Shown in pieces: positions 1 through 64,000 of a stretch of 64,000 nucleotides of DNA; position 1 is the first letter of the stretch, and each line of letters opens with the position of its first letter. This DNA is from Luteitalea pratensis. Lineage in GTDB: Bacteria > Acidobacteriota > Vicinamibacteria > Vicinamibacterales > Vicinamibacteraceae. Below the pieces are notes generated by a model that saw only the letters and a list, made by a program, of their open reading frames with translations, had not been told where the DNA came from and searched no databases. The translations under genes were made by a program, and so were the position numbers. The stretch is from NCBI RefSeq assembly GCF_001618865.1, contig NZ_CP015136.1, positions 2,143,001-2,207,000 of the forward strand. The letters run 5' to 3'.

Positions 1-1
1 G

Positions 2-103
2 CGCATCGTGTCGCACGATTTCGACATGGGCGACTGGGCCCCGGAACAGACCATCGCGGTCGACGGCAAGACCGTCTACGTCTGGACGATTCCGCAGAAG
101 TGA
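2..103 (+). CDS. C-terminal tail of an unidentified protein (partial)
   Basis: An open frame enters from the left edge and ends at TGA 101-103. It encodes about 33 residues ending VYVWTIPQK. The fragment is too short to assign a family. It converges on the histidine kinase gene that follows on the other strand, with only 13 bases between the two stops. The codon usage is GC-rich like its neighbours, so it is probably the end of a real gene that starts outside the window. Confidence 0.6.
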   Translation, partial: RIVSHDFDMGDWAPEQTIAVDGKTVYVWTIPQK

Positions 104-116
104 TGCGGGGCGTTCG

Positions 117-2345
117 TCAGGGCCGTGGGAATTCCCTCGCGGCCATGAGCCGATCGTCCTGGAGCCTGGCCAGCGTCTCGACGAGCAGCCTCGGCTCGAC
201 CGGCTTGGCCAGGTGGGCGACGAACCCGGCCTGCAGCGCGCGCTGACGATCATCGGCGCGCGCCAGTCCACTCAGCGCGATCGCCTTCACGTCGGCGTCC
301 CGGCTGACCGCCGCGAGCAGGCCGAAGCCGTCCATCCCGGGCATGCTCAGGTCGGTCACGAGCACGTCGGCCGGCCGCTGCAGCCACGCCGCGAGTGCCT
401 CCTGCGCCGACAGCGCCGTGCGCACCTCGGCACCTTCCCGAGTCAGCACGAACGCAATCAGGTCGACGGTGTCCCGGTGGTCGTCGACGACCATGACATC
501 GAGTGCCACGAGGCGCCGGTCTGCAGGAGCGGACACGACAGGCGACTCGTCATCGACCAGGTCGGTCCGTGTCAGGCCCACGCCCTCCTCGCGCCGGACG
601 CCCGCGAGCGGCAACCGCACCGAGAAGCACGAGCCCATGCCGGGCCCACCGCTCTCCGCCGCAATCGATCCGCCCAGATGGTCGACGATGTACTTGGTGA
701 TCGAGAGGCCGAGGCCGAGGCCCTCGTGCGGCCGGGTCGAACTCGTGTCGGCCTGCCGGAAACGCTCGAAGATCGTCGGCAGCAGCATCGGGGCGATGCC
801 GTCGCCCGTGTCCGTGACCTCCAGGCGGGCCATCCCGTCGCGTTCGCCGCACGTCACACGGATGCGGCCGCCGGGCGCCGTGAACTTCACCGCGTTGGCA
901 AACAGGTTGGACACGACCTGCCGCACGCGTTCCCGGTCGGCCACCACGAACAGATCGTCTTGCACGTGCAGTTCGAGGTCGAGGCCCTTGACGTCGGCCT
1001 GCGGGCGGAGTTCGTCGACCGTCTCGCGCACCACGCTGGCAAGCGGCAGTGTCACGAGGTGGAAGACCAGCTTGCCGGTGACGATCCGTGACACGTCCAG
1101 CATGTCGTTGATCAGCTGCGTCTGCTGCCGCAGGTTGCGTTCGATGGTGTCGAGCGCGCGTCCCGACGTCTCCGACTCCAGCGGAGTCGTGCGCAGGACC
1201 TGCACCCAGCCGAGCACCGACTGCATGGGGGACCGCAGTTCGTGCGATAGCACGGCGAGGAACTCGTCCTTCGCCCGGCTCGATCGCTCCGCGGACTCGC
1301 GCGACGCCTCCGCGACTTCGAGCAGCGTCTGGCGTTCCGCGATGCCGTCCTGCAGGTGCTCGTTGAGCGCGCGGATGTGTTCCTCGGTGGCGCGATCGGC
1401 GGTCACGTCCTGCACCACGCCCTGCACCAATGTCAGCACGCCGACCGCGTCGAAGAGCATGCGGCCCCGATCCTCGATCCACACCGGTCCGTGGCGGCCG
1501 AACAGGTAAGCCTCCGCCAGCCGGTACTGGGATCGATATTGGCCATCGGCAGTGCGCGCCGCGCGCCGCACGATCGCCAGGTAGGCCTCGCGGTCGTCGG
1601 GATGGATGATTTCCGTGCCGGTGTGGCGGTCGTGAGGCAGGCGATCGGCGGGGACGCCGAGCACGTCGCTCGCCGAGGCGCTGTAGGTGACCCGATCCAG
1701 CCGCGGGTCATACTCCCACGCGGCCATACCGGCCGCCTCGAGGGCGCGATGCAGGCGTTCCTGGTGGCGGAGGATGGAGTCCTGCAGGCGCCGCTGCTCG
1801 GTGATGTCACGGAAGACCACCGAGATGCCTTCGGCGGTCGGTGCGATGTGCAACTGCGCCCAGCGCGTGTCCTTGATGATCGACGGCAGTTCCACTCGAA
1901 TGGCCTCGCGCCCCTCCATGACCTGCCGGTAGTACGACTCGAGCGGCGTGCCGATCGCCTGCGGAAAGACCTCCCAGCACACGCGCCCGATGAGCTCCCG
2001 CTCGCTCATCCCGAAGTAGACCTGGGCCCCCTCGTTGACGTAGGTAAAGCGCCAGCCGAAATCGACGGCGACGAAGGCGTCCGTGATGCTGTCGAGCACG
2101 GTCTGCTCGCGATGCTCGGCGCGGTCGGTGCGTAACCGCGCAGTCCGCGTGAGGTGCGTCAGCCAGGCGATCAGGCCTCCGACGATGAGGAAGACGGTGA
2201 CTGCCACGGAACGGAGCGGGCCAAAGGGCGAACCCGGGCCGGGGTCGCGTGTTGCGAGCACCCAGCAACTCACGGCCGTGGCCGCACCGGCAAGCACCGC
2301 AGGGCCATATCGGCCGATTCGAGAGTCGGACCGCCAGGTGGACAC
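117..2345 (-). CDS. Membrane PAS-PAS hybrid sensor histidine kinase/response regulator
   Basis: This 742-aa protein starts at GTG. Two hydrophobic segments lie near residues 13-31 and 44-62. Two PAS domains follow (about 80-185 and 195-320; the second holds the PAC-like stretch VVQDVTADRATEEH). Next come a short coiled linker, a HisKA domain with the phospho-acceptor in VLSHELRSP (His368), a HATPase_c domain (NLFANAVKF N-box, DTGDGI G1 box, GLGLGLSI G2 box) and a C-terminal receiver domain with VLVTDLSMPG (Asp665) and the conserved Lys in LAKPVEP. It should autophosphorylate and pass phosphate to its own receiver. No DNA-binding output domain and no cognate regulator lie next to it, so the output partner is elsewhere. 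The signal sensed is unknown. Confidence 0.93.
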   Translation of the reverse strand: MSTWRSDSRIGRYGPAVLAGAATAVSCWVLATRDPGPGSPFGPLRSVAVTVFLIVGGLIAWLTHLTRTARLRTDRAEHREQTVLDSITDAFVAVDFGWRFTYVNEGAQVYFGMSERELIGRVCWEVFPQAIGTPLESYYRQVMEGREAIRVELPSIIKDTRWAQLHIAPTAEGISVVFRDITEQRRLQDSILRHQERLHRALEAAGMAAWEYDPRLDRVTYSASASDVLGVPADRLPHDRHTGTEIIHPDDREAYLAIVRRAARTADGQYRSQYRLAEAYLFGRHGPVWIEDRGRMLFDAVGVLTLVQGVVQDVTADRATEEHIRALNEHLQDGIAERQTLLEVAEASRESAERSSRAKDEFLAVLSHELRSPMQSVLGWVQVLRTTPLESETSGRALDTIERNLRQQTQLINDMLDVSRIVTGKLVFHLVTLPLASVVRETVDELRPQADVKGLDLELHVQDDLFVVADRERVRQVVSNLFANAVKFTAPGGRIRVTCGERDGMARLEVTDTGDGIAPMLLPTIFERFRQADTSSTRPHEGLGLGLSITKYIVDHLGGSIAAESGGPGMGSCFSVRLPLAGVRREEGVGLTRTDLVDDESPVVSAPADRRLVALDVMVVDDHRDTVDLIAFVLTREGAEVRTALSAQEALAAWLQRPADVLVTDLSMPGMDGFGLLAAVSRDADVKAIALSGLARADDRQRALQAGFVAHLAKPVEPRLLVETLARLQDDRLMAAREFPRP

Positions 2346-2450
2346 GGGATGGAAACCAGGCGGGGAGAAGTCCGCTCATCCGTGAGTTGACCCGAACGGC
2401 CCAGCTCAGGTCAAGCTTAGCAGTCGCTTTTCAGGCGGCCGAGTGTCACA

Positions 2451-3296
2451 TCACCGCTCGACGCCCTGTGGGCGCAGTGCCCGGGCCGTGGTCGCCACCA
2501 GCACGAGCCCACCACCGATGCTGCCAACAATCCCCGGCGTTTCGCCGTGGACGAGAAACGTCCAGAGGGGATTCAGCGCGGGTTCGAGCAGGAGCAACAG
2601 CGCGGCCTCCAGCGCCGGCAGCTTGCCGATGCCGCGAGTCAGCAGCACGTAGGCGAGCGCCAGCTGGAAACACCCGAGATACGCGATGACCGCCCAGTCG
2701 ATGGGTCCTGCCGCCCGGACGGGGAAAGCGACCGGGGCACAGAGCAGGAACGCGAAGACGTTGCCGTAGAACGTCGCCGCCATCGCTCCCTTCAGGCCCT
2801 CCGCTCGCGAGATGAGCCGCACGCCGGCCAGCACCAGCGCCCAGGTCACACCGCTCACCGCCCCGATGATGTTGCCGAATGCGGGATTGGGCGCGGTGGC
2901 CGACGGCGTCACCGTCCCGGCAAAGAGCAGCCCGAGGCCGACGAACACGACGCACAGGAACGGGATGTCGCGGGCGTGCACGCGCTCGGCGAGCAGCCAC
3001 GGTCCGAGCAGGACGAGATAGAGCGGCGCCGCGGCCTGCAGGAAAACCGCGTGCGCGGCGGTCGTCTGCTTGTTGGCGACGATGAAGGTGATGAACGTGA
3101 CGGCGATGAACAGGCCGACCGACAGCGTGCGCCACGTCGGCCGCAACGGGAACCGCGCGACCAGCAGGAGGAAGACGGCAGCCACCGCCGACCTGAACCC
3201 CGCGATCTGCCAGGACGTCAGCACGGTGGCCTTGACGACGACGCCGGCAGTCGAGAACAGCATCGCAGCCAACAGCACCTGCAGGCGTCCGCTCAT
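2451..3296 (-). CDS. EamA/DMT-family transporter
   Basis: A 281-aa integral membrane protein with about ten hydrophobic segments, the usual size for EamA drug/metabolite transporters made of two five-helix halves. The open frame runs 136 codons further upstream, but that part is translated repeat DNA (runs of P, R, S), so the start is placed at ATG 3296 (MSGRLQVLLAAMLFS). That start has a TACGAT box 8 nt upstream and no Shine-Dalgarno sequence, which fits a leaderless message. The family exports amino acids, nucleotides or other metabolites. The substrate cannot be told from sequence. Confidence 0.88.
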   Translation of the reverse strand: MSGRLQVLLAAMLFSTAGVVVKATVLTSWQIAGFRSAVAAVFLLLVARFPLRPTWRTLSVGLFIAVTFITFIVANKQTTAAHAVFLQAAAPLYLVLLGPWLLAERVHARDIPFLCVVFVGLGLLFAGTVTPSATAPNPAFGNIIGAVSGVTWALVLAGVRLISRAEGLKGAMAATFYGNVFAFLLCAPVAFPVRAAGPIDWAVIAYLGCFQLALAYVLLTRGIGKLPALEAALLLLLEPALNPLWTFLVHGETPGIVGSIGGGLVLVATTARALRPQGVER

Positions 3297-3304
3297 CGGC
3301 GCGC

Positions 3305-3310
3305 ATCGTA
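3305..3310 (-). promoter_or_regulatory. -10 box (TACGAT) for the EamA gene, leaderless type
   Basis: TACGAT on the minus strand ends 8 nt before the ATG at 3296. Initiation at the usual distance would fall on or next to the start codon. No clear -35 hexamer is seen; the expected position lies in repeat DNA. Confidence 0.5.
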
Positions 3311-3316
3311 TCGTAG

Positions 3317-3420
3317 CGGTCGGGGATCGCGGATCGCGGATCGGGAACCGGGAACGGGGAAACGGGAAACGGGAATTGGGAACCGGGAACCGGGAAACGG
3401 GAATTGGGATTTGGGAATCG
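3317..3420. repeat. Degenerate 7-nt tandem array
   Basis: Consecutive 7-nt words of the GGATCGC, GGGAACC, GGAAACG and GGAATTG type fill about 100 bases between the EamA promoter and the GTAG palindromes. The word drifts by single substitutions but mostly keeps the 7-nt phase. Confidence 0.85.
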
Positions 3421-3429
3421 CTGGCGGCC

Positions 3430-3543
3430 GAACGTCGGGTCGAGCTTGCTCGACGCATGTCGAGTACCCGCAGGTGTAGGCGCCGAGCTTGCTCGACGCG
3501 TCGAGTACCCGCAGGTGTAGGCGTCGAGCTTGCTCGACGCATG
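3430..3543 (+). repeat. Three tandem copies of a GTAG-type palindrome unit
   Basis: The palindrome GTCGAGCTTGCTCGAC occurs at 3439-3454, about 3484-3497 (one arm changed) and 3523-3538. The copies are separated by a conserved spacer with GTACCCGCAGGTGTAG, giving a unit of 41-43 bp. Copies two and three carry the GTAG head at 3476 and 3517. The array lies just upstream of the DUF2911 gene. Confidence 0.85.
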
Positions 3544-3585
3544 GCGACATCGTCTGTGGTGAAATTGCTCCTCAGGGAGAGAGCC

Positions 3586-4233
3586 ATGCGACTGACGACC
3601 CTGATTTCGACCCTCGCACTGTGTTGCTGGCTGGCCGTGCCCGCATTCGCGCAATCGGTCCCCGAGGTGAAGCTGCCGCCCTCACCGCCGGGCCAGGCCG
3701 CCATTCAGGTAGCCGGCACGTGGACGAAGACCCAGGACGGCGGGCAGCGCTACGAAGGCGGCAAGTGGATCGTCGTCGACTACAGCCGGCCGACGCTCAA
3801 GGGACGCACCAACATCTTCGGCAGCGGCACCGAGTACGGCAAGGCCGTGAGCGACGGCGAGCCTGTCTGGCGTGCTGGCGCCAACGCCACGACCACGCTG
3901 ACGACCCAGGTGCCGCTTGTGGTCGGCGGCAAGACGTTGGCACCAGGCGTCTACAACGTGTTCGTGGAACTGAAGCCCGGGGCCTGGACGCTCGTGCTGA
4001 CCAACCAGCCGCGGCAGCCGAAGTACGACCGGGCCGACAAGATGAACCTGTACGGTTCGTACAACTACGACCCGAACTTCGACGTTGCACGCGCGCCCAT
4101 GCAGATGGACAACATCGATCAGAAGCTCGAGGAGTTCACGATCACGTTCCTGACCGTCAACGACCGCTCGTGGTTGCTCACGTTGGCCTGGGAGAACACG
4201 ATCGCCTCCGCGCCGATCGAACTCACGAAGTAG
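3586..4233 (+). CDS. Secreted DUF2911-domain protein
   Basis: A 215-aa protein with a Sec signal peptide (MRLTTLISTLALCCWLAVP, cleavage near AFA-QS). The body matches the DUF2911 pattern: a GxxW/GRxxI region, VVGGKTLAPGVYNVFVE, then a W-T-L-V-L strand and a C-terminal beta-rich part ending near LLTLAWENT. The function of the family is unknown; it is common in secreted proteins of Bacteroidota and Acidobacteriota. The start at ATG 3586 has a purine-rich AGGGAGAG just upstream. The frame is open far upstream through repeat DNA, which is rejected. The stop codon TAG forms part of a GTAG palindrome. Confidence 0.85.
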   Translation: MRLTTLISTLALCCWLAVPAFAQSVPEVKLPPSPPGQAAIQVAGTWTKTQDGGQRYEGGKWIVVDYSRPTLKGRTNIFGSGTEYGKAVSDGEPVWRAGANATTTLTTQVPLVVGGKTLAPGVYNVFVELKPGAWTLVLTNQPRQPKYDRADKMNLYGSYNYDPNFDVARAPMQMDNIDQKLEEFTITFLTVNDRSWLLTLAWENTIASAPIELTK

Positions 4234-4254
4234 GTGCCGGACTCTGTCCGGCAC
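4230..4254 (+). repeat. GTAG palindrome overlapping the DUF2911 stop codon
   Basis: GTAG followed by the hairpin GTGCCGGAC-TCT-GTCCGGCAC. The TAG of the head is the stop codon of the preceding gene (4231-4233). The hairpin could act as a transcript end, but no U-run follows. Confidence 0.8.
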
Positions 4255-4325
4255 GGGTTACGGCAGACCGTCAGACAAGGTGTCCATGGCGGCAACGCCA
4301 CCGACCGGCGCGAATCAGGGAATTT

Positions 4326-4379
4326 GTAGCCGCGGGACTTGTCCCGCGGGCAGCGCGCCGGACAAGTCCGGCGCCTACG
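4326..4379. repeat. REPIN-like pair of inverted GTAG palindromes
   Basis: A GTAG head (4326-4329) and stem CCGCGGGAC-TT-GTCCCGCGG are followed, after six bases, by GCGCCGGAC-AA-GTCCGGCGC-CTAC. The second element is the same design in reverse. Two REP-like units facing each other with GTAG/CTAC at the outer ends is the layout described for REPINs. It lies between convergent genes. Confidence 0.8.
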
Positions 4380-4400
4380 AGATTCGTTGGAGTCCGACGG

Positions 4401-5426
4401 CTACAACCGCGGCGCGGTGGCCTCCACGTACAGGCTGTAGAGCGACTGGCTGCCGGTCATGAACAGCCGGTTGCCCTTGGCGCCACCGAAGCACAGGTTG
4501 CTGCACACTTCGGGCAGATCGATCTGGCCGATGTGCGTGCCGTCGGGCGCGATGACGCGCACGCCGTCGTATCCCGCACCCGCCCACCCCGCGCTCGCCC
4601 AGATGTTGCCGTCGGCATCGCACCGGATACCGTCGGCGCCGCCCTTGCCCATATCGTGGAACAGGCGGCCGTTCGCGAGCCCCTTGCCGCCCGAGACGTC
4701 GAAGACATGGATGCCACGCGGCCGGCCGGCCGACGGGTTCTCGGTGTCCGCCACGTACAGCTTCGTGTAGTCGGGCGAGAAACACAGGCCGTTCGGCCGC
4801 TTGATCGATTCGGCCATCGGCGTGGCGACCTTCGTCGCCGGGTCCCAGCGATAGACTCGCGTCGGCAGCTTGAACTCCTCCAGCACCCCCTCGTACCGCG
4901 ACAGCAGGCCGTAGCCCGGGTCGGTGAACCACAGCGATCCGTCCGGGTGCGCGACGACGTCGTTGGGGGAGTTGAGCGGCTGCCCATCGACGCCGTCCAC
5001 GAGGACGGTGATCGCGCCGTTGGGCTCGGTGCGCACGACGCGCCGCCGCTCGCACGTCACCAGGCGTCCCTGCAGGTCGCGCGTGTTGCCGTTGCAGTTG
5101 TTCGACGGCTGTCGGAACACGCTGACCGCGCCGGTCTCCTCGGCCCAGCGCAGCATCCGGTCATTCGGGATGTCGCTCCACAGCAGGCATCGCAGATCGC
5201 CGAACCACACCGGTCCCTCGGCCCAGCGGCAGCCCGTGTAGAGCCGCTCGACGACGGCAGCGCCGACGCGGTACTTGTCGAAACGCGGGTCCAGCGACCG
5301 TACCGACGGGTCCGGGTAGCGCACGATGGCGGGCGCCTGCGGGGGCGCGATGGGCTGCGCGACGAGATCGCGAGGCGCCAGGGCGACGGCAGCGGCTGGC
5401 AACGACAGGAAGGCACGACGATCCAC
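4401..5426 (-). CDS. Tat-exported SMP-30/gluconolactonase-family protein
   Basis: A 341-aa protein of the SMP-30/LRE beta-propeller family, which hydrolyses sugar lactones with a bound divalent metal. Visible family features are AEGPVWFGDLRCLLWSDI, NSPNDVVAHPDGSLWFTDP, RPNGLCFSPDYTKLYVADT, GGADGIRCDADGNIWAS and the C-terminal NLCFGGAKGNRLF. The N-terminus (VDRRAFLSLPAAAVALA) has a twin-arginine pattern. GTG 5426 is chosen as start because AGGAG lies 7 nt upstream at 5434-5438; the frame stays open for 332 more codons, but that part overlaps the cytochrome gene and repeats. It is probably periplasmic, acting on aldonolactones made by sugar oxidation. Confidence 0.9.
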   Translation of the reverse strand: MDRRAFLSLPAAAVALAPRDLVAQPIAPPQAPAIVRYPDPSVRSLDPRFDKYRVGAAVVERLYTGCRWAEGPVWFGDLRCLLWSDIPNDRMLRWAEETGAVSVFRQPSNNCNGNTRDLQGRLVTCERRRVVRTEPNGAITVLVDGVDGQPLNSPNDVVAHPDGSLWFTDPGYGLLSRYEGVLEEFKLPTRVYRWDPATKVATPMAESIKRPNGLCFSPDYTKLYVADTENPSAGRPRGIHVFDVSGGKGLANGRLFHDMGKGGADGIRCDADGNIWASAGWAGAGYDGVRVIAPDGTHIGQIDLPEVCSNLCFGGAKGNRLFMTGSQSLYSLYVEATAPRL

Positions 5427-5546
5427 GACTGATCTCCTGGATGGCGATGATGAGCGTCGCCAGACTGTACATGACCGCTCGTGTTCGCGCGAGCGCTCCG
5501 TCACGTTGAACACGTGAGGAGACCAGCGCGTCGTCGGGACGCGCCG

Positions 5547-5552
5547 TACTGC
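5547..5552 (+). promoter_or_regulatory. Possible -10 box (TACTGC) for the cytochrome gene
   Basis: TACTGC ends 6 nt before ATG 5559, the spacing seen at other leaderless starts in this window. The last base departs from TAnnnT, so support is weak. Confidence 0.3.
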
Positions 5553-5558
5553 GTACGC

Positions 5559-6410
5559 ATGCCGATCCTGTTGAAATGGATCACCCGCACGGTGATCACC
5601 CTGCTGGTGCTCGTGGTGTTGCTGGTCGCGGCCGTGTTCGCGAGTTCGATGGTGATCCGGCGCCGCACGTGGGACGTGCCGGCGACGGCAATCGCCGTCG
5701 TGCCCACCGATGCCGCGGCGATCGCCGAGGGCGGGCGCCTGGCACGCATCCTGGGGTGCACCGACTGCCACGGCGAGCATCTCGAAGGACGGCTGTTCTT
5801 CAGCGAGCCGCACGTCGCCGACATGGTCGCGCCCAACCTGTCGCGGCTGGTGCCGAGCTACTCGGACGCCGAACTGGCGCGCGCCATCCGTCACGGCATC
5901 CGGCGCGACGGCACCGGGATCTTCGCGATGCCGTCGGCGTCGTTCTTCCACCTGTCCGACGAGGACCTCGGCCGGCTGATCGCCTACCTCCGTCGCCAGC
6001 CTCGCCGCGACGGCGACGAGCGCGTGACATCCATCGGTCCGATCGGGCATGTCGGCGTCGCCACGGGACGCTTCCAGACCGTCGCCGCCACCATGGACCA
6101 TGGCGCCACGCGGATGGTGCAGGCACCCCTGGCGAAGACCGCAGCGCGTGGCGAATACCTCGCGCGCATCGCCTGCAGCGAATGCCACGGCCTGACTTTC
6201 GGCGGTGGCCTCGACGGCAAGGCGCCGCCACTCCTCATCGCGGCCGCCTATCCGGATGACGCCTTCCGTCAACTGATGCGCACCGGAGAGACGCTCGGCA
6301 AGCGCGACCTGTACCTGATGGACGATGTGGCCAGGCACCGCTTTTCGCATTTCAGCGACGACGAGGTCACCGCGCTGCACACGTATTTCAGGACGCTCAC
6401 AGCGCGATGA
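5559..6410 (+). CDS. Membrane-anchored diheme cytochrome c
   Basis: A 283-aa protein with an N-terminal membrane helix (residues about 8-30, ITRTVITLLVLVVLLVAAVF) and two class I cytochrome c domains. The heme sites are CTDCH (Cys67, Cys70, His71) and CSECH (Cys206, Cys209, His210). Candidate axial Met residues lie downstream of each (for example GIFAMPS). ATG 5559 is preferred because the upstream open codons are basic and lack a signal. Such proteins commonly take electrons from periplasmic sugar or alcohol dehydrogenases. It is divergent from the SMP-30 gene, so a shared role in sugar oxidation is possible. Confidence 0.88.
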   Translation: MPILLKWITRTVITLLVLVVLLVAAVFASSMVIRRRTWDVPATAIAVVPTDAAAIAEGGRLARILGCTDCHGEHLEGRLFFSEPHVADMVAPNLSRLVPSYSDAELARAIRHGIRRDGTGIFAMPSASFFHLSDEDLGRLIAYLRRQPRRDGDERVTSIGPIGHVGVATGRFQTVAATMDHGATRMVQAPLAKTAARGEYLARIACSECHGLTFGGGLDGKAPPLLIAAAYPDDAFRQLMRTGETLGKRDLYLMDDVARHRFSHFSDDEVTALHTYFRTLTAR

Positions 6411-6416
6411 GCGGCG

Positions 6417-6478
6417 TCTCAAGCCTCAAGCCTCAAGCCTCAAGCCTCAAGCCTCAAGCCTCAAGCCTCAAGCCTCAG
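6417..6478. repeat. 7-nt tandem array (CAAGCCT)
   Basis: About nine near-perfect copies of CAAGCCT, the last one drifting to CTCAGGT. The right end runs into the 3' end of the rhamnose mutarotase gene and supplies its TGA stop (complement of 6475-6477). Confidence 0.95.
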
Positions 6479-6816
6479 GTCTCAGACGTGTGGCTTAGCT
6501 CGAACACCTGGCGCAGGGGAACCTGCACCGGTGACGCATCGGCCTCGGTGTCCATGATGTCGGCCATCATGGCCCACCAGCGCTGCATCACGGGATGGCC
6601 TGGCAGCGCGTCGAGGTCGTGATCGGCGCGGCGGGTGAGCACCGCGAAGAGCGCGTGCGTCTCCTCGTCGAGGAAGATGCGGTAGTCGACCACGCCTGCC
6701 TCGCGTAGCAGCGCCACCAGTTCAGGCCAGATCGCGTCGTGCCGGCGCCGGTACTCCTCGGCCTGCCCCTCGTGCAGGCGCATCCGGAAGGCGACGGTCT
6801 CGGTGAGCGGCGTCAC
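6475..6816 (-). CDS. rhaM: L-rhamnose mutarotase family protein
   Basis: A 113-aa protein close to the usual length of about 104 aa. The family signature is clear: [52 protein letters not shown] and the Trp-rich [10 protein letters not shown]. RhaM interconverts the alpha and beta anomers of L-rhamnose. The start is GTG 6816, whose GTGA overlaps the TGA of the upstream VOC gene, so the two are translationally coupled. The last residues (SET) and the stop are encoded by the adjoining 7-nt array, suggesting the original C-terminus was replaced. Confidence 0.87.
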
Positions 6817-7205
6817 AGCATCGGCACCGTGCGCCGGGCGAGCTGGAGGGGCAGCCCCCACGGGTCCCGCAGCATCGCCAGATGGGAGCCATCGGGGTTG
6901 TGCAGGTGCTCGACGAGGGTTGCGCCGGCGGCGACGAGGCGGGCCGTGTCGGCATCGGGATCGGCAGACGAGAACGCGATGTGCAACTGCACGGGATGCA
7001 GGTCCCGATACAGATCGGTCGGAGCGGCAGCGTTGGTGTACAGCTCGATCATGGCCCGGCGCGAGGCATCGACAAGGAAGTGCATGTGCACGGGCGGATC
7101 GCCGCGGCGCACGATCTCCATGCCCAGATGCTCGACGTACCAGGCAGCCACGGCCACCGGATCGGAGACGTTGATGGCGAGATGTTCGAAAGGCAGGGCG
7201 GGCAT
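6813..7205 (-). CDS. VOC/glyoxalase-fold protein
   Basis: A 130-aa single VOC domain protein with two beta-alpha-beta-beta-beta halves: [20 protein letters not shown] at the start and [20 protein letters not shown] in the second half, then the typical [14 protein letters not shown]. His8 and a Glu in MIELY are likely metal ligands. The substrate is unknown. It is co-transcribed with rhaM (4-nt overlap), which hints at sugar metabolism. ATG 7205 has TACAAC 7 nt upstream, a leaderless arrangement. Confidence 0.82.
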
Positions 7206-7212
7206 CCGGGAG

Positions 7213-7218
7213 GTTGTA
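7213..7218 (-). promoter_or_regulatory. -10 box (TACAAC) for the VOC-rhaM pair, leaderless type
   Basis: TACAAC on the minus strand ends 7 nt before ATG 7205. No Shine-Dalgarno sequence intervenes. Confidence 0.45.
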
Positions 7219-7225
7219 CCACGGC

Positions 7226-7275
7226 TAATGCCTAATGCCTCATGCCTGATGCCTACCGCCTACCGCCAACCGCCT
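7226..7275. repeat. 7-nt tandem array (TAATGCC / TACCGCC)
   Basis: About seven words: TAATGCC twice, TCATGCC, TGATGCC, TACCGCC twice, AACCGCC. The word changes by substitution while the 7-nt phase is exact. A looser purine-rich tail continues to about 7340. Confidence 0.9.
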
Positions 7276-7358
7276 AAGGTCGAAGTTAGAAGGTGAAAGG
7301 TAAAAGTCGAAGGCCGAGGGCCGATTGCCGAAGGCCGGCCAGCGAAGCCGATGTGACG

Positions 7359-7364
7359 TAGGAT
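7359..7364 (+). promoter_or_regulatory. -10 box (TAGGAT) for the GH95 gene, leaderless type
   Basis: TAGGAT ends 7 nt before GTG 7372. It overlaps the alternative ATG at 7363, which argues that GTG 7372 is the true start. Confidence 0.5.
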
Positions 7365-7371
7365 GCGACGC

Positions 7372-9936
7372 GTGACTGGTCACGTCCCCGGCCGCCGTAC
7401 CTTTCTCGAGACGTTGCTGGCCGCCGGCGCGCTTCCGCTTCTCCGCGCAGGCCTGCATGCGCAACCAGCAGCCGAGCAGGGCGCCTCGCTGCAGTTGCGC
7501 TACGTGCGTCCGGCGCGGCAGTGGGTCGAGGCCTTGCCGATTGGCAACGGCCGGCTCGGCGCGATGGTCTTCGGCGGCATCGGCGTCGAGCGGCTGCAAC
7601 TGAACGAAGACTCGCTGTGGTCGGGCGGCCCTTCCGACTGGAACAATCCCGGGGCGCGCGACGTGTTGCCCGAGATCCGCGCGCGGGTGGCGGAGGGGCG
7701 CTACACGGACGCCGACGCGGCGGCCAAGCGGATGATGGGGCCTTATACCCAGTCGTACCTGCCGCTCGGGGACCTGCACGTGGTTCTCGACCACGGCGAT
7801 CTCGCTCGTGGGTACACCCGTGCCCTCGACCTCTCGACGGGCGAGGCGTCCCTGCGCTACACGCTCGGGCCCGTGACCTTCACGCGCAGCGTCGTCGCGA
7901 GCCATCCCGACCAGGTCGTGGCGATGCGGCTCGCATGCGATCGTGCAGGCCTGCTTCGGTTCAGGGCGCGGCTGTCGAGTCCCTTGCACGCCGGAACGGG
8001 AGTGGACGGAGAGGCGCTCGTGTTGCGCGGGCGGGCACCGTCGCTCGTCGAACCCAACTACGAGAATGTCGCCGATCCGGTCCGCTACGCCGACGACCGC
8101 GGGCTGCATTTCGAGGCGCGGCTCGCGATCGTCACGGACGGACACGTCACAAGCGCCGCCGATGGGCTGCAAGTCGTCGACGCGTCACAGGCCACGTTGC
8201 TCGTGGCGATGGCCACCAGTTTCGCGGGGCCGACGCGGAGTGGCGTCACCGACGGACGCGATCCCGCAGCCGTGACGACGACCCAACTCACGTCGGCTCG
8301 CGCCCACGCATGGGAAGTGCTGCAGGCACGGCAGCGCGAGGACCACGTGCGCCTGATGTCGCGGGTCACGATCGACCTCGGCGCCTCCACGCCCGCAGCG
8401 GTGTCCCGGCCGCTCGATGTGCGGCTCGCCGACGGTCCCGCCGATGACCCGACCCTCGCCACGCTGCTGTTCCAGTACGGCCGGTATCTCCTCATCGCCT
8501 GCAGCCGGCCGGGCACGCAGCCTGCCAACCTGCAGGGCCTGTGGAACGACCAGGTGCGAGCGCCCTGGAGCAGCAACTACACGGTCAACATCAACACGGA
8601 GATGAACTACTGGCCGGCCGAACCGGCCAACCTGGCGGAGTGCCACCAGCCGTTGCTGGAGATGATCGGCGAACTCGCCGTCCCTGGTGCCGCGACCGCG
8701 CGCATCAACTACGGCGCCGGCGGCTGGACGACGCACCACAACACGGACCTGTGGCGGCAGACGGCGCCGGTCGGCCGCTTCGGGGAAGGCGACCCTGTCT
8801 GGGCGTCGTGGCCGATGGGCGGCGCGTGGCTGTCGCAGCACCTGTGGGAGCACTACGCCTTCGGCGGCGATGCCTCCTGGCTGCGCAAGACGGCGTACCC
8901 GCTGATGCAGGGCGCCGCGCTGTTCGCGCTCGACCTGCTGGTGACCGATCGCGACGGCTACCTCGCGACGTCGCCATCGACATCTCCCGAGCACCCGTTC
9001 CGTCTCCCCGAAGGGCGGCAGGCCGCCGTCAACTCCGGCAGTGCCATGGACCTGGCGATCACGTGGGACGTCTGCACGAGCGTGCTGCAGGCCGCGACGG
9101 CGCTGGGCATCACCGATGACGCGACCGCACGCATTCGCGAAGTCCTGCCGCGACTGCGTCCCTACCGCATCGACGCCAACGGCGCGCTGCAGGAGTGGGG
9201 CGTCGACCTGCCGCCACAGGATCCGCACCATCGTCATCTCTCGCACCTGTTCGGCCTGTATCCGGGCCGGCAGATCACGCCCACATCCTCGGCGGCGCTG
9301 TTCATCGCGGCACGCACGGCGCTCGAACTGCGCGGCGACGACGGCACTGGCTGGTCGCTGGCCTGGAAGGTCAACGCGTGGGCACGGCTGCGCGACGGCG
9401 ACCGTGCGCATCGGCTGCTCGTACGGTTGTTGCGCCTGGTCGACGACACCGGCGTGCGCATGAGCGGTGGCGGTGGCGTCTACGCCAACCTGTTCGACGC
9501 GCACCCGCCCTTCCAGATCGACGGCAACTTCGGCGCCACGTCCGGCATCTGCGAGATGCTCCTGCAGAGCCACGATGGCGCGCTCGACCTGCTGCCGGCG
9601 CTGCCGGTCGCGTGGCCACGCGGTCGCGTGACAGGCCTGCGGGCGCGCGGTGGCTTCGACGTGGATCTCGTGTGGGAAGGCGGCCGACTGTCCAGCGCTC
9701 GCATCCACTCGAGGCTCGGCGGCACCTGCCGCGTGCGTACCGGCGTCGTCGTTACGGCAACGGGAGCGGTGTCGCGACAGGCGTCCGGCGCGAGCCCCAA
9801 CCCGTTCCACGCGGTACACGCCGTTGCCGAACCGCTGCGGGCCCCCGGAGTCGCGATGCCACCGCTGCCCGCATGGCTCGCGCACGCCATCGACATCGAC
9901 ACTCGCCCCGGCACCATCGTCACGCTCGCGACGTAG
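7372..9936 (+). CDS. Glycoside hydrolase family 95 (alpha-L-fucosidase type), Tat-exported
   Basis: An 854-aa enzyme (857 from ATG 7363). The N-terminus has a Tat-like [18 protein letters not shown]. It continues with a GH95 beta-sandwich ([26 protein letters not shown]) and an (alpha/alpha)6 barrel. Numbered from 7363, likely active-site residues are Asn409/Asn411 in NINTEMNYW, Glu543 in SPSTSPEH and Asp720 in [12 protein letters not shown], matching the inverting residues known from GH95. Characterised members remove alpha-1,2-L-fucose or alpha-L-galactose from plant xyloglucan and related glycans. Nearby rhamnose mutarotase and TonB receptors fit deoxy-sugar scavenging. Its TAG stop reads GTAG like other genes here. 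Confidence 0.93.
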
Positions 9937-10413
9937 TGCGTCGACCTGACTTGTCCGCCGTAGCCTTTGGCGAAGGCGGAAGGTCGACGCCTACGCCATC
10001 GGGTACCCGAGCGTCGATGCACCCGACGCCGGACGTAGCCGCCGGACTTCAGTCCGGCGGTCATCGTCAGGACACGGAAGGCGCAACTGCGCGCGGCACC
10101 CCCCATGTTCACCGGCGAGTTCCCGGTCCTATCGCGTCGACCAAGGGTCGACGCCTACGCCGCCGGGTACCCGAGCGTCGATGCACCCGACGCCGGACGT
10201 AGCCGCCGGACTTCAGTCCGGCGGTCATCGTCAGGACACGGAAGGCACTACTTCGCCCGACCACCCCCCGGTGTTCAACGGCGAGGTCTGCGCCGTTATG
10301 GTGAACGGGGAGTTTCAGGCACGCGTCGGGGCGGTGCCTCGTGCGTCGATTGACCTGAACCGCGCCCCGCCTGGTTCGTATCGTGAAGGAGGGCAGTCAC
10401 GCTGCCCGGAGGC
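9937..10413. repeat. 477-bp gene-free region with two 101-bp direct repeats
   Basis: A 101-bp segment at 9982-10082 recurs at 10146-10246 with two mismatches (offset 164). Each copy carries a GTAG palindrome with stem CCGCCGGACT/AGTCCGGCGG (10035-10062 and 10199-10226). A related palindrome of the TCCGCC...GGCGGA type precedes at about 9954-9980. The spacer between copies also resembles the sequence after copy two. No gene is supported here. Confidence 0.9.
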
Positions 10414-10416
10414 ATG

Positions 10417-11298
10417 ATGACCGTACGTTCTCGCACATGGCTGGGGTTGTTCGCCGCGCTGTCACTGGCGGCGGCGCCGTTGCGCGCCCAGGCGCCCGCC
10501 GGCAGCGAACCCGCGCGAACGACGACGGCCGTCACCGACGCGCCCGCGACGTTTGGCGACCCGTATACCTGGCGCGGTCGCGAGGGCGAGATCGAGGACT
10601 TTCTCCGGAATGGCACGATCACGCACTTCAAGGACATCCCTGTCGGCATCACCAAACCGCAGCGTGGCTATTTCGCGCCGGGCGGGTCGGCGGGCAGCAT
10701 GGCCTGGAAGCCCCTGCACGACGAGGTGATGCACGGCAAGATGGAGAGCTATCGCTCGGAGATCGCCGCCTACCTGCTCAGCCGCCATCTCGGGCTCGAC
10801 ATGGTGCCGCCGGTCGTGGAGCGGGAGATCAAGGGCGTCAAGGGGGCCGCGGTGTTCTGGATCGACGGCGTGAAGCCGTGGGACCCCGCGACGCTGCCCA
10901 AGGGGCCCGGGGCGAAGTGGTCCCGGCAGACCAGCCGCATGATGATGTTCGATCAACTTATCGCCAACATCGATCGCAACCAGGGCAACCTGTTGCACGA
11001 CGAGGCCGGGCATGTGTTCCTCATCGATCACTCCCGCGCATTCACCCCGAAGCCTGACCTGTCTGGCCTGAAGCCGCCTCAGCAGTTCGACCCGGTGCTG
11101 TGGAACCGCATCGCTGGCCTGACGCGCGCTGACCTCGACGCGGTGCTCGGTCCGTGGTTGACGGGCCTGCAGCTCGAAGCGATGTTGACGCGGCGCGACG
11201 CCATGCAGCGGCACATCGAGCGCCAGGTCCGTGAACGCGGCGCGGCGGTCACGTTCCTGCCTCCAGAGCCGCCGCCCGCCGCTCCCGCGTCATGGTGA
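10417..11298 (+). CDS. Secreted atypical-kinase-like protein (HipA/Fam20/PI-kinase fold)
   Basis: A 293-aa protein with a Sec signal peptide ([20 protein letters not shown]). The mature part carries the order of motifs seen in atypical kinases: a small glycine-rich turn then Lys ([11 protein letters not shown], Lys98), a helix Glu ([10 protein letters not shown], Glu115), PPVV-E hinge-like strand, a catalytic-loop-like IDRNQGN (Asp186, Asn191) and a metal-binding-like FLIDHSRAF (Asp204). This resembles HipA/PI3-4-kinase and Fam20/four-jointed proteins rather than Hanks kinases. The role is inferred; the substrate is unknown. Start: ATG 10417 with GGAGG 5 nt upstream (10414 also possible). A TonB receptor gene follows 172 bp downstream. 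Confidence 0.7.
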
Positions 11299-11470
11299 CG
11301 AGCTCGTCCGTAGTCCAGTTAAGGCATTTGTCAGCCGCCTGACATCTCTTTGTCGCGACAGCGTCAGAACGCTTCGCGTATCCTTCCTTCGTCCAGCAGA
11401 ACCGCGACTCCCCCGGCACGCGCCAAGGCTTGTCGTTCTCGCGGTCTGCCCCGATTCCTGGAAGGGTCTG

Positions 11471-14400
11471 ATGCGCCAACGTGCCTTCGCTCGTCTCGTC
11501 ACCGTTCTTTGCACCTTGCACCTCTGTGCGGCCATGGCTTTCGCACAGTTCGACAGCGCCACCGTCCTTGGCTTCATCAGCGACCAGACGGGCGCGGCCA
11601 TGCCCGGTGTCACCGTCACACTCAGCAACCCGGCGACTGGTATCTCCACCACCGCGGTCAGCGATGAGCGTGGCCAGTACCAGTTCCTCAACGTCCGTAT
11701 CGGCACGTATTCGCTGAAGGCGGAACTCCAGGGCTTCACCACGGCCATCGCGGAGAACTTCACCGTCGCCGTCAATGCCCGGCAGCGCGTGGACCTGGCG
11801 CTCTCGGTGGGCGGAGTCGGCGAGACGGTGCAGGTGACCGGCGCCGCCCGTCTGCTCGAAAGCGAATCGAGCGACCGCGGCACGGTGATCAGCCGCGAGC
11901 AGATCGTCAACCTGCCGCTCAACGGTCGTGCTTACGCCGACCTGGCGTTGCTGAGCCCCGGGGTGCGGAAGTCGTCGATCTCGACATCGCGTGACGCGTC
12001 GTTCAACGTCAACGGCCTGCGCAGCGCCCTCAACAACTTCATCCTGGACGGCGTCGACAACAACTCCTACGGCACCAGCAACCAGGGCTTCTCCAACCAG
12101 GTGGTGCAGGTCTCGCCCGACGCCGTCGACGAGTTCAAGGTCCAGACCAACAACTTCAGCGCCGAGTTCGGGCGCGCCGGCGGCGCGGTGATCAACGCCA
12201 CGTTCCGCAGCGGCACCAACCAGTTTCGCGGCGCGGCCTGGGAGTTCAACCGCAACACCAAGCTGAACGCCACGGGCTTCTTCAAGCCGTCCTCGGGACG
12301 CAAGCCCGAGATGAACCGCAACCAGTTCGGCGGCGTGTTCGGCGGGCCGATCGTCCGCGACCGTGCGTTCTTCTTCTTCAACTACGAAGGCTTCCGCGAA
12401 GTCTCCAAGCAGCTCACGTTCGCGAGCATCCCGACGATGGAGCAGCGGCAGGGGAATCTCGGCATTCCGGTCCGCAACGGGTTGACCGGCGAGTTGTACG
12501 CCAACGGCGTGGTGCCACAGGCGGCGATCACCGACTTCGCGAAGAAGGTGCTCGCGGGGCTGCCCGAGCCGACCCGTGCCGGGATTTCGAACAACTTCGA
12601 TTCGCTGCCACGCCGCGAGGACTTCAACGACAAGGTCGACATCAAGTTCGACCAGAAGCTGGGTGCGGCCACGACGACGTTCTTCCGCTTCAGCCATCGC
12701 AAGGTGAACAACTTCGAGCCGAGCCCGATCCCGGGCGAGACGAGCTCGCCGGCCAACAACTTCGTCGAGGTCATGAACCAGCAGTACGCGGGCGGCCTCA
12801 CGCGCGTGTTGTCGGCCAACTCGTTGTTCGAGGTGCGCGTCGGCGTGTCGCGCACCGACGCCGGCAAGTCGGCGCTCGGCACGGGCGGCCCGAACATGCT
12901 CGAGGCGTATGGCATCACCGGCCTGCCGACCGACACGTACTTCTCCGGCGGCCTGACGCAGCAGTCGGTGAGCGGCTGGACGGCGTGGGGCCGACAGAGC
13001 AGCAACCCGCAGTTCCAGAACCCGCTGGCCGTCGACGTCCGCGCCAACTACTCGGTCATCAAGGGGGCGCACACGCTCAAGACCGGCTACGAGTACCAGC
13101 ACATCAACACGGACGTGGACGACGTCCACCCGAAATACGGCGCTGACGGATACTCGGGGCAGTTCAGTCGTCCGACGACCGCGGCGGCCAACGCCCCGAT
13201 CTTCAACCTCGCTGATTTCCTCGTCGGCGCCCGCAACACGTACGAGTTGGTCAACCCGTTCGTCTTCGCCCTGCGCCAGCGCATGCACTTCGGTTACCTC
13301 CAGGACGACTGGAAGGTGGCGCCGAACCTGACGGTGAACATGGGGCTGCGCTACGAGTTCGGGACGCCGCAGTGGGAAGGCGGCAACCACCTCACCAACT
13401 TCGACCCGGCAACCACCACGCTGCTGCAGGCGACTGACGGCTCGATCTACGACCGGACGCTGGTCAATCCCGATCGCAACAACTTCGCGCCGCGTGTGGG
13501 TGTCGCCTACAGCATCACGCCGCGCACCGTGATTCGTTCCGCGTACGGCATGAGCTACATCCACTTCAACCGCCTGGGTGGCGAGAACCTCTTGTCGTTC
13601 AACGGCCCGCACGTCGTCCCGATCGCAATCACGCAGCAGCCGTCGCAGGGCGCATGCGCGCCAAACCAGGCGCCGACCGCATGCTTCCGGCCGACGCAGC
13701 AGGGCTATCCGGAAGGCTTGAACGTCCCGGAGAACTTCAATCCGCTGAACGGCCGGGTCAACCACATCCCGAGCGACCTGAGCACGGGCTACGTCCAGAG
13801 CTGGCATCTCACGGTGCAGCGCGAACTGCTCTCGAACCTGCTCGTCGACGTCGCCTACATCGGCAACAAGAGCGACCACCTCATGATCCTCGGCGACATG
13901 AACCAGGCGCGCCCGAACAACCCCGGCGAGAACACGGTGCTGCAACTGCGGCGGCCGATCCCGACGTACCAGTTCATCCAGTCGGCCTTCGACGGTGGCC
14001 GTGCCGACTACCGCGCGCTGCAGGTGAAGGTGGAACGCCGCTGGTCGGACGGCCTGTACCTGTTGAACTCGTTCACCTGGTCACGCGGCCGCGACAACGC
14101 GTCGGGACATCTCGAGACGGCCAATGGCGACAACAGCCGGGTCAACTATCTGGATCTGGAGAGCGAGTTCGGCCTGTCTGGCTACAACCAGCCGCTGAAC
14201 AACACGACGTCGATCGTGTGGGAACTGCCGTTTGGTGCCGGCCGCCGCTGGGGCAACGACCTGCACCCGGTGGTCGAGGCCATCGCGGGTGGCTGGCGCG
14301 TGACCGCGATCAATCTCATGAGCAGCGGCCTGCCGGTGAACCTGAACTACGCGCCGTCGGTGCAGTTCCAGGTGAGCGGCGCACCGACGTATCGTCCGAA

Positions 14401-14746
14401 CATCTCCGGCGAAATCTACGCGGCCGAGGACGTGCAGACGATCGACAACTGGTTCAACCGCGACAACATCACCGTCCCGACCGATCCGTCACAGCCGTTC
14501 GGCAACGCGCCGCGCAACGTCGCGCACGGCCCGGGGATCTACACGCTCGACCTCGGCCTGCACAAGAGCTTCGGCCTGGGCATCGGCCAGTCCCGCTTCG
14601 AGGTCCGCGTCGAGGCGTTCAACGTCTTCAACCACACCAACCTCGGCGCCCCGAACGGTACCCGTTCGTCGACCGATTTCGGCACGATCCGCTCCCTGGC
14701 CACCACGCCACGCCAGATTCAGCTCGGCGCCAGGGTCACGTTCTGA
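11471..14746 (+). CDS. Oar-like TonB-dependent receptor with carboxypeptidase-regulatory domain
   Basis: A 1091-aa outer-membrane protein. Signal peptide: residues 1-27 (LCAAMAFAQ). A CarboxypepD_reg-like domain spans about 30-120 ([34 protein letters not shown]). The plug follows ([52 protein letters not shown]), then a large beta-barrel ending in Phe (LGARVTF). This architecture is typical of Acidobacteriota. It probably imports large glycans or oligomers with TonB energy. The ligand is unknown; the GH95 gene nearby suggests glycan. Start ATG 11471 follows GGAAGGG; upstream open codons are rejected because the signal peptide begins here. Confidence 0.93.
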
Positions 14747-14767
14747 GGACGGCCTTTTGACCATCAA

Positions 14768-14872
14768 CAAGGGATAAGGGACAAGGAAGAAGTCACACGG
14801 GCGTCAAGGGAGGAGGGTCACTTGTCTCTTGACGCCCGGTTGACTTGTCCCCGTGTCCCTTGTCCCTTGATC
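14768..14872. repeat. Nested palindrome between convergent genes (foldback element, possible two-way terminator)
   Basis: Outer arms GATAAGGGACAAGG (14773-14786) and its complement (14858-14872, one base extra) enclose inner arms GGGCGTCAAG (14799-14808) and CTTGACGCCC (14828-14837). It lies between the TonB receptor and the inverted pseudogene. Confidence 0.75.
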
Positions 14873-14883
14873 AAGGTCGACCG

Positions 14884-16223
14884 TCAGGTGAGCATCCATC
14901 CCTGGCGGTAGCTCGGCCTCTTGATGAAGCGCTCCGCATCGGGCGCGTTGGTGATCCGCATGCCCTCGTGGTCCCAGACGATCTTCTTGCCGACGCGGTA
15001 CGCGACGTTGCCGAGGTGGTTGGCCTCGGTGAGCAGCCCCGAGTACGCGAAGTTGCACGTTGTCGGCGCGCCGGTCTGCAGGCGTGGATGAACTCCTGGT
15101 GGTGCCCGAGCGACTTCGCGATCGACTACGGCGGCGGCGTGTAGCCGACGAACTTGTCCTCGGGCAGCAGCGTGAACTTCGAGTAGTCGGCGAGCAGCAT
15201 GCCCTTGTCGCCGATGAAGAGGACGCCGTTGTCCCACTGCGGGATTCCCTTGCTGGTCCAGATTTCGGGCTTCAAGGTCCCCTGGTGCCAGGTCAGCGAT
15301 AGCGCCGGCTGATCGCCCTCGGCCTCGTACGTGTAGCGCGCCGACATCGACGCCGGTGCGAGTTCGGCGTGCACCGGTGGGCCGGAGGCCTCGATGGCGG
15401 AAGGCGCCTTGAGCTTCAGCGCCCAGAACGGCAGGTCGATCCAGTGGCTGCCGAGATCGCTCATCGTGCCATTGCCGAAGTCCCACCAGCGATACCACTT
15501 CGGACCCGGCACGTAGACGTTGTTGAACGGACGCGCCGGCGCCGGGGCGAGCCAGAGATCCCAGTCGAGGCCCTCGGGCACGGAATCCACCGTTGTCTGC
15601 CGGTTCTGCGTGAAGACGATGTCCTTGGCCGCGGTGGCCTCGGCCTCGCTGGCCTGCCAGCCCCACGCGCGCGAGACCCACACATGGCATTCGCTGACCT
15701 TGCCGATGACGCCACCCTGGATGTGCTCGACGACACGCCGGTAGTTGTCGCCTGCGTGGATCTGCGTGCCCATCTGCGTGACGACCCCGGCCCTGGCCGC
15801 GGCCTCGCGGATGACGCGCGCCTCGTGCACGTTGTAGGTGAGGGGCTTCTCGCAGTAGACGTGCTTCTTCAACTGCAGCGCCGGCAGCGTGGCAAACGCA
15901 TGCGTGTGCTCGCACGTGCTGACGGCCACGGCATCGAATTCGCCGGCGTGATCGAACACGCGGCGGAAGTCCTGGAACTGCCGGGCCTCGGGAAACATCG
16001 CCGCGGCGCGAGCAAGGTTGACCTTGTTCACATCGCAAATCGCGACGATCTGTTCGCCGCCCAGGCCCTTCAGGTTCGCGCCACCGCGGCCACCCACCCC
16101 GATCAACGCGATCCGCAGCTTGTCGGACGACTGTGCGCGTGCTGGTCGCGCGCCGACGGCCAGGGCAGCAGCGCCGCGCCTGCGGAGGTGAGAAACGTAC
16201 GACGGGACGTGCGGAGCCGTGCG
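14884..16223 (-). pseudogene. Decayed Tat-exported Gfo/Idh/MocA oxidoreductase
   Basis: The intact core (15126-16106) encodes the Rossmann start [15 protein letters not shown], the family CEKPLTYNV box, the QMGTQIHAG stretch and [16 protein letters not shown]. Three lesions are visible. First, the twin-arginine leader ([13 protein letters not shown]) is in a different frame from the continuation [19 protein letters not shown], a one-base loss near 16166. Second, TAG at 15126-15128 interrupts [17 protein letters not shown]. Third, a one-base loss near 15077 shifts the frame before [18 protein letters not shown]. The C-terminus then runs to TGA 14884. Several independent lesions point to a real pseudogene rather than one read error. 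Homologues oxidise sugars or inositols with NAD(P). Confidence 0.82.
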
Positions 16224-16257
16224 ACATGCGCCTCATCTTGGCGCGAGCGGCGCCTGG

Positions 16258-16415
16258 AAGAGGGATAAGGGAGAGGGAAGAAGGGACGAGGAAATCAAAA
16301 GGGACCAGACACAAGGCCCAAGGGCAAGGCGCTGTGCGCGGCGCCTTCTTCTCCCTTGTCCTTCGTATCTCGTCTCTTTGGTGTTCCCTGTCTCTTCTTC
16401 CCTCTCCCTTTTGCC
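16258..16415. repeat. Foldback element with purine-rich arms
   Basis: AAGGGAGAGGGAAGAAG (16267-16283) is matched exactly by its complement at 16394-16410. Between them lies an inner palindrome AAGGCGC...GCGCCTT near 16336-16357. It resembles the element at 14768-14872 in word content (AAGGGA, CAAGG) and in lying at gene ends. Confidence 0.78.
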
Positions 16416-16419
16416 TTGT

Positions 16420-16650
16420 TCAGTTCGTGCGGAGGCTGCATCGCCTGAGACGCGCGGGAATCCGCTCGGCCAGGTCACGCCACATCGCCGAGTCTCCCGA
16501 GAGCAGGGCTTCGACCTCGGAGGCGTTGAGATCCCATCCCTGCCGCTGCAACAGGGTGAGCGTTTCCCCCGGGTCACGGATGAATGCGGTGCGCAGATCC
16601 TCGTCGGTGAGAAGGCGGCCCAGCAGCCATTCGATGCTGCGTTGAGACAT
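16420..16650 (-). CDS. Small Os1348/NHLP-type protein at the end of the efflux operon
   Basis: A 76-aa protein (MSQRSIEWLLGRLLTDEDLR...). The pattern of an N-terminal helix with LLGRLLTDEDLRTAF, DPGETL, then L-N-A-S-E-VEALL and a basic end resembles the Os1348/Franean1_4349 small proteins of the nitrile-hydratase-leader-peptide-like clan, often annotated as RiPP precursor-like. This family call is from memory of the pattern. ATG 16650 has AGGAG 7 nt upstream and starts 10 bases after the outer-membrane-factor stop, so it is co-transcribed with the RND pump. No RiPP-modifying enzyme is in the window. The only Cys is in the last five residues. Confidence 0.72.
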   Translation of the reverse strand: MSQRSIEWLLGRLLTDEDLRTAFIRDPGETLTLLQRQGWDLNASEVEALLSGDSAMWRDLAERIPARLRRCSLRTN

Positions 16651-16660
16651 GCGCGGCTCC

Positions 16661-18067
16661 TCAGGACGTCCAGCCGCCGCCGAGGGCCCGGTAGACCTCG
16701 ACGTAGGCAGAGAGTTCAGCCAACTGAGCCTGCACGAGCCCGAGTTCGGCGATGTAGAGCCGCGTGTCGCTGTCGAGCACCTCGAGATAGCTCGTGGCGC
16801 CGCCGCGGTAGCGCAGATCGGCGAGCCGCCGCGAGTCAGTGGCCGCGACCACGAGCGCCTCCTGGTTGGAGCGCACTTCCCGCTGCCGCGTATAGCCGAC
16901 CAGTGCATCGGAGACCTCGCGCAGCGCCTGCAGCACCGCGCCCTGCCACACGAGCGCCGCTTCCTGTGCCTGCGCCTCGGCGAGCGCGACCCGGTTCCGG
17001 TTGCGGCCGGCGTTGAAGATCGGCTGCACCAGGTTGGTGCCGATCGCCCACGTACCCGACGTGAGCAGGTTGGCCAGCGACGTGCTCGCGACACCGCCGG
17101 ATCCGGTCAGCCCGATCTGCGGGTACTTGAACGACTCGGCGACGCCGATGCGAGCGGTGGCCGCAACGAGTTGCTGCTCGGCCTGTTGCAGGTCCGGTCG
17201 CCGCTCCAGCAGCGTCGCAGGGAGTCCGGGCGGCAGCGCCGGCGGCCTCGGCTGTTCGACGAGCGCCTGGCCACGGAGGATCGGGCCGGGCGCGCGCGCG
17301 AGCAGCACGCTCAGTGCGTGCTCCACCTGCTCGATGCGACCCTGGACGTCGGCGATCTGCGCCTTCGCACCCAGCACCAACTGCTCGGCCTGCCTGACGT
17401 CGACGAGCGGTGTCGCGCCGCCGCGCTCGCGGACCACGGTGAGCCGCAGCGACTCGTCGCGCGAGGCGAGCGTCCGCGTGGCGATTTCGAGCTGCAGGTC
17501 GAGCGCGCGCAACAGGAAGTACTGCGACGCCACCTCGCTCACGAGGCTCGTGATGATCGCGCGCTGGCCCCACTCGGTGCGCGCGAGATCGGCCTGCGCG
17601 GCTTCCGTCGCGCGCCGGTACTTGCCCCAGAAGTCGATCTCCCATGCGAGGCCGACGCTGGCCTGCGCGATGCCGATCGTCGGCACCCTCGTGCCGCCGA
17701 AGACGGCGCCGCGCTGCCCCTGGCCGCTCACCTGGCCGGTGACGGTCGGCAGTTGGTCGGCCTTCGTGATGCCGAGTTGCGCCGTCGCCTGCAGCACGCG
17801 CGTCGCCGCGATGCGCGCATCGAGGTTGTTGGCGAGCGCCTCGGCGATGAGCTGACGCAGCACCTCGTCGGGGAACACGGCCGCCCAGGGCTCCTCGCCG
17901 AGCGACCGGCCGACGGCAGCCGGATCGGCGCCGCGGAACGCGTCGGGCGTGGTGGCCGCGGGGCGCGTGTAGTCGGGACCCACGGTCTTGCACGCCGCAA
18001 GCGTCACGGCGAGCGCCATCGCCGCGGCCAGGTACGTGGTCGTCTTGAGAGTCATGCGGGGCGTCAC
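16661..18067 (-). CDS. RND efflux outer-membrane lipoprotein (NodT/TolC-like)
   Basis: A 468-aa protein (464 aa if it starts at ATG 18055). A lipoprotein signal ends in the lipobox LAAC, followed by KTVGPDYTRPA, the typical start of NodT-family outer-membrane factors. Two OEP repeats follow, with the conserved EIDFWGKYRRATEAA and the second-half QPIFNAGRNRNRVALAEA. It forms the exit duct of a tripartite pump. GTG 18067 overlaps the TGA of the pump gene by four bases, so translation is coupled; ATG 18055 is the alternative. It is the third gene of the operon. Confidence 0.92.
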   Translation of the reverse strand: MTPRMTLKTTTYLAAAMALAVTLAACKTVGPDYTRPAATTPDAFRGADPAAVGRSLGEEPWAAVFPDEVLRQLIAEALANNLDARIAATRVLQATAQLGITKADQLPTVTGQVSGQGQRGAVFGGTRVPTIGIAQASVGLAWEIDFWGKYRRATEAAQADLARTEWGQRAIITSLVSEVASQYFLLRALDLQLEIATRTLASRDESLRLTVVRERGGATPLVDVRQAEQLVLGAKAQIADVQGRIEQVEHALSVLLARAPGPILRGQALVEQPRPPALPPGLPATLLERRPDLQQAEQQLVAATARIGVAESFKYPQIGLTGSGGVASTSLANLLTSGTWAIGTNLVQPIFNAGRNRNRVALAEAQAQEAALVWQGAVLQALREVSDALVGYTRQREVRSNQEALVVAATDSRRLADLRYRGGATSYLEVLDSDTRLYIAELGLVQAQLAELSAYVEVYRALGGGWTS

Positions 18068-21000
18068 GATGCGAACTCCGCGCGTTCCTGCGCGGTAGCC
18101 TTGCCCTTGAACTTCAGGGCGAGCCGCTCGCACAGGACGAACAGGACGGGAATGAGGAAGACGGCGATGAGCGTGGCCGCGAGCATGCCGGTGATCACCA
18201 CCGTGCCGAGAATGCGGCGGGCCGCGGCGCCGGACCCCTGGGCGGCCCAGAGCGGCACGCACCCGAGGATGAACGCGAACGAGGTCATCAGGATTGGCCG
18301 CAGCCGCACGCGCGCGCCCTCGAGCGCGGCCTGGGCCATCGGCATGCCCTCTTCGAGCCGGTACTTGGCGAACTCGACGATCAGGATGGCGTTCTTGGCC
18401 GAGAGGCCAATCAGCATCACGATGCCGATCTGTCCGTACACGTCGAGATCGAGGTTGCGGAGCAGCAGGCCCAGGAACGCGCCGAAGACGGCGACCGGCA
18501 CCGTCAGCAGCACCGAGAACGGCAGCGACCAGCTCTCGTAGAGCGCGGCCAGGATGAGGAAGACGAACACCAGCGACAGCAGGAACGTCGTACTCGTGCT
18601 GCCTGCCGCCCGCCGCTCCTGGAACGACAGGTCGGCCCAGTCGTAGCTGAACGTGGAAGGCAGCGTCTCGCGCGCCACTTCCTCGAGCGCAGTCATCGCC
18701 TGCCCCGAGCTGTAGCCCGGCGCCGCGGCGCCGGTGACCTGGACCGCGCGATAGACGTTGAAGCGATTGGTGAACTGCGGCCCAAACGTCCGCGACAGCG
18801 ACTGCACCGTCGCGAGCGGGACCATCGTGCCCGAGTCGTTGCGCACGTAGAACTGTCCGACCTGATCGGGGTCCGCACGCGTGTCGCCCTCGGCCTGGAG
18901 GAACACGCGCCACTGTCGGCCGAAGCGGTTGAACTGGTTGACGTACAGTCCGCCGAGGTACGCCTGCATCGTCTGGTAGACGTCGCCGAGCGCCACGCCC
19001 TGCCGCAACACCTTCTCGCGATCGACGTCGGCAAAGACCTGCGGCACGCTGGCGCTGAACGGCGAGGTCACGCCGGCGAGCTCAGGCCGCTTGCGCGCCG
19101 CAACCAGGAAGCGCTGCAACTGCTGGTCGACCTCCGGGATTGAGGTGCCGCCACGATCCTGGAGCCAGAGAGAGAAGCCACCCTGCGATCCGAGTCCGGG
19201 AATCGCCGGTGGCATGACGGCAAACGACACCGACTCGGGTACCACCCTGCGCAGCGCGCCGTTGACGCGGTTGACGATCGACCGCGCGTCCATGCCTTCT
19301 TCTTCGCGCTCGGACCACGGCGCCAGCTGCACGAAGTAGAAGGCGTTGTTGGAGGCCGTGACGCGCGTGAGCAGGCTGAAGCCGACGATGGTGTTGAAGT
19401 TGCGCACGCCCTCGGTCTTCTGCAGGAGCGCGTCGATCTTGCGGGTCACTGCATCGGTGCGGTCGAGCGACGCGGCCGGCGGCAACTGCACGTTGAGCAG
19501 GAAGTAGCCATAGTCCTCCTCGGGCAGGAAGCTGGACGGCAGTCGCTTTCCGAGTCCTGTGGTCGCAAGAGCGAACATCAGCAGGATGGCGATGGCGATG
19601 AGCGGCTTGCGGATCAGTCCGTGGCTGAGGCTCACATAGCCACGCGTCGTACGCTCGAGCCCACGGTTGACCACGCCGAACACGCGCGCCAGCCAGCCCT
19701 TCGAGGCCTTGCGCGGCCGAAGGAGCATGGCCGACAGCGCCGGCGACAGCGTGAGCGCGTTGAACGCCGAGATGAGCACCGACACGGCGATGGTGATGGC
19801 GAACTGCTGGTTCAGGCGTCCCTGGATGCCACCCATCAGTCCTACGGGGATGAACACGGCCGCGAGGATCAATGCGATGCCGATGACGGGGCCCGAGACT
19901 TCGTGCATGGCCTTGATGGTGGCGTCGCGTGGGCTCATCCCGTGTTCGATGTGCTGTTCGACGGCTTCCACGACCACGATCGCGTCGTCCACGACGAGGC
20001 CGATCGCGAGCACGAGGCCGAACAGCGACAGCGTGTTGACCGAGAAGCCGAGGAACGGGAACACGGCGAACGTGCCGATCAGCGACACCGGCACGGCCAG
20101 CATCGGGATCAGCGTCGCGCGCCAGTTCTGGAGGAACAGGAAGACGACGAGGATGACCAGCACCATCGCCTCGCCGAGCGTCTTCAGGATCTCCTTGATG
20201 CCTTCCGAGACCGGCGCAGTCGTGTCGAGCGCGTACCGGTAGTCGACGTCCTTCGGAAAGCGAGCGCTCAGAGACGTCATGACCTCGCGGACACCGCGGG
20301 CGACCTCGAGCGAGTTCGATCCGGGCGCCTGGAAGACGGCGATGCCGACGCCGGGCTGGCCGTTCGAACGTCCGATCTGCTGGTAGTTCAAGGCGCCCAG
20401 TTCGACGCGTGCGACATCCCGGAGATGCACGACCGATCCGTCCGGTTCGGAGCGCAGCACGATGTTGCCGAACTCTTCCGCCGTGCGCAGGCGCCCTGCC
20501 GCGCGCACCGTGTATGTCAGTTCCTGTCCGGCAGGCGCAGGCCGCCCACCGATCTGCCCGGCCGGGTTCACCGAACTCTGCTGCCGCACGGCTTGCGCGA
20601 CCTCGGGCACCGTCATCGACATGGCCGACAGGCGATCCGGCCGCAGCCAGATGCGCATCGCGTACTCGCCGGCGCCGAAGATGCGCACGTCCCCGACCCC
20701 GTGCACGCGATAGAGCGCGTCGACGATGTTGATGTTGGCGTAGTTGGCCAGGTACAGCGCGTCGTAGGCGTTGGTCGGCGAATACAGCGAGACCATCATC
20801 ATCGGCAGGCCGGTCGACTTGCGCATGGTGAAGCCGTACTGCGTCACTTCCGTGGGCAGGTTCGGCTGTGCCTGCGCCATGCGGTTCTGGACGTTGACCT
20901 GGTCGATGTTCGGATCGGTGTTGATGTCGAAGGTCACCGTCAGCTGCATCGAGCCGTCGTTGCCGTTGGTCGACTGCATGTACAGCATGTCGTCGACGCC

Positions 21001-21210
21001 GTTCATCTGCTGCTCGAGTGGGGTCGCGACAGACTGCTCGATCGTCTCGGCGTCGGCGCCGGTGTAGGTGCCGGTGACGATGATCTGCGGTGGCACGATG
21101 TCGGGAAACTGCGCGACTGGCAGGCTCCGCAACGAGACGATGCCGACGATCACGGTCACGATCGCGATGACGATCGCGACGATGGGGCGACGGATGAAGA
21201 AGGTGGACAC
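18064..21210 (-). CDS. RND multidrug efflux permease (HAE1/AcrB type)
   Basis: A 1048-aa inner-membrane proton antiporter of normal family length. It starts at GTG 21210 (MSTFFIRRPIVAIVIAIVT). The two-fold repeat of a helix, a large periplasmic loop and a six-helix bundle is present. The proton-relay pair is in AIGLVVDDAIVVVEAVEQH, and the second half has GLSAKNAILIVEFAKYRLEEG with the relay Lys. PVAQFPDIVPPQIIV and GADAETIEQSVATPLEQQM are HAE1 hallmarks. It should pump hydrophobic or amphiphilic compounds from the periplasm or inner membrane. It lies one base after the MFP stop. Confidence 0.95.
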   Translation of the reverse strand: MSTFFIRRPIVAIVIAIVTVIVGIVSLRSLPVAQFPDIVPPQIIVTGTYTGADAETIEQSVATPLEQQMNGVDDMLYMQSTNGNDGSMQLTVTFDINTDPNIDQVNVQNRMAQAQPNLPTEVTQYGFTMRKSTGLPMMMVSLYSPTNAYDALYLANYANINIVDALYRVHGVGDVRIFGAGEYAMRIWLRPDRLSAMSMTVPEVAQAVRQQSSVNPAGQIGGRPAPAGQELTYTVRAAGRLRTAEEFGNIVLRSEPDGSVVHLRDVARVELGALNYQQIGRSNGQPGVGIAVFQAPGSNSLEVARGVREVMTSLSARFPKDVDYRYALDTTAPVSEGIKEILKTLGEAMVLVILVVFLFLQNWRATLIPMLAVPVSLIGTFAVFPFLGFSVNTLSLFGLVLAIGLVVDDAIVVVEAVEQHIEHGMSPRDATIKAMHEVSGPVIGIALILAAVFIPVGLMGGIQGRLNQQFAITIAVSVLISAFNALTLSPALSAMLLRPRKASKGWLARVFGVVNRGLERTTRGYVSLSHGLIRKPLIAIAILLMFALATTGLGKRLPSSFLPEEDYGYFLLNVQLPPAASLDRTDAVTRKIDALLQKTEGVRNFNTIVGFSLLTRVTASNNAFYFVQLAPWSEREEEGMDARSIVNRVNGALRRVVPESVSFAVMPPAIPGLGSQGGFSLWLQDRGGTSIPEVDQQLQRFLVAARKRPELAGVTSPFSASVPQVFADVDREKVLRQGVALGDVYQTMQAYLGGLYVNQFNRFGRQWRVFLQAEGDTRADPDQVGQFYVRNDSGTMVPLATVQSLSRTFGPQFTNRFNVYRAVQVTGAAAPGYSSGQAMTALEEVARETLPSTFSYDWADLSFQERRAAGSTSTTFLLSLVFVFLILAALYESWSLPFSVLLTVPVAVFGAFLGLLLRNLDLDVYGQIGIVMLIGLSAKNAILIVEFAKYRLEEGMPMAQAALEGARVRLRPILMTSFAFILGCVPLWAAQGSGAAARRILGTVVITGMLAATLIAVFLIPVLFVLCERLALKFKGKATAQERAEFAS

Positions 21211-21211
21211 G

Positions 21212-22384
21212 TCAGCGGCCTCCCGTCGGCCCGGCCGGCGTCGCGGCCGCAGCCGCCGTGGCCGGCTCCTCGAACGCCTTGGTGGAGACCTTCAGGCCCT
21301 CAGCCAGCTGCCCCGCGTCGACGATGACGCGATCCCCCGCCTGCAGTCCGCGTTGGACGACCCAGCGGCTACCGACACGCGGTCCCATCTCCACCATCCG
21401 GATCTGTACCGTGCCTTCCGGAGAGACCACGCGCACCAGCGTGCCGCCCTGCGCCTCGGTGACGGCACGCTGCGGTACCAGCAGGGCGCTGTCGATCTTG
21501 CGGGTATTGACGGTGACGCGTCCGTACTGTCCGGGCCGCAGCACACCGTTCCGGTTGGGGAAGGAGGCGCTGACGCGCATCGTCCCGGTCTTCGGATCGA
21601 TCTGCCGATCGGCGGCCTGGAAGCGACCGGGCTCGGGGTACACGGAGCCGTCGGCGAGCACCAGTCGCAGTCCTGGTCCGGCTGCCCACAGGCGGCGCGC
21701 CGGTCCGTCGGTGTTGATGGCCTCGGCCAGTTCGATGTACTCGCGCTCGCTGAGCGAGAAGTAGGCGCGAATCGGATCCACCTGCGAGACCGTGGTCAGT
21801 AGTGTCTGCGGGCTCACCAGGTCGCCGATTTGTGCCGTCGCGATGGCCGCGATGCCATCGACCAGCGAGCGCACGCTCGTGAAGTCCAGGTTCAGGCGAG
21901 CGCCGTCGACAGCGGCCTGCGCCGCATTGACGGAGGCCTCGGCGGCAAGCCTGGACTGGACGTTGGTGTCCAACTCGCTCTGGGCGATGGCGCGCTCCTT
22001 CGCGAGCGGCGTGTTGCGCGCCACGTCCTGCTCCGCGCGTCCGAGCTGGGCCCGGGTCTCGGCCAGTCGGGCCTCGGCCTGTGCGAGCGCGACCGCGAAC
22101 GGACGGCGATCGATTTCGAACAGCACGTCGCCCTTCCGGACGCGACCGCCTTCCTGGTAGTTGCGCTTGACGAGATAGCCCGAGACCTGCGGTCGCACCT
22201 GGGCGTTCACCTGGCCGTCGAGGGTCGTGATCCACTCGCTCGACACGTCCACCGATTCGGGGGTCACCTGGACGACCGGCACAACGGGGGGAGGGGGAGG
22301 CGCGGGGGCCGCCTTGTTGGTCGAACAGGCGGAGAGCAGGAGGAGGGCGCCGAGGCCGGGGGCGCAGAAATGACGCGCATTCAT
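21212..22384 (-). CDS. RND efflux periplasmic adaptor lipoprotein (MFP)
   Basis: A 390-aa membrane-fusion protein. A lipoprotein signal with LLSAC is followed by a Pro-rich linker (APAPPPPPVVPVV). The barrel-sandwich/lipoyl half is ITTLDGQVNAQVRPQVSGYL, then an alpha-helical hairpin (residues about 95-165), the second lipoyl half and a beta-barrel (NRNGVLRPGQYGRVTV). It links the pump to the outer-membrane factor. It is the first gene of the operon. ATG 22384 lacks a Shine-Dalgarno sequence. A sigma-54-like promoter lies 14-29 bases upstream, so the message may be nearly leaderless. Confidence 0.94.
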   Translation of the reverse strand: MNARHFCAPGLGALLLLSACSTNKAAPAPPPPPVVPVVQVTPESVDVSSEWITTLDGQVNAQVRPQVSGYLVKRNYQEGGRVRKGDVLFEIDRRPFAVALAQAEARLAETRAQLGRAEQDVARNTPLAKERAIAQSELDTNVQSRLAAEASVNAAQAAVDGARLNLDFTSVRSLVDGIAAIATAQIGDLVSPQTLLTTVSQVDPIRAYFSLSEREYIELAEAINTDGPARRLWAAGPGLRLVLADGSVYPEPGRFQAADRQIDPKTGTMRVSASFPNRNGVLRPGQYGRVTVNTRKIDSALLVPQRAVTEAQGGTLVRVVSPEGTVQIRMVEMGPRVGSRWVVQRGLQAGDRVIVDAGQLAEGLKVSTKAFEEPATAAAAATPAGPTGGR

Positions 22385-22397
22385 GGTTCATCGCTGT

Positions 22398-22413
22398 AGC
22401 AAGTCGCTCGCCA
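22398..22413 (-). promoter_or_regulatory. Sigma-54 (-24/-12) promoter for the RND operon
   Basis: On the minus strand the sequence is TGGCGAGCGACTTGCT. It keeps the invariant GG-N10-GC spacing and most of the TGGCAC-N5-TTGC consensus. Start of transcription would be expected near 22387, a few bases before the MFP start codon. The divergent gene encodes a sigma-54 activator. Confidence 0.6.
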
Positions 22414-22425
22414 GAGTTTGCTCAA

Positions 22426-22460
22426 CAGTAAGTAATCCATTTATCCACCGTAACTTACCG
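22426..22460. promoter_or_regulatory. Imperfect palindrome, candidate activator binding site
   Basis: GTAAGT (22428-22433) and ACTTAC (22453-22458) are inverted, with matching flanking C/G and A/T positions, centred at about 22443. It sits between the sigma-54 promoter and the activator gene. It is closer to the promoter than many upstream activating sites, which lowers confidence. Confidence 0.45.
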
Positions 22461-22502
22461 TTGACGTGATAATCTTCTATCGTTGGTGTATGTGTTCCTG
22501 GA

Positions 22503-22519
22503 GGCGCAATCTGTGCGCC
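22503..22519. promoter_or_regulatory. Short palindrome upstream of the activator gene
   Basis: GGCGCA-ATCTG-TGCGCC lies 41 bases before ATG 22560. It could be a second operator (autoregulation) or a leader hairpin. Confidence 0.35.
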
Positions 22520-22559
22520 CAGGCTCACTTCATGGCAGAGTGGGACGCATGGTGCAGGC

Positions 22560-24059
<1,500 letters not shown>

Positions 24060-24155
24060 TTGCACAATTGCAGAATTTCAAACGTCATTACCACCCCCAA
24101 CCTTCGAAGCAGTTGTGACGGTAGTGAAATTCTGAAAATCTGAAATTGATTAGGC
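24060..24155. repeat. Inverted-repeat element, copy A
   Basis: AATTGCAGAATTTCA near the left end and TGAAATTCTG near the right end are inverted, with ATTACCACC and GGTAGTGAA forming the inner arms. The same element with small changes lies at 26871-26975. Octamer-like words (GAAATTCT, GAAAATCT, GAAATTGA) extend the right end. It lies between convergent genes. Confidence 0.75.
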
Positions 24156-24160
24156 TCGCT

Positions 24161-24796
24161 CTATGACCGTACTCCGGCGAGCAGGGCGAGCTCGCGCCAC
24201 TTCCAGTGGCAGTCGACGTCGGTGAAGCCGATCTCACCGAGCCACTGCAGTTGTGTCTCGACGGGTGCGAGCTTGTTCGAGGGGTCGTCTTCTTCCGGGG
24301 TCAGGCCGAGCGCGGCCAGGAACCACACGTGCAGCGCCGGCGTGGCGGACGCGACGTGCTCGAGGTTCAGGAACACGCCATCCGGCGTCAGCCGTGCGTG
24401 GGCCTCCTCGTACAGCGCGCGCTTGCGGAGATCGAGGAGGTGGTGGATGGCGAAGCTCGAGACGACCGCATCGAAGCGGCCGAGGTCGGGCAGCGGCGTC
24501 GAGAGATCGTGTGCGCAGACGCTGACGCGTGGATCGGCATCGAATCGCGCATGCAGGCGCCCCAGCATCTCGTCGGAGAAATCGAGCACCACGGCCGTCG
24601 CCTCGGGAAGCCGGTCCAGCAACAGTCCGGCGAGGCGGCCCTCGCCGCTGCCCAGATCGAGGATGCGGCGCGTCGCGGCCGGGACACACTCGAGCAGCGA
24701 CGCCTCGCCTTCCTGGCGTCGCGGAATCTGGTAGGCGACGGCAAGATAGCGCTGCGCGTGTTCGGCGGACGTCCAGAGGTTGATGTCGTCGCTCAC
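24161..24796 (-). CDS. Class I SAM-dependent methyltransferase
   Basis: A 211-aa Rossmann methyltransferase. Motif I is RILDLGSGEGRLAGLL, an acidic end of strand 2 is AVVLDFSDEMLGRL, motif III/IV is FDAVVSSFAIHHLLD, and the post-motif region is DGVFLNLEHVA. The acceptor is unknown. It starts at GTG 24796 with TACGCT 6 nt upstream and no Shine-Dalgarno sequence. It is a single-gene unit bordered by repeats on both sides. Confidence 0.87.
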   Translation of the reverse strand: MSDDINLWTSAEHAQRYLAVAYQIPRRQEGEASLLECVPAATRRILDLGSGEGRLAGLLLDRLPEATAVVLDFSDEMLGRLHARFDADPRVSVCAHDLSTPLPDLGRFDAVVSSFAIHHLLDLRKRALYEEAHARLTPDGVFLNLEHVASATPALHVWFLAALGLTPEEDDPSNKLAPVETQLQWLGEIGFTDVDCHWKWRELALLAGVRS

Positions 24797-25121
24797 GCGG
24801 ACAGCGTATCGCGATTGACGGCACGGGTCGTCTCAGGGCTCAGGTCTCAGGTCTGTCTCAAGTCTCAGGTCTCAGGGCTCAGGGCTCAGGGCTCAGGGCT
24901 CAGGCGAGACCAGGGCCTGATATTCGTGTCGACCGTCGACCTGAAGGTCGACGGCTACGATGCCCGATCCGCGATGCGATCCGCGATCCGCGATCCGCGA
25001 CGTTCGTACCCGGCACCCGGCACCCGGCACCCGGCACCCGGTACCCGGTACCCGGTACCCCGATACCCGATACCCGATACCCGATACCCGATACCCGGTA
25101 CCCGGTACCCGATGAGGCCTC
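24797..25121. repeat. 325-bp gene-free region: two 7-nt arrays around a GTAG palindrome
   Basis: 24831-24905 holds about ten words of the TCTCAGG/GCTCAGG type. 24933-24958 is a palindrome CCGTCGACCTGAAGGTCGAC followed by GGCTAC (a GTAG element on the minus strand). About 24965-25120 holds GATCCGC words, then ACCCGGC, ACCCGGT and ACCCGAT words in 7-nt phase. The first bases carry the promoter of the methyltransferase. No gene is seen. Confidence 0.92.
24803..24808 (-). promoter_or_regulatory. -10 box (TACGCT) for the methyltransferase, leaderless type
   Basis: TACGCT on the minus strand ends 6 nt before GTG 24796. Confidence 0.45.
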
Positions 25122-25891
25122 TCACCAGGTGAAGCCGCTGTTGCGCGCCACGGTGACGATGTAGAACAGCCCGAACCGGATGATCCAGGGTCGCCACGCC
25201 AGGGCGGCTCCGGAGGCGATGCGTGGGCCGGCGACGAAGATCATGTACGGGAAGGCCGAGATCACGCCCGTGAAGAGTGCGACAGGCGTGATGCCGCCGT
25301 CGATGGCCGATGCCGACAGGACGGCGAGGTCCGAATGCGCGATCTCGGTCCGGAAGAGGGCGTCGCCCAGGAAGGCGATCGGCACTGCCGCAGTGCGACG
25401 GACGATGCTGGGCACGAGGGGGCCGCGCCACGGTGGCTGCTGGCCGGGCGCGAGTTGCGGCCCCCGTAGATGGCTTGCTGGATCGCGGTACCCACCAGCG
25501 CATAGACCGACAACACGGGCCCGAACAATGCCAGCATCGGCGTGCGCCTGTCGATGGCGACGTCGCGGTCGGTGTCCTCAGGGCCCCTTGTCAGCAGCAC
25601 GAACAGGAACAGGAAAAGCATGCCCAACGCCGCCGGCGACAGGCCGCCCGAGCCAGCCGCCCAACTGCCGTCCCCGCGGTTGCCTCCCGACTCGCTGATG
25701 ACGCTGAACGGGTCGCCGTACCAACACCGCATGGTCTCTTCGGCGGCCACAATCCATCCGGCGAGCAGGTAGTCCTCGAGCTGGAACATCCGCCGAGGCC
25801 GAGGCCCTTCGCCCCGCCGCTCACGTCGATAACTGGCCGCGGCCTCGGCCCCGCGTGTCTCTGGTGTCGCACGACTGCCGCGCTCGAACAT
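25122..25891 (-). pseudogene. Frameshifted multi-span membrane protein of unknown function
   Basis: The first part (from ATG 25891) encodes a charged 34-aa N-terminus, then MFQLEDYLLAGWIVAAEETM and a membrane helix GMLFLFLFVLLTR, ending in frame near IQQAIYGG. The second part continues in another frame as PQLAPGQQPPWRGPLVPSIV and runs to NSGFTW with two or three more helices. Adding one G to the GGGGG run (complement of 25461-25465) joins them into a 256-aa protein. This is either a true frameshift, a slippage-prone switch, or a read error. No family is recognised. The start at 25891 is supported by TACAAT 8 nt upstream. Confidence 0.72.
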
Positions 25892-25899
25892 GACGCGGC

Positions 25900-25905
25900 A
25901 TTGTA
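25900..25905 (-). promoter_or_regulatory. -10 box (TACAAT) for the frameshifted membrane gene
   Basis: TACAAT, one base from consensus, ends 8 nt before ATG 25891 on the minus strand. Confidence 0.5.
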
Positions 25906-25911
25906 CGAGGC

Positions 25912-26360
25912 ACATCAAAATGCCGGAATGCCGGGAATGCCGGGAATGTCGAAAGCAGGCTGCCGAACGCGAAAGGCTGGTAGCGCCGGGCTGTCGCTTG
26001 GGCGCCGAAGCCTTGGCGGAGGCGGCCAGCCCGGCGTCGGGCCGCGCTGGGAGAGCGGGCGCCACCGTCTACGCCACGTAATGCCGGAATGCCGCGAATG
26101 CCGGGAATGTCGAAAGCCAGTTGTCGCACGCGCCTTGGGAACGTAGCCCCGGCCCGCTGGGACAGCGGGCCGCTACCCAGATAGGACAGCCCGCGCTACC
26201 CACGTTGTCCGCAATCCGCAATCCGCGATCCGCAATACCCCGTACCCGGCACCCGGCACCCGGCACCCGGCACCCGGCACCCGGCACCCGGTACGCGGTT
26301 CCCGTTTCCCGGGTCCCGGTTCCCGTTTCCCGGTCCCCGGTTCCCGGTTCCCGGTTCCCG
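25912..26360. repeat. About 450-bp gene-free repeat region
   Basis: A 9-nt array (GCCGGGAAT) at 25919-25955 is repeated with its flank (GTCGAAAGC) at 26082-26117. 25980-26075 holds imperfect GC-rich palindromes related to the GTAG family. 26143-26175 is a palindrome with GTAG and CTAC at its two ends and CCCGCTG/CAGCGGG arms. From 26207 to 26360 lie 7-nt words: GCAATCC, ACCCGGC, then TTCCCGG, which run directly into the promoter of the next gene. No gene is supported. Confidence 0.9.
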
Positions 26361-26366
26361 TAGAAT
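26361..26366 (+). promoter_or_regulatory. -10 box (TAGAAT) for the NTF2-like gene, leaderless type
   Basis: TAGAAT ends 6 nt before ATG 26373. The place of a -35 box is occupied by the 7-nt array (TTCCCGG words). Confidence 0.55.
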
Positions 26367-26372
26367 GCCCCG

Positions 26373-26864
26373 ATGCACAGACTGCTCGTGGCGACCGGCG
26401 TCGCCCTGTTCCTGACAGTGTCGGTCGCGACTGCGCAACCGACAGGAGTTGCCCAACCGACAGGAGTGAAAGTGATCAACGACGCAGGCACGAGTGCCGC
26501 CGAAGCGGCGGTGCGTGCCGCCGAACTGGCGCGCTTCAAGGCCCAGACGACGGGCGACCTCAAGGCGCTCGACGCGCTGCTCGGCGACGAGCTCGTCTAC
26601 ACGCACTCGAGTGCGGCCGTGGACTCGAAGGCGTCCTACGTCGAGAGCATGCGCAGCGGCGCGCTCAAGTACCAGACCATCGAGCCGCGCGACATTCAGG
26701 TGCGTGTATTCGGCACCACCGCGGTGATTACCGCGGCCGCGCACATCACGGCGATCTCGAAGGGCCAGCCGGTCGACAACCAGCTGCGCTACATGGATGT
26801 CTGGGTGCTGCGAGACGGCCGCTGGCAGATGGTGGGGTGGCAGAGCACGAAGATCGTGCCCTGA
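26373..26864 (+). CDS. Secreted NTF2-like (DUF4440) protein
   Basis: A 163-aa protein. Signal peptide: MHRLLVATGVALFLTVSVATAQ. A short repeated motif PTGVAQPTGV follows. The rest is a single NTF2-fold domain: an N-terminal helix (AELARFKAQTTGDLKALDAL), LGDELVYTHSSAAVDSK, an ISVR-like strand and the C-terminal DVWVLRDGRWQMVGWQST typical of DUF4440. The function is unknown; members bind small ligands or act as accessory subunits. It is a single-gene unit with a leaderless-type start. Confidence 0.87.
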   Translation: MHRLLVATGVALFLTVSVATAQPTGVAQPTGVKVINDAGTSAAEAAVRAAELARFKAQTTGDLKALDALLGDELVYTHSSAAVDSKASYVESMRSGALKYQTIEPRDIQVRVFGTTAVITAAAHITAISKGQPVDNQLRYMDVWVLRDGRWQMVGWQSTKIVP

Positions 26865-26870
26865 CGCGGG

Positions 26871-26975
26871 TAATTGCAGAATTGCAGAATTGCAGAATTT
26901 CATTGCCACCGCCCGTGTTCGAGCTGCTGACAATGGTAGTGAAATCCTGAAATTCTGAAATTGTGAAATTACACG
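26871..26975. repeat. Inverted-repeat element, copy B
   Basis: The layout is the same as 24060-24155: TAATTGCAGAATTGCAG and GAATTTCATTGCCACC on the left, GGTAGTGAAATCCTG on the right, with shared central bases (TTCGA-GC-G-TG-A). The ends are expanded as 8-nt words ATTGCAGA and GAAATTCT. It lies between convergent genes. Confidence 0.75.
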
Positions 26976-26976
26976 A

Positions 26977-29900
26977 TTACGAGAGCAGCAAGTCCAAATC
27001 CTCGCGGCGAAGGTCGCGCAGCAGCGAGGCATCGGCGCGGACGACGGCGTCGGCCAGTTGCCGCTTGCCTGCCTGCAGGGCCAGCACCTTCTCCTCGACG
27101 GTGTCGCGCGCGATGAGGCGGTAGGCGAACACCGCGCGGGTCTGCCCGATGCGGTGCGCCCGGTCGATCGCCTGGGCTTCGACCGCGGGGTTCCACCAGG
27201 GGTCGAGCAGGAACACGTAGTCGGCCGCCGTCAGGTTCAGCCCCAGCCCACCGGCCTTGAGGCTGATCAGGAAGAGCGGACACGGGCCTTCCTGGAACTG
27301 CCTGACGCGTGCCTCGCGGTTCCGGGTCCGGCCGTCCAGGTACTCATAAGTGAGCCCTGACGCGTCTAGCCGATCGCGCAGCAGCGCCAGCAGCGACGTG
27401 AACTGCGAGAACACGAGCACCTTGCGGCCGTCCTCGACGAGCTCCTGCAGCCGTGGCAGCAACACGTCGAGCTTGGCCGACGGGCCCGCGGCCTGCGCGG
27501 GATCGATCAGCCCGGGATGGCACGCGGCCTGGCGTAGTCGGAGCAGCGCCTCGAGCACGTGGATCGTCGACCGGCCACCCTCGTCACGCGCGCCGCTGCC
27601 GAGCAGGCTGGCCCGGTAGTGCGCCCGCAGCGAGTCGTAGACCTTGCGCTGTGCCGGCCCGAGGTCGCAATACAACGTTTGTTCGGTGCGGGCAGGCAGT
27701 TCCGAGGCGACCTGTTCCTTCGTGCGCCGCAGGATGAACGGCCGCAGTCCGCGCTCGATCAACGGCAGCATGCCATCGTCGTCGCCGGGCTCGCCGATCG
27801 CACGAGCGCCGGTGAACGCCGATGCGGATCCCAGCAGCCCGGGGTTCAGGAACTCGAACAGGCTCCAGAGTTCGCCGAGGTGATTCTCCACGGGCGTTCC
27901 ACTGAGCGCGAGCCGATGGCGTCCGCGCAGCAGCCGTGCCGCCCGCGCGGTAGCCGTGCTGGCGTTCTTGATCGCCTGCGCCTCGTCGAGGATCACGTAG
28001 TCGAACGCCACTTCCTTCAAGTGCTCGATGTCGCGACGCAACGTGCCGTAGGTCACGATCGCCACATCGTGATCACCGACCTGCCCGAAGCCCTGCCGGC
28101 GCTGGCTGCCGGTGATGTCGAACATGCGTAGCCGCGGCGCGAAGCGAGCCGCTTCCTGCTGCCAGTTGAACACCAGCGATCGCGGCACGACGATGAGCGA
28201 TGGGCGTGAGGCGGTGCCGGCCCGTTCGTGGTCCAGGCGTCGCGCCTCGAGCGCGGCCAGGACCATCACCGTCTTGCCGAGTCCCATCTCGTCGGCGAGA
28301 CAGCCGCCGAACCCGAACCGACGCAGGAATGAGAACCACCCCAGGGCGTCCTGCTGGTACGCGCGAAGCGCGCCCGCGAACGTCGGCGGCGGCGCCTCCG
28401 GCAACACCCCCGTGAAATGCGCGAGCTCGTCGCGGAGGCGAGCGAACGGCTCGTCCCACGTGACCTGCGGTTGCTCGGCGAGCCACGCATCGACGAGCGC
28501 GGCCTGGGCGGGCTGGAAGCGGACGTGGTCGTCGTGGGACTCACCGAGCGTGGCCATCCTCAGCGATCGGGCCAGCCACTCGTCGGGCAGCAAGCCAAGC
28601 GATCCATCGTCGAGGCGCACGAACGCCTCGCCCTTTCGCGCCGCGGCGAGCACGGCAGGCAGTGGCGCAGCCACGCCGCCGAAGTCGAGTGCGCCATGCA
28701 GCTCGAACCAGTCGATGCCGGAGCGGACGCCGAGGGTGGAGGCCACCGCTGCCCGATAGGCGCGGCCATCGGCCTCGACGCGCCAGCCCTCGCCGATCAA
28801 GTCGCGAACCAGGCCCGGCAGTGCCGGCGCGAGCACATCGAAGTGCGTACCCGCGGCCGCGGCCGCGAGTTCCACGGCGCCGCCTCCGATGGCGAGGGGA
28901 CGCACTCCAAGATCGACCAGTCGTGCAACTGCGGACCGTTCGGCAGCGGGAACGCGCCTCCACGCCACGCGCGCCTGGGCGTCGAACAGCACAGGCGTTG
29001 CGGCGTGACCGGGGATCTCGTGCGGGCCGTACGCGAAGCTCACCTCGAGGCCGAGTCGGTCCTGGGCCCACGACGCGGTTGGGCGTGTCCCGCGGCGGAT
29101 GACACGGGCAACCGGCTGCGGCTGTGTCACGCGAGTCTCGACGCGCAGTTCGTCCGGGCAACTGACGTGCGTCAGGTCCGCGGTCGCCAGCGCCGCCATC
29201 AATCGCGTCCTCCCCGCCGGCGGGACGTGCACCGTGTCGGCGTTGAGCAGCGCGGCGAGCCATCGGTCCGCGCCCGCGGCATCGAACGGCGCAAACGCCG
29301 GCGCCTCGTCGTCGGGAGGGCGCCACAACACCAGGGCTCGCGTGACGAAGATTGCGTCATGGAGTGGGCGTTCCTGCCCCTGGTGATCGATCACACCGGT
29401 CACGTTGTAGCCGGCGTCGGCCGATCCGTCGATCGAGAGCCGGAACGTCGCGGTCCCAGGCGTCCAGTGGGTCCGCACGAGCGGTGTCGGATTGCCGTCG
29501 GCGCCGATCGGGCGCAGCATCAGGCGTCCGGTCGCGCACATCCGTTCGATGAGGTCGCGCTGAAGCGCTGGCGTGAGCACGAAGGGCGAGGGGACCGGCA
29601 CCGCGCCGGCGATGTTCCAGGCACCCGTCCACGCGTCGGCCGCGCCGCAGACGCGTTCCAGGATCTCGCGATCAGCCGGGTCGGGCAGCGCCTTGACCTC
29701 GCTGCGCGGGATGAACACGTCGCGGGGAGCGGCCCAGCCGCCGTTCTTGCGGCGCTGTCGTCGCAACAGCTCCACGAACATGCCGGGTGTCGTCGTGGAT
29801 CGAACCGGATCGAACACGTAGAGCAGTTCCGCCGATGGGCCTGAGATCGTCGCCGCTGCACCAGCCGGCGGTGGAAGGGCGTCGAGGAAGGTTTCCCAGG

Positions 29901-30306
29901 CAGGGAGGTTGGTGGCGCGTGGCGATCGCGGCGTACGTCCGGCCGTGAACCTCGGCGGCGCCGTCTGAGGGGCGTCGAGTGCGAGAAAATCGCCGGCGCC
30001 CTCGAGTTCGAGATCGGGCGGCACGGCGAGCAGGTGCTGACGGTCTGCCACCAGGGCCAGGGCCCACACGTGCTTGCACGGCTCGCGAGCGCCCTCGAAG
30101 AACGGGCACTCGCACCACGGCTGGAGCGACGTGCCGACGATGTCGAGCGACACCTCGTAGAGCATCGACCCGCGCACGCGTGCCGACACGCTGGTCGCGC
30201 TGCTGTGGACGACGGCGACGCGCCCCTGCCTCGCATAGCCCTCGCCTCGCGTCCGAGAGCGGAACGAGACGTAGGGACGAAGGGCACCAGCGAGTGTGCG
30301 AGGCAT
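26977..30306 (-). CDS. SWIM-zinc-finger SNF2-family helicase
   Basis: An 1109-aa protein. A SWIM zinc finger is near the N-terminus: Cys65-x-Cys67-x9-Cys77-x-His79 in CECPFFEGAREPCKHVW. A long middle region of bacterial SNF2-associated type follows. The helicase core has motif I LADEMGLGKTVMVL, motif II ILDEAQAIKN, motif III LALSGTPVENHLGELWSLF, and the C-terminal lobe VLVFSQFTSLLALL, GLNLTAADYVFLLDPWWNP, QAIDRAHRIGQT. It is an ATP-driven DNA translocase, possibly in repair or nucleoid remodelling. It is a stand-alone gene; its upstream TAGGAT is 14 nt before ATG 30306. Confidence 0.93.
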   Translation of the reverse strand: MPRTLAGALRPYVSFRSRTRGEGYARQGRVAVVHSSATSVSARVRGSMLYEVSLDIVGTSLQPWCECPFFEGAREPCKHVWALALVADRQHLLAVPPDLELEGAGDFLALDAPQTAPPRFTAGRTPRSPRATNLPAWETFLDALPPPAGAAATISGPSAELLYVFDPVRSTTTPGMFVELLRRQRRKNGGWAAPRDVFIPRSEVKALPDPADREILERVCGAADAWTGAWNIAGAVPVPSPFVLTPALQRDLIERMCATGRLMLRPIGADGNPTPLVRTHWTPGTATFRLSIDGSADAGYNVTGVIDHQGQERPLHDAIFVTRALVLWRPPDDEAPAFAPFDAAGADRWLAALLNADTVHVPPAGRTRLMAALATADLTHVSCPDELRVETRVTQPQPVARVIRRGTRPTASWAQDRLGLEVSFAYGPHEIPGHAATPVLFDAQARVAWRRVPAAERSAVARLVDLGVRPLAIGGGAVELAAAAAGTHFDVLAPALPGLVRDLIGEGWRVEADGRAYRAAVASTLGVRSGIDWFELHGALDFGGVAAPLPAVLAAARKGEAFVRLDDGSLGLLPDEWLARSLRMATLGESHDDHVRFQPAQAALVDAWLAEQPQVTWDEPFARLRDELAHFTGVLPEAPPPTFAGALRAYQQDALGWFSFLRRFGFGGCLADEMGLGKTVMVLAALEARRLDHERAGTASRPSLIVVPRSLVFNWQQEAARFAPRLRMFDITGSQRRQGFGQVGDHDVAIVTYGTLRRDIEHLKEVAFDYVILDEAQAIKNASTATARAARLLRGRHRLALSGTPVENHLGELWSLFEFLNPGLLGSASAFTGARAIGEPGDDDGMLPLIERGLRPFILRRTKEQVASELPARTEQTLYCDLGPAQRKVYDSLRAHYRASLLGSGARDEGGRSTIHVLEALLRLRQAACHPGLIDPAQAAGPSAKLDVLLPRLQELVEDGRKVLVFSQFTSLLALLRDRLDASGLTYEYLDGRTRNREARVRQFQEGPCPLFLISLKAGGLGLNLTAADYVFLLDPWWNPAVEAQAIDRAHRIGQTRAVFAYRLIARDTVEEKVLALQAGKRQLADAVVRADASLLRDLRREDLDLLLS

Positions 30307-30636
30307 GGACCGACTGATGATCCTATGCCGGGAACGAGTGCAGCGGGGCGGCGCGAACGCCGAACGCCGAACGCTGAACGCCGAGGTGTCCTACGCAGCG
30401 TCGGCCCGGCGACATGGCGCGTGTGGCGCGCCGGGTTCCTCAACTACCGGTTGGCGCCGGCCGGCCTCTACGGCCCGCGTCGTCGCGTCGGATGGCGCCG
30501 TTCGTCCCCCCTTCCCAACGGTCCGCCCCTGAGATGAGCCTCGTCAGCCCAGGCCTTCCTGGCGCAGAATGGCTGCACAGTCCAGTCCAGAGGTCCATTC
30601 GTCCCGGCTCCGGCCGGGTTGAGGGAGGAGGGCACC
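30307..30636. other. 330-bp gene-free region between divergent genes
   Basis: It holds a short 7-nt array of GAACGCC/GAACGCT words (30354-30384) and the upstream regions of the helicase (minus) and the second TonB receptor (plus). GGGAGGAGGG at 30623-30632 is the receptor's ribosome site. I see no convincing -35/-10 pair for the receptor. Confidence 0.7.
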
Positions 30637-33600
30637 ATGGTGCGTTCAGCGCACGTGCGCGCTGCCTTGACGGCAGCCGCATTGAGCCTCGGCATGTTCG
30701 TCGGACAGGCGGCCCCCGTGGTCGCCCAATCCACTACCGGCACCATCTCTGGCGTCGTTCGCGACGACCAGGCCGCGATCATCCCCGGCGCGACGGTCAC
30801 AGTACGCAACGTGCTCACCGGACAGTCGCGCATCGTTGTGTCCGGCGAAGGCGGTCAGTACCGCTTTCCGAACCTGCAAGTCGGCGAGTACGAGCTGACC
30901 GTGGAGCTCGCGAGTTTCGCGACCTACAAGCAGTCGGGCCTGAACCTGGCGCTGAACCAGGACGCGGCAATCGACGTGACGTTGCGGCCGGCAGGTGTGG
31001 CCGAGTCCGTGCAGGTGACGGCGGACACGCCACTGCTGAACACGACCAACGCCGAGGTCGGGGTCCGCTTCGACACGCGGCGCGTGGCAGAACTGCCGGT
31101 GGGCAACAGCCGGGACATCATCTCGCTGGCCCTGCAGGCGCCTGGCGTGTCGCAACTCGGGGCGGGGCAGAGCACCTTCGCATCGGGGACCAACTTCTCG
31201 GTCAACGGCATGCGGTTGCGATCGAACAACTTCATGCTCGACGGCCAGGACAGCAACGACCCGAGCGTGTCGGGCCGCCAACAGCCGATGAACAACACGG
31301 ACGTCGTGCAGGAGGTCCGCCTCATCACCAACCAGTTCGCCGCCGAGTACGGCCGTGCGGCGGGGTCGGTCATGAACGTGATCACCAAGTCTGGCACCAA
31401 CCAGTTCCGCGGATCGGCGTTCGTGTTCCACAACGACAACAGCCTGAACTCGCGCAGCAACCTGGACAAGGCTGCGGGGCGCACCGCGGCGCCGTTCTTC
31501 CGCGAGCAGCAGTACGGCGGCACGGTTGGCGGCCCGGTCCTGCGCAACCGGACGTTCTTCTTCGGGGCGTACCAGAAGTGGACGCAGGACCAGCTCGGAT
31601 CGGGCACCACTCTCAACGGCGCGCCCACGGAGGACGGTCGCCGGATCCTCGAGTCGATCGCAGGCACGCGCCCGCAGGTGGCGGCGCTCCTCCGCTTCCT
31701 GCCGGCCGCGCAGACGCCGCTCGGGCGCACGGTGCCGGTGACCGTCAACGGCCAGAACTACGCCATTCCCATCGGGTCGTTGACCGGCTCTGCGGCGGGC
31801 GTGTTCGACAACCATCAGGGATCGGGCCGTATCGATCAGCAGTTCGGCGGCAGCGACAACCTCGGCGGTCGCTACATGATCAACGACCAGGTTCAGGACG
31901 GCACCGGCCAGGTGACGCCGACCGGACTGACCTCGGTCAGCCCGACCCGGCAGCACTCGTTCACCGGGTGGTGGACCAAGGTCTTCTCGCCGGCGGTCGT
32001 CAACGAGTTCCGTTTCGGTTACCAGAAGCTGGACACGACGACCAACGCCTCCGATCCGTCGTCGGAGGCGATTCCGTCGATCGAGGTGCCGGAGTTGGGG
32101 CTCACGGGGTTCAACGCCGCGACAAGTCGCACGGCCATCGGGCTCGCCGTGAACCTGCCGCAGTACCGGATCAACGACAATTTCCAGTATCTGGACAACC
32201 TGACGTACGTGACCGGGCGCCACGCGTTCAAGACCGGCGTGGACATCCGTCGCATCAACGTCGAGAGCTTCTTCTTCCCGACGATCCGCGGCCGCCTGTC
32301 CTACCCGACGTTGCAGCGGCTGGTCGACGACACCGCGGAGGTGGCCACGATCAACAAACCGCTGCCCGGTGGCGAGGCGATCCAGTTCTACGACTGGACC
32401 GACGTCTTTGCCTATGTCCAGGACGAATGGCGCATGCGGGACAACTTCACGCTGACCCTCGGCCTGCGGTACGAGACGCCTGGCAATTCCATTGCGAGCC
32501 TCTACCCGGTCAACGACGCTATCCTCGACGAAGCCGGCGGGGATCCGCGTTACGAGCTGACGACGCGGCCCGAGCGCGACTACAACAACTTCCAGCCGCG
32601 GGTCGGCTTCAACTGGAGGCCGCAGACCAGCGGCGACGGCGTCACCGGCCTGCTCACCGGTGGCGACAAGCTGGTGGTGCGTGGTGGCTACGCGCGCACC
32701 AACGACTACGCGTTCATCAACATCAACCTGAACATCGCGAGCTCGTTCCCGTTCGTCGCCGCCTACAACGAGCCGAACATGTCCAACGCCTTCGTGCGCC
32801 TGCCCAACGTGGACGTGAGCGGACTCAACCCGAACTCGTTCGCGCGCACAATCGTGTCCGAGGACTTCCAGTCACCGTCGGCCGATCAGTTCAGCCTCGA
32901 GCTCCAGCGCGAGCTCACGAGCGACATCGTCTGGCGGATCGGCTACGTGGGCACGCACGGCAACGACCTGTTCCAGACGCTCGACGGCAACCCGCGGCAG
33001 CCATACTCGACCGTGCGCGTGGATCCCACCCTGGCCGTGATTCGCGAGCGGTCCAACACGGCGACCTCGAGCTACCACTCGCTGCAGACGACGCTGCAGA
33101 AGCGCCTGCGCGCCGGCTTCGCGGCCGAGGTCCACTACACGTGGAGCAAGTTCCTCGACACGGCATCGGAGATCTTCAACCCCTCCTCGGGTGAGGTGGC
33201 CGTACCGCAGGACTCGTTCGACATCGGCAACGACAAGGCGGTCTCGACCTACGATCGGCCGCACCGCTTCACCGGCAACTTCGTCTACGAGCTGCCGTTC
33301 TTCCGTGCGCAGGACAGCCTCATCGGCAAGTTCCTCGGCGGTTGGCAGCTGAACTCGGCGTTCACGTTCCAGAGCGGCGCGCCCTTCACGGTGCTCAATG
33401 GGTCGGACCCCACGGGCGCTCTGGCCGGCATCGACGGCCTGGTCGGCAGCGCGATCCGTCCGATGATCAATACGGACCAGGAGCTGTCGAAGATGACGAT
33501 CCCCGACATCATCGCGGCGGGCGGATCCAGCCTCTTCCGCACGCTGTGCGGCAACCCCACCGCGACTTGCCCCGGGGAACGTGTGGGCAACGTCGGCCGC

Positions 33601-33825
33601 AACACGCTGCGGGCCGACGGCATCCAGAACATCGATGTCGGATTCATCAAGAACACCCGCTTCGGGCGGACCAACCTGCAATTCCGCGTCGAGATGTTCA
33701 ACGCGACCAACACGCGCAACTTCGGGATCCCCGAGGGCCGCGTGTCGTCGACCAACTTCCTGAACCAGTGGGGCACCGATGGCGGCAAGCGCACCATCTG
33801 GGCCTCGGCGCGATTTACCTTCTGA
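30637..33825 (+). CDS. Oar-like TonB-dependent receptor with carboxypeptidase-regulatory domain
   Basis: A 1062-aa outer-membrane protein. The signal peptide ends near VVAQS. A CarboxypepD_reg domain spans about 30-115 (GTISGVVRDDQAAIIPGATV, YRFPNLQVGEYELTVEL). The plug follows (ELPVGNSRDIISLALQAPGV, NFMLDGQDSNDPSVSG, AAEYGRAAGSVMNVITKSGT), then a beta-barrel ending in Phe (ASARFTF). Its barrel is clearly diverged from the receptor at 11471, so the two probably have different ligands. ATG 30637 is preferred over in-frame TTG 30619 because the GGAGGAG ribosome site lies between them. Confidence 0.93.
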   Translation: MVRSAHVRAALTAAALSLGMFVGQAAPVVAQSTTGTISGVVRDDQAAIIPGATVTVRNVLTGQSRIVVSGEGGQYRFPNLQVGEYELTVELASFATYKQSGLNLALNQDAAIDVTLRPAGVAESVQVTADTPLLNTTNAEVGVRFDTRRVAELPVGNSRDIISLALQAPGVSQLGAGQSTFASGTNFSVNGMRLRSNNFMLDGQDSNDPSVSGRQQPMNNTDVVQEVRLITNQFAAEYGRAAGSVMNVITKSGTNQFRGSAFVFHNDNSLNSRSNLDKAAGRTAAPFFREQQYGGTVGGPVLRNRTFFFGAYQKWTQDQLGSGTTLNGAPTEDGRRILESIAGTRPQVAALLRFLPAAQTPLGRTVPVTVNGQNYAIPIGSLTGSAAGVFDNHQGSGRIDQQFGGSDNLGGRYMINDQVQDGTGQVTPTGLTSVSPTRQHSFTGWWTKVFSPAVVNEFRFGYQKLDTTTNASDPSSEAIPSIEVPELGLTGFNAATSRTAIGLAVNLPQYRINDNFQYLDNLTYVTGRHAFKTGVDIRRINVESFFFPTIRGRLSYPTLQRLVDDTAEVATINKPLPGGEAIQFYDWTDVFAYVQDEWRMRDNFTLTLGLRYETPGNSIASLYPVNDAILDEAGGDPRYELTTRPERDYNNFQPRVGFNWRPQTSGDGVTGLLTGGDKLVVRGGYARTNDYAFININLNIASSFPFVAAYNEPNMSNAFVRLPNVDVSGLNPNSFARTIVSEDFQSPSADQFSLELQRELTSDIVWRIGYVGTHGNDLFQTLDGNPRQPYSTVRVDPTLAVIRERSNTATSSYHSLQTTLQKRLRAGFAAEVHYTWSKFLDTASEIFNPSSGEVAVPQDSFDIGNDKAVSTYDRPHRFTGNFVYELPFFRAQDSLIGKFLGGWQLNSAFTFQSGAPFTVLNGSDPTGALAGIDGLVGSAIRPMINTDQELSKMTIPDIIAAGGSSLFRTLCGNPTATCPGERVGNVGRNTLRADGIQNIDVGFIKNTRFGRTNLQFRVEMFNATNTRNFGIPEGRVSSTNFLNQWGTDGGKRTIWASARFTF

Positions 33826-33837
33826 AGTAGCTCGTCA

Positions 33838-33935
33838 AAGGGAGAAGGGAAGAGGACAACGTCAAAGGTGCCGAAAGTTCGAAGCAAGAAGAGACGAGGA
33901 GAAGGCTCGAGGCACTCGGCCTTCGACGCGGGTAA
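33838..33935. repeat. Purine-rich degenerate words after the TonB receptor
   Basis: AAGGGAGAAGGGAAGAGGAC and related G/A words resemble the arms of the foldback elements at 14768 and 16258, but no matching inverted arm is found. Confidence 0.5.
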
Positions 33936-33940
33936 TTCAA

Positions 33941-34846
33941 TTACGCGATCGCCGCCCTGAACTCGTCGAGGTAACGGCGCACCTTTTCCTTCGGGTCGCC
34001 AGGCCCGAGGGTTTCGATCGGCACGTAGCCGCGGTAGCGGGCGTCCTTCAGGATGCCGGCGATCTGCTTCAGGTCGACGCGCTCTTCCTTGTCGCGCCGG
34101 TACACGAGTTCCTTCACTTGCCAGGTGTAGGCGTAGGGGGCCAGCAGGGCGACCTCGGCATACGGATCGTCGGTCGTGCGCAGGCTGCCGATGTCGACGT
34201 TGAGGCCGAACCACGGGGAAGGGATGCGCTTGCGAATCTCCAGGTAATCCGCCGCGACCTTGAGGGCGTCGTTGTGGTTCTGTAGCACGATCATCACGCC
34301 GCCCGCCTCGCCGGCCGTCACGCACCGCTGGATGCCGTCGACGATCCAGTCCATGACCGTCGGCTTGGGGACGCCAGCCGGCATCACCCTGCCGTCGAAC
34401 ACGCGCAACACGGGCGCGCCGAGCTTGGCCGCAACGTCCACCCAGCGTGTCACGAGCGCCACGTCGGCATCACGCTTTGCCGGGTCAGGCACGGCGAAGT
34501 CGTTGCGCACGCCGGTGCCGCTGATGCCGAGTCCGAGGCTGAACGCCAGTTGCTTGATGCGATGGATGACCGTATCGGCAGGGACCGTCGGATATCCCTT
34601 GAAGTAGTAGCCGGTCGGATCGACGGCGTCGAAGCCAATCTCGGCACAAAACTCGATCACCTGCTCCAGCGTCATCGTGCCCTTGGTCAACGGCTCGTTG
34701 AACGAGTACAGGTTGCAGCTCGTCTTGATGCGCGCGGGTAGCCCCGGCACCACCGCTGCCGACGCGAACGCCGGCAGCGCCAGAGGCAGGGGCAGTGCCG
34801 CGGCACCGAGAAACGCGCGTCGGGTCCTGCGAGTGTCGCTCTGCAT
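33941..34846 (-). CDS. Tat-exported xylose-isomerase-like TIM-barrel protein (sugar isomerase/epimerase family)
   Basis: A 301-aa protein. The twin-arginine leader is TRRAFLGAAALPLPLALP. The TIM-barrel AP_endonuc_2 domain follows: LEQVIEFCAEIGFDAVDPTG, VLRVFDGRVM, IVLQNHNDAL (metal-binding His/Asn region), FGLNVDIGSL and YVPIETLGPGD with a late acidic ligand. Members isomerise or epimerise keto-sugars or cleave oxidised glycosides. ATG 34846 is chosen because the leader starts there; upstream codons are repeat DNA. It is divergent from the DUF1080 gene, a frequent partner of such proteins. Confidence 0.87.
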   Translation of the reverse strand: MQSDTRRTRRAFLGAAALPLPLALPAFASAAVVPGLPARIKTSCNLYSFNEPLTKGTMTLEQVIEFCAEIGFDAVDPTGYYFKGYPTVPADTVIHRIKQLAFSLGLGISGTGVRNDFAVPDPAKRDADVALVTRWVDVAAKLGAPVLRVFDGRVMPAGVPKPTVMDWIVDGIQRCVTAGEAGGVMIVLQNHNDALKVAADYLEIRKRIPSPWFGLNVDIGSLRTTDDPYAEVALLAPYAYTWQVKELVYRRDKEERVDLKQIAGILKDARYRGYVPIETLGPGDPKEKVRRYLDEFRAAIA

Positions 34847-34858
34847 CGCGGTCGTGCT

Positions 34859-34925
34859 CCCCTGCGTCCTCGTTCCTCCGTCCTCAATCCTCCGTCCTCC
34901 GTCCTCCGTCCTCAGTCCTCCGAGC
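34859..34925. repeat. 7-nt tandem array (TCCTCCG)
   Basis: About nine words TCCTCCG/TCCTCAG/TTCCTCG between the divergent isomerase and DUF1080 genes. It ends 22 bases before the TATAGT box. Confidence 0.9.
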
Positions 34926-34947
34926 AGCGCGCCCAGCGCTGCGCGAG

Positions 34948-34953
34948 TATAGT
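34948..34953 (+). promoter_or_regulatory. -10 box (TATAGT) for the DUF1080-SGNH pair
   Basis: TATAGT ends 11 nt before ATG 34965, predicting a leader of only about five bases. Confidence 0.5.
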
Positions 34954-34964
34954 GTGCGCGAACC

Positions 34965-35681
34965 ATGCGTGCCCTCCTGTTCGCCTGCATCTCCGTCTTC
35001 ATTCCGCTCGTCGCGTCCGCCCAGCCACGGCCTGAATGGGTCCCCCTGTTCAACGGCAAGGACCTCTCGGGCTGGACCAACATCAACACCTCCCCCGACA
35101 CCTGGATGGTCAAGGACGGCATGCTCATGACCACGGGCAAGCCGATCGGTGTCATGTGCAGCGACAGGATGTACGAGAACTTCGTCCTGCACATCGAATG
35201 GATGCATCACGAACCGGGCGGCAACTCCGGCGTATTCATCTGGAGCGCGGCCAATCCGTCGCCCGAGGGGCGGCTGCCCGATGGCCTCGAGGTCCAGATG
35301 CTGGAACTGGACTGGCCGAAGCTGCACGTGCGCGACGGCGTGACGCCTACCGACGACTACGTCCACGGCGAGTTGTTCGGCGTCGGCGGGGTCCAGATCA
35401 TTCCCGACAACCCGCGCGGACCGCGCAGCAAGTCGATCGAGAAGCGCGCACTCGGCCGCGAGAACTGGAACGTGTACGACCTGGTGGCCGTGGACGGCGT
35501 CGCCAAGCTGTCGGTCAACGGCAAGTACGTCAACGGCATCCGCAACTCGTCGCGTCGCAAGGGATACCTGTGCATGGAGGCCGAGGGTGCGGCGATACAG
35601 TGGCGCAACGCATTCGTGATGGAACTGCCACCAGGCGTCACCACGCCTGACATGATCGCGCCCGAAAGGAAGCAGCCATGA
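34965..35681 (+). CDS. Secreted DUF1080 (3-keto-disaccharide hydrolase-like) protein
   Basis: A 238-aa protein. Signal peptide: RALLFACISVFIPLVASAQ. A concanavalin-like DUF1080 domain follows: WVPLFNGKDLSGWTNINT, WMVKDGMLMTTGKPIGVM, FVLHIEWMHHEPGGNSGVFI, LPDGLEVQMLE and the late NWNVYDLVAVDGVAKLSVNG. Some DUF1080 proteins hydrolyse 3-keto-glycosides; the substrate here is unknown. Its TGA overlaps the ATG of the SGNH gene (ATGA), so they form an operon. Its position opposite an exported isomerase supports a role in oxidised-sugar breakdown. Confidence 0.88.
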   Translation: MRALLFACISVFIPLVASAQPRPEWVPLFNGKDLSGWTNINTSPDTWMVKDGMLMTTGKPIGVMCSDRMYENFVLHIEWMHHEPGGNSGVFIWSAANPSPEGRLPDGLEVQMLELDWPKLHVRDGVTPTDDYVHGELFGVGGVQIIPDNPRGPRSKSIEKRALGRENWNVYDLVAVDGVAKLSVNGKYVNGIRNSSRRKGYLCMEAEGAAIQWRNAFVMELPPGVTTPDMIAPERKQP

Positions 35682-36409
35682 CGCGACGCACATGGTTGAC
35701 CCTCGTCCTGACGGCGGCCGGCGCGCCTGTCCTCGCTGGCGGACCTGGCCGGCTCGGAGAGCCAGCCCTACTCACAATCCCTGGGAACGTAGCCGCCGGA
35801 CTTGTCCGGCGGTCAGGAGGCGAGGAAGATCGCTGGGCCAAGGAGATCGCCGCTTTCGCCGCCGACGACGAGGCGCGGCCGTTCGCGCCGGGCGGCATCG
35901 TGTTCGTCGGCAGTTCCAGCATCCGCCTGTGGGATGTGGCGTCCGCGTTTCCGGGACGCCCGGTGCTCAATCGCGGCTTCGGCGGGACGCAGGTCCTCGA
36001 CTCCGTGCGGCACGTCGAGCGGTTGGTGATTCACCACAAGCCGGCGACGGTCGTCTTCTACGCCGGCGACAACGATCTGTCGGCCGGCCGCACGCCGCAG
36101 CAGGTCGCGGCCGACTTCGCGGCGTTCGCCGCCAAGGTCCACGCAGCCCTGCCAGCCACGCGCATCGCCTTCATCGGCATCAAGCCGAGCATCGCGCGGT
36201 GGGCCCTCATCGCCAAGGTGCGGGAAGCCAACCGCCTCGTGCGCGATTCCTGCGACCGCGACGATCGGCTCGGGTTCGTCGACGTCGACGCCGCCATGCT
36301 CGGCTGGGACGGCAAGCCGCGTCCCGAACTGTTCGTCAAGGACGGCCTGCACATGTCGCCGAAGGGCTACGAAATCTGGAACATGCTCGTGCGGCCCTTT
36401 ATCGAGTGA
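35678..36409 (+). CDS. Secreted SGNH/GDSL hydrolase interrupted by a REP-like element near its N-terminus
   Basis: A 243-aa esterase/lipase-fold protein. SGNH blocks: FVGSSSIRLW (nucleophile Ser), NRGFGGTQVLD (Gly), VVFYAGDNDLSAG (Asn) and KDGLHMSPKGYEIW (Asp-His). The N-terminus MTRRTWLTLVLTAAGAPVLAG is an export signal. Between it and the domain, residues about 38-46 (VAAGLVRRS) are encoded by a complete GTAG palindrome (35789-35813). The paralogue at 49103 has a different linker there. It starts by ATGA overlap with the DUF1080 gene. It probably removes acyl groups from glycans. Confidence 0.87.
   Translation: MTRRTWLTLVLTAAGAPVLAGGPGRLGEPALLTIPGNVAAGLVRRSGGEEDRWAKEIAAFAADDEARPFAPGGIVFVGSSSIRLWDVASAFPGRPVLNRGFGGTQVLDSVRHVERLVIHHKPATVVFYAGDNDLSAGRTPQQVAADFAAFAAKVHAALPATRIAFIGIKPSIARWALIAKVREANRLVRDSCDRDDRLGFVDVDAAMLGWDGKPRPELFVKDGLHMSPKGYEIWNMLVRPFIE
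35789..35813 (+). repeat. GTAG palindrome inside a coding sequence
   Basis: GTAG followed by the stem CCGCCGGAC-TT-GTCCGGCGG. It is read in frame (asn-VAAGLVRR) within the SGNH hydrolase gene. In this phase its TAG is split between codons, so it does not stop translation. Confidence 0.85.
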
Positions 36410-36802
36410 GCTCCAAGCATCAGGTCTCAGGTCTCAGGGCCCAGAGCTCAGGTCTCAGGTCTCAGGTCTCAGGATTACGGCTTATGGCTCAGGACCGTCG
36501 ACCTGAAGGTCGACGGCTACGTACGGTGATCCAGACCGTCGACTTCAAGGTCGAAGGCTACGTCACCCGTCACCCGGTACCGTAACCCGGTACCCGAAAG
36601 ACCGGTGCCCGGAACACGGCGCCCCGTCGCCCGCTTCGATTCCCGATTCCTACTCCTACTCCTACTCCGACTCCGACTCCGACTCCGACTCCGATTCCGA
36701 TTCCGACTCCGACTCCCGACTCCCGTTCGTCCTACCCGGGCCCGGTGCCCGGAACACGGTGCCCGCCGCCCGCTTCGATTCCCCATTCCCGACTCCCGAC
36801 CC
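36410..36802. repeat. 393-bp gene-free region: 7-nt and 6-nt arrays plus two GTAG palindromes
   Basis: 36418-36475 holds AGGTCTC words. 36495-36520 and 36536-36561 are two tandem minus-strand GTAG palindromes (GTCGACCTGAAGGTCGAC and GTCGACTTCAAGGTCGAA, each followed by GGCTAC). 36561-36600 holds ACCCGGT words. 36646-36724 is a 6-nt array (CTACTC changing to CGACTC and CGATTC). A last stretch of TTCCCGA words reaches the next start codon. Confidence 0.92.
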
Positions 36803-37870
36803 ATGCCCCCCAAGACCTACCGCGTTGCTGTGCTCGGCCTCGGCCACTGGTACTCCGCCTACGGGCTCGCGCGCGCGTTGCCCGAGTATCCCCGCGCCCA
36901 TCTCGTGGTGGCGGCCGAGCCCGACCGCCGCCGGCTCGACGCCTACTGCGGCACCTTCGGCATCGAGGGCGTTACCGACTACGACGCGGTGATCGGACGT
37001 GACGACATCGACATCGTGCACATTGCCTCTCCGGTGTGCGACATCCCGGACCTGACGATGCGGGCGGCGCGGGCCGGCAAGCACGTGGTCATGGGTAAGC
37101 CGATGGCAATGACGGTTGCCGAGGCCGACGAGATGGTCGCTGTCGTCGAGGCATCCGGCGTGGTCTGCGTGCCGTTCCAGGGGCTGATGCGGTTGCGCCA
37201 TCAGTCGCTCAAGACACGGCTCGATGCCGGCGAGATCGGCGATCTCGCGGTGTTGCACCAGACGGGCCGGTGGGCCATCGCCGAGGACTGGTTCCAGTCG
37301 GGCACGCCCGGGTGGTTCGTCGACCCCGCCAAGGTGCCCGGGGGCGCATTCATCGACGAAGGGATCTACTGGATCGACTTGTTCCGGTGGCTGGCCGGCA
37401 GCGAGGTGATCGAAGTCGACGCGCGCATGCGCAACATCGTCCACCTCGACATCGCCGTCGAGGACTGGGGCTTGGCGACGTTCACGTTCGCCAACGGGAT
37501 CATCGCCACCCTGGAGGCGTCGTGGACGATCAACGCCCCGCGCAAGACGGGGCCGTCACCCAAGCACAACAGTGTCGTACGACTCGAGATGGTCGGGACG
37601 CGGGGCGAGTTGATGGAGCAGTGGTTCCGATCACCGGGCGGCGCCGTGCTCGCGGCCGGGGCCGAGGACTGGGTCTTCGAGCGGCGCGGCGAGGCGTTCG
37701 GCCCTCCGTCCCCCTTCCCACTGAACCACCTCGTGGACTGCATCGATAGCGGGCGGCCCCCCCTGGCCACGGTGCGCGATGCCCGCGACGCCTTCGTCGT
37801 GGCAATGACCGCTTACCAGTCCGCACGGGAGGGGCGGCCGATCCGCCTGTCCGGTGCACCACAGCCGTAG
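36803..37870 (+). CDS. Cytoplasmic Gfo/Idh/MocA-family oxidoreductase
   Basis: A 355-aa NAD(P)-dependent dehydrogenase. Rossmann start: YRVAVLGLGHWYSAYGLA, then IVHIASPVCDIPDLTM and the catalytic-lysine box HVVMGKPMAMTV (Lys in GKP, where EKP is usual). The C-terminal beta-sheet domain contains GGAFIDEGIYWIDLFRWLAG. There is no signal peptide, unlike its two paralogues here. The frame continues 66 codons upstream through the 6-nt array, giving a Leu/Arg run; ATG 36803 is chosen because homology begins there. No ribosome site is seen: the repeat abuts the start. The stop TAG is part of a GTAG hairpin. Confidence 0.88.
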   Translation: MPPKTYRVAVLGLGHWYSAYGLARALPEYPRAHLVVAAEPDRRRLDAYCGTFGIEGVTDYDAVIGRDDIDIVHIASPVCDIPDLTMRAARAGKHVVMGKPMAMTVAEADEMVAVVEASGVVCVPFQGLMRLRHQSLKTRLDAGEIGDLAVLHQTGRWAIAEDWFQSGTPGWFVDPAKVPGGAFIDEGIYWIDLFRWLAGSEVIEVDARMRNIVHLDIAVEDWGLATFTFANGIIATLEASWTINAPRKTGPSPKHNSVVRLEMVGTRGELMEQWFRSPGGAVLAAGAEDWVFERRGEAFGPPSPFPLNHLVDCIDSGRPPLATVRDARDAFVVAMTAYQSAREGRPIRLSGAPQP

Positions 37871-37890
37871 CGGCGTTTCCCCGCCGATGG
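37867..37890 (+). terminator. GTAG-headed hairpin at the end of the oxidoreductase gene
   Basis: GTAG followed by CGGCG-TTTCC-CCGCCG. TAG is the stop codon. It may act as a transcript end or mRNA stabiliser. No T-run follows. Confidence 0.5.
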
Positions 37891-38085
37891 GGCCGCCGCC
37901 CGTTCGGTGCGGTCCTGTCTTTCGTTACCAAGAACACAGCCACGTTTCAGTCCGCTCGCGGTCTAGCGGGCCGGCCTCGGGGACATCCGGTACCGCACGA
38001 CGCGGTCCGTTGCAGGGAGCACCATGACGGCGCGAATTCTTCCGCTTCGTCCGTCTCTGGCAGGTATGCCAGCAGGAGCCTCGTC

Positions 38086-38694
38086 GTGAGCGCCATGCCC
38101 GAGCCCCGATCCGGAGCCGGCGGCGTGGTGTCGATCACCCGTCAGTCCTTCCAGTCACTGTTCCAGCGGGCCAGGCACGGCGATGCCTCGGCGTTGCACG
38201 TGCTGTTCTCGCAGCACGTCGGGCCGCTACGGCGCTGGGCCCGCGGCCGACTCCCGCGCTGGGCCCGCACCGTCGCCGACACCGCCGACCTCGTGCAGGA
38301 AGCGCTCGTCCAGACGCTGCGACGACTCGGCGACTTCGAGCCACAGGGGCACAACGCGCTGCAGGCCTACCTGCGACGCGCCGTCGACAACCGCATCAAC
38401 GACGAATTCCGCCGCATCGCCCGTCGCGGCCTGGCGTCGGCGCTCGACGAAGGGCAGCCCGACGCACGTCCGTCGCCGCTCGAAGAGGCCGTGGCCCAGC
38501 AGACCGAGGATCGCTATCGGGCCGCGCTGGCGCGCCTGCGCCCCGGCGACCGCCGTCTCGTCGTCGCCCGCGTCGAGCTCGGTTACTCGCTCGAACAACT
38601 GGCGTTGATGACCAACCGGCCACGGGTCGACACGGCGCGCGTGGCGCTGCGCCGGGCCCTCGAACGCCTCGCGCTGGAGATGGCCATTGATTGA
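38086..38694 (+). CDS. ECF-family RNA polymerase sigma factor
   Basis: A 202-aa protein. Sigma region 2: SLFQRARHGDASALHVLFSQ and DTADLVQEALVQTLRRL. Region 4: YSLEQLALMTNRPRVDTARV and a final recognition helix rich in Arg. It starts at GTG 38086 with AGGAG 7 nt upstream. The next gene, a Ser/Thr kinase, begins inside its last codons. ECF factors paired with Ser/Thr kinases and lacking an anti-sigma gene form recognised ECF groups thought to be controlled by phosphorylation. No anti-sigma factor is visible here. Confidence 0.88.
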   Translation: MSAMPEPRSGAGGVVSITRQSFQSLFQRARHGDASALHVLFSQHVGPLRRWARGRLPRWARTVADTADLVQEALVQTLRRLGDFEPQGHNALQAYLRRAVDNRINDEFRRIARRGLASALDEGQPDARPSPLEEAVAQQTEDRYRAALARLRPGDRRLVVARVELGYSLEQLALMTNRPRVDTARVALRRALERLALEMAID

Positions 38695-40963
38695 CGCCGG
38701 GGTCCTGCCCTCGTCGGCACCGTCGCGGCGCGCCGGTGACGCCGCGCCGACACTGCGCCTCGTCGTGGATGCCCTCATCGACGGCCAGCCAGTCAAATGG
38801 GACGCCGTGCCACGGCGCGTCGGCACACCCTTCGAACAGCGGATGACGCAGCAGGTCCGCGCGATCGCACGACTGTCCGCCAATGCCAGCGCCTGCGGTG
38901 GCGAGGCGGTTGGCCGGATCGCCCGGCCGCACGTGCTGGAATGCGCGCTGTCGGCCCTCGCCCTCGTGCAGGTCACGGTCGGCCTTGCGGCTGGGGCGTG
39001 GCTCGACGCCGGTGCGGCTGCGCAACCCATGCGGTTCGCGTGGCTGATGATGACCAGCGCCGCGGCGCTCGGATTGATGCGCCAGGGGCGTCGCGTACCG
39101 GCTGCGCGCCTGCTCGGGCACGGGCTACTTCTCGTGGCTGCGTGGCAGGCACGACCTTTCCTGGACGCGGTCGTGGCCGCCGGCGCGCCGCTGTGGATAC
39201 GCGCGTGGTGGCAGGCGGTGTTCGTGGAGGCATTCCTCCCGGTCGCGGCGTGGCGGTTGGCTCGCGAGTGCCCGCCGGCTGTGCGCCTCGCGCCTTTCGA
39301 TCGAGCGTCGACGGCCTTGCTGGGCGCGGCGCTGGTGTGCAGCGTCGGCCTCGCGCTGGCGAGTGCGGTCTCGGCGCTCACCGTACCGCCGCCCAACGCG
39401 GTGTACGCCCGGATCATCCCGATGCTGGCGCTGGCCTGGGGCATCGTCAGCCTGGTCACCGTCGCGATACGGAGCCGGGCCGCCGCCGTTGCGCAATACC
39501 CCGCGAAGAGCGTGGCCATCACGCCGGGTCGATGGCGACCAGCGGTCGCCGAGCGCGTGGGGTCCCTGCTCGCCGCGTTCAGTGGCTCGCACGCCGCCGC
39601 GCTGGCCGCGCTCGGTGCCGACATGCAGCATGCCCGCTCGGTGCGTGAAGTCACGTCCGCGCTGATGGCGCACGTCAACGCGGCGCTGCGTCCGTCGGCG
39701 TTGGCGGTCGTCGCGCCGGCGACCGGCGACTGGACGGTACTCGCGGGTCGCGTCCCGCCCCTCGCCGCGGGATCCGCGATTGCCTGCATGCTCGTGTCGG
39801 CCGACGAGGCGACCCGCGTGGATGCAAGCGCCAGCGTGCATGCCCTGCTGCCAGCCGCCGATCGCGAGTGGCTGGCCGCGGCGCGGGTCGCGACGCTCGT
39901 TCGCCTCGCTTCCCGTGACGGCGACACACTGGCTGGCCTGCTGGTCGGCACGCACGGCGATGGCCGCCGGCACTCCCGCCGCGAACGGGCCTTCATCGCG
40001 GCCGCCGCCCGCACGGCCGCCATGGCACTCGGGTCGCTGGAACGCCCCCCCGTGGCCGAGTCGCGGCTCGATGCCGCCGACGACCTCTCGTTCGAATGCG
40101 AGGCGTGCGGACACGTGAGTGACGCGCCCGACACGTGCGAATGCGGGAGCGGCCGGCAACTGGCCGCGCTCCCGGCGTCGCTGCATGGCACGTTTCGCGT
40201 CGAGCGACGCATCGGCCGCGGCGGCATGGGTGTGGTCTACCTTGGTTCCGACCTGCGGCTGGACCGTCCGGTAGCCCTGAAGACGCTGCCATCGCTGTCA
40301 TCGGCATCGGCGGCATCGCTTCGCTGCGAAGCCCGCGCAATGGCCGCCGTGACTCACCCGTCGGTCGCCGTACTGTACGGACTCGACGAGTGGCGCGGCA
40401 CGCCGGTCCTGGTGACCGAGTACCTTGCTGGCGGCACGCTCGCGGCGCGCCTGTCGGCTGGGCCGCTGGCGCTCGTCGAGGCGCTGGCGCTCGGTGCGTC
40501 GGTGGCCGACGCGCTCGCGGTACTGCATGAACGCGGCTGGCTGCATCGCGACATCAAGCCGAGCAACATCGGCTTCTGCGGCGATGGCACACCGAAGATG
40601 CTCGACTTCGGCCTCACCAGGTGGCGACCGGCATCGACGGACACCTCGGAGTCGCTCGCGGGCACGCCGCTCTATCTATCGCCCGAACTCCTCGACGGCG
40701 AGCCGGCAAGCGAGCACGACGACGTCTGGGCTCTGGCGCTGGTCGTCGTCGAGATGATCACCGGCGCGCACCCATTCCAGGCCGACCATCTCGACGACAC
40801 GCTGCGGCACGTACGGTGTCGTGCGCCGATCCAGTGGACGCCGAAGATGCCTCCTGGCGCTGGCCAGGTCCTCTCCCGGGCGCTGCACCCCACTCCATCG
40901 CGTCGCCTGGCCACGGCGCGTGACTTCGCGGCGGCCCTGCGCGCCGTGCCCGTCGCGTCGTGA
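38687..40963 (+). CDS. Membrane GAF/zinc-ribbon Ser/Thr protein kinase with C-terminal kinase domain
   Basis: A 758-aa protein. The N-terminal 80 residues are soluble, followed by about six membrane helices (residues about 85-265). A GAF-like domain spans about 295-455, and a zinc ribbon follows with Cys471, Cys474, Cys484 and Cys486 (CEACGHVSDAPDTCECG). A Hanks kinase domain ends the protein: GRGGMGVVYLG P-loop, VALKTL with Lys532, HRDIKPSN with Asp622, DFGLTR with Asp640, and SPELLDGE. Most bacterial Hanks kinases have the kinase domain first, so this order is unusual. TTG 38687 overlaps the sigma stop by eight bases, so translation is coupled; a later start cannot be excluded. It is likely to phosphorylate the sigma factor. 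Confidence 0.88.
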   Translation: MIDAGVLPSSAPSRRAGDAAPTLRLVVDALIDGQPVKWDAVPRRVGTPFEQRMTQQVRAIARLSANASACGGEAVGRIARPHVLECALSALALVQVTVGLAAGAWLDAGAAAQPMRFAWLMMTSAAALGLMRQGRRVPAARLLGHGLLLVAAWQARPFLDAVVAAGAPLWIRAWWQAVFVEAFLPVAAWRLARECPPAVRLAPFDRASTALLGAALVCSVGLALASAVSALTVPPPNAVYARIIPMLALAWGIVSLVTVAIRSRAAAVAQYPAKSVAITPGRWRPAVAERVGSLLAAFSGSHAAALAALGADMQHARSVREVTSALMAHVNAALRPSALAVVAPATGDWTVLAGRVPPLAAGSAIACMLVSADEATRVDASASVHALLPAADREWLAAARVATLVRLASRDGDTLAGLLVGTHGDGRRHSRRERAFIAAAARTAAMALGSLERPPVAESRLDAADDLSFECEACGHVSDAPDTCECGSGRQLAALPASLHGTFRVERRIGRGGMGVVYLGSDLRLDRPVALKTLPSLSSASAASLRCEARAMAAVTHPSVAVLYGLDEWRGTPVLVTEYLAGGTLAARLSAGPLALVEALALGASVADALAVLHERGWLHRDIKPSNIGFCGDGTPKMLDFGLTRWRPASTDTSESLAGTPLYLSPELLDGEPASEHDDVWALALVVVEMITGAHPFQADHLDDTLRHVRCRAPIQWTPKMPPGAGQVLSRALHPTPSRRLATARDFAAALRAVPVAS

Positions 40964-40988
40964 CATCACCCCTCCTCGGCCGGGTGCC

Positions 40989-43900
40989 ATGAACGAAGGG
41001 AACCGGCCGCCGTGGGCACTGCTGGGCTCCTCGATGCCGCCGGCGGTCGTGGTGATACTGGCGGGCCTCGCGATGTTCACGGGGCCGGGTGGCACAGGCT
41101 CCGTCCCGGAATCGCGGCCACCGGCAGTCGTCGCCACACCTCCTCCCAGGCCGGGTGCCACACCAGCACCTGCGCCGCCCGCCACGATCACGAGCGCGTG
41201 GCTCGATGCGCAAGTGGCCGGCAGTCGCACCGCACAGGTCATCGACGACTACCTCGGAGATGTCGGGTGCCTCGCCGGAGCGGCTGGCCTCGCCACGGCG
41301 AAGGTGCGCGGTTCGGCCGCGGCGCTCGTCTCGGCGGGAGAGCAGGTCCCGTGCGATCTCGGCGCCATCATCGTCACTATCTCGGCCTACGAGGATTCCA
41401 ACAGCCGGTGGCAGGCCGACCGCACGCTGGCGACGATCCAGAGCGCCGTCACGGCTGCCAACTACACGCTCGAGCGCTTTCACCTGCCGCGTTCCGGGTC
41501 AGGCGACGACAAGGAGGACGGCGTAACCGATCCGGATGCACGGCACGGTCCGGGCGTGTTGCTGTTCCGGCGTGCCGCGGGTGCGGGAGCCGCCGGGCTG
41601 CGATGGCAACCACGGGAGGGAGCCGGCGCCGGCCGCAACGAAGTGCTCGCGGTCCTGATGGTGCCGGAGATGCCGATGTCGGGCATCGAACGCGTGCCGC
41701 TCCTGCTCGCGGGTCACCTGGCGCTGACGCTGCATGCGTTGCCCCATCCCGACGGTCCCTCGCATGCGGCGCAGGTGCGGCTTGTCGGGCCGTTCTACTC
41801 CGGCTCGTCGCTGTCATTGCTGCGCGGGCTCGAGGAGATGGCCTTCCTCGAGGGCGAGCAGGAAGCACGACGAGGCCTGCAGGTACGCGTGATCTCGGGC
41901 TCGGCGACGGGCTGGAGCAACTGTCACATCCTGTCGGGCCCGCTCGCGCACGACGGCCAGGTGACCTTCGAACGCACCGTCCACCAGGACGAAACGCTGC
42001 TGCTCGCATTGCAGGACCAGCTCGCGACGATTCGGCCGGAATGGGCGTCCGGACAAGGCGTGGCGTTGCTGGTCGAGTCCAACACCGGGTGGGGCGCCAG
42101 CCTTGGTCAGTCGACTGACCAGGACAGGGCGGCCAACGCTGACTTGATCAAGAGCACGCGAGCGCAGGGACGCAGCGACGGCTCACCGTGCGGCGAAGCG
42201 CCAGCGGCGAACCGTCCGCTCGTCTTCGCAGACGCGCTGCGGCTCGGCTTCCCGTTGCACATCGCCGATCGGTATGCGTCGCGGCAGCGCGGCGTTGCCG
42301 CCCCCGCGGAATTCAGCAAGCTGATGACCGCCACCGAGGTGTTACGGCTCGAAGACTCGGACACCGCGAGCGATCGCCTGCCGACCTTCACGCCGAACCT
42401 CACGGATGCGGCGCGTGACCTGACGCTCGACGGCATCCTCACGCAGCTCCAGCGTCGTCGCATCGGCGCGATCGGCATCCTGAGCACCGACGAGCGCGAC
42501 CGGCTGTTCCTCGCGCGCGAGATCAACCGGGTGTCTCCCGACGTCATCCTGTTCGGGACCGAGCCCGACATCCTGATGCTGCATCCCGAGTACGCGCCCT
42601 ACGTGCGCGGGATGCTGATGGCCTCGTCGTATCCGCTGCAGGGACATGCGCAGACGCTCACGCATGGCGAGGGGATGCACACGCGCCGGATGCAGTTCAC
42701 GTCGATGGCGCAGCAGGGCGTCTACAACGCGCTGCTGTTGTCGCTCGGGGACTCGTCGGCGACGGGACCGCTGCTGGTCGACTACCGCGCTCCGGACGGC
42801 AGCTGGCCGCGCGACAAGCCGGCGCAGTGCGGCGGTGACGACGGCCTCGAGCGCCCGGCTCCGTGGATCGTGGTCGTCGGGCAGCGCGAGTTCACCCCGT
42901 TCTCCGTGCATCCCGCGCTGCTGCGCGCGCAGGATTGCGAGGTCATGCGCGGCCGCGTCAAGACCAGCGAAGACACCGATCCGGACCGGTATCTGTTTGC
43001 CACCGGCCAGGAACGGGCGATGTGGCTGCTGCTGCCGTTGACGGCGATCGGGCTGCTCGGGTTGCTCGTGGCCGCGCGCCGCACCGTGCTGCCGTCGGCG
43101 CGATGGTTGTCGCCGCCCCAGCTGCTGTGGCGCCTCGAGAGGCCGCATCCGGCAGACGGCGCGCGTACCGCGACGCAGTGGCCGCGACGCGGCGAGACGG
43201 CCGCACACGCGGCCGAGCATGCCATCCTCGCCGGAGCCCTGGGACTGGCGCTCGCCCTGTTCGCGGTCTGGCAGCTTCACGTGTGGCGCGACGTGCTGTG
43301 GCCGGGCGTCCCCGACCGGGAACGCGCGTTCGTCGCGATGTTGCGTGAGGCACCGGTCGCGTCGTCGCTCGCGCTCGGGGCGTCGGCGCTGTTCGGTCTG
43401 GCGCTCGCGCTCGGGGCCATCGCGATCGTGGCGATCGGCGCGTGGCGACTCTGGATCGTCGCGCGTGGCCGCGCCGCGCTGCGCGGGCGCTGGAGCGTCG
43501 TGGTGCAGCGGGCCGTCGCGTCGAGTGCACCCGAAGTGATTACCGCGCTCGTGCTGCTGGCCGGCGCCGGGTTCGTCATCGTGTGCCTCGCCTACCTGTG
43601 GCGGCGGCCTCCCGGCAGCAACACGGATCAGCTCTTTGCCTCGAGCCGCGCCTTCGACCTGACCAACCTGTTGTCGCCGGCGCCGCTGCTGGCGATCTTC
43701 CCGGCCATGGTCGTCGCGTGGATGGTGTGGAGCCTCCGCACGCTGTACTACCAGCGGATCAGTCCCACGTGTGCCCTGCCCCTGGTGCACGCGCTCGTCA
43801 GCCGAGACGTGCGCGATCGTCGCCTGGAACACGCGCTGGTCGCGACGCTTGGCACGACGATGCAGCCGGCCGGCGTGTTCCTGCTCTTACCAGTGGTCGT

Positions 43901-44744
43901 CGTCATCCTGATCTGGTTGCTCCTCGAACCGCGCATCGCCTCGGTGGAAGGCGCAGCGTTCGGCAGGGTGCTGCTCCTCGGCACCACCCTTGGCGCCCTC
44001 GGCGCGTCGCTCGAACTGGGGCAGGCGGCCTGGCTGGCGCGCCGGGTGACGCGGCTGCTCGAGCGGGTCCGCATTCATCCGATCGCCGGCGACGTGGAGG
44101 CGATGGAGCACGAACCGTTCGACTGGCGTCCGGCCCTCCGTCCGGCGCAATCGCCACACCGCTTGCTGCTTCGCGCGCTCCGTGCTGCCGGTGAGCAACC
44201 GCTGCCGGACGGGGCTGCGCTGGCGAACCAGGATCGCGTCGCCGTGCTGCGTACCGAAGCGTGGCGCGTCGCGCTCACGCGCGCGGGGCAATGGGTTCGC
44301 CACGGCGCGGCCTCGGGAAGCGCCCTCTCGGCGGAGCAACGCAAGGTGGTGGCGCTGGTGATCAGCCTGCTCCTGCAATCGCTCGTCACGCGGGTCGTGC
44401 GCGGCTTCGGGATCGCGGCGCTGCTCGCCACGATGCAACTCGCTGGTCACCTGCTGACGGCGTTCTCCGGGCGCAGCCTGGCGCTGATGTTCGACATCGG
44501 CCTGATCGTGGTCTCGGCGGCGCTGGCGATCCGGGCCCTGCTGACGCTCGAGCGGGATCACGTCCTCAGCAAGTTGTGGCACGGCACGCCTGGCAGCCTG
44601 AACTGGAACAGCGGCCTCGTGTGGCGGGCCGTCGTCTACGCGGGCCTGCCGTTGCTGACCATCATCTCCATGCGTTTCCCGGAGGTGGGCGGGCAGTTGA
44701 TGACGGTCGTGGAGCCGTTGCGGCACATCATGCCGTCGCCCTGA
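40989..44744 (+). CDS. 1251-aa membrane protein with large periplasmic receptor-like domain
   Basis: No family is firmly recognised. One membrane helix near residues 16-33 is followed by a Pro-rich linker and a domain of about 620 residues that should be periplasmic. Parts recall the type I periplasmic-binding/ANF receptor fold: QVRLVGPFYSGSSLSLLRGL (about 260-280), RIGAIGILSTDERDRLFLA (about 490-510) and PDVILFGTEPDILML. From residue 678 about nine more membrane helices follow (AMWLLLPLTAIGLLGLLVAA first). Two Cys pairs in the periplasmic part could form disulfides. It starts 25 bases after the kinase gene and belongs to the same operon. It is plausibly the sensor of the ECF-kinase unit (inference). 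Confidence 0.82.
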   Translation: MNEGNRPPWALLGSSMPPAVVVILAGLAMFTGPGGTGSVPESRPPAVVATPPPRPGATPAPAPPATITSAWLDAQVAGSRTAQVIDDYLGDVGCLAGAAGLATAKVRGSAAALVSAGEQVPCDLGAIIVTISAYEDSNSRWQADRTLATIQSAVTAANYTLERFHLPRSGSGDDKEDGVTDPDARHGPGVLLFRRAAGAGAAGLRWQPREGAGAGRNEVLAVLMVPEMPMSGIERVPLLLAGHLALTLHALPHPDGPSHAAQVRLVGPFYSGSSLSLLRGLEEMAFLEGEQEARRGLQVRVISGSATGWSNCHILSGPLAHDGQVTFERTVHQDETLLLALQDQLATIRPEWASGQGVALLVESNTGWGASLGQSTDQDRAANADLIKSTRAQGRSDGSPCGEAPAANRPLVFADALRLGFPLHIADRYASRQRGVAAPAEFSKLMTATEVLRLEDSDTASDRLPTFTPNLTDAARDLTLDGILTQLQRRRIGAIGILSTDERDRLFLAREINRVSPDVILFGTEPDILMLHPEYAPYVRGMLMASSYPLQGHAQTLTHGEGMHTRRMQFTSMAQQGVYNALLLSLGDSSATGPLLVDYRAPDGSWPRDKPAQCGGDDGLERPAPWIVVVGQREFTPFSVHPALLRAQDCEVMRGRVKTSEDTDPDRYLFATGQERAMWLLLPLTAIGLLGLLVAARRTVLPSARWLSPPQLLWRLERPHPADGARTATQWPRRGETAAHAAEHAILAGALGLALALFAVWQLHVWRDVLWPGVPDRERAFVAMLREAPVASSLALGASALFGLALALGAIAIVAIGAWRLWIVARGRAALRGRWSVVVQRAVASSAPEVITALVLLAGAGFVIVCLAYLWRRPPGSNTDQLFASSRAFDLTNLLSPAPLLAIFPAMVVAWMVWSLRTLYYQRISPTCALPLVHALVSRDVRDRRLEHALVATLGTTMQPAGVFLLLPVVVVILIWLLLEPRIASVEGAAFGRVLLLGTTLGALGASLELGQAAWLARRVTRLLERVRIHPIAGDVEAMEHEPFDWRPALRPAQSPHRLLLRALRAAGEQPLPDGAALANQDRVAVLRTEAWRVALTRAGQWVRHGAASGSALSAEQRKVVALVISLLLQSLVTRVVRGFGIAALLATMQLAGHLLTAFSGRSLALMFDIGLIVVSAALAIRALLTLERDHVLSKLWHGTPGSLNWNSGLVWRAVVYAGLPLLTIISMRFPEVGGQLMTVVEPLRHIMPSP

Positions 44745-44770
44745 CCGTATCTGGCTCGTTGGCACCCGGC

Positions 44771-44895
44771 ACGTCTCAGGTCTCACTTCTCACGTCTCAC
44801 GCACCGCCTGAACCCTGAGCCGTGAGACCGTCGCATCCGGAAGCTGGAAGCCGGAAGCTGGAAGCTGGCACCCGGCACCCGGTACCCGGTACCCG
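44771..44895. repeat. 7-nt tandem arrays before the DinB gene
   Basis: TCTCAGG/TCTCACG words (44771-44800), then GAAGCTG/GAAGCCG and GCACCCG/GTACCCG words (44838-44895) in strict 7-nt phase. The array ends two bases before the TATAGT box. Confidence 0.9.
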
Positions 44896-44896
44896 T

Positions 44897-44902
44897 TATA
44901 GT
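44897..44902 (+). promoter_or_regulatory. -10 box (TATAGT) for the DinB-family gene, leaderless type
   Basis: TATAGT ends 8 nt before ATG 44911. The preceding array occupies the -35 position. Confidence 0.5.
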
Positions 44903-44910
44903 CTGCGCCC

Positions 44911-45390
44911 ATGGCCATCCGCGAACTCGTGCTCGATACGCACGTACACCTGGCGCCGATGAAGATGCTCGAGGATCTCCCGGGCGTCGACGCGGTGCGC
45001 CCGCCGACGCCGCTCATGCACAGCGTTGCGGGGCTGGTCGCGCACATGGACTTCTGGCAGCACTGGTTCCTGCAACGCTGCACCGGCGTCGCGGTGCCCA
45101 TGGCCACGCGCGCGGCGGATGGGTGGCCCAACGTGACAGCCGGGGGCTGGCCGGCAGTGCTGGCGCGCTTCGAGCGTGGGCTGCGCCAGGCCGCGGATCT
45201 GGGCGACGATGCCATGGCGCTCGACCAACCGCTGCATCCGGCCATCCAGTTCCCTGCGATGGCCGCCTACACGCGGCGCGACGCCCTCGTGCACATCGCT
45301 CAACACAACTCGCATCATCTCGGCCAGGTCGTCTCTGCGCGCCAGGTCCTCGGCTTGTGGCCGCCGAGGGCCGGCAGCTGGACGTGGTGA
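44911..45390 (+). CDS. DinB-family putative metalloenzyme
   Basis: A 159-aa four-helix-bundle protein. The three-His metal site of DinB-like proteins is visible: LVAHMDFWQHW and IAQHNSHHLGQV. DinB-fold proteins include thiol-dependent S-transferases; the exact reaction is not predictable here. It is a single-gene unit. An unexplained stretch of 199 bp follows, containing an 8-nt array at 45496-45530 (ATTCCAGC, four copies). Confidence 0.8.
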   Translation: MAIRELVLDTHVHLAPMKMLEDLPGVDAVRPPTPLMHSVAGLVAHMDFWQHWFLQRCTGVAVPMATRAADGWPNVTAGGWPAVLARFERGLRQAADLGDDAMALDQPLHPAIQFPAMAAYTRRDALVHIAQHNSHHLGQVVSARQVLGLWPPRAGSWTW

Positions 45391-45495
45391 TTCCGGGCTC
45401 GATGCCTCACGTCGTGTCAGGTCCGCCGGACAAGTGGTTCATGACGGGGCGCGCCACGGTCCACGACGAATCTGGCAGGCGCTCTCGACATTTCC

Positions 45496-45530
45496 GCATT
45501 CCAGCATTCCAGCATTCCAGCATTCCAGCG
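45496..45530. repeat. 8-nt tandem array (ATTCCAGC)
   Basis: Four perfect to near-perfect copies in the 199-bp gap before the exported Gfo/Idh gene. Confidence 0.9.
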
Positions 45531-45589
45531 TTGCGGCTTGCCTCCGCGTGTGTCACCCTCACGCCTTCCAGCGGCAGGGGAGGTCGGAC

Positions 45590-47014
45590 GTGGCCAACAG
45601 ACGGACGTTCCTCAGGACGATGATGGCCGGCGCGGTGGGGGCGGGTGCGGGATCGCCGTCGCCGGGGTTCGGAGCGGCCGGCACACGAGTGGCGCCGAGC
45701 GATCGGGTTTGCGTCGGGATGATCGGCGCGGGTCTCATCGGCACGCGCCACCTCATCGACTTCACGGCACAACCTGACGTCGACGTCGTCGCCATCGCCG
45801 AGTTGTCACCAGCGCGTATGCAGGCGGCCCGGGCACGGACGGAAGGCCGCGCCGAGGCCGTCACCGATTTCAGGCGGATGCTGGACCGCAAGGACATCGA
45901 CGCAATCGTGGTGTCCACGCCCGATCACTGGCATGCCTTGATGACGGTGATGGCGTGCGCCGCCGGCAAGGACGTCTACGTCGAGAAGCCGCTCACCCAT
46001 GTCGTGCGTGAGGGAGACTGGATGGTCTCGGCCGCCACGCGCCATCAACGCATCGTCCAGGTGGGCACCCAGCAACGATCCGGCCGGCACTACCAGCGTG
46101 CCAAGGCCCTCCTCCGTGAAGGTCACCTCGGCGACATCCGACACGTCCACGTCCGATCGACCCGCAACATCGTGCCCGGCTTCACACGGCCTGTGGACGA
46201 TCCGCAGTTGACGCCCGAAGCCTGGGACATGTGGCTCGGGCCGGCGCCATCGGTCCCGTTCGATCCGAGGCGAGCGCTCTACCACTTTCGCTGGTACTGG
46301 GACTACTCGGGCGGGCAGACGACGAACCTGCTGGCGCACGATCTCGACATCGTGCAATGGATGACCGACGCCATGCCGAGGCGCGTCTCGGCGTTCGGGC
46401 AGCGTCGATCGCTGCAAGGCTTCGGCGAGACTCCGGATGCGTTCGAGGCCACCTACGAGTTCCCCGGCTTCCTCCTCACGTGGTCCAACTCCGAGGTGTC
46501 GGCCGGACGCTGGCGAGGGCTCGAGATCGGTGGCACCAAGGGGACGCTCACGATTTCGCGAGCCGGATTCGAGATCATCCCTGACGCCACCATCCCGGCC
46601 GAGGATCAGATCCCGCGCGTCGAGTTCGCCGGACGGCCTGCCGCCGCCGCGACGCCTCGCACCGAGGCGATCAAGGACGATGGTTACGAGCAAGTGCGCG
46701 ATCAGTTCGTGCCACACGTGCGCGACTTCCTCGAGGCGATCAAGTCCAGGCGTCCTCCGGTGTCCGACCTGGCGAGCGCGCAACGCACCGCCACGGCCTG
46801 TCACCTGGCCAACGTCGCCATGCGCGTCGGGCGGGTGGTCCGCTGGGACGTCGCGGCCAATGACGTCGTCGGCGATCCGGCGGCGTCAGCGCTACTCACC
46901 AAGGCGTACCGTGCGCCGTGGGACCGCGAACTGTTGGCGATTGTTCCAGGCGCGACGCTCGCCCCAGCAGCGCCACGTTCGTCGGCGTCCGTCGGAGGAG
47001 AGGGACGCTTATGA
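45590..47014 (+). CDS. Tat-exported Gfo/Idh/MocA-family oxidoreductase
   Basis: A 474-aa protein. The twin-arginine leader is NRRTFLRTMMAGAVGAGAG. The Rossmann domain has VCVGMIGAGLIGTRHL, DAIVVSTPDHWHALM and the catalytic-lysine box DVYVEKPLTHVV. The long C-terminal domain holds VQVGTQQRSGRHY, GPAPSVPFDPRRALYHFRW and LAHDLDIVQWM. Exported members oxidise sugars in the periplasm with a tightly bound nicotinamide cofactor. GTG 45590 has GGGGAGG 7 nt upstream. It is the first gene of a run with an isomerase, an SDR and an SGNH hydrolase. Confidence 0.9.
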   Translation: MANRRTFLRTMMAGAVGAGAGSPSPGFGAAGTRVAPSDRVCVGMIGAGLIGTRHLIDFTAQPDVDVVAIAELSPARMQAARARTEGRAEAVTDFRRMLDRKDIDAIVVSTPDHWHALMTVMACAAGKDVYVEKPLTHVVREGDWMVSAATRHQRIVQVGTQQRSGRHYQRAKALLREGHLGDIRHVHVRSTRNIVPGFTRPVDDPQLTPEAWDMWLGPAPSVPFDPRRALYHFRWYWDYSGGQTTNLLAHDLDIVQWMTDAMPRRVSAFGQRRSLQGFGETPDAFEATYEFPGFLLTWSNSEVSAGRWRGLEIGGTKGTLTISRAGFEIIPDATIPAEDQIPRVEFAGRPAAAATPRTEAIKDDGYEQVRDQFVPHVRDFLEAIKSRRPPVSDLASAQRTATACHLANVAMRVGRVVRWDVAANDVVGDPAASALLTKAYRAPWDRELLAIVPGATLAPAAPRSSASVGGEGRL

Positions 47015-47167
47015 CGAACGCTGAACGCCGAACGCCGAACGCTGAACGAACGCCGAACGCTGAACGCCGAAGGCCGCACGCCGAATGCCCGAGCCTTGGC
47101 GCAGGCGGAACGCCGACTTGTCCGCCGCAGCCTTGGCGCAGGCGGAACGCCGACATGTCCGCCGCAG
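47013..47167. repeat. 7-nt array and 37-bp tandem repeat at a gene junction
   Basis: GAACGCC/GAACGCT words run from about 47014 to 47090. Then a 37-bp unit (CCTTGGCGCAGGCGGAACGC and 17 more bases) is present twice, at 47094-47130 and 47131-47167, with one difference. The repeats lie between an ATGA overlap at 47011-47014 and the likely true start of the next gene, and the frame is open through them. Confidence 0.88.
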
Positions 47168-47190
47168 TCGTGGCGGAGGTGGACCGCGAG

Positions 47191-48276
47191 ATGCCTGGCG
47201 TCGATCGCCGCGGCTTCGTCGCCGCCCTGCTGGCGAGTCCATGGCTGGCGGCACGGGCGGGCAGCGCGGCTCGACCCGCCACGTCGATGTACCTGGCGTA
47301 CACGTCATTCGCCGTGCGCATGTCGCAGGGCCGCGACATCCTCAAGAGCAACGCGGCGGCGCTGGGCCCCGATGCGTTCCGGGAACTCTGCCTCCGGTTC
47401 GGCGCGCGCGGCGGACAGATCGATCTCTCGCAGGTGCCGGTCGGCGACCCGGCCGCGCTGGCCGCGATCCGTGCCGCGTACGAGAAGGACGCGATCGCGC
47501 TCGAAGTCTCAATCCCGTCGCGGTACCTCGAAACGCCGGAGACCTACGCACAGGCCGTGACCGCGGCGCGGGCCCTCGGCGCCACCCGGGGACGTGTCGC
47601 GCTGCTGTCGGGTCGACGCTACGAGACCTTCGAGACGGCGTCGGCCTGGGCGGCGTTCACGACGAAATGGCGGGAGACGCTGCTGCGCCTGCGGCCCGAA
47701 TTCGAGCGCCAGCAGTTTGCCATCGGCATCGAGAACCACAAGGACTGGCTGGCGCCGGAGTTGGCGGCACTGCTCCGTGCGGTCGACAGCCGCTTTGTCG
47801 GTGCCTGCGTCGATTTCGGCAACAACCTCGCGCTCCTCGAGCATCCCGACGAGACCATCGAGGTGCTCGCACCCCTGGCCGTCACGACGCACCTGAAGGA
47901 CATGGCCGTGAAGCCCACCGCCGACGGGTTCGAATTGTCGGAGGTGCCGCTGGGGCAGGGGATACTGCCGCTCGATCGGTACGTGCGCGCGATCCGCAGT
48001 GCACGGCCGGACGCGGCCCTGTGCCTCGAGATGATCACGCGCGACCCACTGCGCGTGCCATTTCGCAACGAGCGCTATTGGGTGGCGTTCGACGCGACGG
48101 CGCGCGACGCTGCGCGGCTGCAGCGGTTCGAGCAGCAGATCCTGTCGCGCGCGCCTGCCCGCCCGCTGCGGCGCATCACCGGCCTCGCGCCCGCGGCGCA
48201 GGTCGAACTCGAAGACGAGCACGTGCGCGCCTGTGTCGCCTACGCGCGCGACGTGCTGAAACTGGAGACCGCCTGA
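47191..48276 (+). CDS. Tat-exported xylose-isomerase-like TIM-barrel protein
   Basis: A 361-aa protein. The twin-arginine leader is [18 protein letters not shown]. The TIM-barrel shows [71 protein letters not shown] and CLEMITRDP, the acidic/His/Asn residues expected for a metal site. The frame is open from ATG 47011, which overlaps the previous stop, but the first 60 residues would be translated repeats. ATG 47191 gives a normal Tat leader with GGAGG 11 nt upstream; ATG 47155 is another option. It probably acts on the product of the upstream oxidoreductase. Confidence 0.82.
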
Positions 48277-48278
48277 GC

Positions 48279-49064
48279 ATGTCCGACGGACGCCCGCACG
48301 CGCTGGACCTGTTTCGACTGAATGGCCGCACCGCCCTGATTACCGGCGGCGCTCGCGGACTCGGACTCGTGATGGCCGAAGCCCTTGCCGAGGCGGGAGC
48401 CTCGGTGTGCTTGACGAGCCGCACGCCGGGCGCGGCGCAGGACGCGGCGGCCTCGCTCGCGAGCACGACCGGCGGACGCGTCGTGGGCGTGACGAGCGAA
48501 CTCACGACGTCGGCAGCTGTCGAGCATCTCTCGCGGCAGGTGGCCGATGCGGTCGGTCATGTGGACATCCTGGTGAACAACGCCGGGATCAACATCCGCG
48601 GCAACATCGGCGAGATCTCCGAGGCCGACTGGGATGCGGTGATGGACGCCAATCTCAAGGCGCCGTTCCTGGTGGCCCGCGCCTTCGGTCCCGCGATGTG
48701 CGCACGCGGCTGGGGGCGGGTGATCACCCTCTCGTCGATGCTCGGGACGATCGCGTTGCCCGGCCGATCGCCGTATGCCTCCTCCAAGGCGGCGGTTCTC
48801 GGGCTCACCCGCGTCCTGGCGCTGGAGTGGGCCCCCCTGGGCGTGACCGTCAACGCGATTTGCCCAGGCCCCTTCGGCACCGAGATGAATCGCCAGCTGT
48901 TGAACGATCCGGAGAAATACCAGGCGTTCGTCCAGAAACTGCCGCTCGGCCGCTGGGGCGAGTTGCACGAGGTCAAGGGGATTGTCCTGTTCCTTGCCTC
49001 GGACGCTTCGTCGTTCATGACCGGCACGGCGCTCGCGCTCGACGGCGGCTGGACCGCCCAGTGA
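48279..49064 (+). CDS. SDR-family oxidoreductase (gluconate/2-keto-gluconate dehydrogenase-like)
   Basis: A 261-aa classical short-chain dehydrogenase. Cofactor motif [25 protein letters not shown] motif, catalytic Ser in ITLSSMLG and Tyr-x3-Lys in [12 protein letters not shown], and the substrate-side PGPFGTEMN. It resembles gluconate 5-dehydrogenase/2-deoxy-gluconate 3-dehydrogenase types, but specificity is uncertain. It is cytoplasmic. It starts two bases after the isomerase stop, so the same message carries both. Confidence 0.87.
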
Positions 49065-49090
49065 GCGGCCTGGTGCGCGCCAGGCGGGCG

Positions 49091-49096
49091 GATAAT
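49091..49096 (+). promoter_or_regulatory. -10 box (GATAAT) for the second SGNH gene, leaderless type
   Basis: GATAAT ends 6 nt before ATG 49103. It lies 26 bases after the SDR stop, suggesting an internal promoter in the run. Confidence 0.4.
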
Positions 49097-49102
49097 GCGT
49101 CC

Positions 49103-49855
49103 ATGTGGATTGGTCACGTGTGCCTCGCGGCCGCCTGTGTCGTCGCGGCTGCGATAGACAGCCCCACCAACGCCCAGGGTGTCGCCACCGCACCTCGGGT
49201 CGCCGTACCGGCGCCACTCGACCTGTCGCGTTACGAGAAGGACGTCGTCGCGTTCGAGGAGGCGGACCGGACTGCGCGGCCACCGGCCGGCGGCATCCTC
49301 TTCGTGGGGAGCAGCATCTTCCGGCAATGGACGAACCTGGCCGCACAGATGGCGCCCCTGCCGGTCTTCAACCGCGCCTTCGGTGGCTCCCGCACCGCCG
49401 AGCAGTTGCACTACATGGATCGCATCGTCCTGCCGTACAAGCCGCGGGTGATCGTCTACTACTGCGGCAGCAACGACGTGAACGCTAACGAGTCCGCCGC
49501 GGACATCGCCTCACGCTACGAAGCATTCTCCGAGCGCGTGCGCCAGGCGCTCCCGGACACGCGTCTGTACTTTGCGTCGATCATCAGGGCGCCGCAGAAG
49601 CGCGATCGGTGGAGTGTGGTTGACGACGCCAACGCGCGCGTCCGTGAGTACAGCGCGCGCACGCCAGGACGCGGCTACATCGACCTGCACCCAGCGCTCG
49701 AGGAGACGCCACGGCAGCCGAGAATGGACCTCTACCTGCCCGACCACCTGCATTACCTGCCGCCCGCATACGACCGCATCGTCGAGTTGATCAGGCCGGT
49801 CATCACTGCTGCGTGGGCTGAAGTGTCGACCGATGGCGCATCGCGCCGCCAGTAA
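49103..49855 (+). CDS. Secreted SGNH/GDSL hydrolase
   Basis: A 250-aa protein with a signal peptide (HVCLAAACVVAAAIDSPTNA). SGNH blocks: GGILFVGSSIFRQW (Ser), NRAFGGSRTAEQL (Gly), VIVYYCGSNDVNA (Asn) and LYLPDHLHYLPPAY (Asp-His). It is a paralogue of the gene at 35678 and lacks the REP-encoded insert. It is a likely carbohydrate or lipid esterase. It is the last gene of the oxidoreductase-isomerase-SDR run. Confidence 0.87.
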   Translation: MWIGHVCLAAACVVAAAIDSPTNAQGVATAPRVAVPAPLDLSRYEKDVVAFEEADRTARPPAGGILFVGSSIFRQWTNLAAQMAPLPVFNRAFGGSRTAEQLHYMDRIVLPYKPRVIVYYCGSNDVNANESAADIASRYEAFSERVRQALPDTRLYFASIIRAPQKRDRWSVVDDANARVREYSARTPGRGYIDLHPALEETPRQPRMDLYLPDHLHYLPPAYDRIVELIRPVITAAWAEVSTDGASRRQ

Positions 49856-49906
49856 GGTCCTCCGCGGCGTGATGCCGGTCGTTTGCGCGCCCGACCGTCT
49901 CGACCC

Positions 49907-51172
49907 ATGCGCATCGTCATAGCCACGTGGGGATCGCATGGTGACCTGAACCCCGCGCTCGGCCTTGCCGTGGGGCTGCGTGACCGCGGCCATGACGTCG
50001 TCGTGGCGACGAGCCCCTTGTACCGGCCCGATGTCGAACGAGCCGGGGTCGGCTTTCACGCCGTCAGGCCGGACATCGATCCTGGCGACTCGGCGTTCAT
50101 CGCGCGGGTGATGGATGCGCACCGGGGCACCGAGTTCCTGTTCAGGCAGGTGCTGATGCCGGCGCTGGGCGCCGCCGCTGCAGATCTCCGGCCTGCCGTC
50201 GCGCAGGCCGAGCTCGTCATCAGCCATCCAGCTACCTTCGCCGTGCCCGTGCTGGCCGAGGAACTCGGGACGATGTGGGCATCGATGGTCCTGGCGCCGA
50301 TGTCGTTTTTCTCCGTGCACGACGTGCCGGTACTCCCGCCAGCGCCGTGGCTGCGCCGCATCGCGGAGCGATCACCGCTGGTGAGCCGCACGCTCGTGGC
50401 GATGGCCCGGAAGGCGACGCGAAACTGGACAAGGCCCGTTGCCGCGCTCAGGGCTGCCAGTGGACTTCCGGCCGGCGGGGATCCGGTGTACGAGGGACAG
50501 CATTCTCCGCACCTCGTGCTGGCGCTGTTCTCGCGCGTGCTTGCCGACCCGCAGGCTGACTGGCCCGCACACGTCGTCGTGACCGGCGCCATCCCTTACA
50601 ACGGCGCAGGCGTGAGCGGGTGGCCGGACGCACTCGAGGCGTTCCTGGCGGCTGGACCGCCGCCGGTGGTCTTCACGCTGGGGACGTCCGCGGTCGGTGC
50701 GCCGGGCCGGTTCTACGAAGAGAGCATCGCAGCCGTCCGGGCCGTCGGCTGTCGTGCCGTGCTCCTGGTCGGGTACCAGGGTGCCAGCCGCCTTTCTGCG
50801 CCGCTCCCGGATGCCGTCATCGCTGTCGAGTACGCGCCGCATGCCGCGCTGTTCCCACGCGCTGCCGCCGTGGTGCACCAGGGCGGTGCGGGGACGCTGC
50901 ATCACGCGCTGGCGTCCGGGCGGCCGATGATCGTGGTGCCGTTTGCGCACGACCAGCCCGACAACGCCGATCGGGCCCGGCGCCTGGGTGTAGCTCGTGT
51001 GATCAGGCCGGGGCGGTACCGCGCGCGACGCGTTGCCCAGGCCCTGCGCGAGGTGTTGGAGGATCGGGAGATGGCCACCGCGGCGGCGCACGTCGCGGCA
51101 CGCGTCCGCGCCGAGGACGGCGTCGGTACGGCCTGCGACGCGATCGAACGCCTGCTTGCGCGACAAAGGTAG
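49907..51172 (+). CDS. MGT/sterol-type glycosyltransferase (GT1-like)
   Basis: A 421-aa GT-B enzyme. N-terminal acceptor domain: MRIVIATWGSHGDLNPALGL, then RDRGHDVVVATS. C-terminal donor domain: VVFTLGTSAVG and the nucleotide-sugar signature VVHQGGAGTLHHALASGRPM, PFAHDQPDNADR. It transfers a sugar from a nucleotide donor to a lipid or secondary metabolite. The acceptor is unknown. ATG 49907 is chosen since the family begins at MRIVIATWGSHGD; an upstream GTG at 49883 is possible. Its TAG stop forms a GTAG hairpin. Confidence 0.85.
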   Translation: MRIVIATWGSHGDLNPALGLAVGLRDRGHDVVVATSPLYRPDVERAGVGFHAVRPDIDPGDSAFIARVMDAHRGTEFLFRQVLMPALGAAAADLRPAVAQAELVISHPATFAVPVLAEELGTMWASMVLAPMSFFSVHDVPVLPPAPWLRRIAERSPLVSRTLVAMARKATRNWTRPVAALRAASGLPAGGDPVYEGQHSPHLVLALFSRVLADPQADWPAHVVVTGAIPYNGAGVSGWPDALEAFLAAGPPPVVFTLGTSAVGAPGRFYEESIAAVRAVGCRAVLLVGYQGASRLSAPLPDAVIAVEYAPHAALFPRAAAVVHQGGAGTLHHALASGRPMIVVPFAHDQPDNADRARRLGVARVIRPGRYRARRVAQALREVLEDREMATAAAHVAARVRAEDGVGTACDAIERLLARQR

Positions 51173-51194
51173 GGGCAGCTTCCGAGCCGCCCCC
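51169..51194 (+). terminator. GTAG-headed hairpin at the glycosyltransferase stop
   Basis: GTAG, then GGGGCAGCT-TCCG-AGCCGCCCC with one mismatch in the stem. TAG (51170-51172) is the stop codon. Confidence 0.5.
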
Positions 51195-51199
51195 AATCA

Positions 51200-51320
51200 C
51201 TCCGGCTTGCCGCGATTCAGGACCGGCGACGACGACCGCAGCCAGCGCGGCCAGGCCGAACAGGAGCAACGCGGCGGGCTCCGGCACGTCGAAGTTGTCC
51301 GCCAGGAAGAGCTCAGGATC
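51200..51320 (-). pseudogene. PEP-CTERM sorting-signal remnant
   Basis: Minus-strand frame reading ELFLADNFDVPEP then AALLLFGLAALAAVVVAG. This is a typical PEP-CTERM tail (VPEP motif, membrane helix) recognised by exosortase, but the rest of the protein is missing upstream, where repeat DNA begins. A one-base shift after the helix would give a basic tail and stop (RSSSPVLNRGKPE). It is a stranded gene fragment between the glycosyltransferase and methyltransferase genes. Confidence 0.7.
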
Positions 51321-51333
51321 TCAGGAAATTTCC

Positions 51334-52128
51334 TCAGTCCCTGAGCCCTGTGTTCCTGCGTTCCTGAGTTCCTGTGAGCGTCGCGAGGTAGCCGCGGAAC
51401 AGGACGTCGTGGGGGCGGCCGTCGAACACCGGGGCGAGCGTCTCGGTGACCCAACTGCGGATGCTTTCGAGTGGCGTGCCGCGGCGCACGGCGTCCTGCA
51501 CACACGTCTCTGTGAGCATGTAGTCGACGTGGAAGGCGGGCTCGAGAGCCAGCGGAATCTCGAAGGTCTCACCGCGCACCAGCACCAGGTCCGACGCGGC
51601 TGCTTCCAGCAGGGATGGCGACAGTGGCCGTGCCTGGCTGGCCGGAAACGGGTAGCGCGCGATGAACGCCTCGAACCAGGCATCCAGCCGATCCGAATCG
51701 ACGAAGGAACGACCCGGCGAGAAATCGTAGACGGCGAGCAGGCCGCCTGGTGCAAGCACACGCACCGCTTCGGCGAAGGTCGCGTCCAGATCGCGGGCGT
51801 AGTTGAGTGAGCCGGCAGCCGTGAGCAGGTCGATGGAGTGGTCGTCGAATGGCATCGCCTCGCCACCCGCGGTCACAAACAGCGCACCGGGTACGACTCG
51901 TGCCGCTGCGCGCACCATCGACTCGGCCGGATCGAACCCCACCGACATCCTGGCCAGCGACGCAAGCGGGCGCGTCGACAACCCGGCACCGCAGCCGATG
52001 TCGGCGGCCCGGTGCACGACGGCGCCATCCATCCAGACGCGTAGCTGATCGATGACGCGAGGGTGGACGGCCGGGCGACTTGCCGCGTACCCGGCGGCCA
52101 TGAAGTCGTCGCCGAACGGGTTGGCCAT
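51334..52128 (-). CDS. Class I SAM-dependent methyltransferase
   Basis: A 264-aa Rossmann methyltransferase of the Methyltransf_11 type: AADIGCGAGLSTRPLAS (motif I), VGFDPAESMVRAA, DLLTAAGSLNYARD and LAPGGLLAVYDFSPG. The acceptor is unknown. ATG 52128 (MANPFGDDF) has TAGAAT 8 nt upstream; the 44-codon upstream extension is rejected. The last dozen residues (TGTQERRNTGLRD) are encoded by a short tandem repeat of TTCCTG words at 51345-51378, so the original C-terminus may have been altered. Confidence 0.87.
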   Translation of the reverse strand: MANPFGDDFMAAGYAASRPAVHPRVIDQLRVWMDGAVVHRAADIGCGAGLSTRPLASLARMSVGFDPAESMVRAAARVVPGALFVTAGGEAMPFDDHSIDLLTAAGSLNYARDLDATFAEAVRVLAPGGLLAVYDFSPGRSFVDSDRLDAWFEAFIARYPFPASQARPLSPSLLEAAASDLVLVRGETFEIPLALEPAFHVDYMLTETCVQDAVRRGTPLESIRSWVTETLAPVFDGRPHDVLFRGYLATLTGTQERRNTGLRD

Positions 52129-52136
52129 GCGCGCCG

Positions 52137-52142
52137 ATTCTA
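52137..52142 (-). promoter_or_regulatory. -10 box (TAGAAT) for the methyltransferase, leaderless type
   Basis: TAGAAT on the minus strand ends 8 nt before ATG 52128. Confidence 0.5.
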
Positions 52143-52255
52143 TCGGACAGCTGCCGGGGGTTCCTCCCCAGCGGGCCGAAAATTCCCTGCCGAAAGGTAC
52201 CGGGAACACCAGTTGCCGCAGCAATTCGTGGACCTCGTGCGTGGCCCGCGCCTTG

Positions 52256-52261
52256 CACAAT
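52256..52261 (+). promoter_or_regulatory. -10 box (CACAAT) for the hemN operon, leaderless type
   Basis: CACAAT ends 8 nt before GTG 52270. This supports GTG 52270 as the hemN start. Confidence 0.4.
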
Positions 52262-52269
52262 CGGGTTGT

Positions 52270-53727
52270 GTGCCCGGTGCCGGCCTGCGCGACGCTCCCT
52301 CCTCATCGCTGCGACAGGTCGCGCCGCCGTGGCATGGTGATGCGGAGTCCCAGGCGGTCGACCTCGACCTGCTGCGCAGGTACGACCGTCCGGGCCCGCG
52401 CTACACCTCGTACCCGACGGCCGTGGAGTTCCACGAGGGCGTGGACGCCGGCAGGTACGCCACGCACCTCGCGGCCGCGGCCGCCAAGCCGGATGCGCCG
52501 CTGTCCCTGTACGTGCACCTGCCATTCTGCGAGTCTCGCTGCGCCTTCTGCGGCTGCTCGGTCGTCGTCACCAGGAAACGCCAGGTCGCCGAGCAGTACC
52601 TCGAATACCTGTTCCGCGAGATCGGCATGGTGGCCGAGGCCCTCGGCAGGCGGCGTCAGGTGGTGCAGTACCACTGGGGCGGCGGCACCCCCAGCTATCT
52701 CTCGCCCGACCAGATGCGGGCGCTGCACCAGGAGGTCGGACGCCACTTCGCGATCGATCCGGCTGGCGAACTCGCGCTCGAGGTCGATCCGCGCGTCACG
52801 TCGTCTGAACAGATCGAGACACTGAGCGCGCTGGGCTTCAACCGACTGTCGCTCGGGGTCCAGGACTTCGACCCGGACGTGCAGCAGGCCATCCATCGGA
52901 TCCAGGGCGTCGAGGCGACGCGAGCGCTCGTCGCGCATGCCCGGGCGCTCGGCTTCGCTTCGATCAACGTCGACCTGATCTACGGACTCCCGCGCCAGGA
53001 CGTCGATTCGTTCGGCCGGACCGTCGAGACGGTCATCGACATGCGCCCGGACCGCGTGGCCGCGTACTCGTTTGCGCACGTCCCCTGGATCCGTGCCCAT
53101 CAGAAACTGCTGAACGTCGAGGAACTGCCCTCGGCCGATCGCAAGCTGCAACTGTTCGTGGCCGCGCGCGCTCGCTTCCTCGCCGCCGGCTACCGGCCCA
53201 TTGGCATGGACCACTTCGCGCTGCCCGATGACGACCTGGCTCGTGCCGCCGAGGCCGGCACGCTTCACCGAAACTTCATGGGGTACACGACGCGGCCCGC
53301 TCCCGACATGGTCGGATTCGGCGTCTCGGCCATCGGCGACGTGGCTGGCGCGTTCGTGCAGAACACCAGGAAGCTGAGTGCGTACTACCAGGCCATCGAT
53401 GCCGGCCGCCTGCCCGTTCAACGCGGCTACGTCCTCGACGAGGACGACGTCGTGCGGCGCCACGTGGTGACGCAGCTGATCTGCAACCTGCAACTGGACA
53501 CGCGCGCGACCGCACGACGATTCGCCATCGAGTTCGACACCTACTTCGCGATCGAGCGGCGTGAACTCACCGAGGGGCCGATCGCCCACGGCTTCCTCCG
53601 GGACGAGGGCGGAGTCCTGCGCGTCACTCCGACCGGCCGCCTGTTCGTCCGCAACATCTGCATGATCTTCGACCGGCACCTGCGCGAAAAGCGCGGCGAC
53701 GCGCCGGTCTTCTCGAGGACCGTCTAG
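52270..53727 (+). CDS. hemN: Oxygen-independent coproporphyrinogen III dehydrogenase
   Basis: A 485-aa radical SAM enzyme (family about 455 aa). Hallmarks: YDRPGPRYTSYPTAVEF near the start, the 4Fe-4S CxxxCxxC motif in FCESRCAFCGCSVV, HWGGGTPSYLSPDQ, LSLGVQDFDPDVQQAIHRIQ and the C-terminal HemN domain (HVVTQLICNL, RLFVRNICMIFD). It decarboxylates coproporphyrinogen III to protoporphyrinogen IX without oxygen. The frame is open from 52063, but upstream codons overlap the divergent methyltransferase; GTG 52270 has a -10 box at leaderless distance. It is the first gene of hemN-hemH-hemY. Confidence 0.92.
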   Translation: MPGAGLRDAPSSSLRQVAPPWHGDAESQAVDLDLLRRYDRPGPRYTSYPTAVEFHEGVDAGRYATHLAAAAAKPDAPLSLYVHLPFCESRCAFCGCSVVVTRKRQVAEQYLEYLFREIGMVAEALGRRRQVVQYHWGGGTPSYLSPDQMRALHQEVGRHFAIDPAGELALEVDPRVTSSEQIETLSALGFNRLSLGVQDFDPDVQQAIHRIQGVEATRALVAHARALGFASINVDLIYGLPRQDVDSFGRTVETVIDMRPDRVAAYSFAHVPWIRAHQKLLNVEELPSADRKLQLFVAARARFLAAGYRPIGMDHFALPDDDLARAAEAGTLHRNFMGYTTRPAPDMVGFGVSAIGDVAGAFVQNTRKLSAYYQAIDAGRLPVQRGYVLDEDDVVRRHVVTQLICNLQLDTRATARRFAIEFDTYFAIERRELTEGPIAHGFLRDEGGVLRVTPTGRLFVRNICMIFDRHLREKRGDAPVFSRTV

Positions 53728-53729
53728 CC

Positions 53730-54803
53730 ATGTCCGTCGCGATCGACACTCACCGCGCCCCAGCCTGGTGCAAGCTCCCCGCCCCCACCGCCCGCGTCGT
53801 CGAGCACGCGTTCGATGCCCCACCGGTCGGGGTGCTCCTGTTCAACATGGGCGGCCCCGGGACGCTCGACGAGGTCGAGCCGTTCCTCGTGAACCTGTTC
53901 TCGGACCGCGACATCATCGAGCTGCCGATGGGCGCACTGCTGCAGCCCGTGGTCGCGCGCATCATCGCCAGGGCGCGCGGCAACGGCGTGCGTCGCAACT
54001 ACGCGTCGATCGGCGGCGGGTCGCCGCAGCTGCGGCTCACGCGTGCGCAGGCGCTCGCGCTCAACGATCGGCTCGACCGCGTCACCGGCCGCCGGCACAT
54101 CGTCGAGATCGCGATGCGATACTGGCAGCCCGACACCGATACCGCGTTGCAGCGGCTCGCGTCCGAGGGCGTCTCCAGGCTCGTGACGGTCACGCTGTAT
54201 CCGCACTACTCGCGGGCCACGACCGGTTCATCGCGCCGGGAGCTCGATCGTGTGCTTGCGCAGCCGCAGTGGCAGGGCCGGTTCGACGTCAGCCACGTCG
54301 ACGCGTATCCCGATCACCCGCTGTACCTCGACGCGATGGCAGACAATGTCCGCCGCGCCCTCGACGGCTTCCCGTCCCACCGCCGCAACCACGTGACGGT
54401 GCTCTTCAGTGCGCACGGCCTGCCCAGGAAGTTCGTGGACGAAGGCGACCCGTACGTGGAGCACACGCATCGGACGGTGCAGGGCATCCTCGGCCGTGTC
54501 GCCATGCCGAACCGCCACGCGATCGGGTTCCAGTCACGAACCGGTCCGGTCACATGGATCGGCCCCGGTACCGAGGAGGTCCTTCGCGACCTCGGCCGGC
54601 AGGGTGTCAAGGAAGTCCTCATGGTGCCGGTCTCGTTCGTCTCCGATCACATCGAGACCCTCTACGAGGTCGACCAGTTGTTCAAGGACGATGCAATGGC
54701 CGCGGGAATCCTGGACTATCGCCGGAGCGAGGCGCTGAACACCCACCCGCTCTATATCGAGGCCCTCGTCGATCTCGTGGGTCGGCAGTTCGCCGTCGCA
54801 TGA
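53730..54803 (+). CDS. hemH: Ferrochelatase
   Basis: A 357-aa protein of normal length. Family features: VGVLLFNMGGPGTLDEVEPF, LFSDRDIIELP, NYASIGGGSPQLRLT, VTVTLYPHYSRATTGSS and the catalytic-histidine region VLFSAHGLPRKFVDEGDPY, then SRTGPVTWIGPGTEE and SFVSDHIETLYEVD. It inserts ferrous iron into protoporphyrin IX. It starts two bases after hemN and overlaps hemY by ATGA, so the three genes are one operon. Confidence 0.95.
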   Translation: MSVAIDTHRAPAWCKLPAPTARVVEHAFDAPPVGVLLFNMGGPGTLDEVEPFLVNLFSDRDIIELPMGALLQPVVARIIARARGNGVRRNYASIGGGSPQLRLTRAQALALNDRLDRVTGRRHIVEIAMRYWQPDTDTALQRLASEGVSRLVTVTLYPHYSRATTGSSRRELDRVLAQPQWQGRFDVSHVDAYPDHPLYLDAMADNVRRALDGFPSHRRNHVTVLFSAHGLPRKFVDEGDPYVEHTHRTVQGILGRVAMPNRHAIGFQSRTGPVTWIGPGTEEVLRDLGRQGVKEVLMVPVSFVSDHIETLYEVDQLFKDDAMAAGILDYRRSEALNTHPLYIEALVDLVGRQFAVA

Positions 54804-56245
54804 GCCCGACCGACAGCGCCACGGCGAGACGGCGCGTCGCCATCGTCGGCGGCGGCATCGCGGGTTTGTCCGTCGCGCACGCGCTCCTCGCGCAAGGGGC
54901 GGGCGCGCAAGGAATCGCCGTCTCCGTGCTGGAACGCGCGCCGCGTCCCGGAGGCCACATCCGGACGGAAAACGTCGACGGGTTCCTGTGCGAGTGGGGG
55001 CCCAACGGCTTCCTCGACAACGCACCGGCGACGCTGGCACTCGCCAGGGATCTGGGGCTCGACGCGCAGTTGCAGCCGAGCGACGACAGGTCCCGCACGC
55101 GGTTCATCTTCCGCGGTGGCCGAGTCCTTCCCGTGCCAGGCGGCCCCGTGGGCCTCGTCGGCAGCCGCCTGCTGTCGTGGCCGGCCAAGCTTCGCCTGGC
55201 GATGGAGCCCTTCGCGCGACCGCGGCCAGGCGGAGACGAGACCATCCACGCGTTCGCCTCGCGCCGCATCGGCGTCGAGGCCGCCGACGTGTTGGTGGAT
55301 TCCATGGTGTCGGGGATCTTTGGCGGCGACGCCCGTGAGCTCTCGTTGCGCGCCTGCTTTCCGAAGATGTGGACGCTGGAGACAGAACACGGCGGCCTGG
55401 TCCGCGCGATGATCGCCCGCCGACGGCAGCAGCCTCGCCGTCGCGGCGAGGCCATGGGGACACCACTCGGGCGACTGACATCCTTTCGCGGTGGCGCAGA
55501 GGATCTCGTCCGCGGACTCACGACACGCCTCGGTGACGTCGTGCGCACTGGCGTCGAGGTCTGCCAGATGACCGGGGGCCTTGGCCGGTACCAGCTGAAT
55601 ATCGATGGACAGGCGCCAGTCGAGGCCGACGCCGTCGTGCTCGCGAGCGGCGCGGCGACGACTGCAACGATGGTGCGTGCGCTCGACACCCCACTGGCAG
55701 ACACGCTCGAGGCGATGCCGACCGCCTCCATGGTGGTCGTGTGCCTCGGGTACGCAACGTGCGCCGTCGGACATCCGTTGAACGGCTTCGGCTACCTGAT
55801 TCCCCGAAACGAAGGTATGCGTACGCTCGGCGTCCTGTGGGACTCGTCGGTCTATCCGGGCCGCGCCCCTGAGGGCCACGTGCTGATGCGCGTGATGCTG
55901 GGTGGGGCGACCGACCCGGACGCCGTGGATCTGGACGATGCGACGGTGCTCGATGTGGTCCGAAGGGAGTTGAGGGTCGCGATGGGCGTCGATGCGACGC
56001 CACACATCGTTCGGATCGTCCGCCATCGCACGGGCATTCCGCAGTACACCGTCGGGCACCTCGATCGCCTCGCGCGTGCCGAAGCCCGACTTGCCAGATG
56101 GCCAGGCCTGGTACTGGCGGGCAACGCCTATCGCGGTGTGTCGATCAACGCGTGCATCGCCGATGCGCAGACCGTCGCGACCCGCGTCCTCAGCCACTGC
56201 GCCGCCGTGCGCACCGAGCACCGACCGACTCGACTCGGCGTGTAG
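54800..56245 (+). CDS. hemY: Protoporphyrinogen oxidase (FAD-dependent, HemY type)
   Basis: A 481-aa flavoprotein. The N-terminal FAD-binding motif is VAIVGGGIAGLSVAHALL, followed by the PPO signature PRPGGHIRTENVDGFLCEWG, the middle domain (LVDSMVSGIFGGDARELSLR) and the C-terminal FAD contact WPGLVLAGNAYRGVSINACI. It oxidises protoporphyrinogen IX to protoporphyrin IX, the step between HemN and HemH. No HemQ-type gene is in the window, so the classical protoporphyrin route fits. The stop codon TAG reads GTAG and is followed by GCGTCGG, a partial palindrome. Confidence 0.93.
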   Translation: MSPTDSATARRRVAIVGGGIAGLSVAHALLAQGAGAQGIAVSVLERAPRPGGHIRTENVDGFLCEWGPNGFLDNAPATLALARDLGLDAQLQPSDDRSRTRFIFRGGRVLPVPGGPVGLVGSRLLSWPAKLRLAMEPFARPRPGGDETIHAFASRRIGVEAADVLVDSMVSGIFGGDARELSLRACFPKMWTLETEHGGLVRAMIARRRQQPRRRGEAMGTPLGRLTSFRGGAEDLVRGLTTRLGDVVRTGVEVCQMTGGLGRYQLNIDGQAPVEADAVVLASGAATTATMVRALDTPLADTLEAMPTASMVVVCLGYATCAVGHPLNGFGYLIPRNEGMRTLGVLWDSSVYPGRAPEGHVLMRVMLGGATDPDAVDLDDATVLDVVRRELRVAMGVDATPHIVRIVRHRTGIPQYTVGHLDRLARAEARLARWPGLVLAGNAYRGVSINACIADAQTVATRVLSHCAAVRTEHRPTRLGV

Positions 56246-56262
56246 GCGTCGGGTGGAAAGGG

Positions 56263-56384
56263 ACGGCGACCGGGAGTCGGGAGTCGGGAGTCGGTCACCA
56301 CCACGATGTAGGCGTCGAGCTTGCTCGACGCTCAGCGCCTGCCTCGCCGTAGCGGCCTGCCGCGGAGGCGGGTTCTGCGTTCGT
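56263..56384. repeat. Short 7-nt array and GTAG palindrome
   Basis: GGGAGTC words (56271-56293), then GTAG with stem GCGTCGAGC-TT-GCTCGACGC (56308-56331), the same palindrome as at 3517, 61600 and 62638. A CGCCTGCCTCGCCGTAGCG stretch follows that recurs inverted at 61492-61525. Confidence 0.85.
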
Positions 56385-57560
56385 CTACAGCGTCCCGTCG
56401 GGCAGCCGCCCCGCGCTCATCGCCTCGAGCTGCACGTCCGTGAACGGCGCGTCGAACAACGACGCGTCGTCGTGCAACGCACGGAACAGGTGCGCGATGT
56501 AGTGCAGCCGTGCGGCGAGTCCGCTCCAGTCCGCGGCGCCGCAATCCAGGGCGCAGGGCTGATTGCAGCCGAAGCGGTGCAGCACAGCGAGGAGTTCGTC
56601 GCCCGCCGGTCCGGACAGGCTGGGAGCACCGGGCAACTCGAGGTTGTGTCCGAGCCACGCGACGCGATCACCCGGCAGGCGCAGCGTCATCAGGGCGGAC
56701 GTGATCACTTCTCGCACCAGTGCCCGTGCCGCGCGGGCCAGTGGCCACGCGGCGCTTCCGAGCAGCCATGCGAGGGGCGTGCGCGCGACCGCAGGCCATC
56801 GACTCGCCCCGGGACTGAGCGCCTCGAGGATCCGTAGTCCCGATTCACGGAGCTCGAACATCGGCGCGTCCAGGGCTTCGAGGATTTCCGGCTGCAACCG
56901 TGTCTGCTCGTGCCAGCCGATTTCCAGGTTGGCCAGGTACAGCGCCTGCGCCCGTACCGCCGGGGCGTCCTCACGCATCGCCACGGCGTAGCGGTTGAAC
57001 GCCCGCCGCAGGAGCCGCTGCCCGTCCGGCGGGTCCCCGTCGCGCAGCCCACCGATGAAGGCTTCGAGGGCGCCGCCCGAGTCCGCTGTCGTGCCGATGC
57101 CAGCCGCGAGGAAGCGCGCGAACTCGCGACCGATCTCTTCGAACACCTTGCGGTTGCCGCGCGCCACCGCATCGCTGGCGTGCTCGAACGGATCGAGTGG
57201 TCCCTGGATGGCGCGCACGACGCGGCCGAGCCGGGTGTCGGCGTCGTACAGGCCGCGTGCCAGCAGGACGCGCCAGAGCGAGTGAATGGGATGCAGCCAC
57301 CGCGCCGGCAGGCGCAACCGGCCGCGCAAGGTCTCGAGCAGGTCTTCGCCACGAATCGTCTGGCCTGCCTGCCGCGACGCCCACGTCGCGAAGACGCACC
57401 AGTTCGTACCACCGCCGGTACGGGCCGCGAAAGCCGAGGCGAGCGCGTGATAGGCCTGGGTGATGTGCAGGTTGCGCAGCGGCGCCCGGTCGATGGCGCG
57501 GATCCGGTCGATGGTCTCGACCGAGGGCAGGGTCGCACCTGCGGTCGGGATGGCCGTCAT
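56385..57560 (-). CDS. Hypothetical protein, no family recognised
   Basis: A 391-aa protein, soluble by appearance, with no signal peptide. Notable features: [40 protein letters not shown] near the N-terminus, a mostly helical middle, an Ala/Leu-rich stretch (residues about 260-285) and a C-terminal CNQPCALDC cluster. Two Trp/Cys-rich conserved-looking segments suggest a real enzyme or ligand-binding fold. ATG 57560 is the only sensible start. It is divergent from the isomerase at 57651. I would not guess a role. Confidence 0.72.
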
Positions 57561-57639
57561 ATCGGATGAAAACGCCGCACCGTCGGCGGCCGCACACCAG
57601 GGGCGAAGTTTGCAGTTCCCAAGTCGTCACCACTCGGCC

Positions 57640-57645
57640 TAGATT
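57640..57645 (+). promoter_or_regulatory. -10 box (TAGATT) for the exported isomerase, leaderless type
   Basis: TAGATT ends 5 nt before ATG 57651. Confidence 0.45.
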
Positions 57646-57650
57646 GCCGC

Positions 57651-58577
57651 ATGCATCGTCGCGACTTCCTCTCCCACGCCGCCGCCCTCGGGGCGGTCTC
57701 GCTGCCGTCGCTCACGTCTGCCCAGGCGCCGGCGGCACCCGCTTTACCGGCACGGCGCGCGGAGCCCAATCCGTCCCCGTCTGGACAGCCGCTCTCCGTG
57801 CGGGTCGGGATGACCGACTGGAACCTTGGCAAACGTGGCGACATCACGAAGATTGCCTTGGCGCGGGAACTGGGGCTCGACGGCATCCAGGTGAGCCTGA
57901 CGTTTCCCACCGACGGCAGCCCGCACCTGCGGCAGCCGGAGACACAAGTGGCGTTCAAGCGCGCCGCGCTCGAGAACGGCGTGCAGATCTGCTCGCTCGC
58001 CATCGGCAATCCGGGCAAGTCGCGGCTGCCGTTCCACACCAACCCGGCCTCCGCCATCCTGCTGGTCGAGGCCGTGGAGGTGGCGCGGAGCATCGGCACC
58101 ACCAACATCCTCCTGCCCATCCTCGGCGACAGCCACATCGACATGACCAGCCAGGCGCAGGTCGACACTTTCGTTGCGATGATGAAGGAGGTCGCGCGCT
58201 ACGCCGAGAAGGCAGGCGTTGTCGTCGGCCTCGAGGACTGGATTTCGGCCGCAGACAACCTGCGGCTGCTCGATGCGATCGGATCGGACGCTGTCGGGGT
58301 CTACTACGACGCGCGCAACATCAAGGCGAAGGTGCACGACCCGTACGGTGAGCCGGCGATGCTCGGCGCACGCATCCACCAGGTCCACATCAAGAACGGA
58401 CCGCAGCTGATGCGTGACGCGGAGCAGCTCGACTGGCCACGCCTGGCTCGCGAGTACGAGGCCATCGGTTACCGTGGCTGGTACGTGCTCGAGACCGGCT
58501 CGCCGAGCGGCGATTTCGTCGCCGACACGAAGGCCAACATCGAGTACGTGCGCCGCACGTTTCGCATGCCGACGTAG
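57651..58577 (+). CDS. Tat-exported xylose-isomerase-like TIM-barrel protein
   Basis: A 308-aa protein. Leader MHRRDFLSHAAALGAVSLP has the twin arginine. TIM-barrel: VGMTDWNLGKRGDITKIALA, LGLDGIQVSL, ICSLAIGNPGKS, NILLPILGDSHID, VVVGLEDWISAADNL, VGVYYDARNIKAK, IHQVHIKNGPQL and YVLETGSPSGD, including the Glu/Asp/His/Glu metal ligands. It is the third exported member of this family in the window. The substrate is unknown, probably an oxidised sugar or glycoside. Confidence 0.87.
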   Translation: MHRRDFLSHAAALGAVSLPSLTSAQAPAAPALPARRAEPNPSPSGQPLSVRVGMTDWNLGKRGDITKIALARELGLDGIQVSLTFPTDGSPHLRQPETQVAFKRAALENGVQICSLAIGNPGKSRLPFHTNPASAILLVEAVEVARSIGTTNILLPILGDSHIDMTSQAQVDTFVAMMKEVARYAEKAGVVVGLEDWISAADNLRLLDAIGSDAVGVYYDARNIKAKVHDPYGEPAMLGARIHQVHIKNGPQLMRDAEQLDWPRLAREYEAIGYRGWYVLETGSPSGDFVADTKANIEYVRRTFRMPT

Positions 58578-58720
58578 TTCTCAGGTCTTGGGAGGAGAGA
58601 GGACGGAGGAGAGAGGACGGAGGACGGAGGTAGGGGCGAGGTCAGAGGGCGGCGGAAGGACGAGCTGGTACGAACCGCGGACAGCTTCGAAGGCCGAAGG
58701 CCGAACGCCCAAGGCCGGGA
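58578..58720. repeat. Purine-rich degenerate repeats
   Basis: A unit near GGAGGAGAGAGGACG is repeated (58591-58640), followed by GAAGGCCGAAGGCCGAACGC words (58689-58712) before the phosphoesterase start. Confidence 0.75.
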
Positions 58721-58727
58721 ATAGCCG

Positions 58728-59966
58728 ATGGCGTTGAGACAGGCGACACGCGACGAGCAGACGGTGCGGCAGGTGCTCGAAGGCACCGTCGAGGCCCTCG
58801 AACAGGACGACTCGGTCAGCCGCGCTCTCGCGTGCGAGGCCGTGGAGGTGCATGCCGATGGCTGGTCCGGCTGTCGCGATCGCCTGATCGAGGACCTCCT
58901 GCAGGCCGAGGACTGGCTCGATCGCGAGACCGCGCTCGCGCAACTACCGGGCGCGCCGGTGGACCAGGACGACGATCTCGACTTCATGCCGAGCCACCCG
59001 ACGGTCGCGCTCGTGCAGAGTGCGATGGAGGAGCGGCTCGACCTGGTCTCCGCGGATGCGTTCGACATCCGCGACGTCCGCTGGCTCTCGACGCTGTACC
59101 ACCGCCTGCGGGCTCGCGTGCGCGGGAAGGCGCCCTTTCCCGAGCATGCCCGCCTCGAAGACTTCCGCTTCGAACTCGCCGATCGTGCGTCGGTGGCGCT
59201 CGTCTCCGACTGGGGTACCGGCGGGCGCCACGCCGCGGCCGTCGCGCGCCAGATTGCGCGGCGCGATCCCGATCACGTCATCCATCTTGGTGACGTCTAC
59301 TACTCGGGCACGCCCCGCGAGGTCCACCTGCACTTCCTCGACATGTGGCGGGCGCATGGGCCGTCCCGCGCGCGGTACTGGGCCCTCAATGCCAATCACG
59401 ACATGTATTGCGGCGGTTACGGGTACTTCGGCCATCTGCTCCCGGCGATCGGGCAGCCGGCAAGCTATTTCAGCCTCGGCAACGCCGCGTGGCGGCTGAT
59501 CGGCCTCGACACAGGCTACGTGAACGGCTCGTTCACGACGCCCCAGATGACGTGGCTGGAGGCGCAGTTCGCCGGCCGGGCGCGGCCCATCCTGTTGACC
59601 CACCACCACCTGCTCTCGGCCTTTCGCAAGCGTGGCAGCGCGCTCGAGCAATGGCTGGAACCCCACCTGGCCGCAGGGCGGTTCCATGGCTGGTTCTGGG
59701 GGCACGAACACCACCTGGTCGAATATGCGGACCATCGCGGCGTCAGATGCCGGTGCATCGGTCACGGCGCGCTGCCGTACGTGCCCCCCGACCTGCTGAC
59801 GCGACGACACCCCGTCGACATCGTGCGCATCGAGACACGGAGGTCGCCCACCGACCTCGCGCGCGGCATGCACGGCTTTGCCCTGCTCACGTTCGATGGC
59901 CCGGTGCTCCACATCGAGTACGTCGACGAGGAGGGAGGCACGGCGTGGGCAGAGAGATGGGATTAG
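58728..59966 (+). CDS. Calcineurin-like metallophosphoesterase
   Basis: A 412-aa protein. An N-terminal region of about 145 residues, acidic and helical, has no recognised domain. The calcineurin-like domain carries the dimetal motifs: VSDWGTGG, HLGDVYYSG, NANHDMYCGG, LTHHHLLS and WGHEHHLVEY. It hydrolyses phosphoesters; the substrate is unknown. There is no signal peptide, so it is probably cytoplasmic. It is a single-gene unit flanked by repeats. Confidence 0.85.
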   Translation: MALRQATRDEQTVRQVLEGTVEALEQDDSVSRALACEAVEVHADGWSGCRDRLIEDLLQAEDWLDRETALAQLPGAPVDQDDDLDFMPSHPTVALVQSAMEERLDLVSADAFDIRDVRWLSTLYHRLRARVRGKAPFPEHARLEDFRFELADRASVALVSDWGTGGRHAAAVARQIARRDPDHVIHLGDVYYSGTPREVHLHFLDMWRAHGPSRARYWALNANHDMYCGGYGYFGHLLPAIGQPASYFSLGNAAWRLIGLDTGYVNGSFTTPQMTWLEAQFAGRARPILLTHHHLLSAFRKRGSALEQWLEPHLAAGRFHGWFWGHEHHLVEYADHRGVRCRCIGHGALPYVPPDLLTRRHPVDIVRIETRRSPTDLARGMHGFALLTFDGPVLHIEYVDEEGGTAWAERWD

Positions 59967-59974
59967 AGAGAGGT

Positions 59975-60130
59975 CTTGTAATGCCGCGATGCCGCGATGC
60001 CGGAATGTCGAGACCTCGGAGGACGACATCCAAGGTGCCAACAACACATGGGTCTGTCTCGACTTGGCGATGGTATGCCGAAGGCTCTGTGCCCTCGACA
60101 TTGCGGCATTCGCGGCATTCCCGGCATCCG
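59975..60130. repeat. Degenerate 8- to 9-nt word region between convergent genes
   Basis: GATGCCGC words (59980-60010) and TGCGGCATTCGCGGCATTCC-type words near 60103-60130 are roughly inverted to one another (GCCGGAATGTCGAGA against CTCGACATTGCGGC), so the whole stretch may fold back. Confidence 0.65.
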
Positions 60131-60136
60131 TGGTTT

Positions 60137-61432
60137 CTATGAGCCGACCGCCCATGCGGGCGGGTTCTGCAGGCGATACAGCATCTCGCCGGCCTTGCGG
60201 ACCAGCAGCACGCCCTCATCCTCGCGGTTCGCGAAGGACTCCACATCGACGGTCGCCGGGTCGCGGTACCCGAGATTGATCTGGTGGCAGATGTGCTCGG
60301 GGATCTGGCTGGCGACGGTGACCTTGATGCGGCACTGTTCGGCGCCGTTCTCGTAGGTGCCGATGCCACGCACGTGCGTCGAGTGCGCGATCACGCCCCA
60401 CGGCATCTGCCCGAAGCGATCCCACTGGCTGCGGAAGTAGTCGCGGCAGTGATAGCCGATCTCGAGCAGCAGGCGGCCGTGCGTCACCGATACCTGGGAG
60501 ATGTGCGGCGCGTAGATGATCAACTCGCCGCCGTCGGCGACGACCGGCTCGAGCTTGTACATGCCTTTGCCGCCGGTCCAGAGGTCCTCGTACATCTTCG
60601 GCACGCACGACAACACCGTGTGATACGCGCGCTCCTTGTAGACGATGTGCGTGCGCCGCGAGACTTCGCTGGCCTCGGTCCACGCCGCCTCGGGCGTGCC
60701 GCCGACGATGGCGGCGAGCGAACCGTCGGGACGGACCACCATGCAGAAACACGTCTTGGGCACCGTCACCAGCGCGCCTGCGGCATCCACGATCTTGCGC
60801 ACGGGCGTCCACTTGCTGCCGATGATCATCGGGTTGGTGACGACCGCCCCGAGCCAGTGGAAGAAGTTGAGGATCTCTGGGCCGCCGACGCCCGGGAACA
60901 GGTACTTGTTCCCGCCCGAGAACCCGACCACCTCGTGAGGAAACACGGGGCCGATGATGACGATGCGATCGTACTGAAGGACACGGCGGTTGATCTCGAC
61001 CGGCACGTCGATCGAAAAAGCGCCGTCGGTGAGTTCGTGGATGCGTTCGGCCGAGAGCACGCCGACAGGCTGCAGGGCGGCGGGGTTGTCCCACTCGTGG
61101 TTGTAGAACGCCACCTCGCGGTACCGCGTCTGCCGTTCCGCCATCGTCATGTCGAGGCGACGGCAGATCGCCTCCTCCGACATCGGCTGATGCGTGCCGA
61201 GCGCGATCATCACATCCAGCGAAGAGACGACGCCGGACAACTGCTCGTGGAGGAGCCGGAACACGAGCCCGACAGGGGCGGTCCGCGTGCCATCGGGGAC
61301 GATGGCGAGCACGCGCTTGCCGCGCAGGCCGTCGGCGGCGCAGGTCTTCGCCAGGACGTCGGCCACGGCGTCAGGCGAAACGGACGTGTCAGGGCCGGCG
61401 ATGGCGGACGAACCTTGCGAAGCGTCGGTCAC
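60137..61432 (-). CDS. LarA/DUF2088-family protein (lactate-racemase-like)
   Basis: A 431-aa protein, the length of LarA. N-terminal Rossmann-like domain: LAIVPDGTRTAPVG and VMIALGTHQPMSEEA. The conserved FPHEVVGFSGGNKYLFPGVG holds the His and Lys used by LarA for its nickel-pincer cofactor. LarA homologues racemise or epimerise 2-hydroxy acids, including sugar acids. No larB, larC or larE cofactor genes lie nearby. GTG 61432 is chosen; the 180-codon upstream extension is translated repeat DNA. TATGAT lies 9 nt upstream. Confidence 0.87.
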   Translation of the reverse strand: MTDASQGSSAIAGPDTSVSPDAVADVLAKTCAADGLRGKRVLAIVPDGTRTAPVGLVFRLLHEQLSGVVSSLDVMIALGTHQPMSEEAICRRLDMTMAERQTRYREVAFYNHEWDNPAALQPVGVLSAERIHELTDGAFSIDVPVEINRRVLQYDRIVIIGPVFPHEVVGFSGGNKYLFPGVGGPEILNFFHWLGAVVTNPMIIGSKWTPVRKIVDAAGALVTVPKTCFCMVVRPDGSLAAIVGGTPEAAWTEASEVSRRTHIVYKERAYHTVLSCVPKMYEDLWTGGKGMYKLEPVVADGGELIIYAPHISQVSVTHGRLLLEIGYHCRDYFRSQWDRFGQMPWGVIAHSTHVRGIGTYENGAEQCRIKVTVASQIPEHICHQINLGYRDPATVDVESFANREDEGVLLVRKAGEMLYRLQNPPAWAVGS

Positions 61433-61441
61433 GGTAGGGCG

Positions 61442-61447
61442 ATCATA
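61442..61447 (-). promoter_or_regulatory. -10 box (TATGAT) for the LarA-like gene, near-leaderless
   Basis: TATGAT on the minus strand ends 9 nt before GTG 61432. Confidence 0.45.
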
Positions 61448-61832
61448 GCGAATAGTGACGAACTCTGAACGTCGAACGTCGAACCCGCCTTCGCGACACG
61501 TCGCTACGGCGAGGCAGGCGCCGGACGCTGAGGGACGCCGCCTATAGCCAATGCCGAATCCGCCTTCGCGACACGTCGCTACCGCGCGGCAGGCGCTGAG
61601 CGTCGAGCAAGCTCGACGCCTACACCACTGGTGTCGACCGCCGAATCCCGAATCCCCAGGCCCGAGGCCCGGATCGTCAGGCCTGAGGCCTGAGACCTGA
61701 GACCTGAGACCTGAGACCTGAGACCTGAGACCTGAGACTTGAGACTTGAGACTTGAGACCTGAGACTTGAGACTGAGCCTGACCGTAGGCCGCAGGCCGC
61801 AGGCTGCAGGCTGTAGGCTGGAGGCGGCAGGC
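61448..61832. repeat. About 385-bp gene-free region: palindromes and long 7-nt array
   Basis: CGCCTTCGCGACACGTCGCT occurs at 61491-61510 and 61561-61580 with similar flanks. 61600-61623 is the GTAG palindrome on the minus strand (GCGTCGAGC-AA-GCTCGACGC-CTAC). 61642-61675 holds CCGAATC and CCGAGGC words. 61680-61772 holds about twelve CTGAGAC/CTGAGGC words, and 61783-61832 about seven CAGGCTG/CAGGCCG words. No gene is seen. Confidence 0.92.
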
Positions 61833-62984
61833 CTACCCGAATTCCGGGCCGATGATTGCGAAGAGGCGGGTGAGATCAGCGGGTGGGCGCCATTGGCCGC
61901 GATACATGCGCGTGAAGGGACGCTGCGCCTGGAAGCCGAGCGCCTCGACCGCCTGTCGCCACTCCGCACGATCGTCCGCAACGTCGACCATCACCGCATC
62001 TTGGCCGTGTGTCGAAAGCACCGCGCGGACCAGTCCGGCGGCGACGTTTGCCGTCGGCGCGATCACCGGCCCGAGGTGGATCGCGGCGTAGCCCGGTCGC
62101 CCAAGGACGGCGCCTTCGATGCCGCCGGCGCCGTCGTAGACCCACGCCAGTTCCGGGGCACCGCCGTGTAGCCAGGCGAGCATGGCGCCGCGGTCGAGCC
62201 CGCTGGCCTGGCCATCAAGGAGCGCGATGGCGTCGTGGTCCGCAGATGTGGCTCTTCGAACGCGCGACAGCGGATTGCGTTCGGACGCGCGAACGGGTTT
62301 CACAGGCGCCGGTTCTCTCCGCATTCGGGTCAACGTCGTGTCGGCGCGAAAGCCGAGCGCTTCGTAGAGCGGCCGACCGAGTGGCGTGGCGTCGAGCCCG
62401 ACCGTCGTGACGTCGGCGACGTGCGCCAGACCGCGCCGCAACAGCGCGGTGCCGATGCCGCTGCCGCGATGAGCCGGGTCGACGAGCACCATCGCGATCC
62501 ACGCCATCGAGGCGGGTACCGGGTGCCGGGTTCCGGGTTCGAGATGACGCAGTCCGAGGTTCTGGTCATCAGCCCCCGGGATCGGGTGCGGGGTGACGGT
62601 CGCCGGGTCCTGGATAGCGGGAACCGGGTGCGAGAACCGTCGAGCAAGCTCGACGGCTACGTCGTCGTCATTTCGGTCGAGGCGTTCGTCGCTCTGGCGG
62701 CGGCCGAGGCGAGCGTCGCCGTCCCGGTCGTGGCGGGCGTCGCTGTCCCGGCCGGTCATCGTCTCCGTCTCGCGATGCGCGGCGGCATACCGCACCGTCG
62801 CGACCGAGCCGATCACGACCCCGGCCTCGTCGGTGGCCACCGTTGCGCCGTCCGGCGTGAGCCTGAGAAACTGCTCCCAGTCTCTCGCCAGCTGGTTCCA
62901 GTGACTCAGCCGGCAGAGGCGCAGACCCGCGTCGACGTCGTCTCGGGTCATGCCGCGGAGAATCACCGATCGCGATGCGTTCAC
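61833..62984 (-). CDS. Tandem GNAT N-acetyltransferase with a repeat-encoded insert
   Basis: A 383-aa protein. The N-terminal GNAT domain is split: VATDEAGVVIGSVATVRYA, then about 90 low-complexity residues (TGRDSDARHDRDGDAR and onward), then the rest of the domain MAWIAMVLVDPAHRGSGIGT with the acetyl-CoA loop and ALLRRGLAHVADVTTVGLDA. The insert is encoded by 62511-62785, which contains 7-nt words and a GTAG palindrome. A second GNAT-like domain (AIALLDGQASGLDRGAMLA) ends the protein. The insert sits between two core strands and may abolish or tolerate activity. GTG 62984 has TAGCCT 6 nt upstream. Confidence 0.83.
   Translation of the reverse strand: MNASRSVILRGMTRDDVDAGLRLCRLSHWNQLARDWEQFLRLTPDGATVATDEAGVVIGSVATVRYAAAHRETETMTGRDSDARHDRDGDARLGRRQSDERLDRNDDDVAVELARRFSHPVPAIQDPATVTPHPIPGADDQNLGLRHLEPGTRHPVPASMAWIAMVLVDPAHRGSGIGTALLRRGLAHVADVTTVGLDATPLGRPLYEALGFRADTTLTRMRREPAPVKPVRASERNPLSRVRRATSADHDAIALLDGQASGLDRGAMLAWLHGGAPELAWVYDGAGGIEGAVLGRPGYAAIHLGPVIAPTANVAAGLVRAVLSTHGQDAVMVDVADDRAEWRQAVEALGFQAQRPFTRMYRGQWRPPADLTRLFAIIGPEFG
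62511..62785. repeat. Repeat block inside the GNAT gene
   Basis: 7-nt words of the GGGTACC/GGGTGCC/GGGTTCC type (62513-62540), further degenerate words, the minus-strand GTAG palindrome CCGTCGAGC-AA-GCTCGACGG-CTAC (62638-62661) and GTCGTCGTC/GGCGGCCGAG-rich sequence. The block keeps the reading frame (92 codons or so). Confidence 0.82.
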
Positions 62985-62990
62985 GCAGAC

Positions 62991-62996
62991 AGGCTA
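62991..62996 (-). promoter_or_regulatory. -10 box (TAGCCT) for the GNAT gene, leaderless type
   Basis: TAGCCT on the minus strand ends 6 nt before GTG 62984. It directly abuts a GTAG palindrome (62997-63020), so repeat DNA forms the rest of this promoter. Confidence 0.4.
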
Positions 62997-63020
62997 CCGC
63001 CGGGCAGGTCCGGCGGCTAC
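62997..63020 (-). repeat. GTAG palindrome upstream of the GNAT gene
   Basis: On the minus strand: GTAG, then CCGCCGGAC and a CCGGCGG arm, imperfect in the loop. Confidence 0.7.
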
Positions 63021-63190
63021 ACCCTCGAGCGCGTAGCGTCCGAGCGCCTCCGGTTCCGACCCGGACATCGGCGTCACCCCCCATCGAGCGCACGCGCTCG
63101 GCGATGACCGGCATCGCCACGCGATGGGGAACTCATGCAGGAGCGTTCGGCGTTCGACGTCCAGCGTTCGTCTCCGGTTTGCCCGGCGGA

Positions 63191-63196
63191 TAGAAT
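63191..63196 (+). promoter_or_regulatory. -10 box (TAGAAT) for the epimerase gene, leaderless type
   Basis: TAGAAT ends 7 nt before ATG 63204. The same TAGAATGCCCC string precedes the NTF2-like gene at 26361. Confidence 0.55.
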
Positions 63197-63203
63197 GCCC
63201 CCG

Positions 63204-64000
63204 ATGCCTGCTTCAACGCCGCGATGGCCGACCTCCATCGCCGACGACACTCACCTCGACGACCTGCTCAGTACGCCGAGCCTTGCCGCCATCGACGCCA
63301 TGCGTCAGCTCGAGGGCGACCTCATCGTTCTCGGCGTGGCCGGCAAGATGGGGCCGACGCTGGCGCGCATGGCTCGCCGCGCGTCTGACGAGGCTGGGGT
63401 GAAGCGCCGCGTCATCGGCGTCGCGCGTTTCACGGACACGACGCATGAAGACCTGCTCCAGGCCCACGGGGTCGAGACGATCCGGTGCGACCTGCTCGAC
63501 GAGGCCGCGGTTGCCCGCCTGCCCGATGCGCCGTTGGTGGTCTACATGGCCGGACGCAAGTTCGGCTCGACCGGGCTCGAGTCGCTCACCTGGGCGATGA
63601 ATGCCTGGCTGCCCGCGGTGGTGTGCCGGCGCTACGCAGCAAGCCGCATCGCCGCCTTCTCGACCGGCAACGTGTACGGGTTGACGCCCGTGGGTCACGG
63701 TGGCTCGCAGGAAGGCGACGCGGTGTCGCCGGTCGGCGAGTACGCCATGAGCTGCCTCGCACGGGAACGGATGTTCGAACACTTCAGCCGCAGCCACGGT
63801 ACCCCGGTCAGCATCCTGCGCCTGAACTACGCGACCGAGATGCGCTACGGCCTGCTCGTCGACCTCGCACGCAAGATCGCCGCCGGCAGCTCCATCGAGC
63901 TTGCGATGGGGCACGCCAACGTCATCTGGCAGGGCGATGCCAACGCGATGTCGCTCGTAGCGCTGTCTCACGCGTCATCGCCGCCTTACGTTGTCAACAT
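63204..64000 (+). CDS. NAD-dependent epimerase/dehydratase family protein (partial, 3' end outside window)
   Basis: At least 265 residues with no stop before the right edge. The N-terminus has a Rossmann LIVLGVAGKMGPTLARMARR (GxxGxxG), then HGVETIRCDLLDEAAVARLP, VVYMAGRKFGS, AFSTGNVYGLTPVGHGG and VGEYAMSCLARERMFEHF. The Tyr of the usual Tyr-x3-Lys is present in EYAMS, but the Lys position is Cys, so it is an atypical extended SDR that may use a different mechanism or be a non-catalytic relative. ATG 63204 is preferred over ATG 63195, which lies inside the -10 box. Confidence 0.85.
   Translation, partial: MPASTPRWPTSIADDTHLDDLLSTPSLAAIDAMRQLEGDLIVLGVAGKMGPTLARMARRASDEAGVKRRVIGVARFTDTTHEDLLQAHGVETIRCDLLDEAAVARLPDAPLVVYMAGRKFGSTGLESLTWAMNAWLPAVVCRRYAASRIAAFSTGNVYGLTPVGHGGSQEGDAVSPVGEYAMSCLARERMFEHFSRSHGTPVSILRLNYATEMRYGLLVDLARKIAAGSSIELAMGHANVIWQGDANAMSLVALSHASSPPYVVN

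Follow-up and report, generated by a model that had tools for sequence, protein, structure and literature searches.

An ECF sigma factor-kinase operon of Luteitalea pratensis and a large receptor-like membrane protein as its possible exchangeable cargo

The best explanation we can offer for the locus described here, and one that we hold with about as much belief as doubt, is an operon of an ECF sigma factor and a Hanks-type Ser/Thr kinase that carries exchangeable envelope-acting genes, in which the large membrane protein BIG would be receptor-like cargo under the control of the pair and not its obligate sensor. What follows the sigma-kinase pair differs within the genus: BIG, a muramidase-papain-type protein (MUR), the two together, or neither of them. 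The window, by which we mean the whole stretch of 64,000 bases that was analyzed, covers positions 2143001-2207000 of a single contig of 7,480,314 bases. Its features at this locus are as follows, in window coordinates.

37922..37942, + strand: short block 5' of the sigma gene, TCGTT-8-CACAGCCA, a candidate promoter element
38086..38694, + strand: ECF sigma gene, GTG start, 202 aa, region 2.2 motif DTADLVQE
38687..40963, + strand: Hanks-type Ser/Thr kinase gene, TTG start, 758 aa
38933..39472, + strand: membrane block of the kinase, residues about 83-262, by hydropathy
40196..40915, + strand: kinase domain, residues 504-743, with VALK at 529, HRDIKPSN at 620, and DFG at 640
40989..44744, + strand: BIG gene, ATG start, 1251-aa membrane protein whose family is matched by no model of Pfam or NCBIfam
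41013..41078, + strand: N-terminal membrane helix of BIG, residues 9-30, by hydropathy
41463..42890, + strand: type I periplasmic-binding-like part of BIG, residues about 159-634, the full extent of a low-threshold alignment
43014..44672, + strand: polytopic membrane domain of BIG, about nine helices, residues 676-1228

The frames for the sigma factor, kinase, and BIG translate with zero internal stops. The last 8 bases of the sigma gene are also the first 8 of the kinase gene, and 25 bases separate the kinase gene from BIG, so that the layout given in the original prediction, down to the 1251-aa product of the third gene, holds. The same 8-base overlap is found in all four orthologous pairs, with the kinase starts TTG, ATG, GTG, and ATG (the start in genome G001 was set at an in-frame GTG upstream of the first-called start), and because it recurs in four of four pairs it is unlikely to be due to chance. 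No sigma-70 promoter-like or terminator-like site was found within 37700-45300. The short block ahead of the sigma gene is similar upstream of sigma in the four orthologous loci on alignment, one of them with an extra base. A genome-wide pattern search returned a single site for it, its own, and two for a reversed control pattern; as the block is single in the genome, it provides no evidence of a regulon.

The sigma gene product has the sigma2 and sigma4 domains only, which is the make-up of an ECF sigma factor. In Pfam, Sigma70_r2 (40.3 bits) and Sigma70_ECF (24.2 bits) score above the cut-off and r4_2 below it (20.0 versus 25.7), and TIGR02937 of NCBIfam is passed at 65.6 bits. None of the six neighboring proteins scanned matched an anti-sigma model of Pfam, which is in line with the earlier statement that no anti-sigma gene is present; among these six, the locus lacks the adjoining anti-sigma gene by which anti-sigma-controlled ECF systems are recognized. 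An ECF sigma gene beside a Hanks-type kinase gene is reminiscent of the ECF43 pairs EcfP-PknT of Vibrio parahaemolyticus and EcfK-PknS of Xanthomonas citri, the second of which controls an envelope weapon, the type VI secretion system (T6SS), according to the sections of PMC13147305 and PMC8999054 that deal with these pairs. The same sections describe region 2.2 of ECF43 as STTA or QTTA instead of DxxD, and the sigma factors as being turned on because phosphorylation, at the Thr in the third position, provides the negative charge absent from that region. Unlike these, the window sigma factor keeps DxxDxxQE, as DTADLVQE, without a region 2.2 phospho-Thr, and this excludes membership of ECF43 by its defining feature. 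The other feature of that group, a kinase gene adjoining the sigma gene, is present in the window and at 17 of 22 further sigma loci that were examined.

The original prediction had the kinase phosphorylate the sigma factor. Judged by its motif, with DTAD in place of the QTTA or STTA described in those sections of PMC13147305 and PMC8999054, phosphorylation of the window sigma factor at the ECF43 site would be unlikely, and the motif leaves room for phosphorylation elsewhere in the protein. Compared by description, the sigma factor resembles the groups ECF59, ECF61, ECF62, ECF217, and ECF283, which keep a DAED-like motif and for which kinase control has been proposed with a mechanism not known (PMC8999054, in the part on these groups). 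That same part of PMC8999054 acknowledges kinase-paired sigma factors with the acidic motif in region 2.2 as a gap in present knowledge, and a pair joined by a conserved overlap, with natural variants with and without membrane helices, makes a good test case. The (D/E)TxD motif of region 2.2 is kept in all 23 sigma factors examined, including five without a directly downstream kinase gene. Its second position is Thr irrespective of a downstream kinase gene, and this residue, next to the position of the ECF43 phosphosite, is invariant (23/23; L093-L112, L007, L006, and the window).

The comparison with relatives is where the pair and BIG come apart. Among the four other genomes of the genus, G001, G002, and G004 have sigma orthologues with 81-88% identity, and G003 has no close orthologue, its best match being 51%. 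At an E value of 1e-20 or better, 42 sigma places were found in 25 of 60 relatives, and 23 of these places were examined, the window and L006 included. A kinase gene lies directly downstream at 18 of the 23 and is absent from that position at five, at one of which (L112) a divergent kinase gene adjoins sigma. The gene order is sigma-kinase-BIG in the window, sigma-kinase-BIG-MUR in G004, and sigma-kinase-MUR without BIG in G001, where 21 bases separate the kinase and MUR genes; G002 has the pair alone, with neither BIG nor MUR. BIG thus follows 2 of the 23 sigma loci examined and two of the four orthologous pairs. The three genes had been taken beforehand as a unit, with absence of the large gene next to the pair in most relatives named as the observation that would speak against it, and such absence is what the material examined contains. 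As close relatives keep the sigma factor and kinase without BIG, BIG looks like an add-on and not a fixed sensor. The same-genus search covered five genomes, so that the reading of BIG as cargo rests on four loci, and genes outside the window were called by a custom script and not by a standard gene finder. Upstream synteny is strong among the window, G001, and G002, and weaker for G004 over the 420 bases compared; the downstream side of the window locus is rearranged.

MUR of G004 (863 aa) combines a Muramidase domain with a papain-like stretch below the Pfam cut-off, and its G001 counterpart has an additional esterase match, also below cut-off. A search of the window for MUR, or for a remnant of it in 36001-50000, gave nothing convincing (best E value, 0.41). 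As a side observation, the part of MUR that follows the muramidase occurs without a muramidase domain at ten loci of the phylum (L138-L147), in proteins of about 630-780 aa, one of them cut by a contig end; no relative of BIG, the sigma factor, or the kinase was found in the flanks examined there.

The kinase matches PF00069 (Pkinase) at 135.3 bits and has the VAxK, HRD, and DFG motifs of a Hanks-type kinase at residues 529, 620, and 640. From N to C terminus, it is composed of a DGxPVxW segment, the membrane block, GAF-like and Cys-rich segments that were both recognized by eye only (the GAF-like segment has no Pfam match), and the kinase domain. The C-terminal position of the kinase domain distinguishes it from PknS, for which the relevant sections of PMC13147305 and PMC8999054 describe a kinase domain at the N terminus and a TPR part in the periplasm; no TPR was found in the window kinase with Pfam. 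The N-terminal segment is most commonly of the form DGxxVxW, with (V/I)xW in 17 of 18 kinases, and the motif is missing from the orthologous kinase of G002. Hydropathy places a membrane block in two of the four orthologues, those of the window and G001, and finds none in those of G002 and G004, the block-free kinases being of 532 and 575 aa. The kinase had been called a membrane kinase, which is true of the window and G001 and does not extend to the other two, and transmembrane signaling by the kinase is therefore not a general feature. The G004 kinase looks soluble from its sequence although BIG adjoins it; together with the patchy occurrence of the membrane block, this is why BIG is read here as cargo of the pair.

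BIG itself belongs to a rare family with no convincing Pfam match. By hydropathy, BIG has one helix near the N terminus (residues about 9-30) and nine more after a stretch that reaches to about residue 675, in agreement with the architecture first proposed, namely one N-terminal helix, a large periplasmic part, and about nine further helices. Pfam returned only two unrelated matches below cut-off and NCBIfam none, so that the impression of the third gene as new is borne out for these two collections. With PADLOC, there was no match for BIG, MUR, the patatin of L038, or the papain of L044; kinase-domain matches were returned for P0002, and one weak phospholipase-effector match for the patatin of L041. 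No description of BIG was recognized in the literature searched, which included portions of PMC8195603 and PMC7159879. The G004 orthologue is 72% identical to BIG of the window, and a dN of 0.197 with a dS of 0.83 indicates a maintained gene. A large maintained protein whose family has no model in Pfam, NCBIfam, or PADLOC is of interest in its own right, and the existence of natural relatives with and without BIG makes its role directly testable.

Counting the genome of the window in each case, BIG was found in 2 of 60 relatives by single-sequence search, in 22 of 396 genomes of the phylum with a profile of three sequences, and in 24 of 396, or 12 of 210 genera, with a profile of 21. Within the class, 7 of 193 genomes have it, with a match in G481 that is probably false. 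A scan of genome contigs confirmed only the same-genus record, and no plasmid homologue was found for three BIG proteins. In most full-length members, hydropathy shows the N-terminal helix and, after about 550-760 residues, a set of some eight to ten helices; in four members (L047, L049, L050, and L054), it did not detect the first helix. The alignment of 21 members leaves aside L042, where BIG is split into two frames, the fragments of G081, and L224-L227 and L239-L242 (L226 being a weak partial match with a BIG span set by hand); L048, which it includes, is interrupted by a stop. A second BIG in the same genome as the window (G000:C1:1844011-1846146; L005:8021-10156) is broken, with an interrupted frame and most of the periplasmic part missing, and is followed by a short trypsin-like piece that is a weak match (E value, 0.013).

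The periplasmic part of BIG probably descends from type I periplasmic-binding proteins, an assignment, made from sequence profiles, in which we have moderate confidence. When the 21 BIG members were compared with 27 PF13458 proteins from the same phylum, the score was 39.5 with a pairwise E value of 0.00036 and a probability of only 37% in local mode, and 90% in global mode. This score exceeds the maximum of 24.1 in block shuffles (199 of 200 scored) and of 15.3 in column shuffles (99 of 100 scored; one of each kind returned no score), as well as the 14.8 obtained with reversed profiles and the 13.1 of the BIG membrane part, and the similarity is thus above chance, as had been suspected from stretches like a type I periplasmic-binding fold. 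By default, the alignment spans 95 columns around the GPxxSGS and LxExxTxxG motifs. The confident core comprises about 95-138 columns, and residues about 159-634 are reached only at a lowered threshold, at which the BIG alignment is collinear through the whole PF13458 partner; otherwise a full-length alignment is seen in global mode only. Unlike PF13458 proteins, the BIG part is longer, is fused to an anchor on its N-terminal side and to about nine helices on the other, and has no Pfam match: among the 21 members, Pfam gave only unrelated weak matches and no periplasmic-binding model. No significant match to the PDB was obtained with the BIG profile (best E value, 1.9) or to a solved structure by sequence (best E value, 0.045, to a protein named sc-CC-6-95), and an AlphaFold model of the periplasmic part from two sequences only, the window and L037, had a mean pLDDT of 30.4 and was discarded.

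Outside the genus, 259 genes were called around 24 BIG loci, and custom profiles showed neither a sigma nor a kinase gene immediately next to BIG at any of them, nor any sigma or kinase match at four further loci of the class. The nearest profile matches were a sigma-like gene at L056 and a kinase gene at L054, 2.4 and 2.8 kb from BIG, and control regions in BIG-bearing genomes contained one kinase gene among 139 genes (17 of 20 regions, three contigs being too short). At L054 (433-4286; G383), the kinase gene is accompanied by an ECF-like gene that the profile missed and that was seen by eye, both on the opposite strand and 2.1-2.8 kb from BIG. A sigma-kinase pair of another type thus lies near BIG there, and it may represent a second, looser association of BIG.

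The neighbors of BIG hint at the envelope as a common theme. At 9 of 25 loci (L006 and the 24 outside the genus), a gene for a peptidase, phospholipase, phosphoesterase, or muramidase lies within two genes of BIG: the muramidase-papain type at L006, papain-like C1 peptidases at L044, L046, L057, and L225, a C39-like peptidase at L039, patatins at L038 and L041, and a phosphoesterase at L050. In the genus of the C1 loci, BIG comes immediately after the papain gene and, at L044 and L046, immediately before a SnoaL-like gene; genes for a sigma-54 activator and a glycosyl hydrolase 108 are also near it at L044. In the same synteny in G261, the papain and SnoaL-like genes are 146 bases apart and BIG is absent, and in G233 BIG is present and the papain gene absent. 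Across nine genomes of that genus, the papain gene occurs in four of five with BIG and in one of four without. BIG thus comes and goes next to papain-bearing genes in two distant groups.

These neighbors are the ground for an alternative that we regard as rather improbable, in which BIG, as membrane sensor or gatekeeper, would govern an envelope-lytic module made up of the adjoining peptidoglycan hydrolases, papain-like peptidases, and phospholipases, with the sigma-kinase pair as no more than a local regulator. The nine positive loci speak for it, as do the clean separation of G261 papain and G001 MUR from BIG and, weakly, the trypsin-like remnant beside the broken paralogue. Against it, no member of the hydrolase set was recognized at the other 16 loci, whose neighbors are only partly annotated (25 of 197 families listed), the set was picked after the data had been seen, and the nine positives fall into five families of genomes, the four C1 loci into one genus. 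Papain and MUR persist without BIG, and the sole control (none of 68 random genes) is one-sided because its queries were taken from the positive loci; S9- and tricorn-like peptidases seen by eye beside BIG at L042 and L051 were not counted. The link of BIG to envelope hydrolases is accordingly worded here as suggestive. A bolder idea, to which we likewise give little credence, would make BIG the founder of a new class of membrane receptors in bacteria. In it, a sensor of the type I periplasmic-binding kind would be connected by its own nine-helix domain to envelope lysis enzymes (muramidase, papain-like peptidase, phospholipase), and it would move between genomes as a cassette and come under different regulators, the sigma-kinase pair in one genus and the neighboring sigma-54 activator in another. 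There is some likeness to the two-gene membrane conflict "System 4", which, in the part of PMC7159879 that describes it, has membrane proteins, some with a periplasmic-binding domain, and peptidase effectors; unlike that system, no caspase domain was found among nine window proteins scanned.

The circuit originally envisaged, in which BIG binds a periplasmic ligand and signals to the membrane kinase, which then phosphorylates the sigma factor, is doubtful to a similar degree. The sigma-kinase-BIG order in two species, the periplasmic-binding-like part of BIG, the membrane block of the window kinase, and the six neighbors without an anti-sigma match would all fit it, but the pair stands without BIG in G001 and G002, BIG stands without an adjoining pair at 24 loci, the kinase next to BIG in G004 shows no membrane block, and DTAD places Ala where ECF43 has its phospho-Thr (PMC13147305 and PMC8999054, in the sections cited above). 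Of that proposal, the pair without an anti-sigma match, the large gene without a model, and the periplasmic-binding resemblance are supported, and the three-gene unit and BIG as the sensor of the kinase are not. Least probable of all, in our view, is that BIG is an uptake protein in which a substrate-binding domain is fused to its own permease. A periplasmic-binding-like part joined to a polytopic membrane domain is what such a protein would require, but the membrane domain of 21 members has no transporter match apart from one Clc-like match at 6e-5, the closest solved structure (sc-CC-6-95) is not a significant match, and Pfam finds no ATPase gene directly beside BIG in the window.

If BIG is cargo of the sigma-kinase operon, it can be envisaged that the kinase uses its N-terminal and middle segments to sense its own signal and that it controls the sigma factor without an adjacent anti-sigma gene, perhaps by holding it through the N-terminal DGxPVxW segment and letting go upon phosphorylation. 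The sigma factor would then transcribe the operon together with its cargo, and the pair would thus most likely control the production of BIG, which would serve an envelope process as a membrane receptor that binds a ligand. What runs counter to BIG as cargo is its position immediately after two of the four pairs, where it could feed into the kinase.

A link of BIG to contractile injection was considered and rejected, as tube genes occur in 11 of 24 genomes with BIG and in 8 of 20 others. In G265 and G346, two genomes of one genus, BIG does have contractile-tail sheath and tube genes next to it on the opposite strand (L053:3807-6557 and L055:12981-15731). The genome of the window has one T4-gp19-type tail tube gene (G000:C1:1956296-1956724), far from the sigma-kinase-BIG locus, which points to a contractile injection or tail structure in this genome. 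Elsewhere in this genome, a cluster at L148:4142-10887 (G000:C1, about 1151000-1158000) encodes an amidase-caspase protein, a 400-aa membrane protein, a 599-aa protein of unknown type, and a TIR protein. The amidase-caspase protein, of 963 aa, is partly related to the C-terminal part of MUR, and short membrane proteins like those of this cluster seem, by eye, to be present near BIG at L041 and L050.
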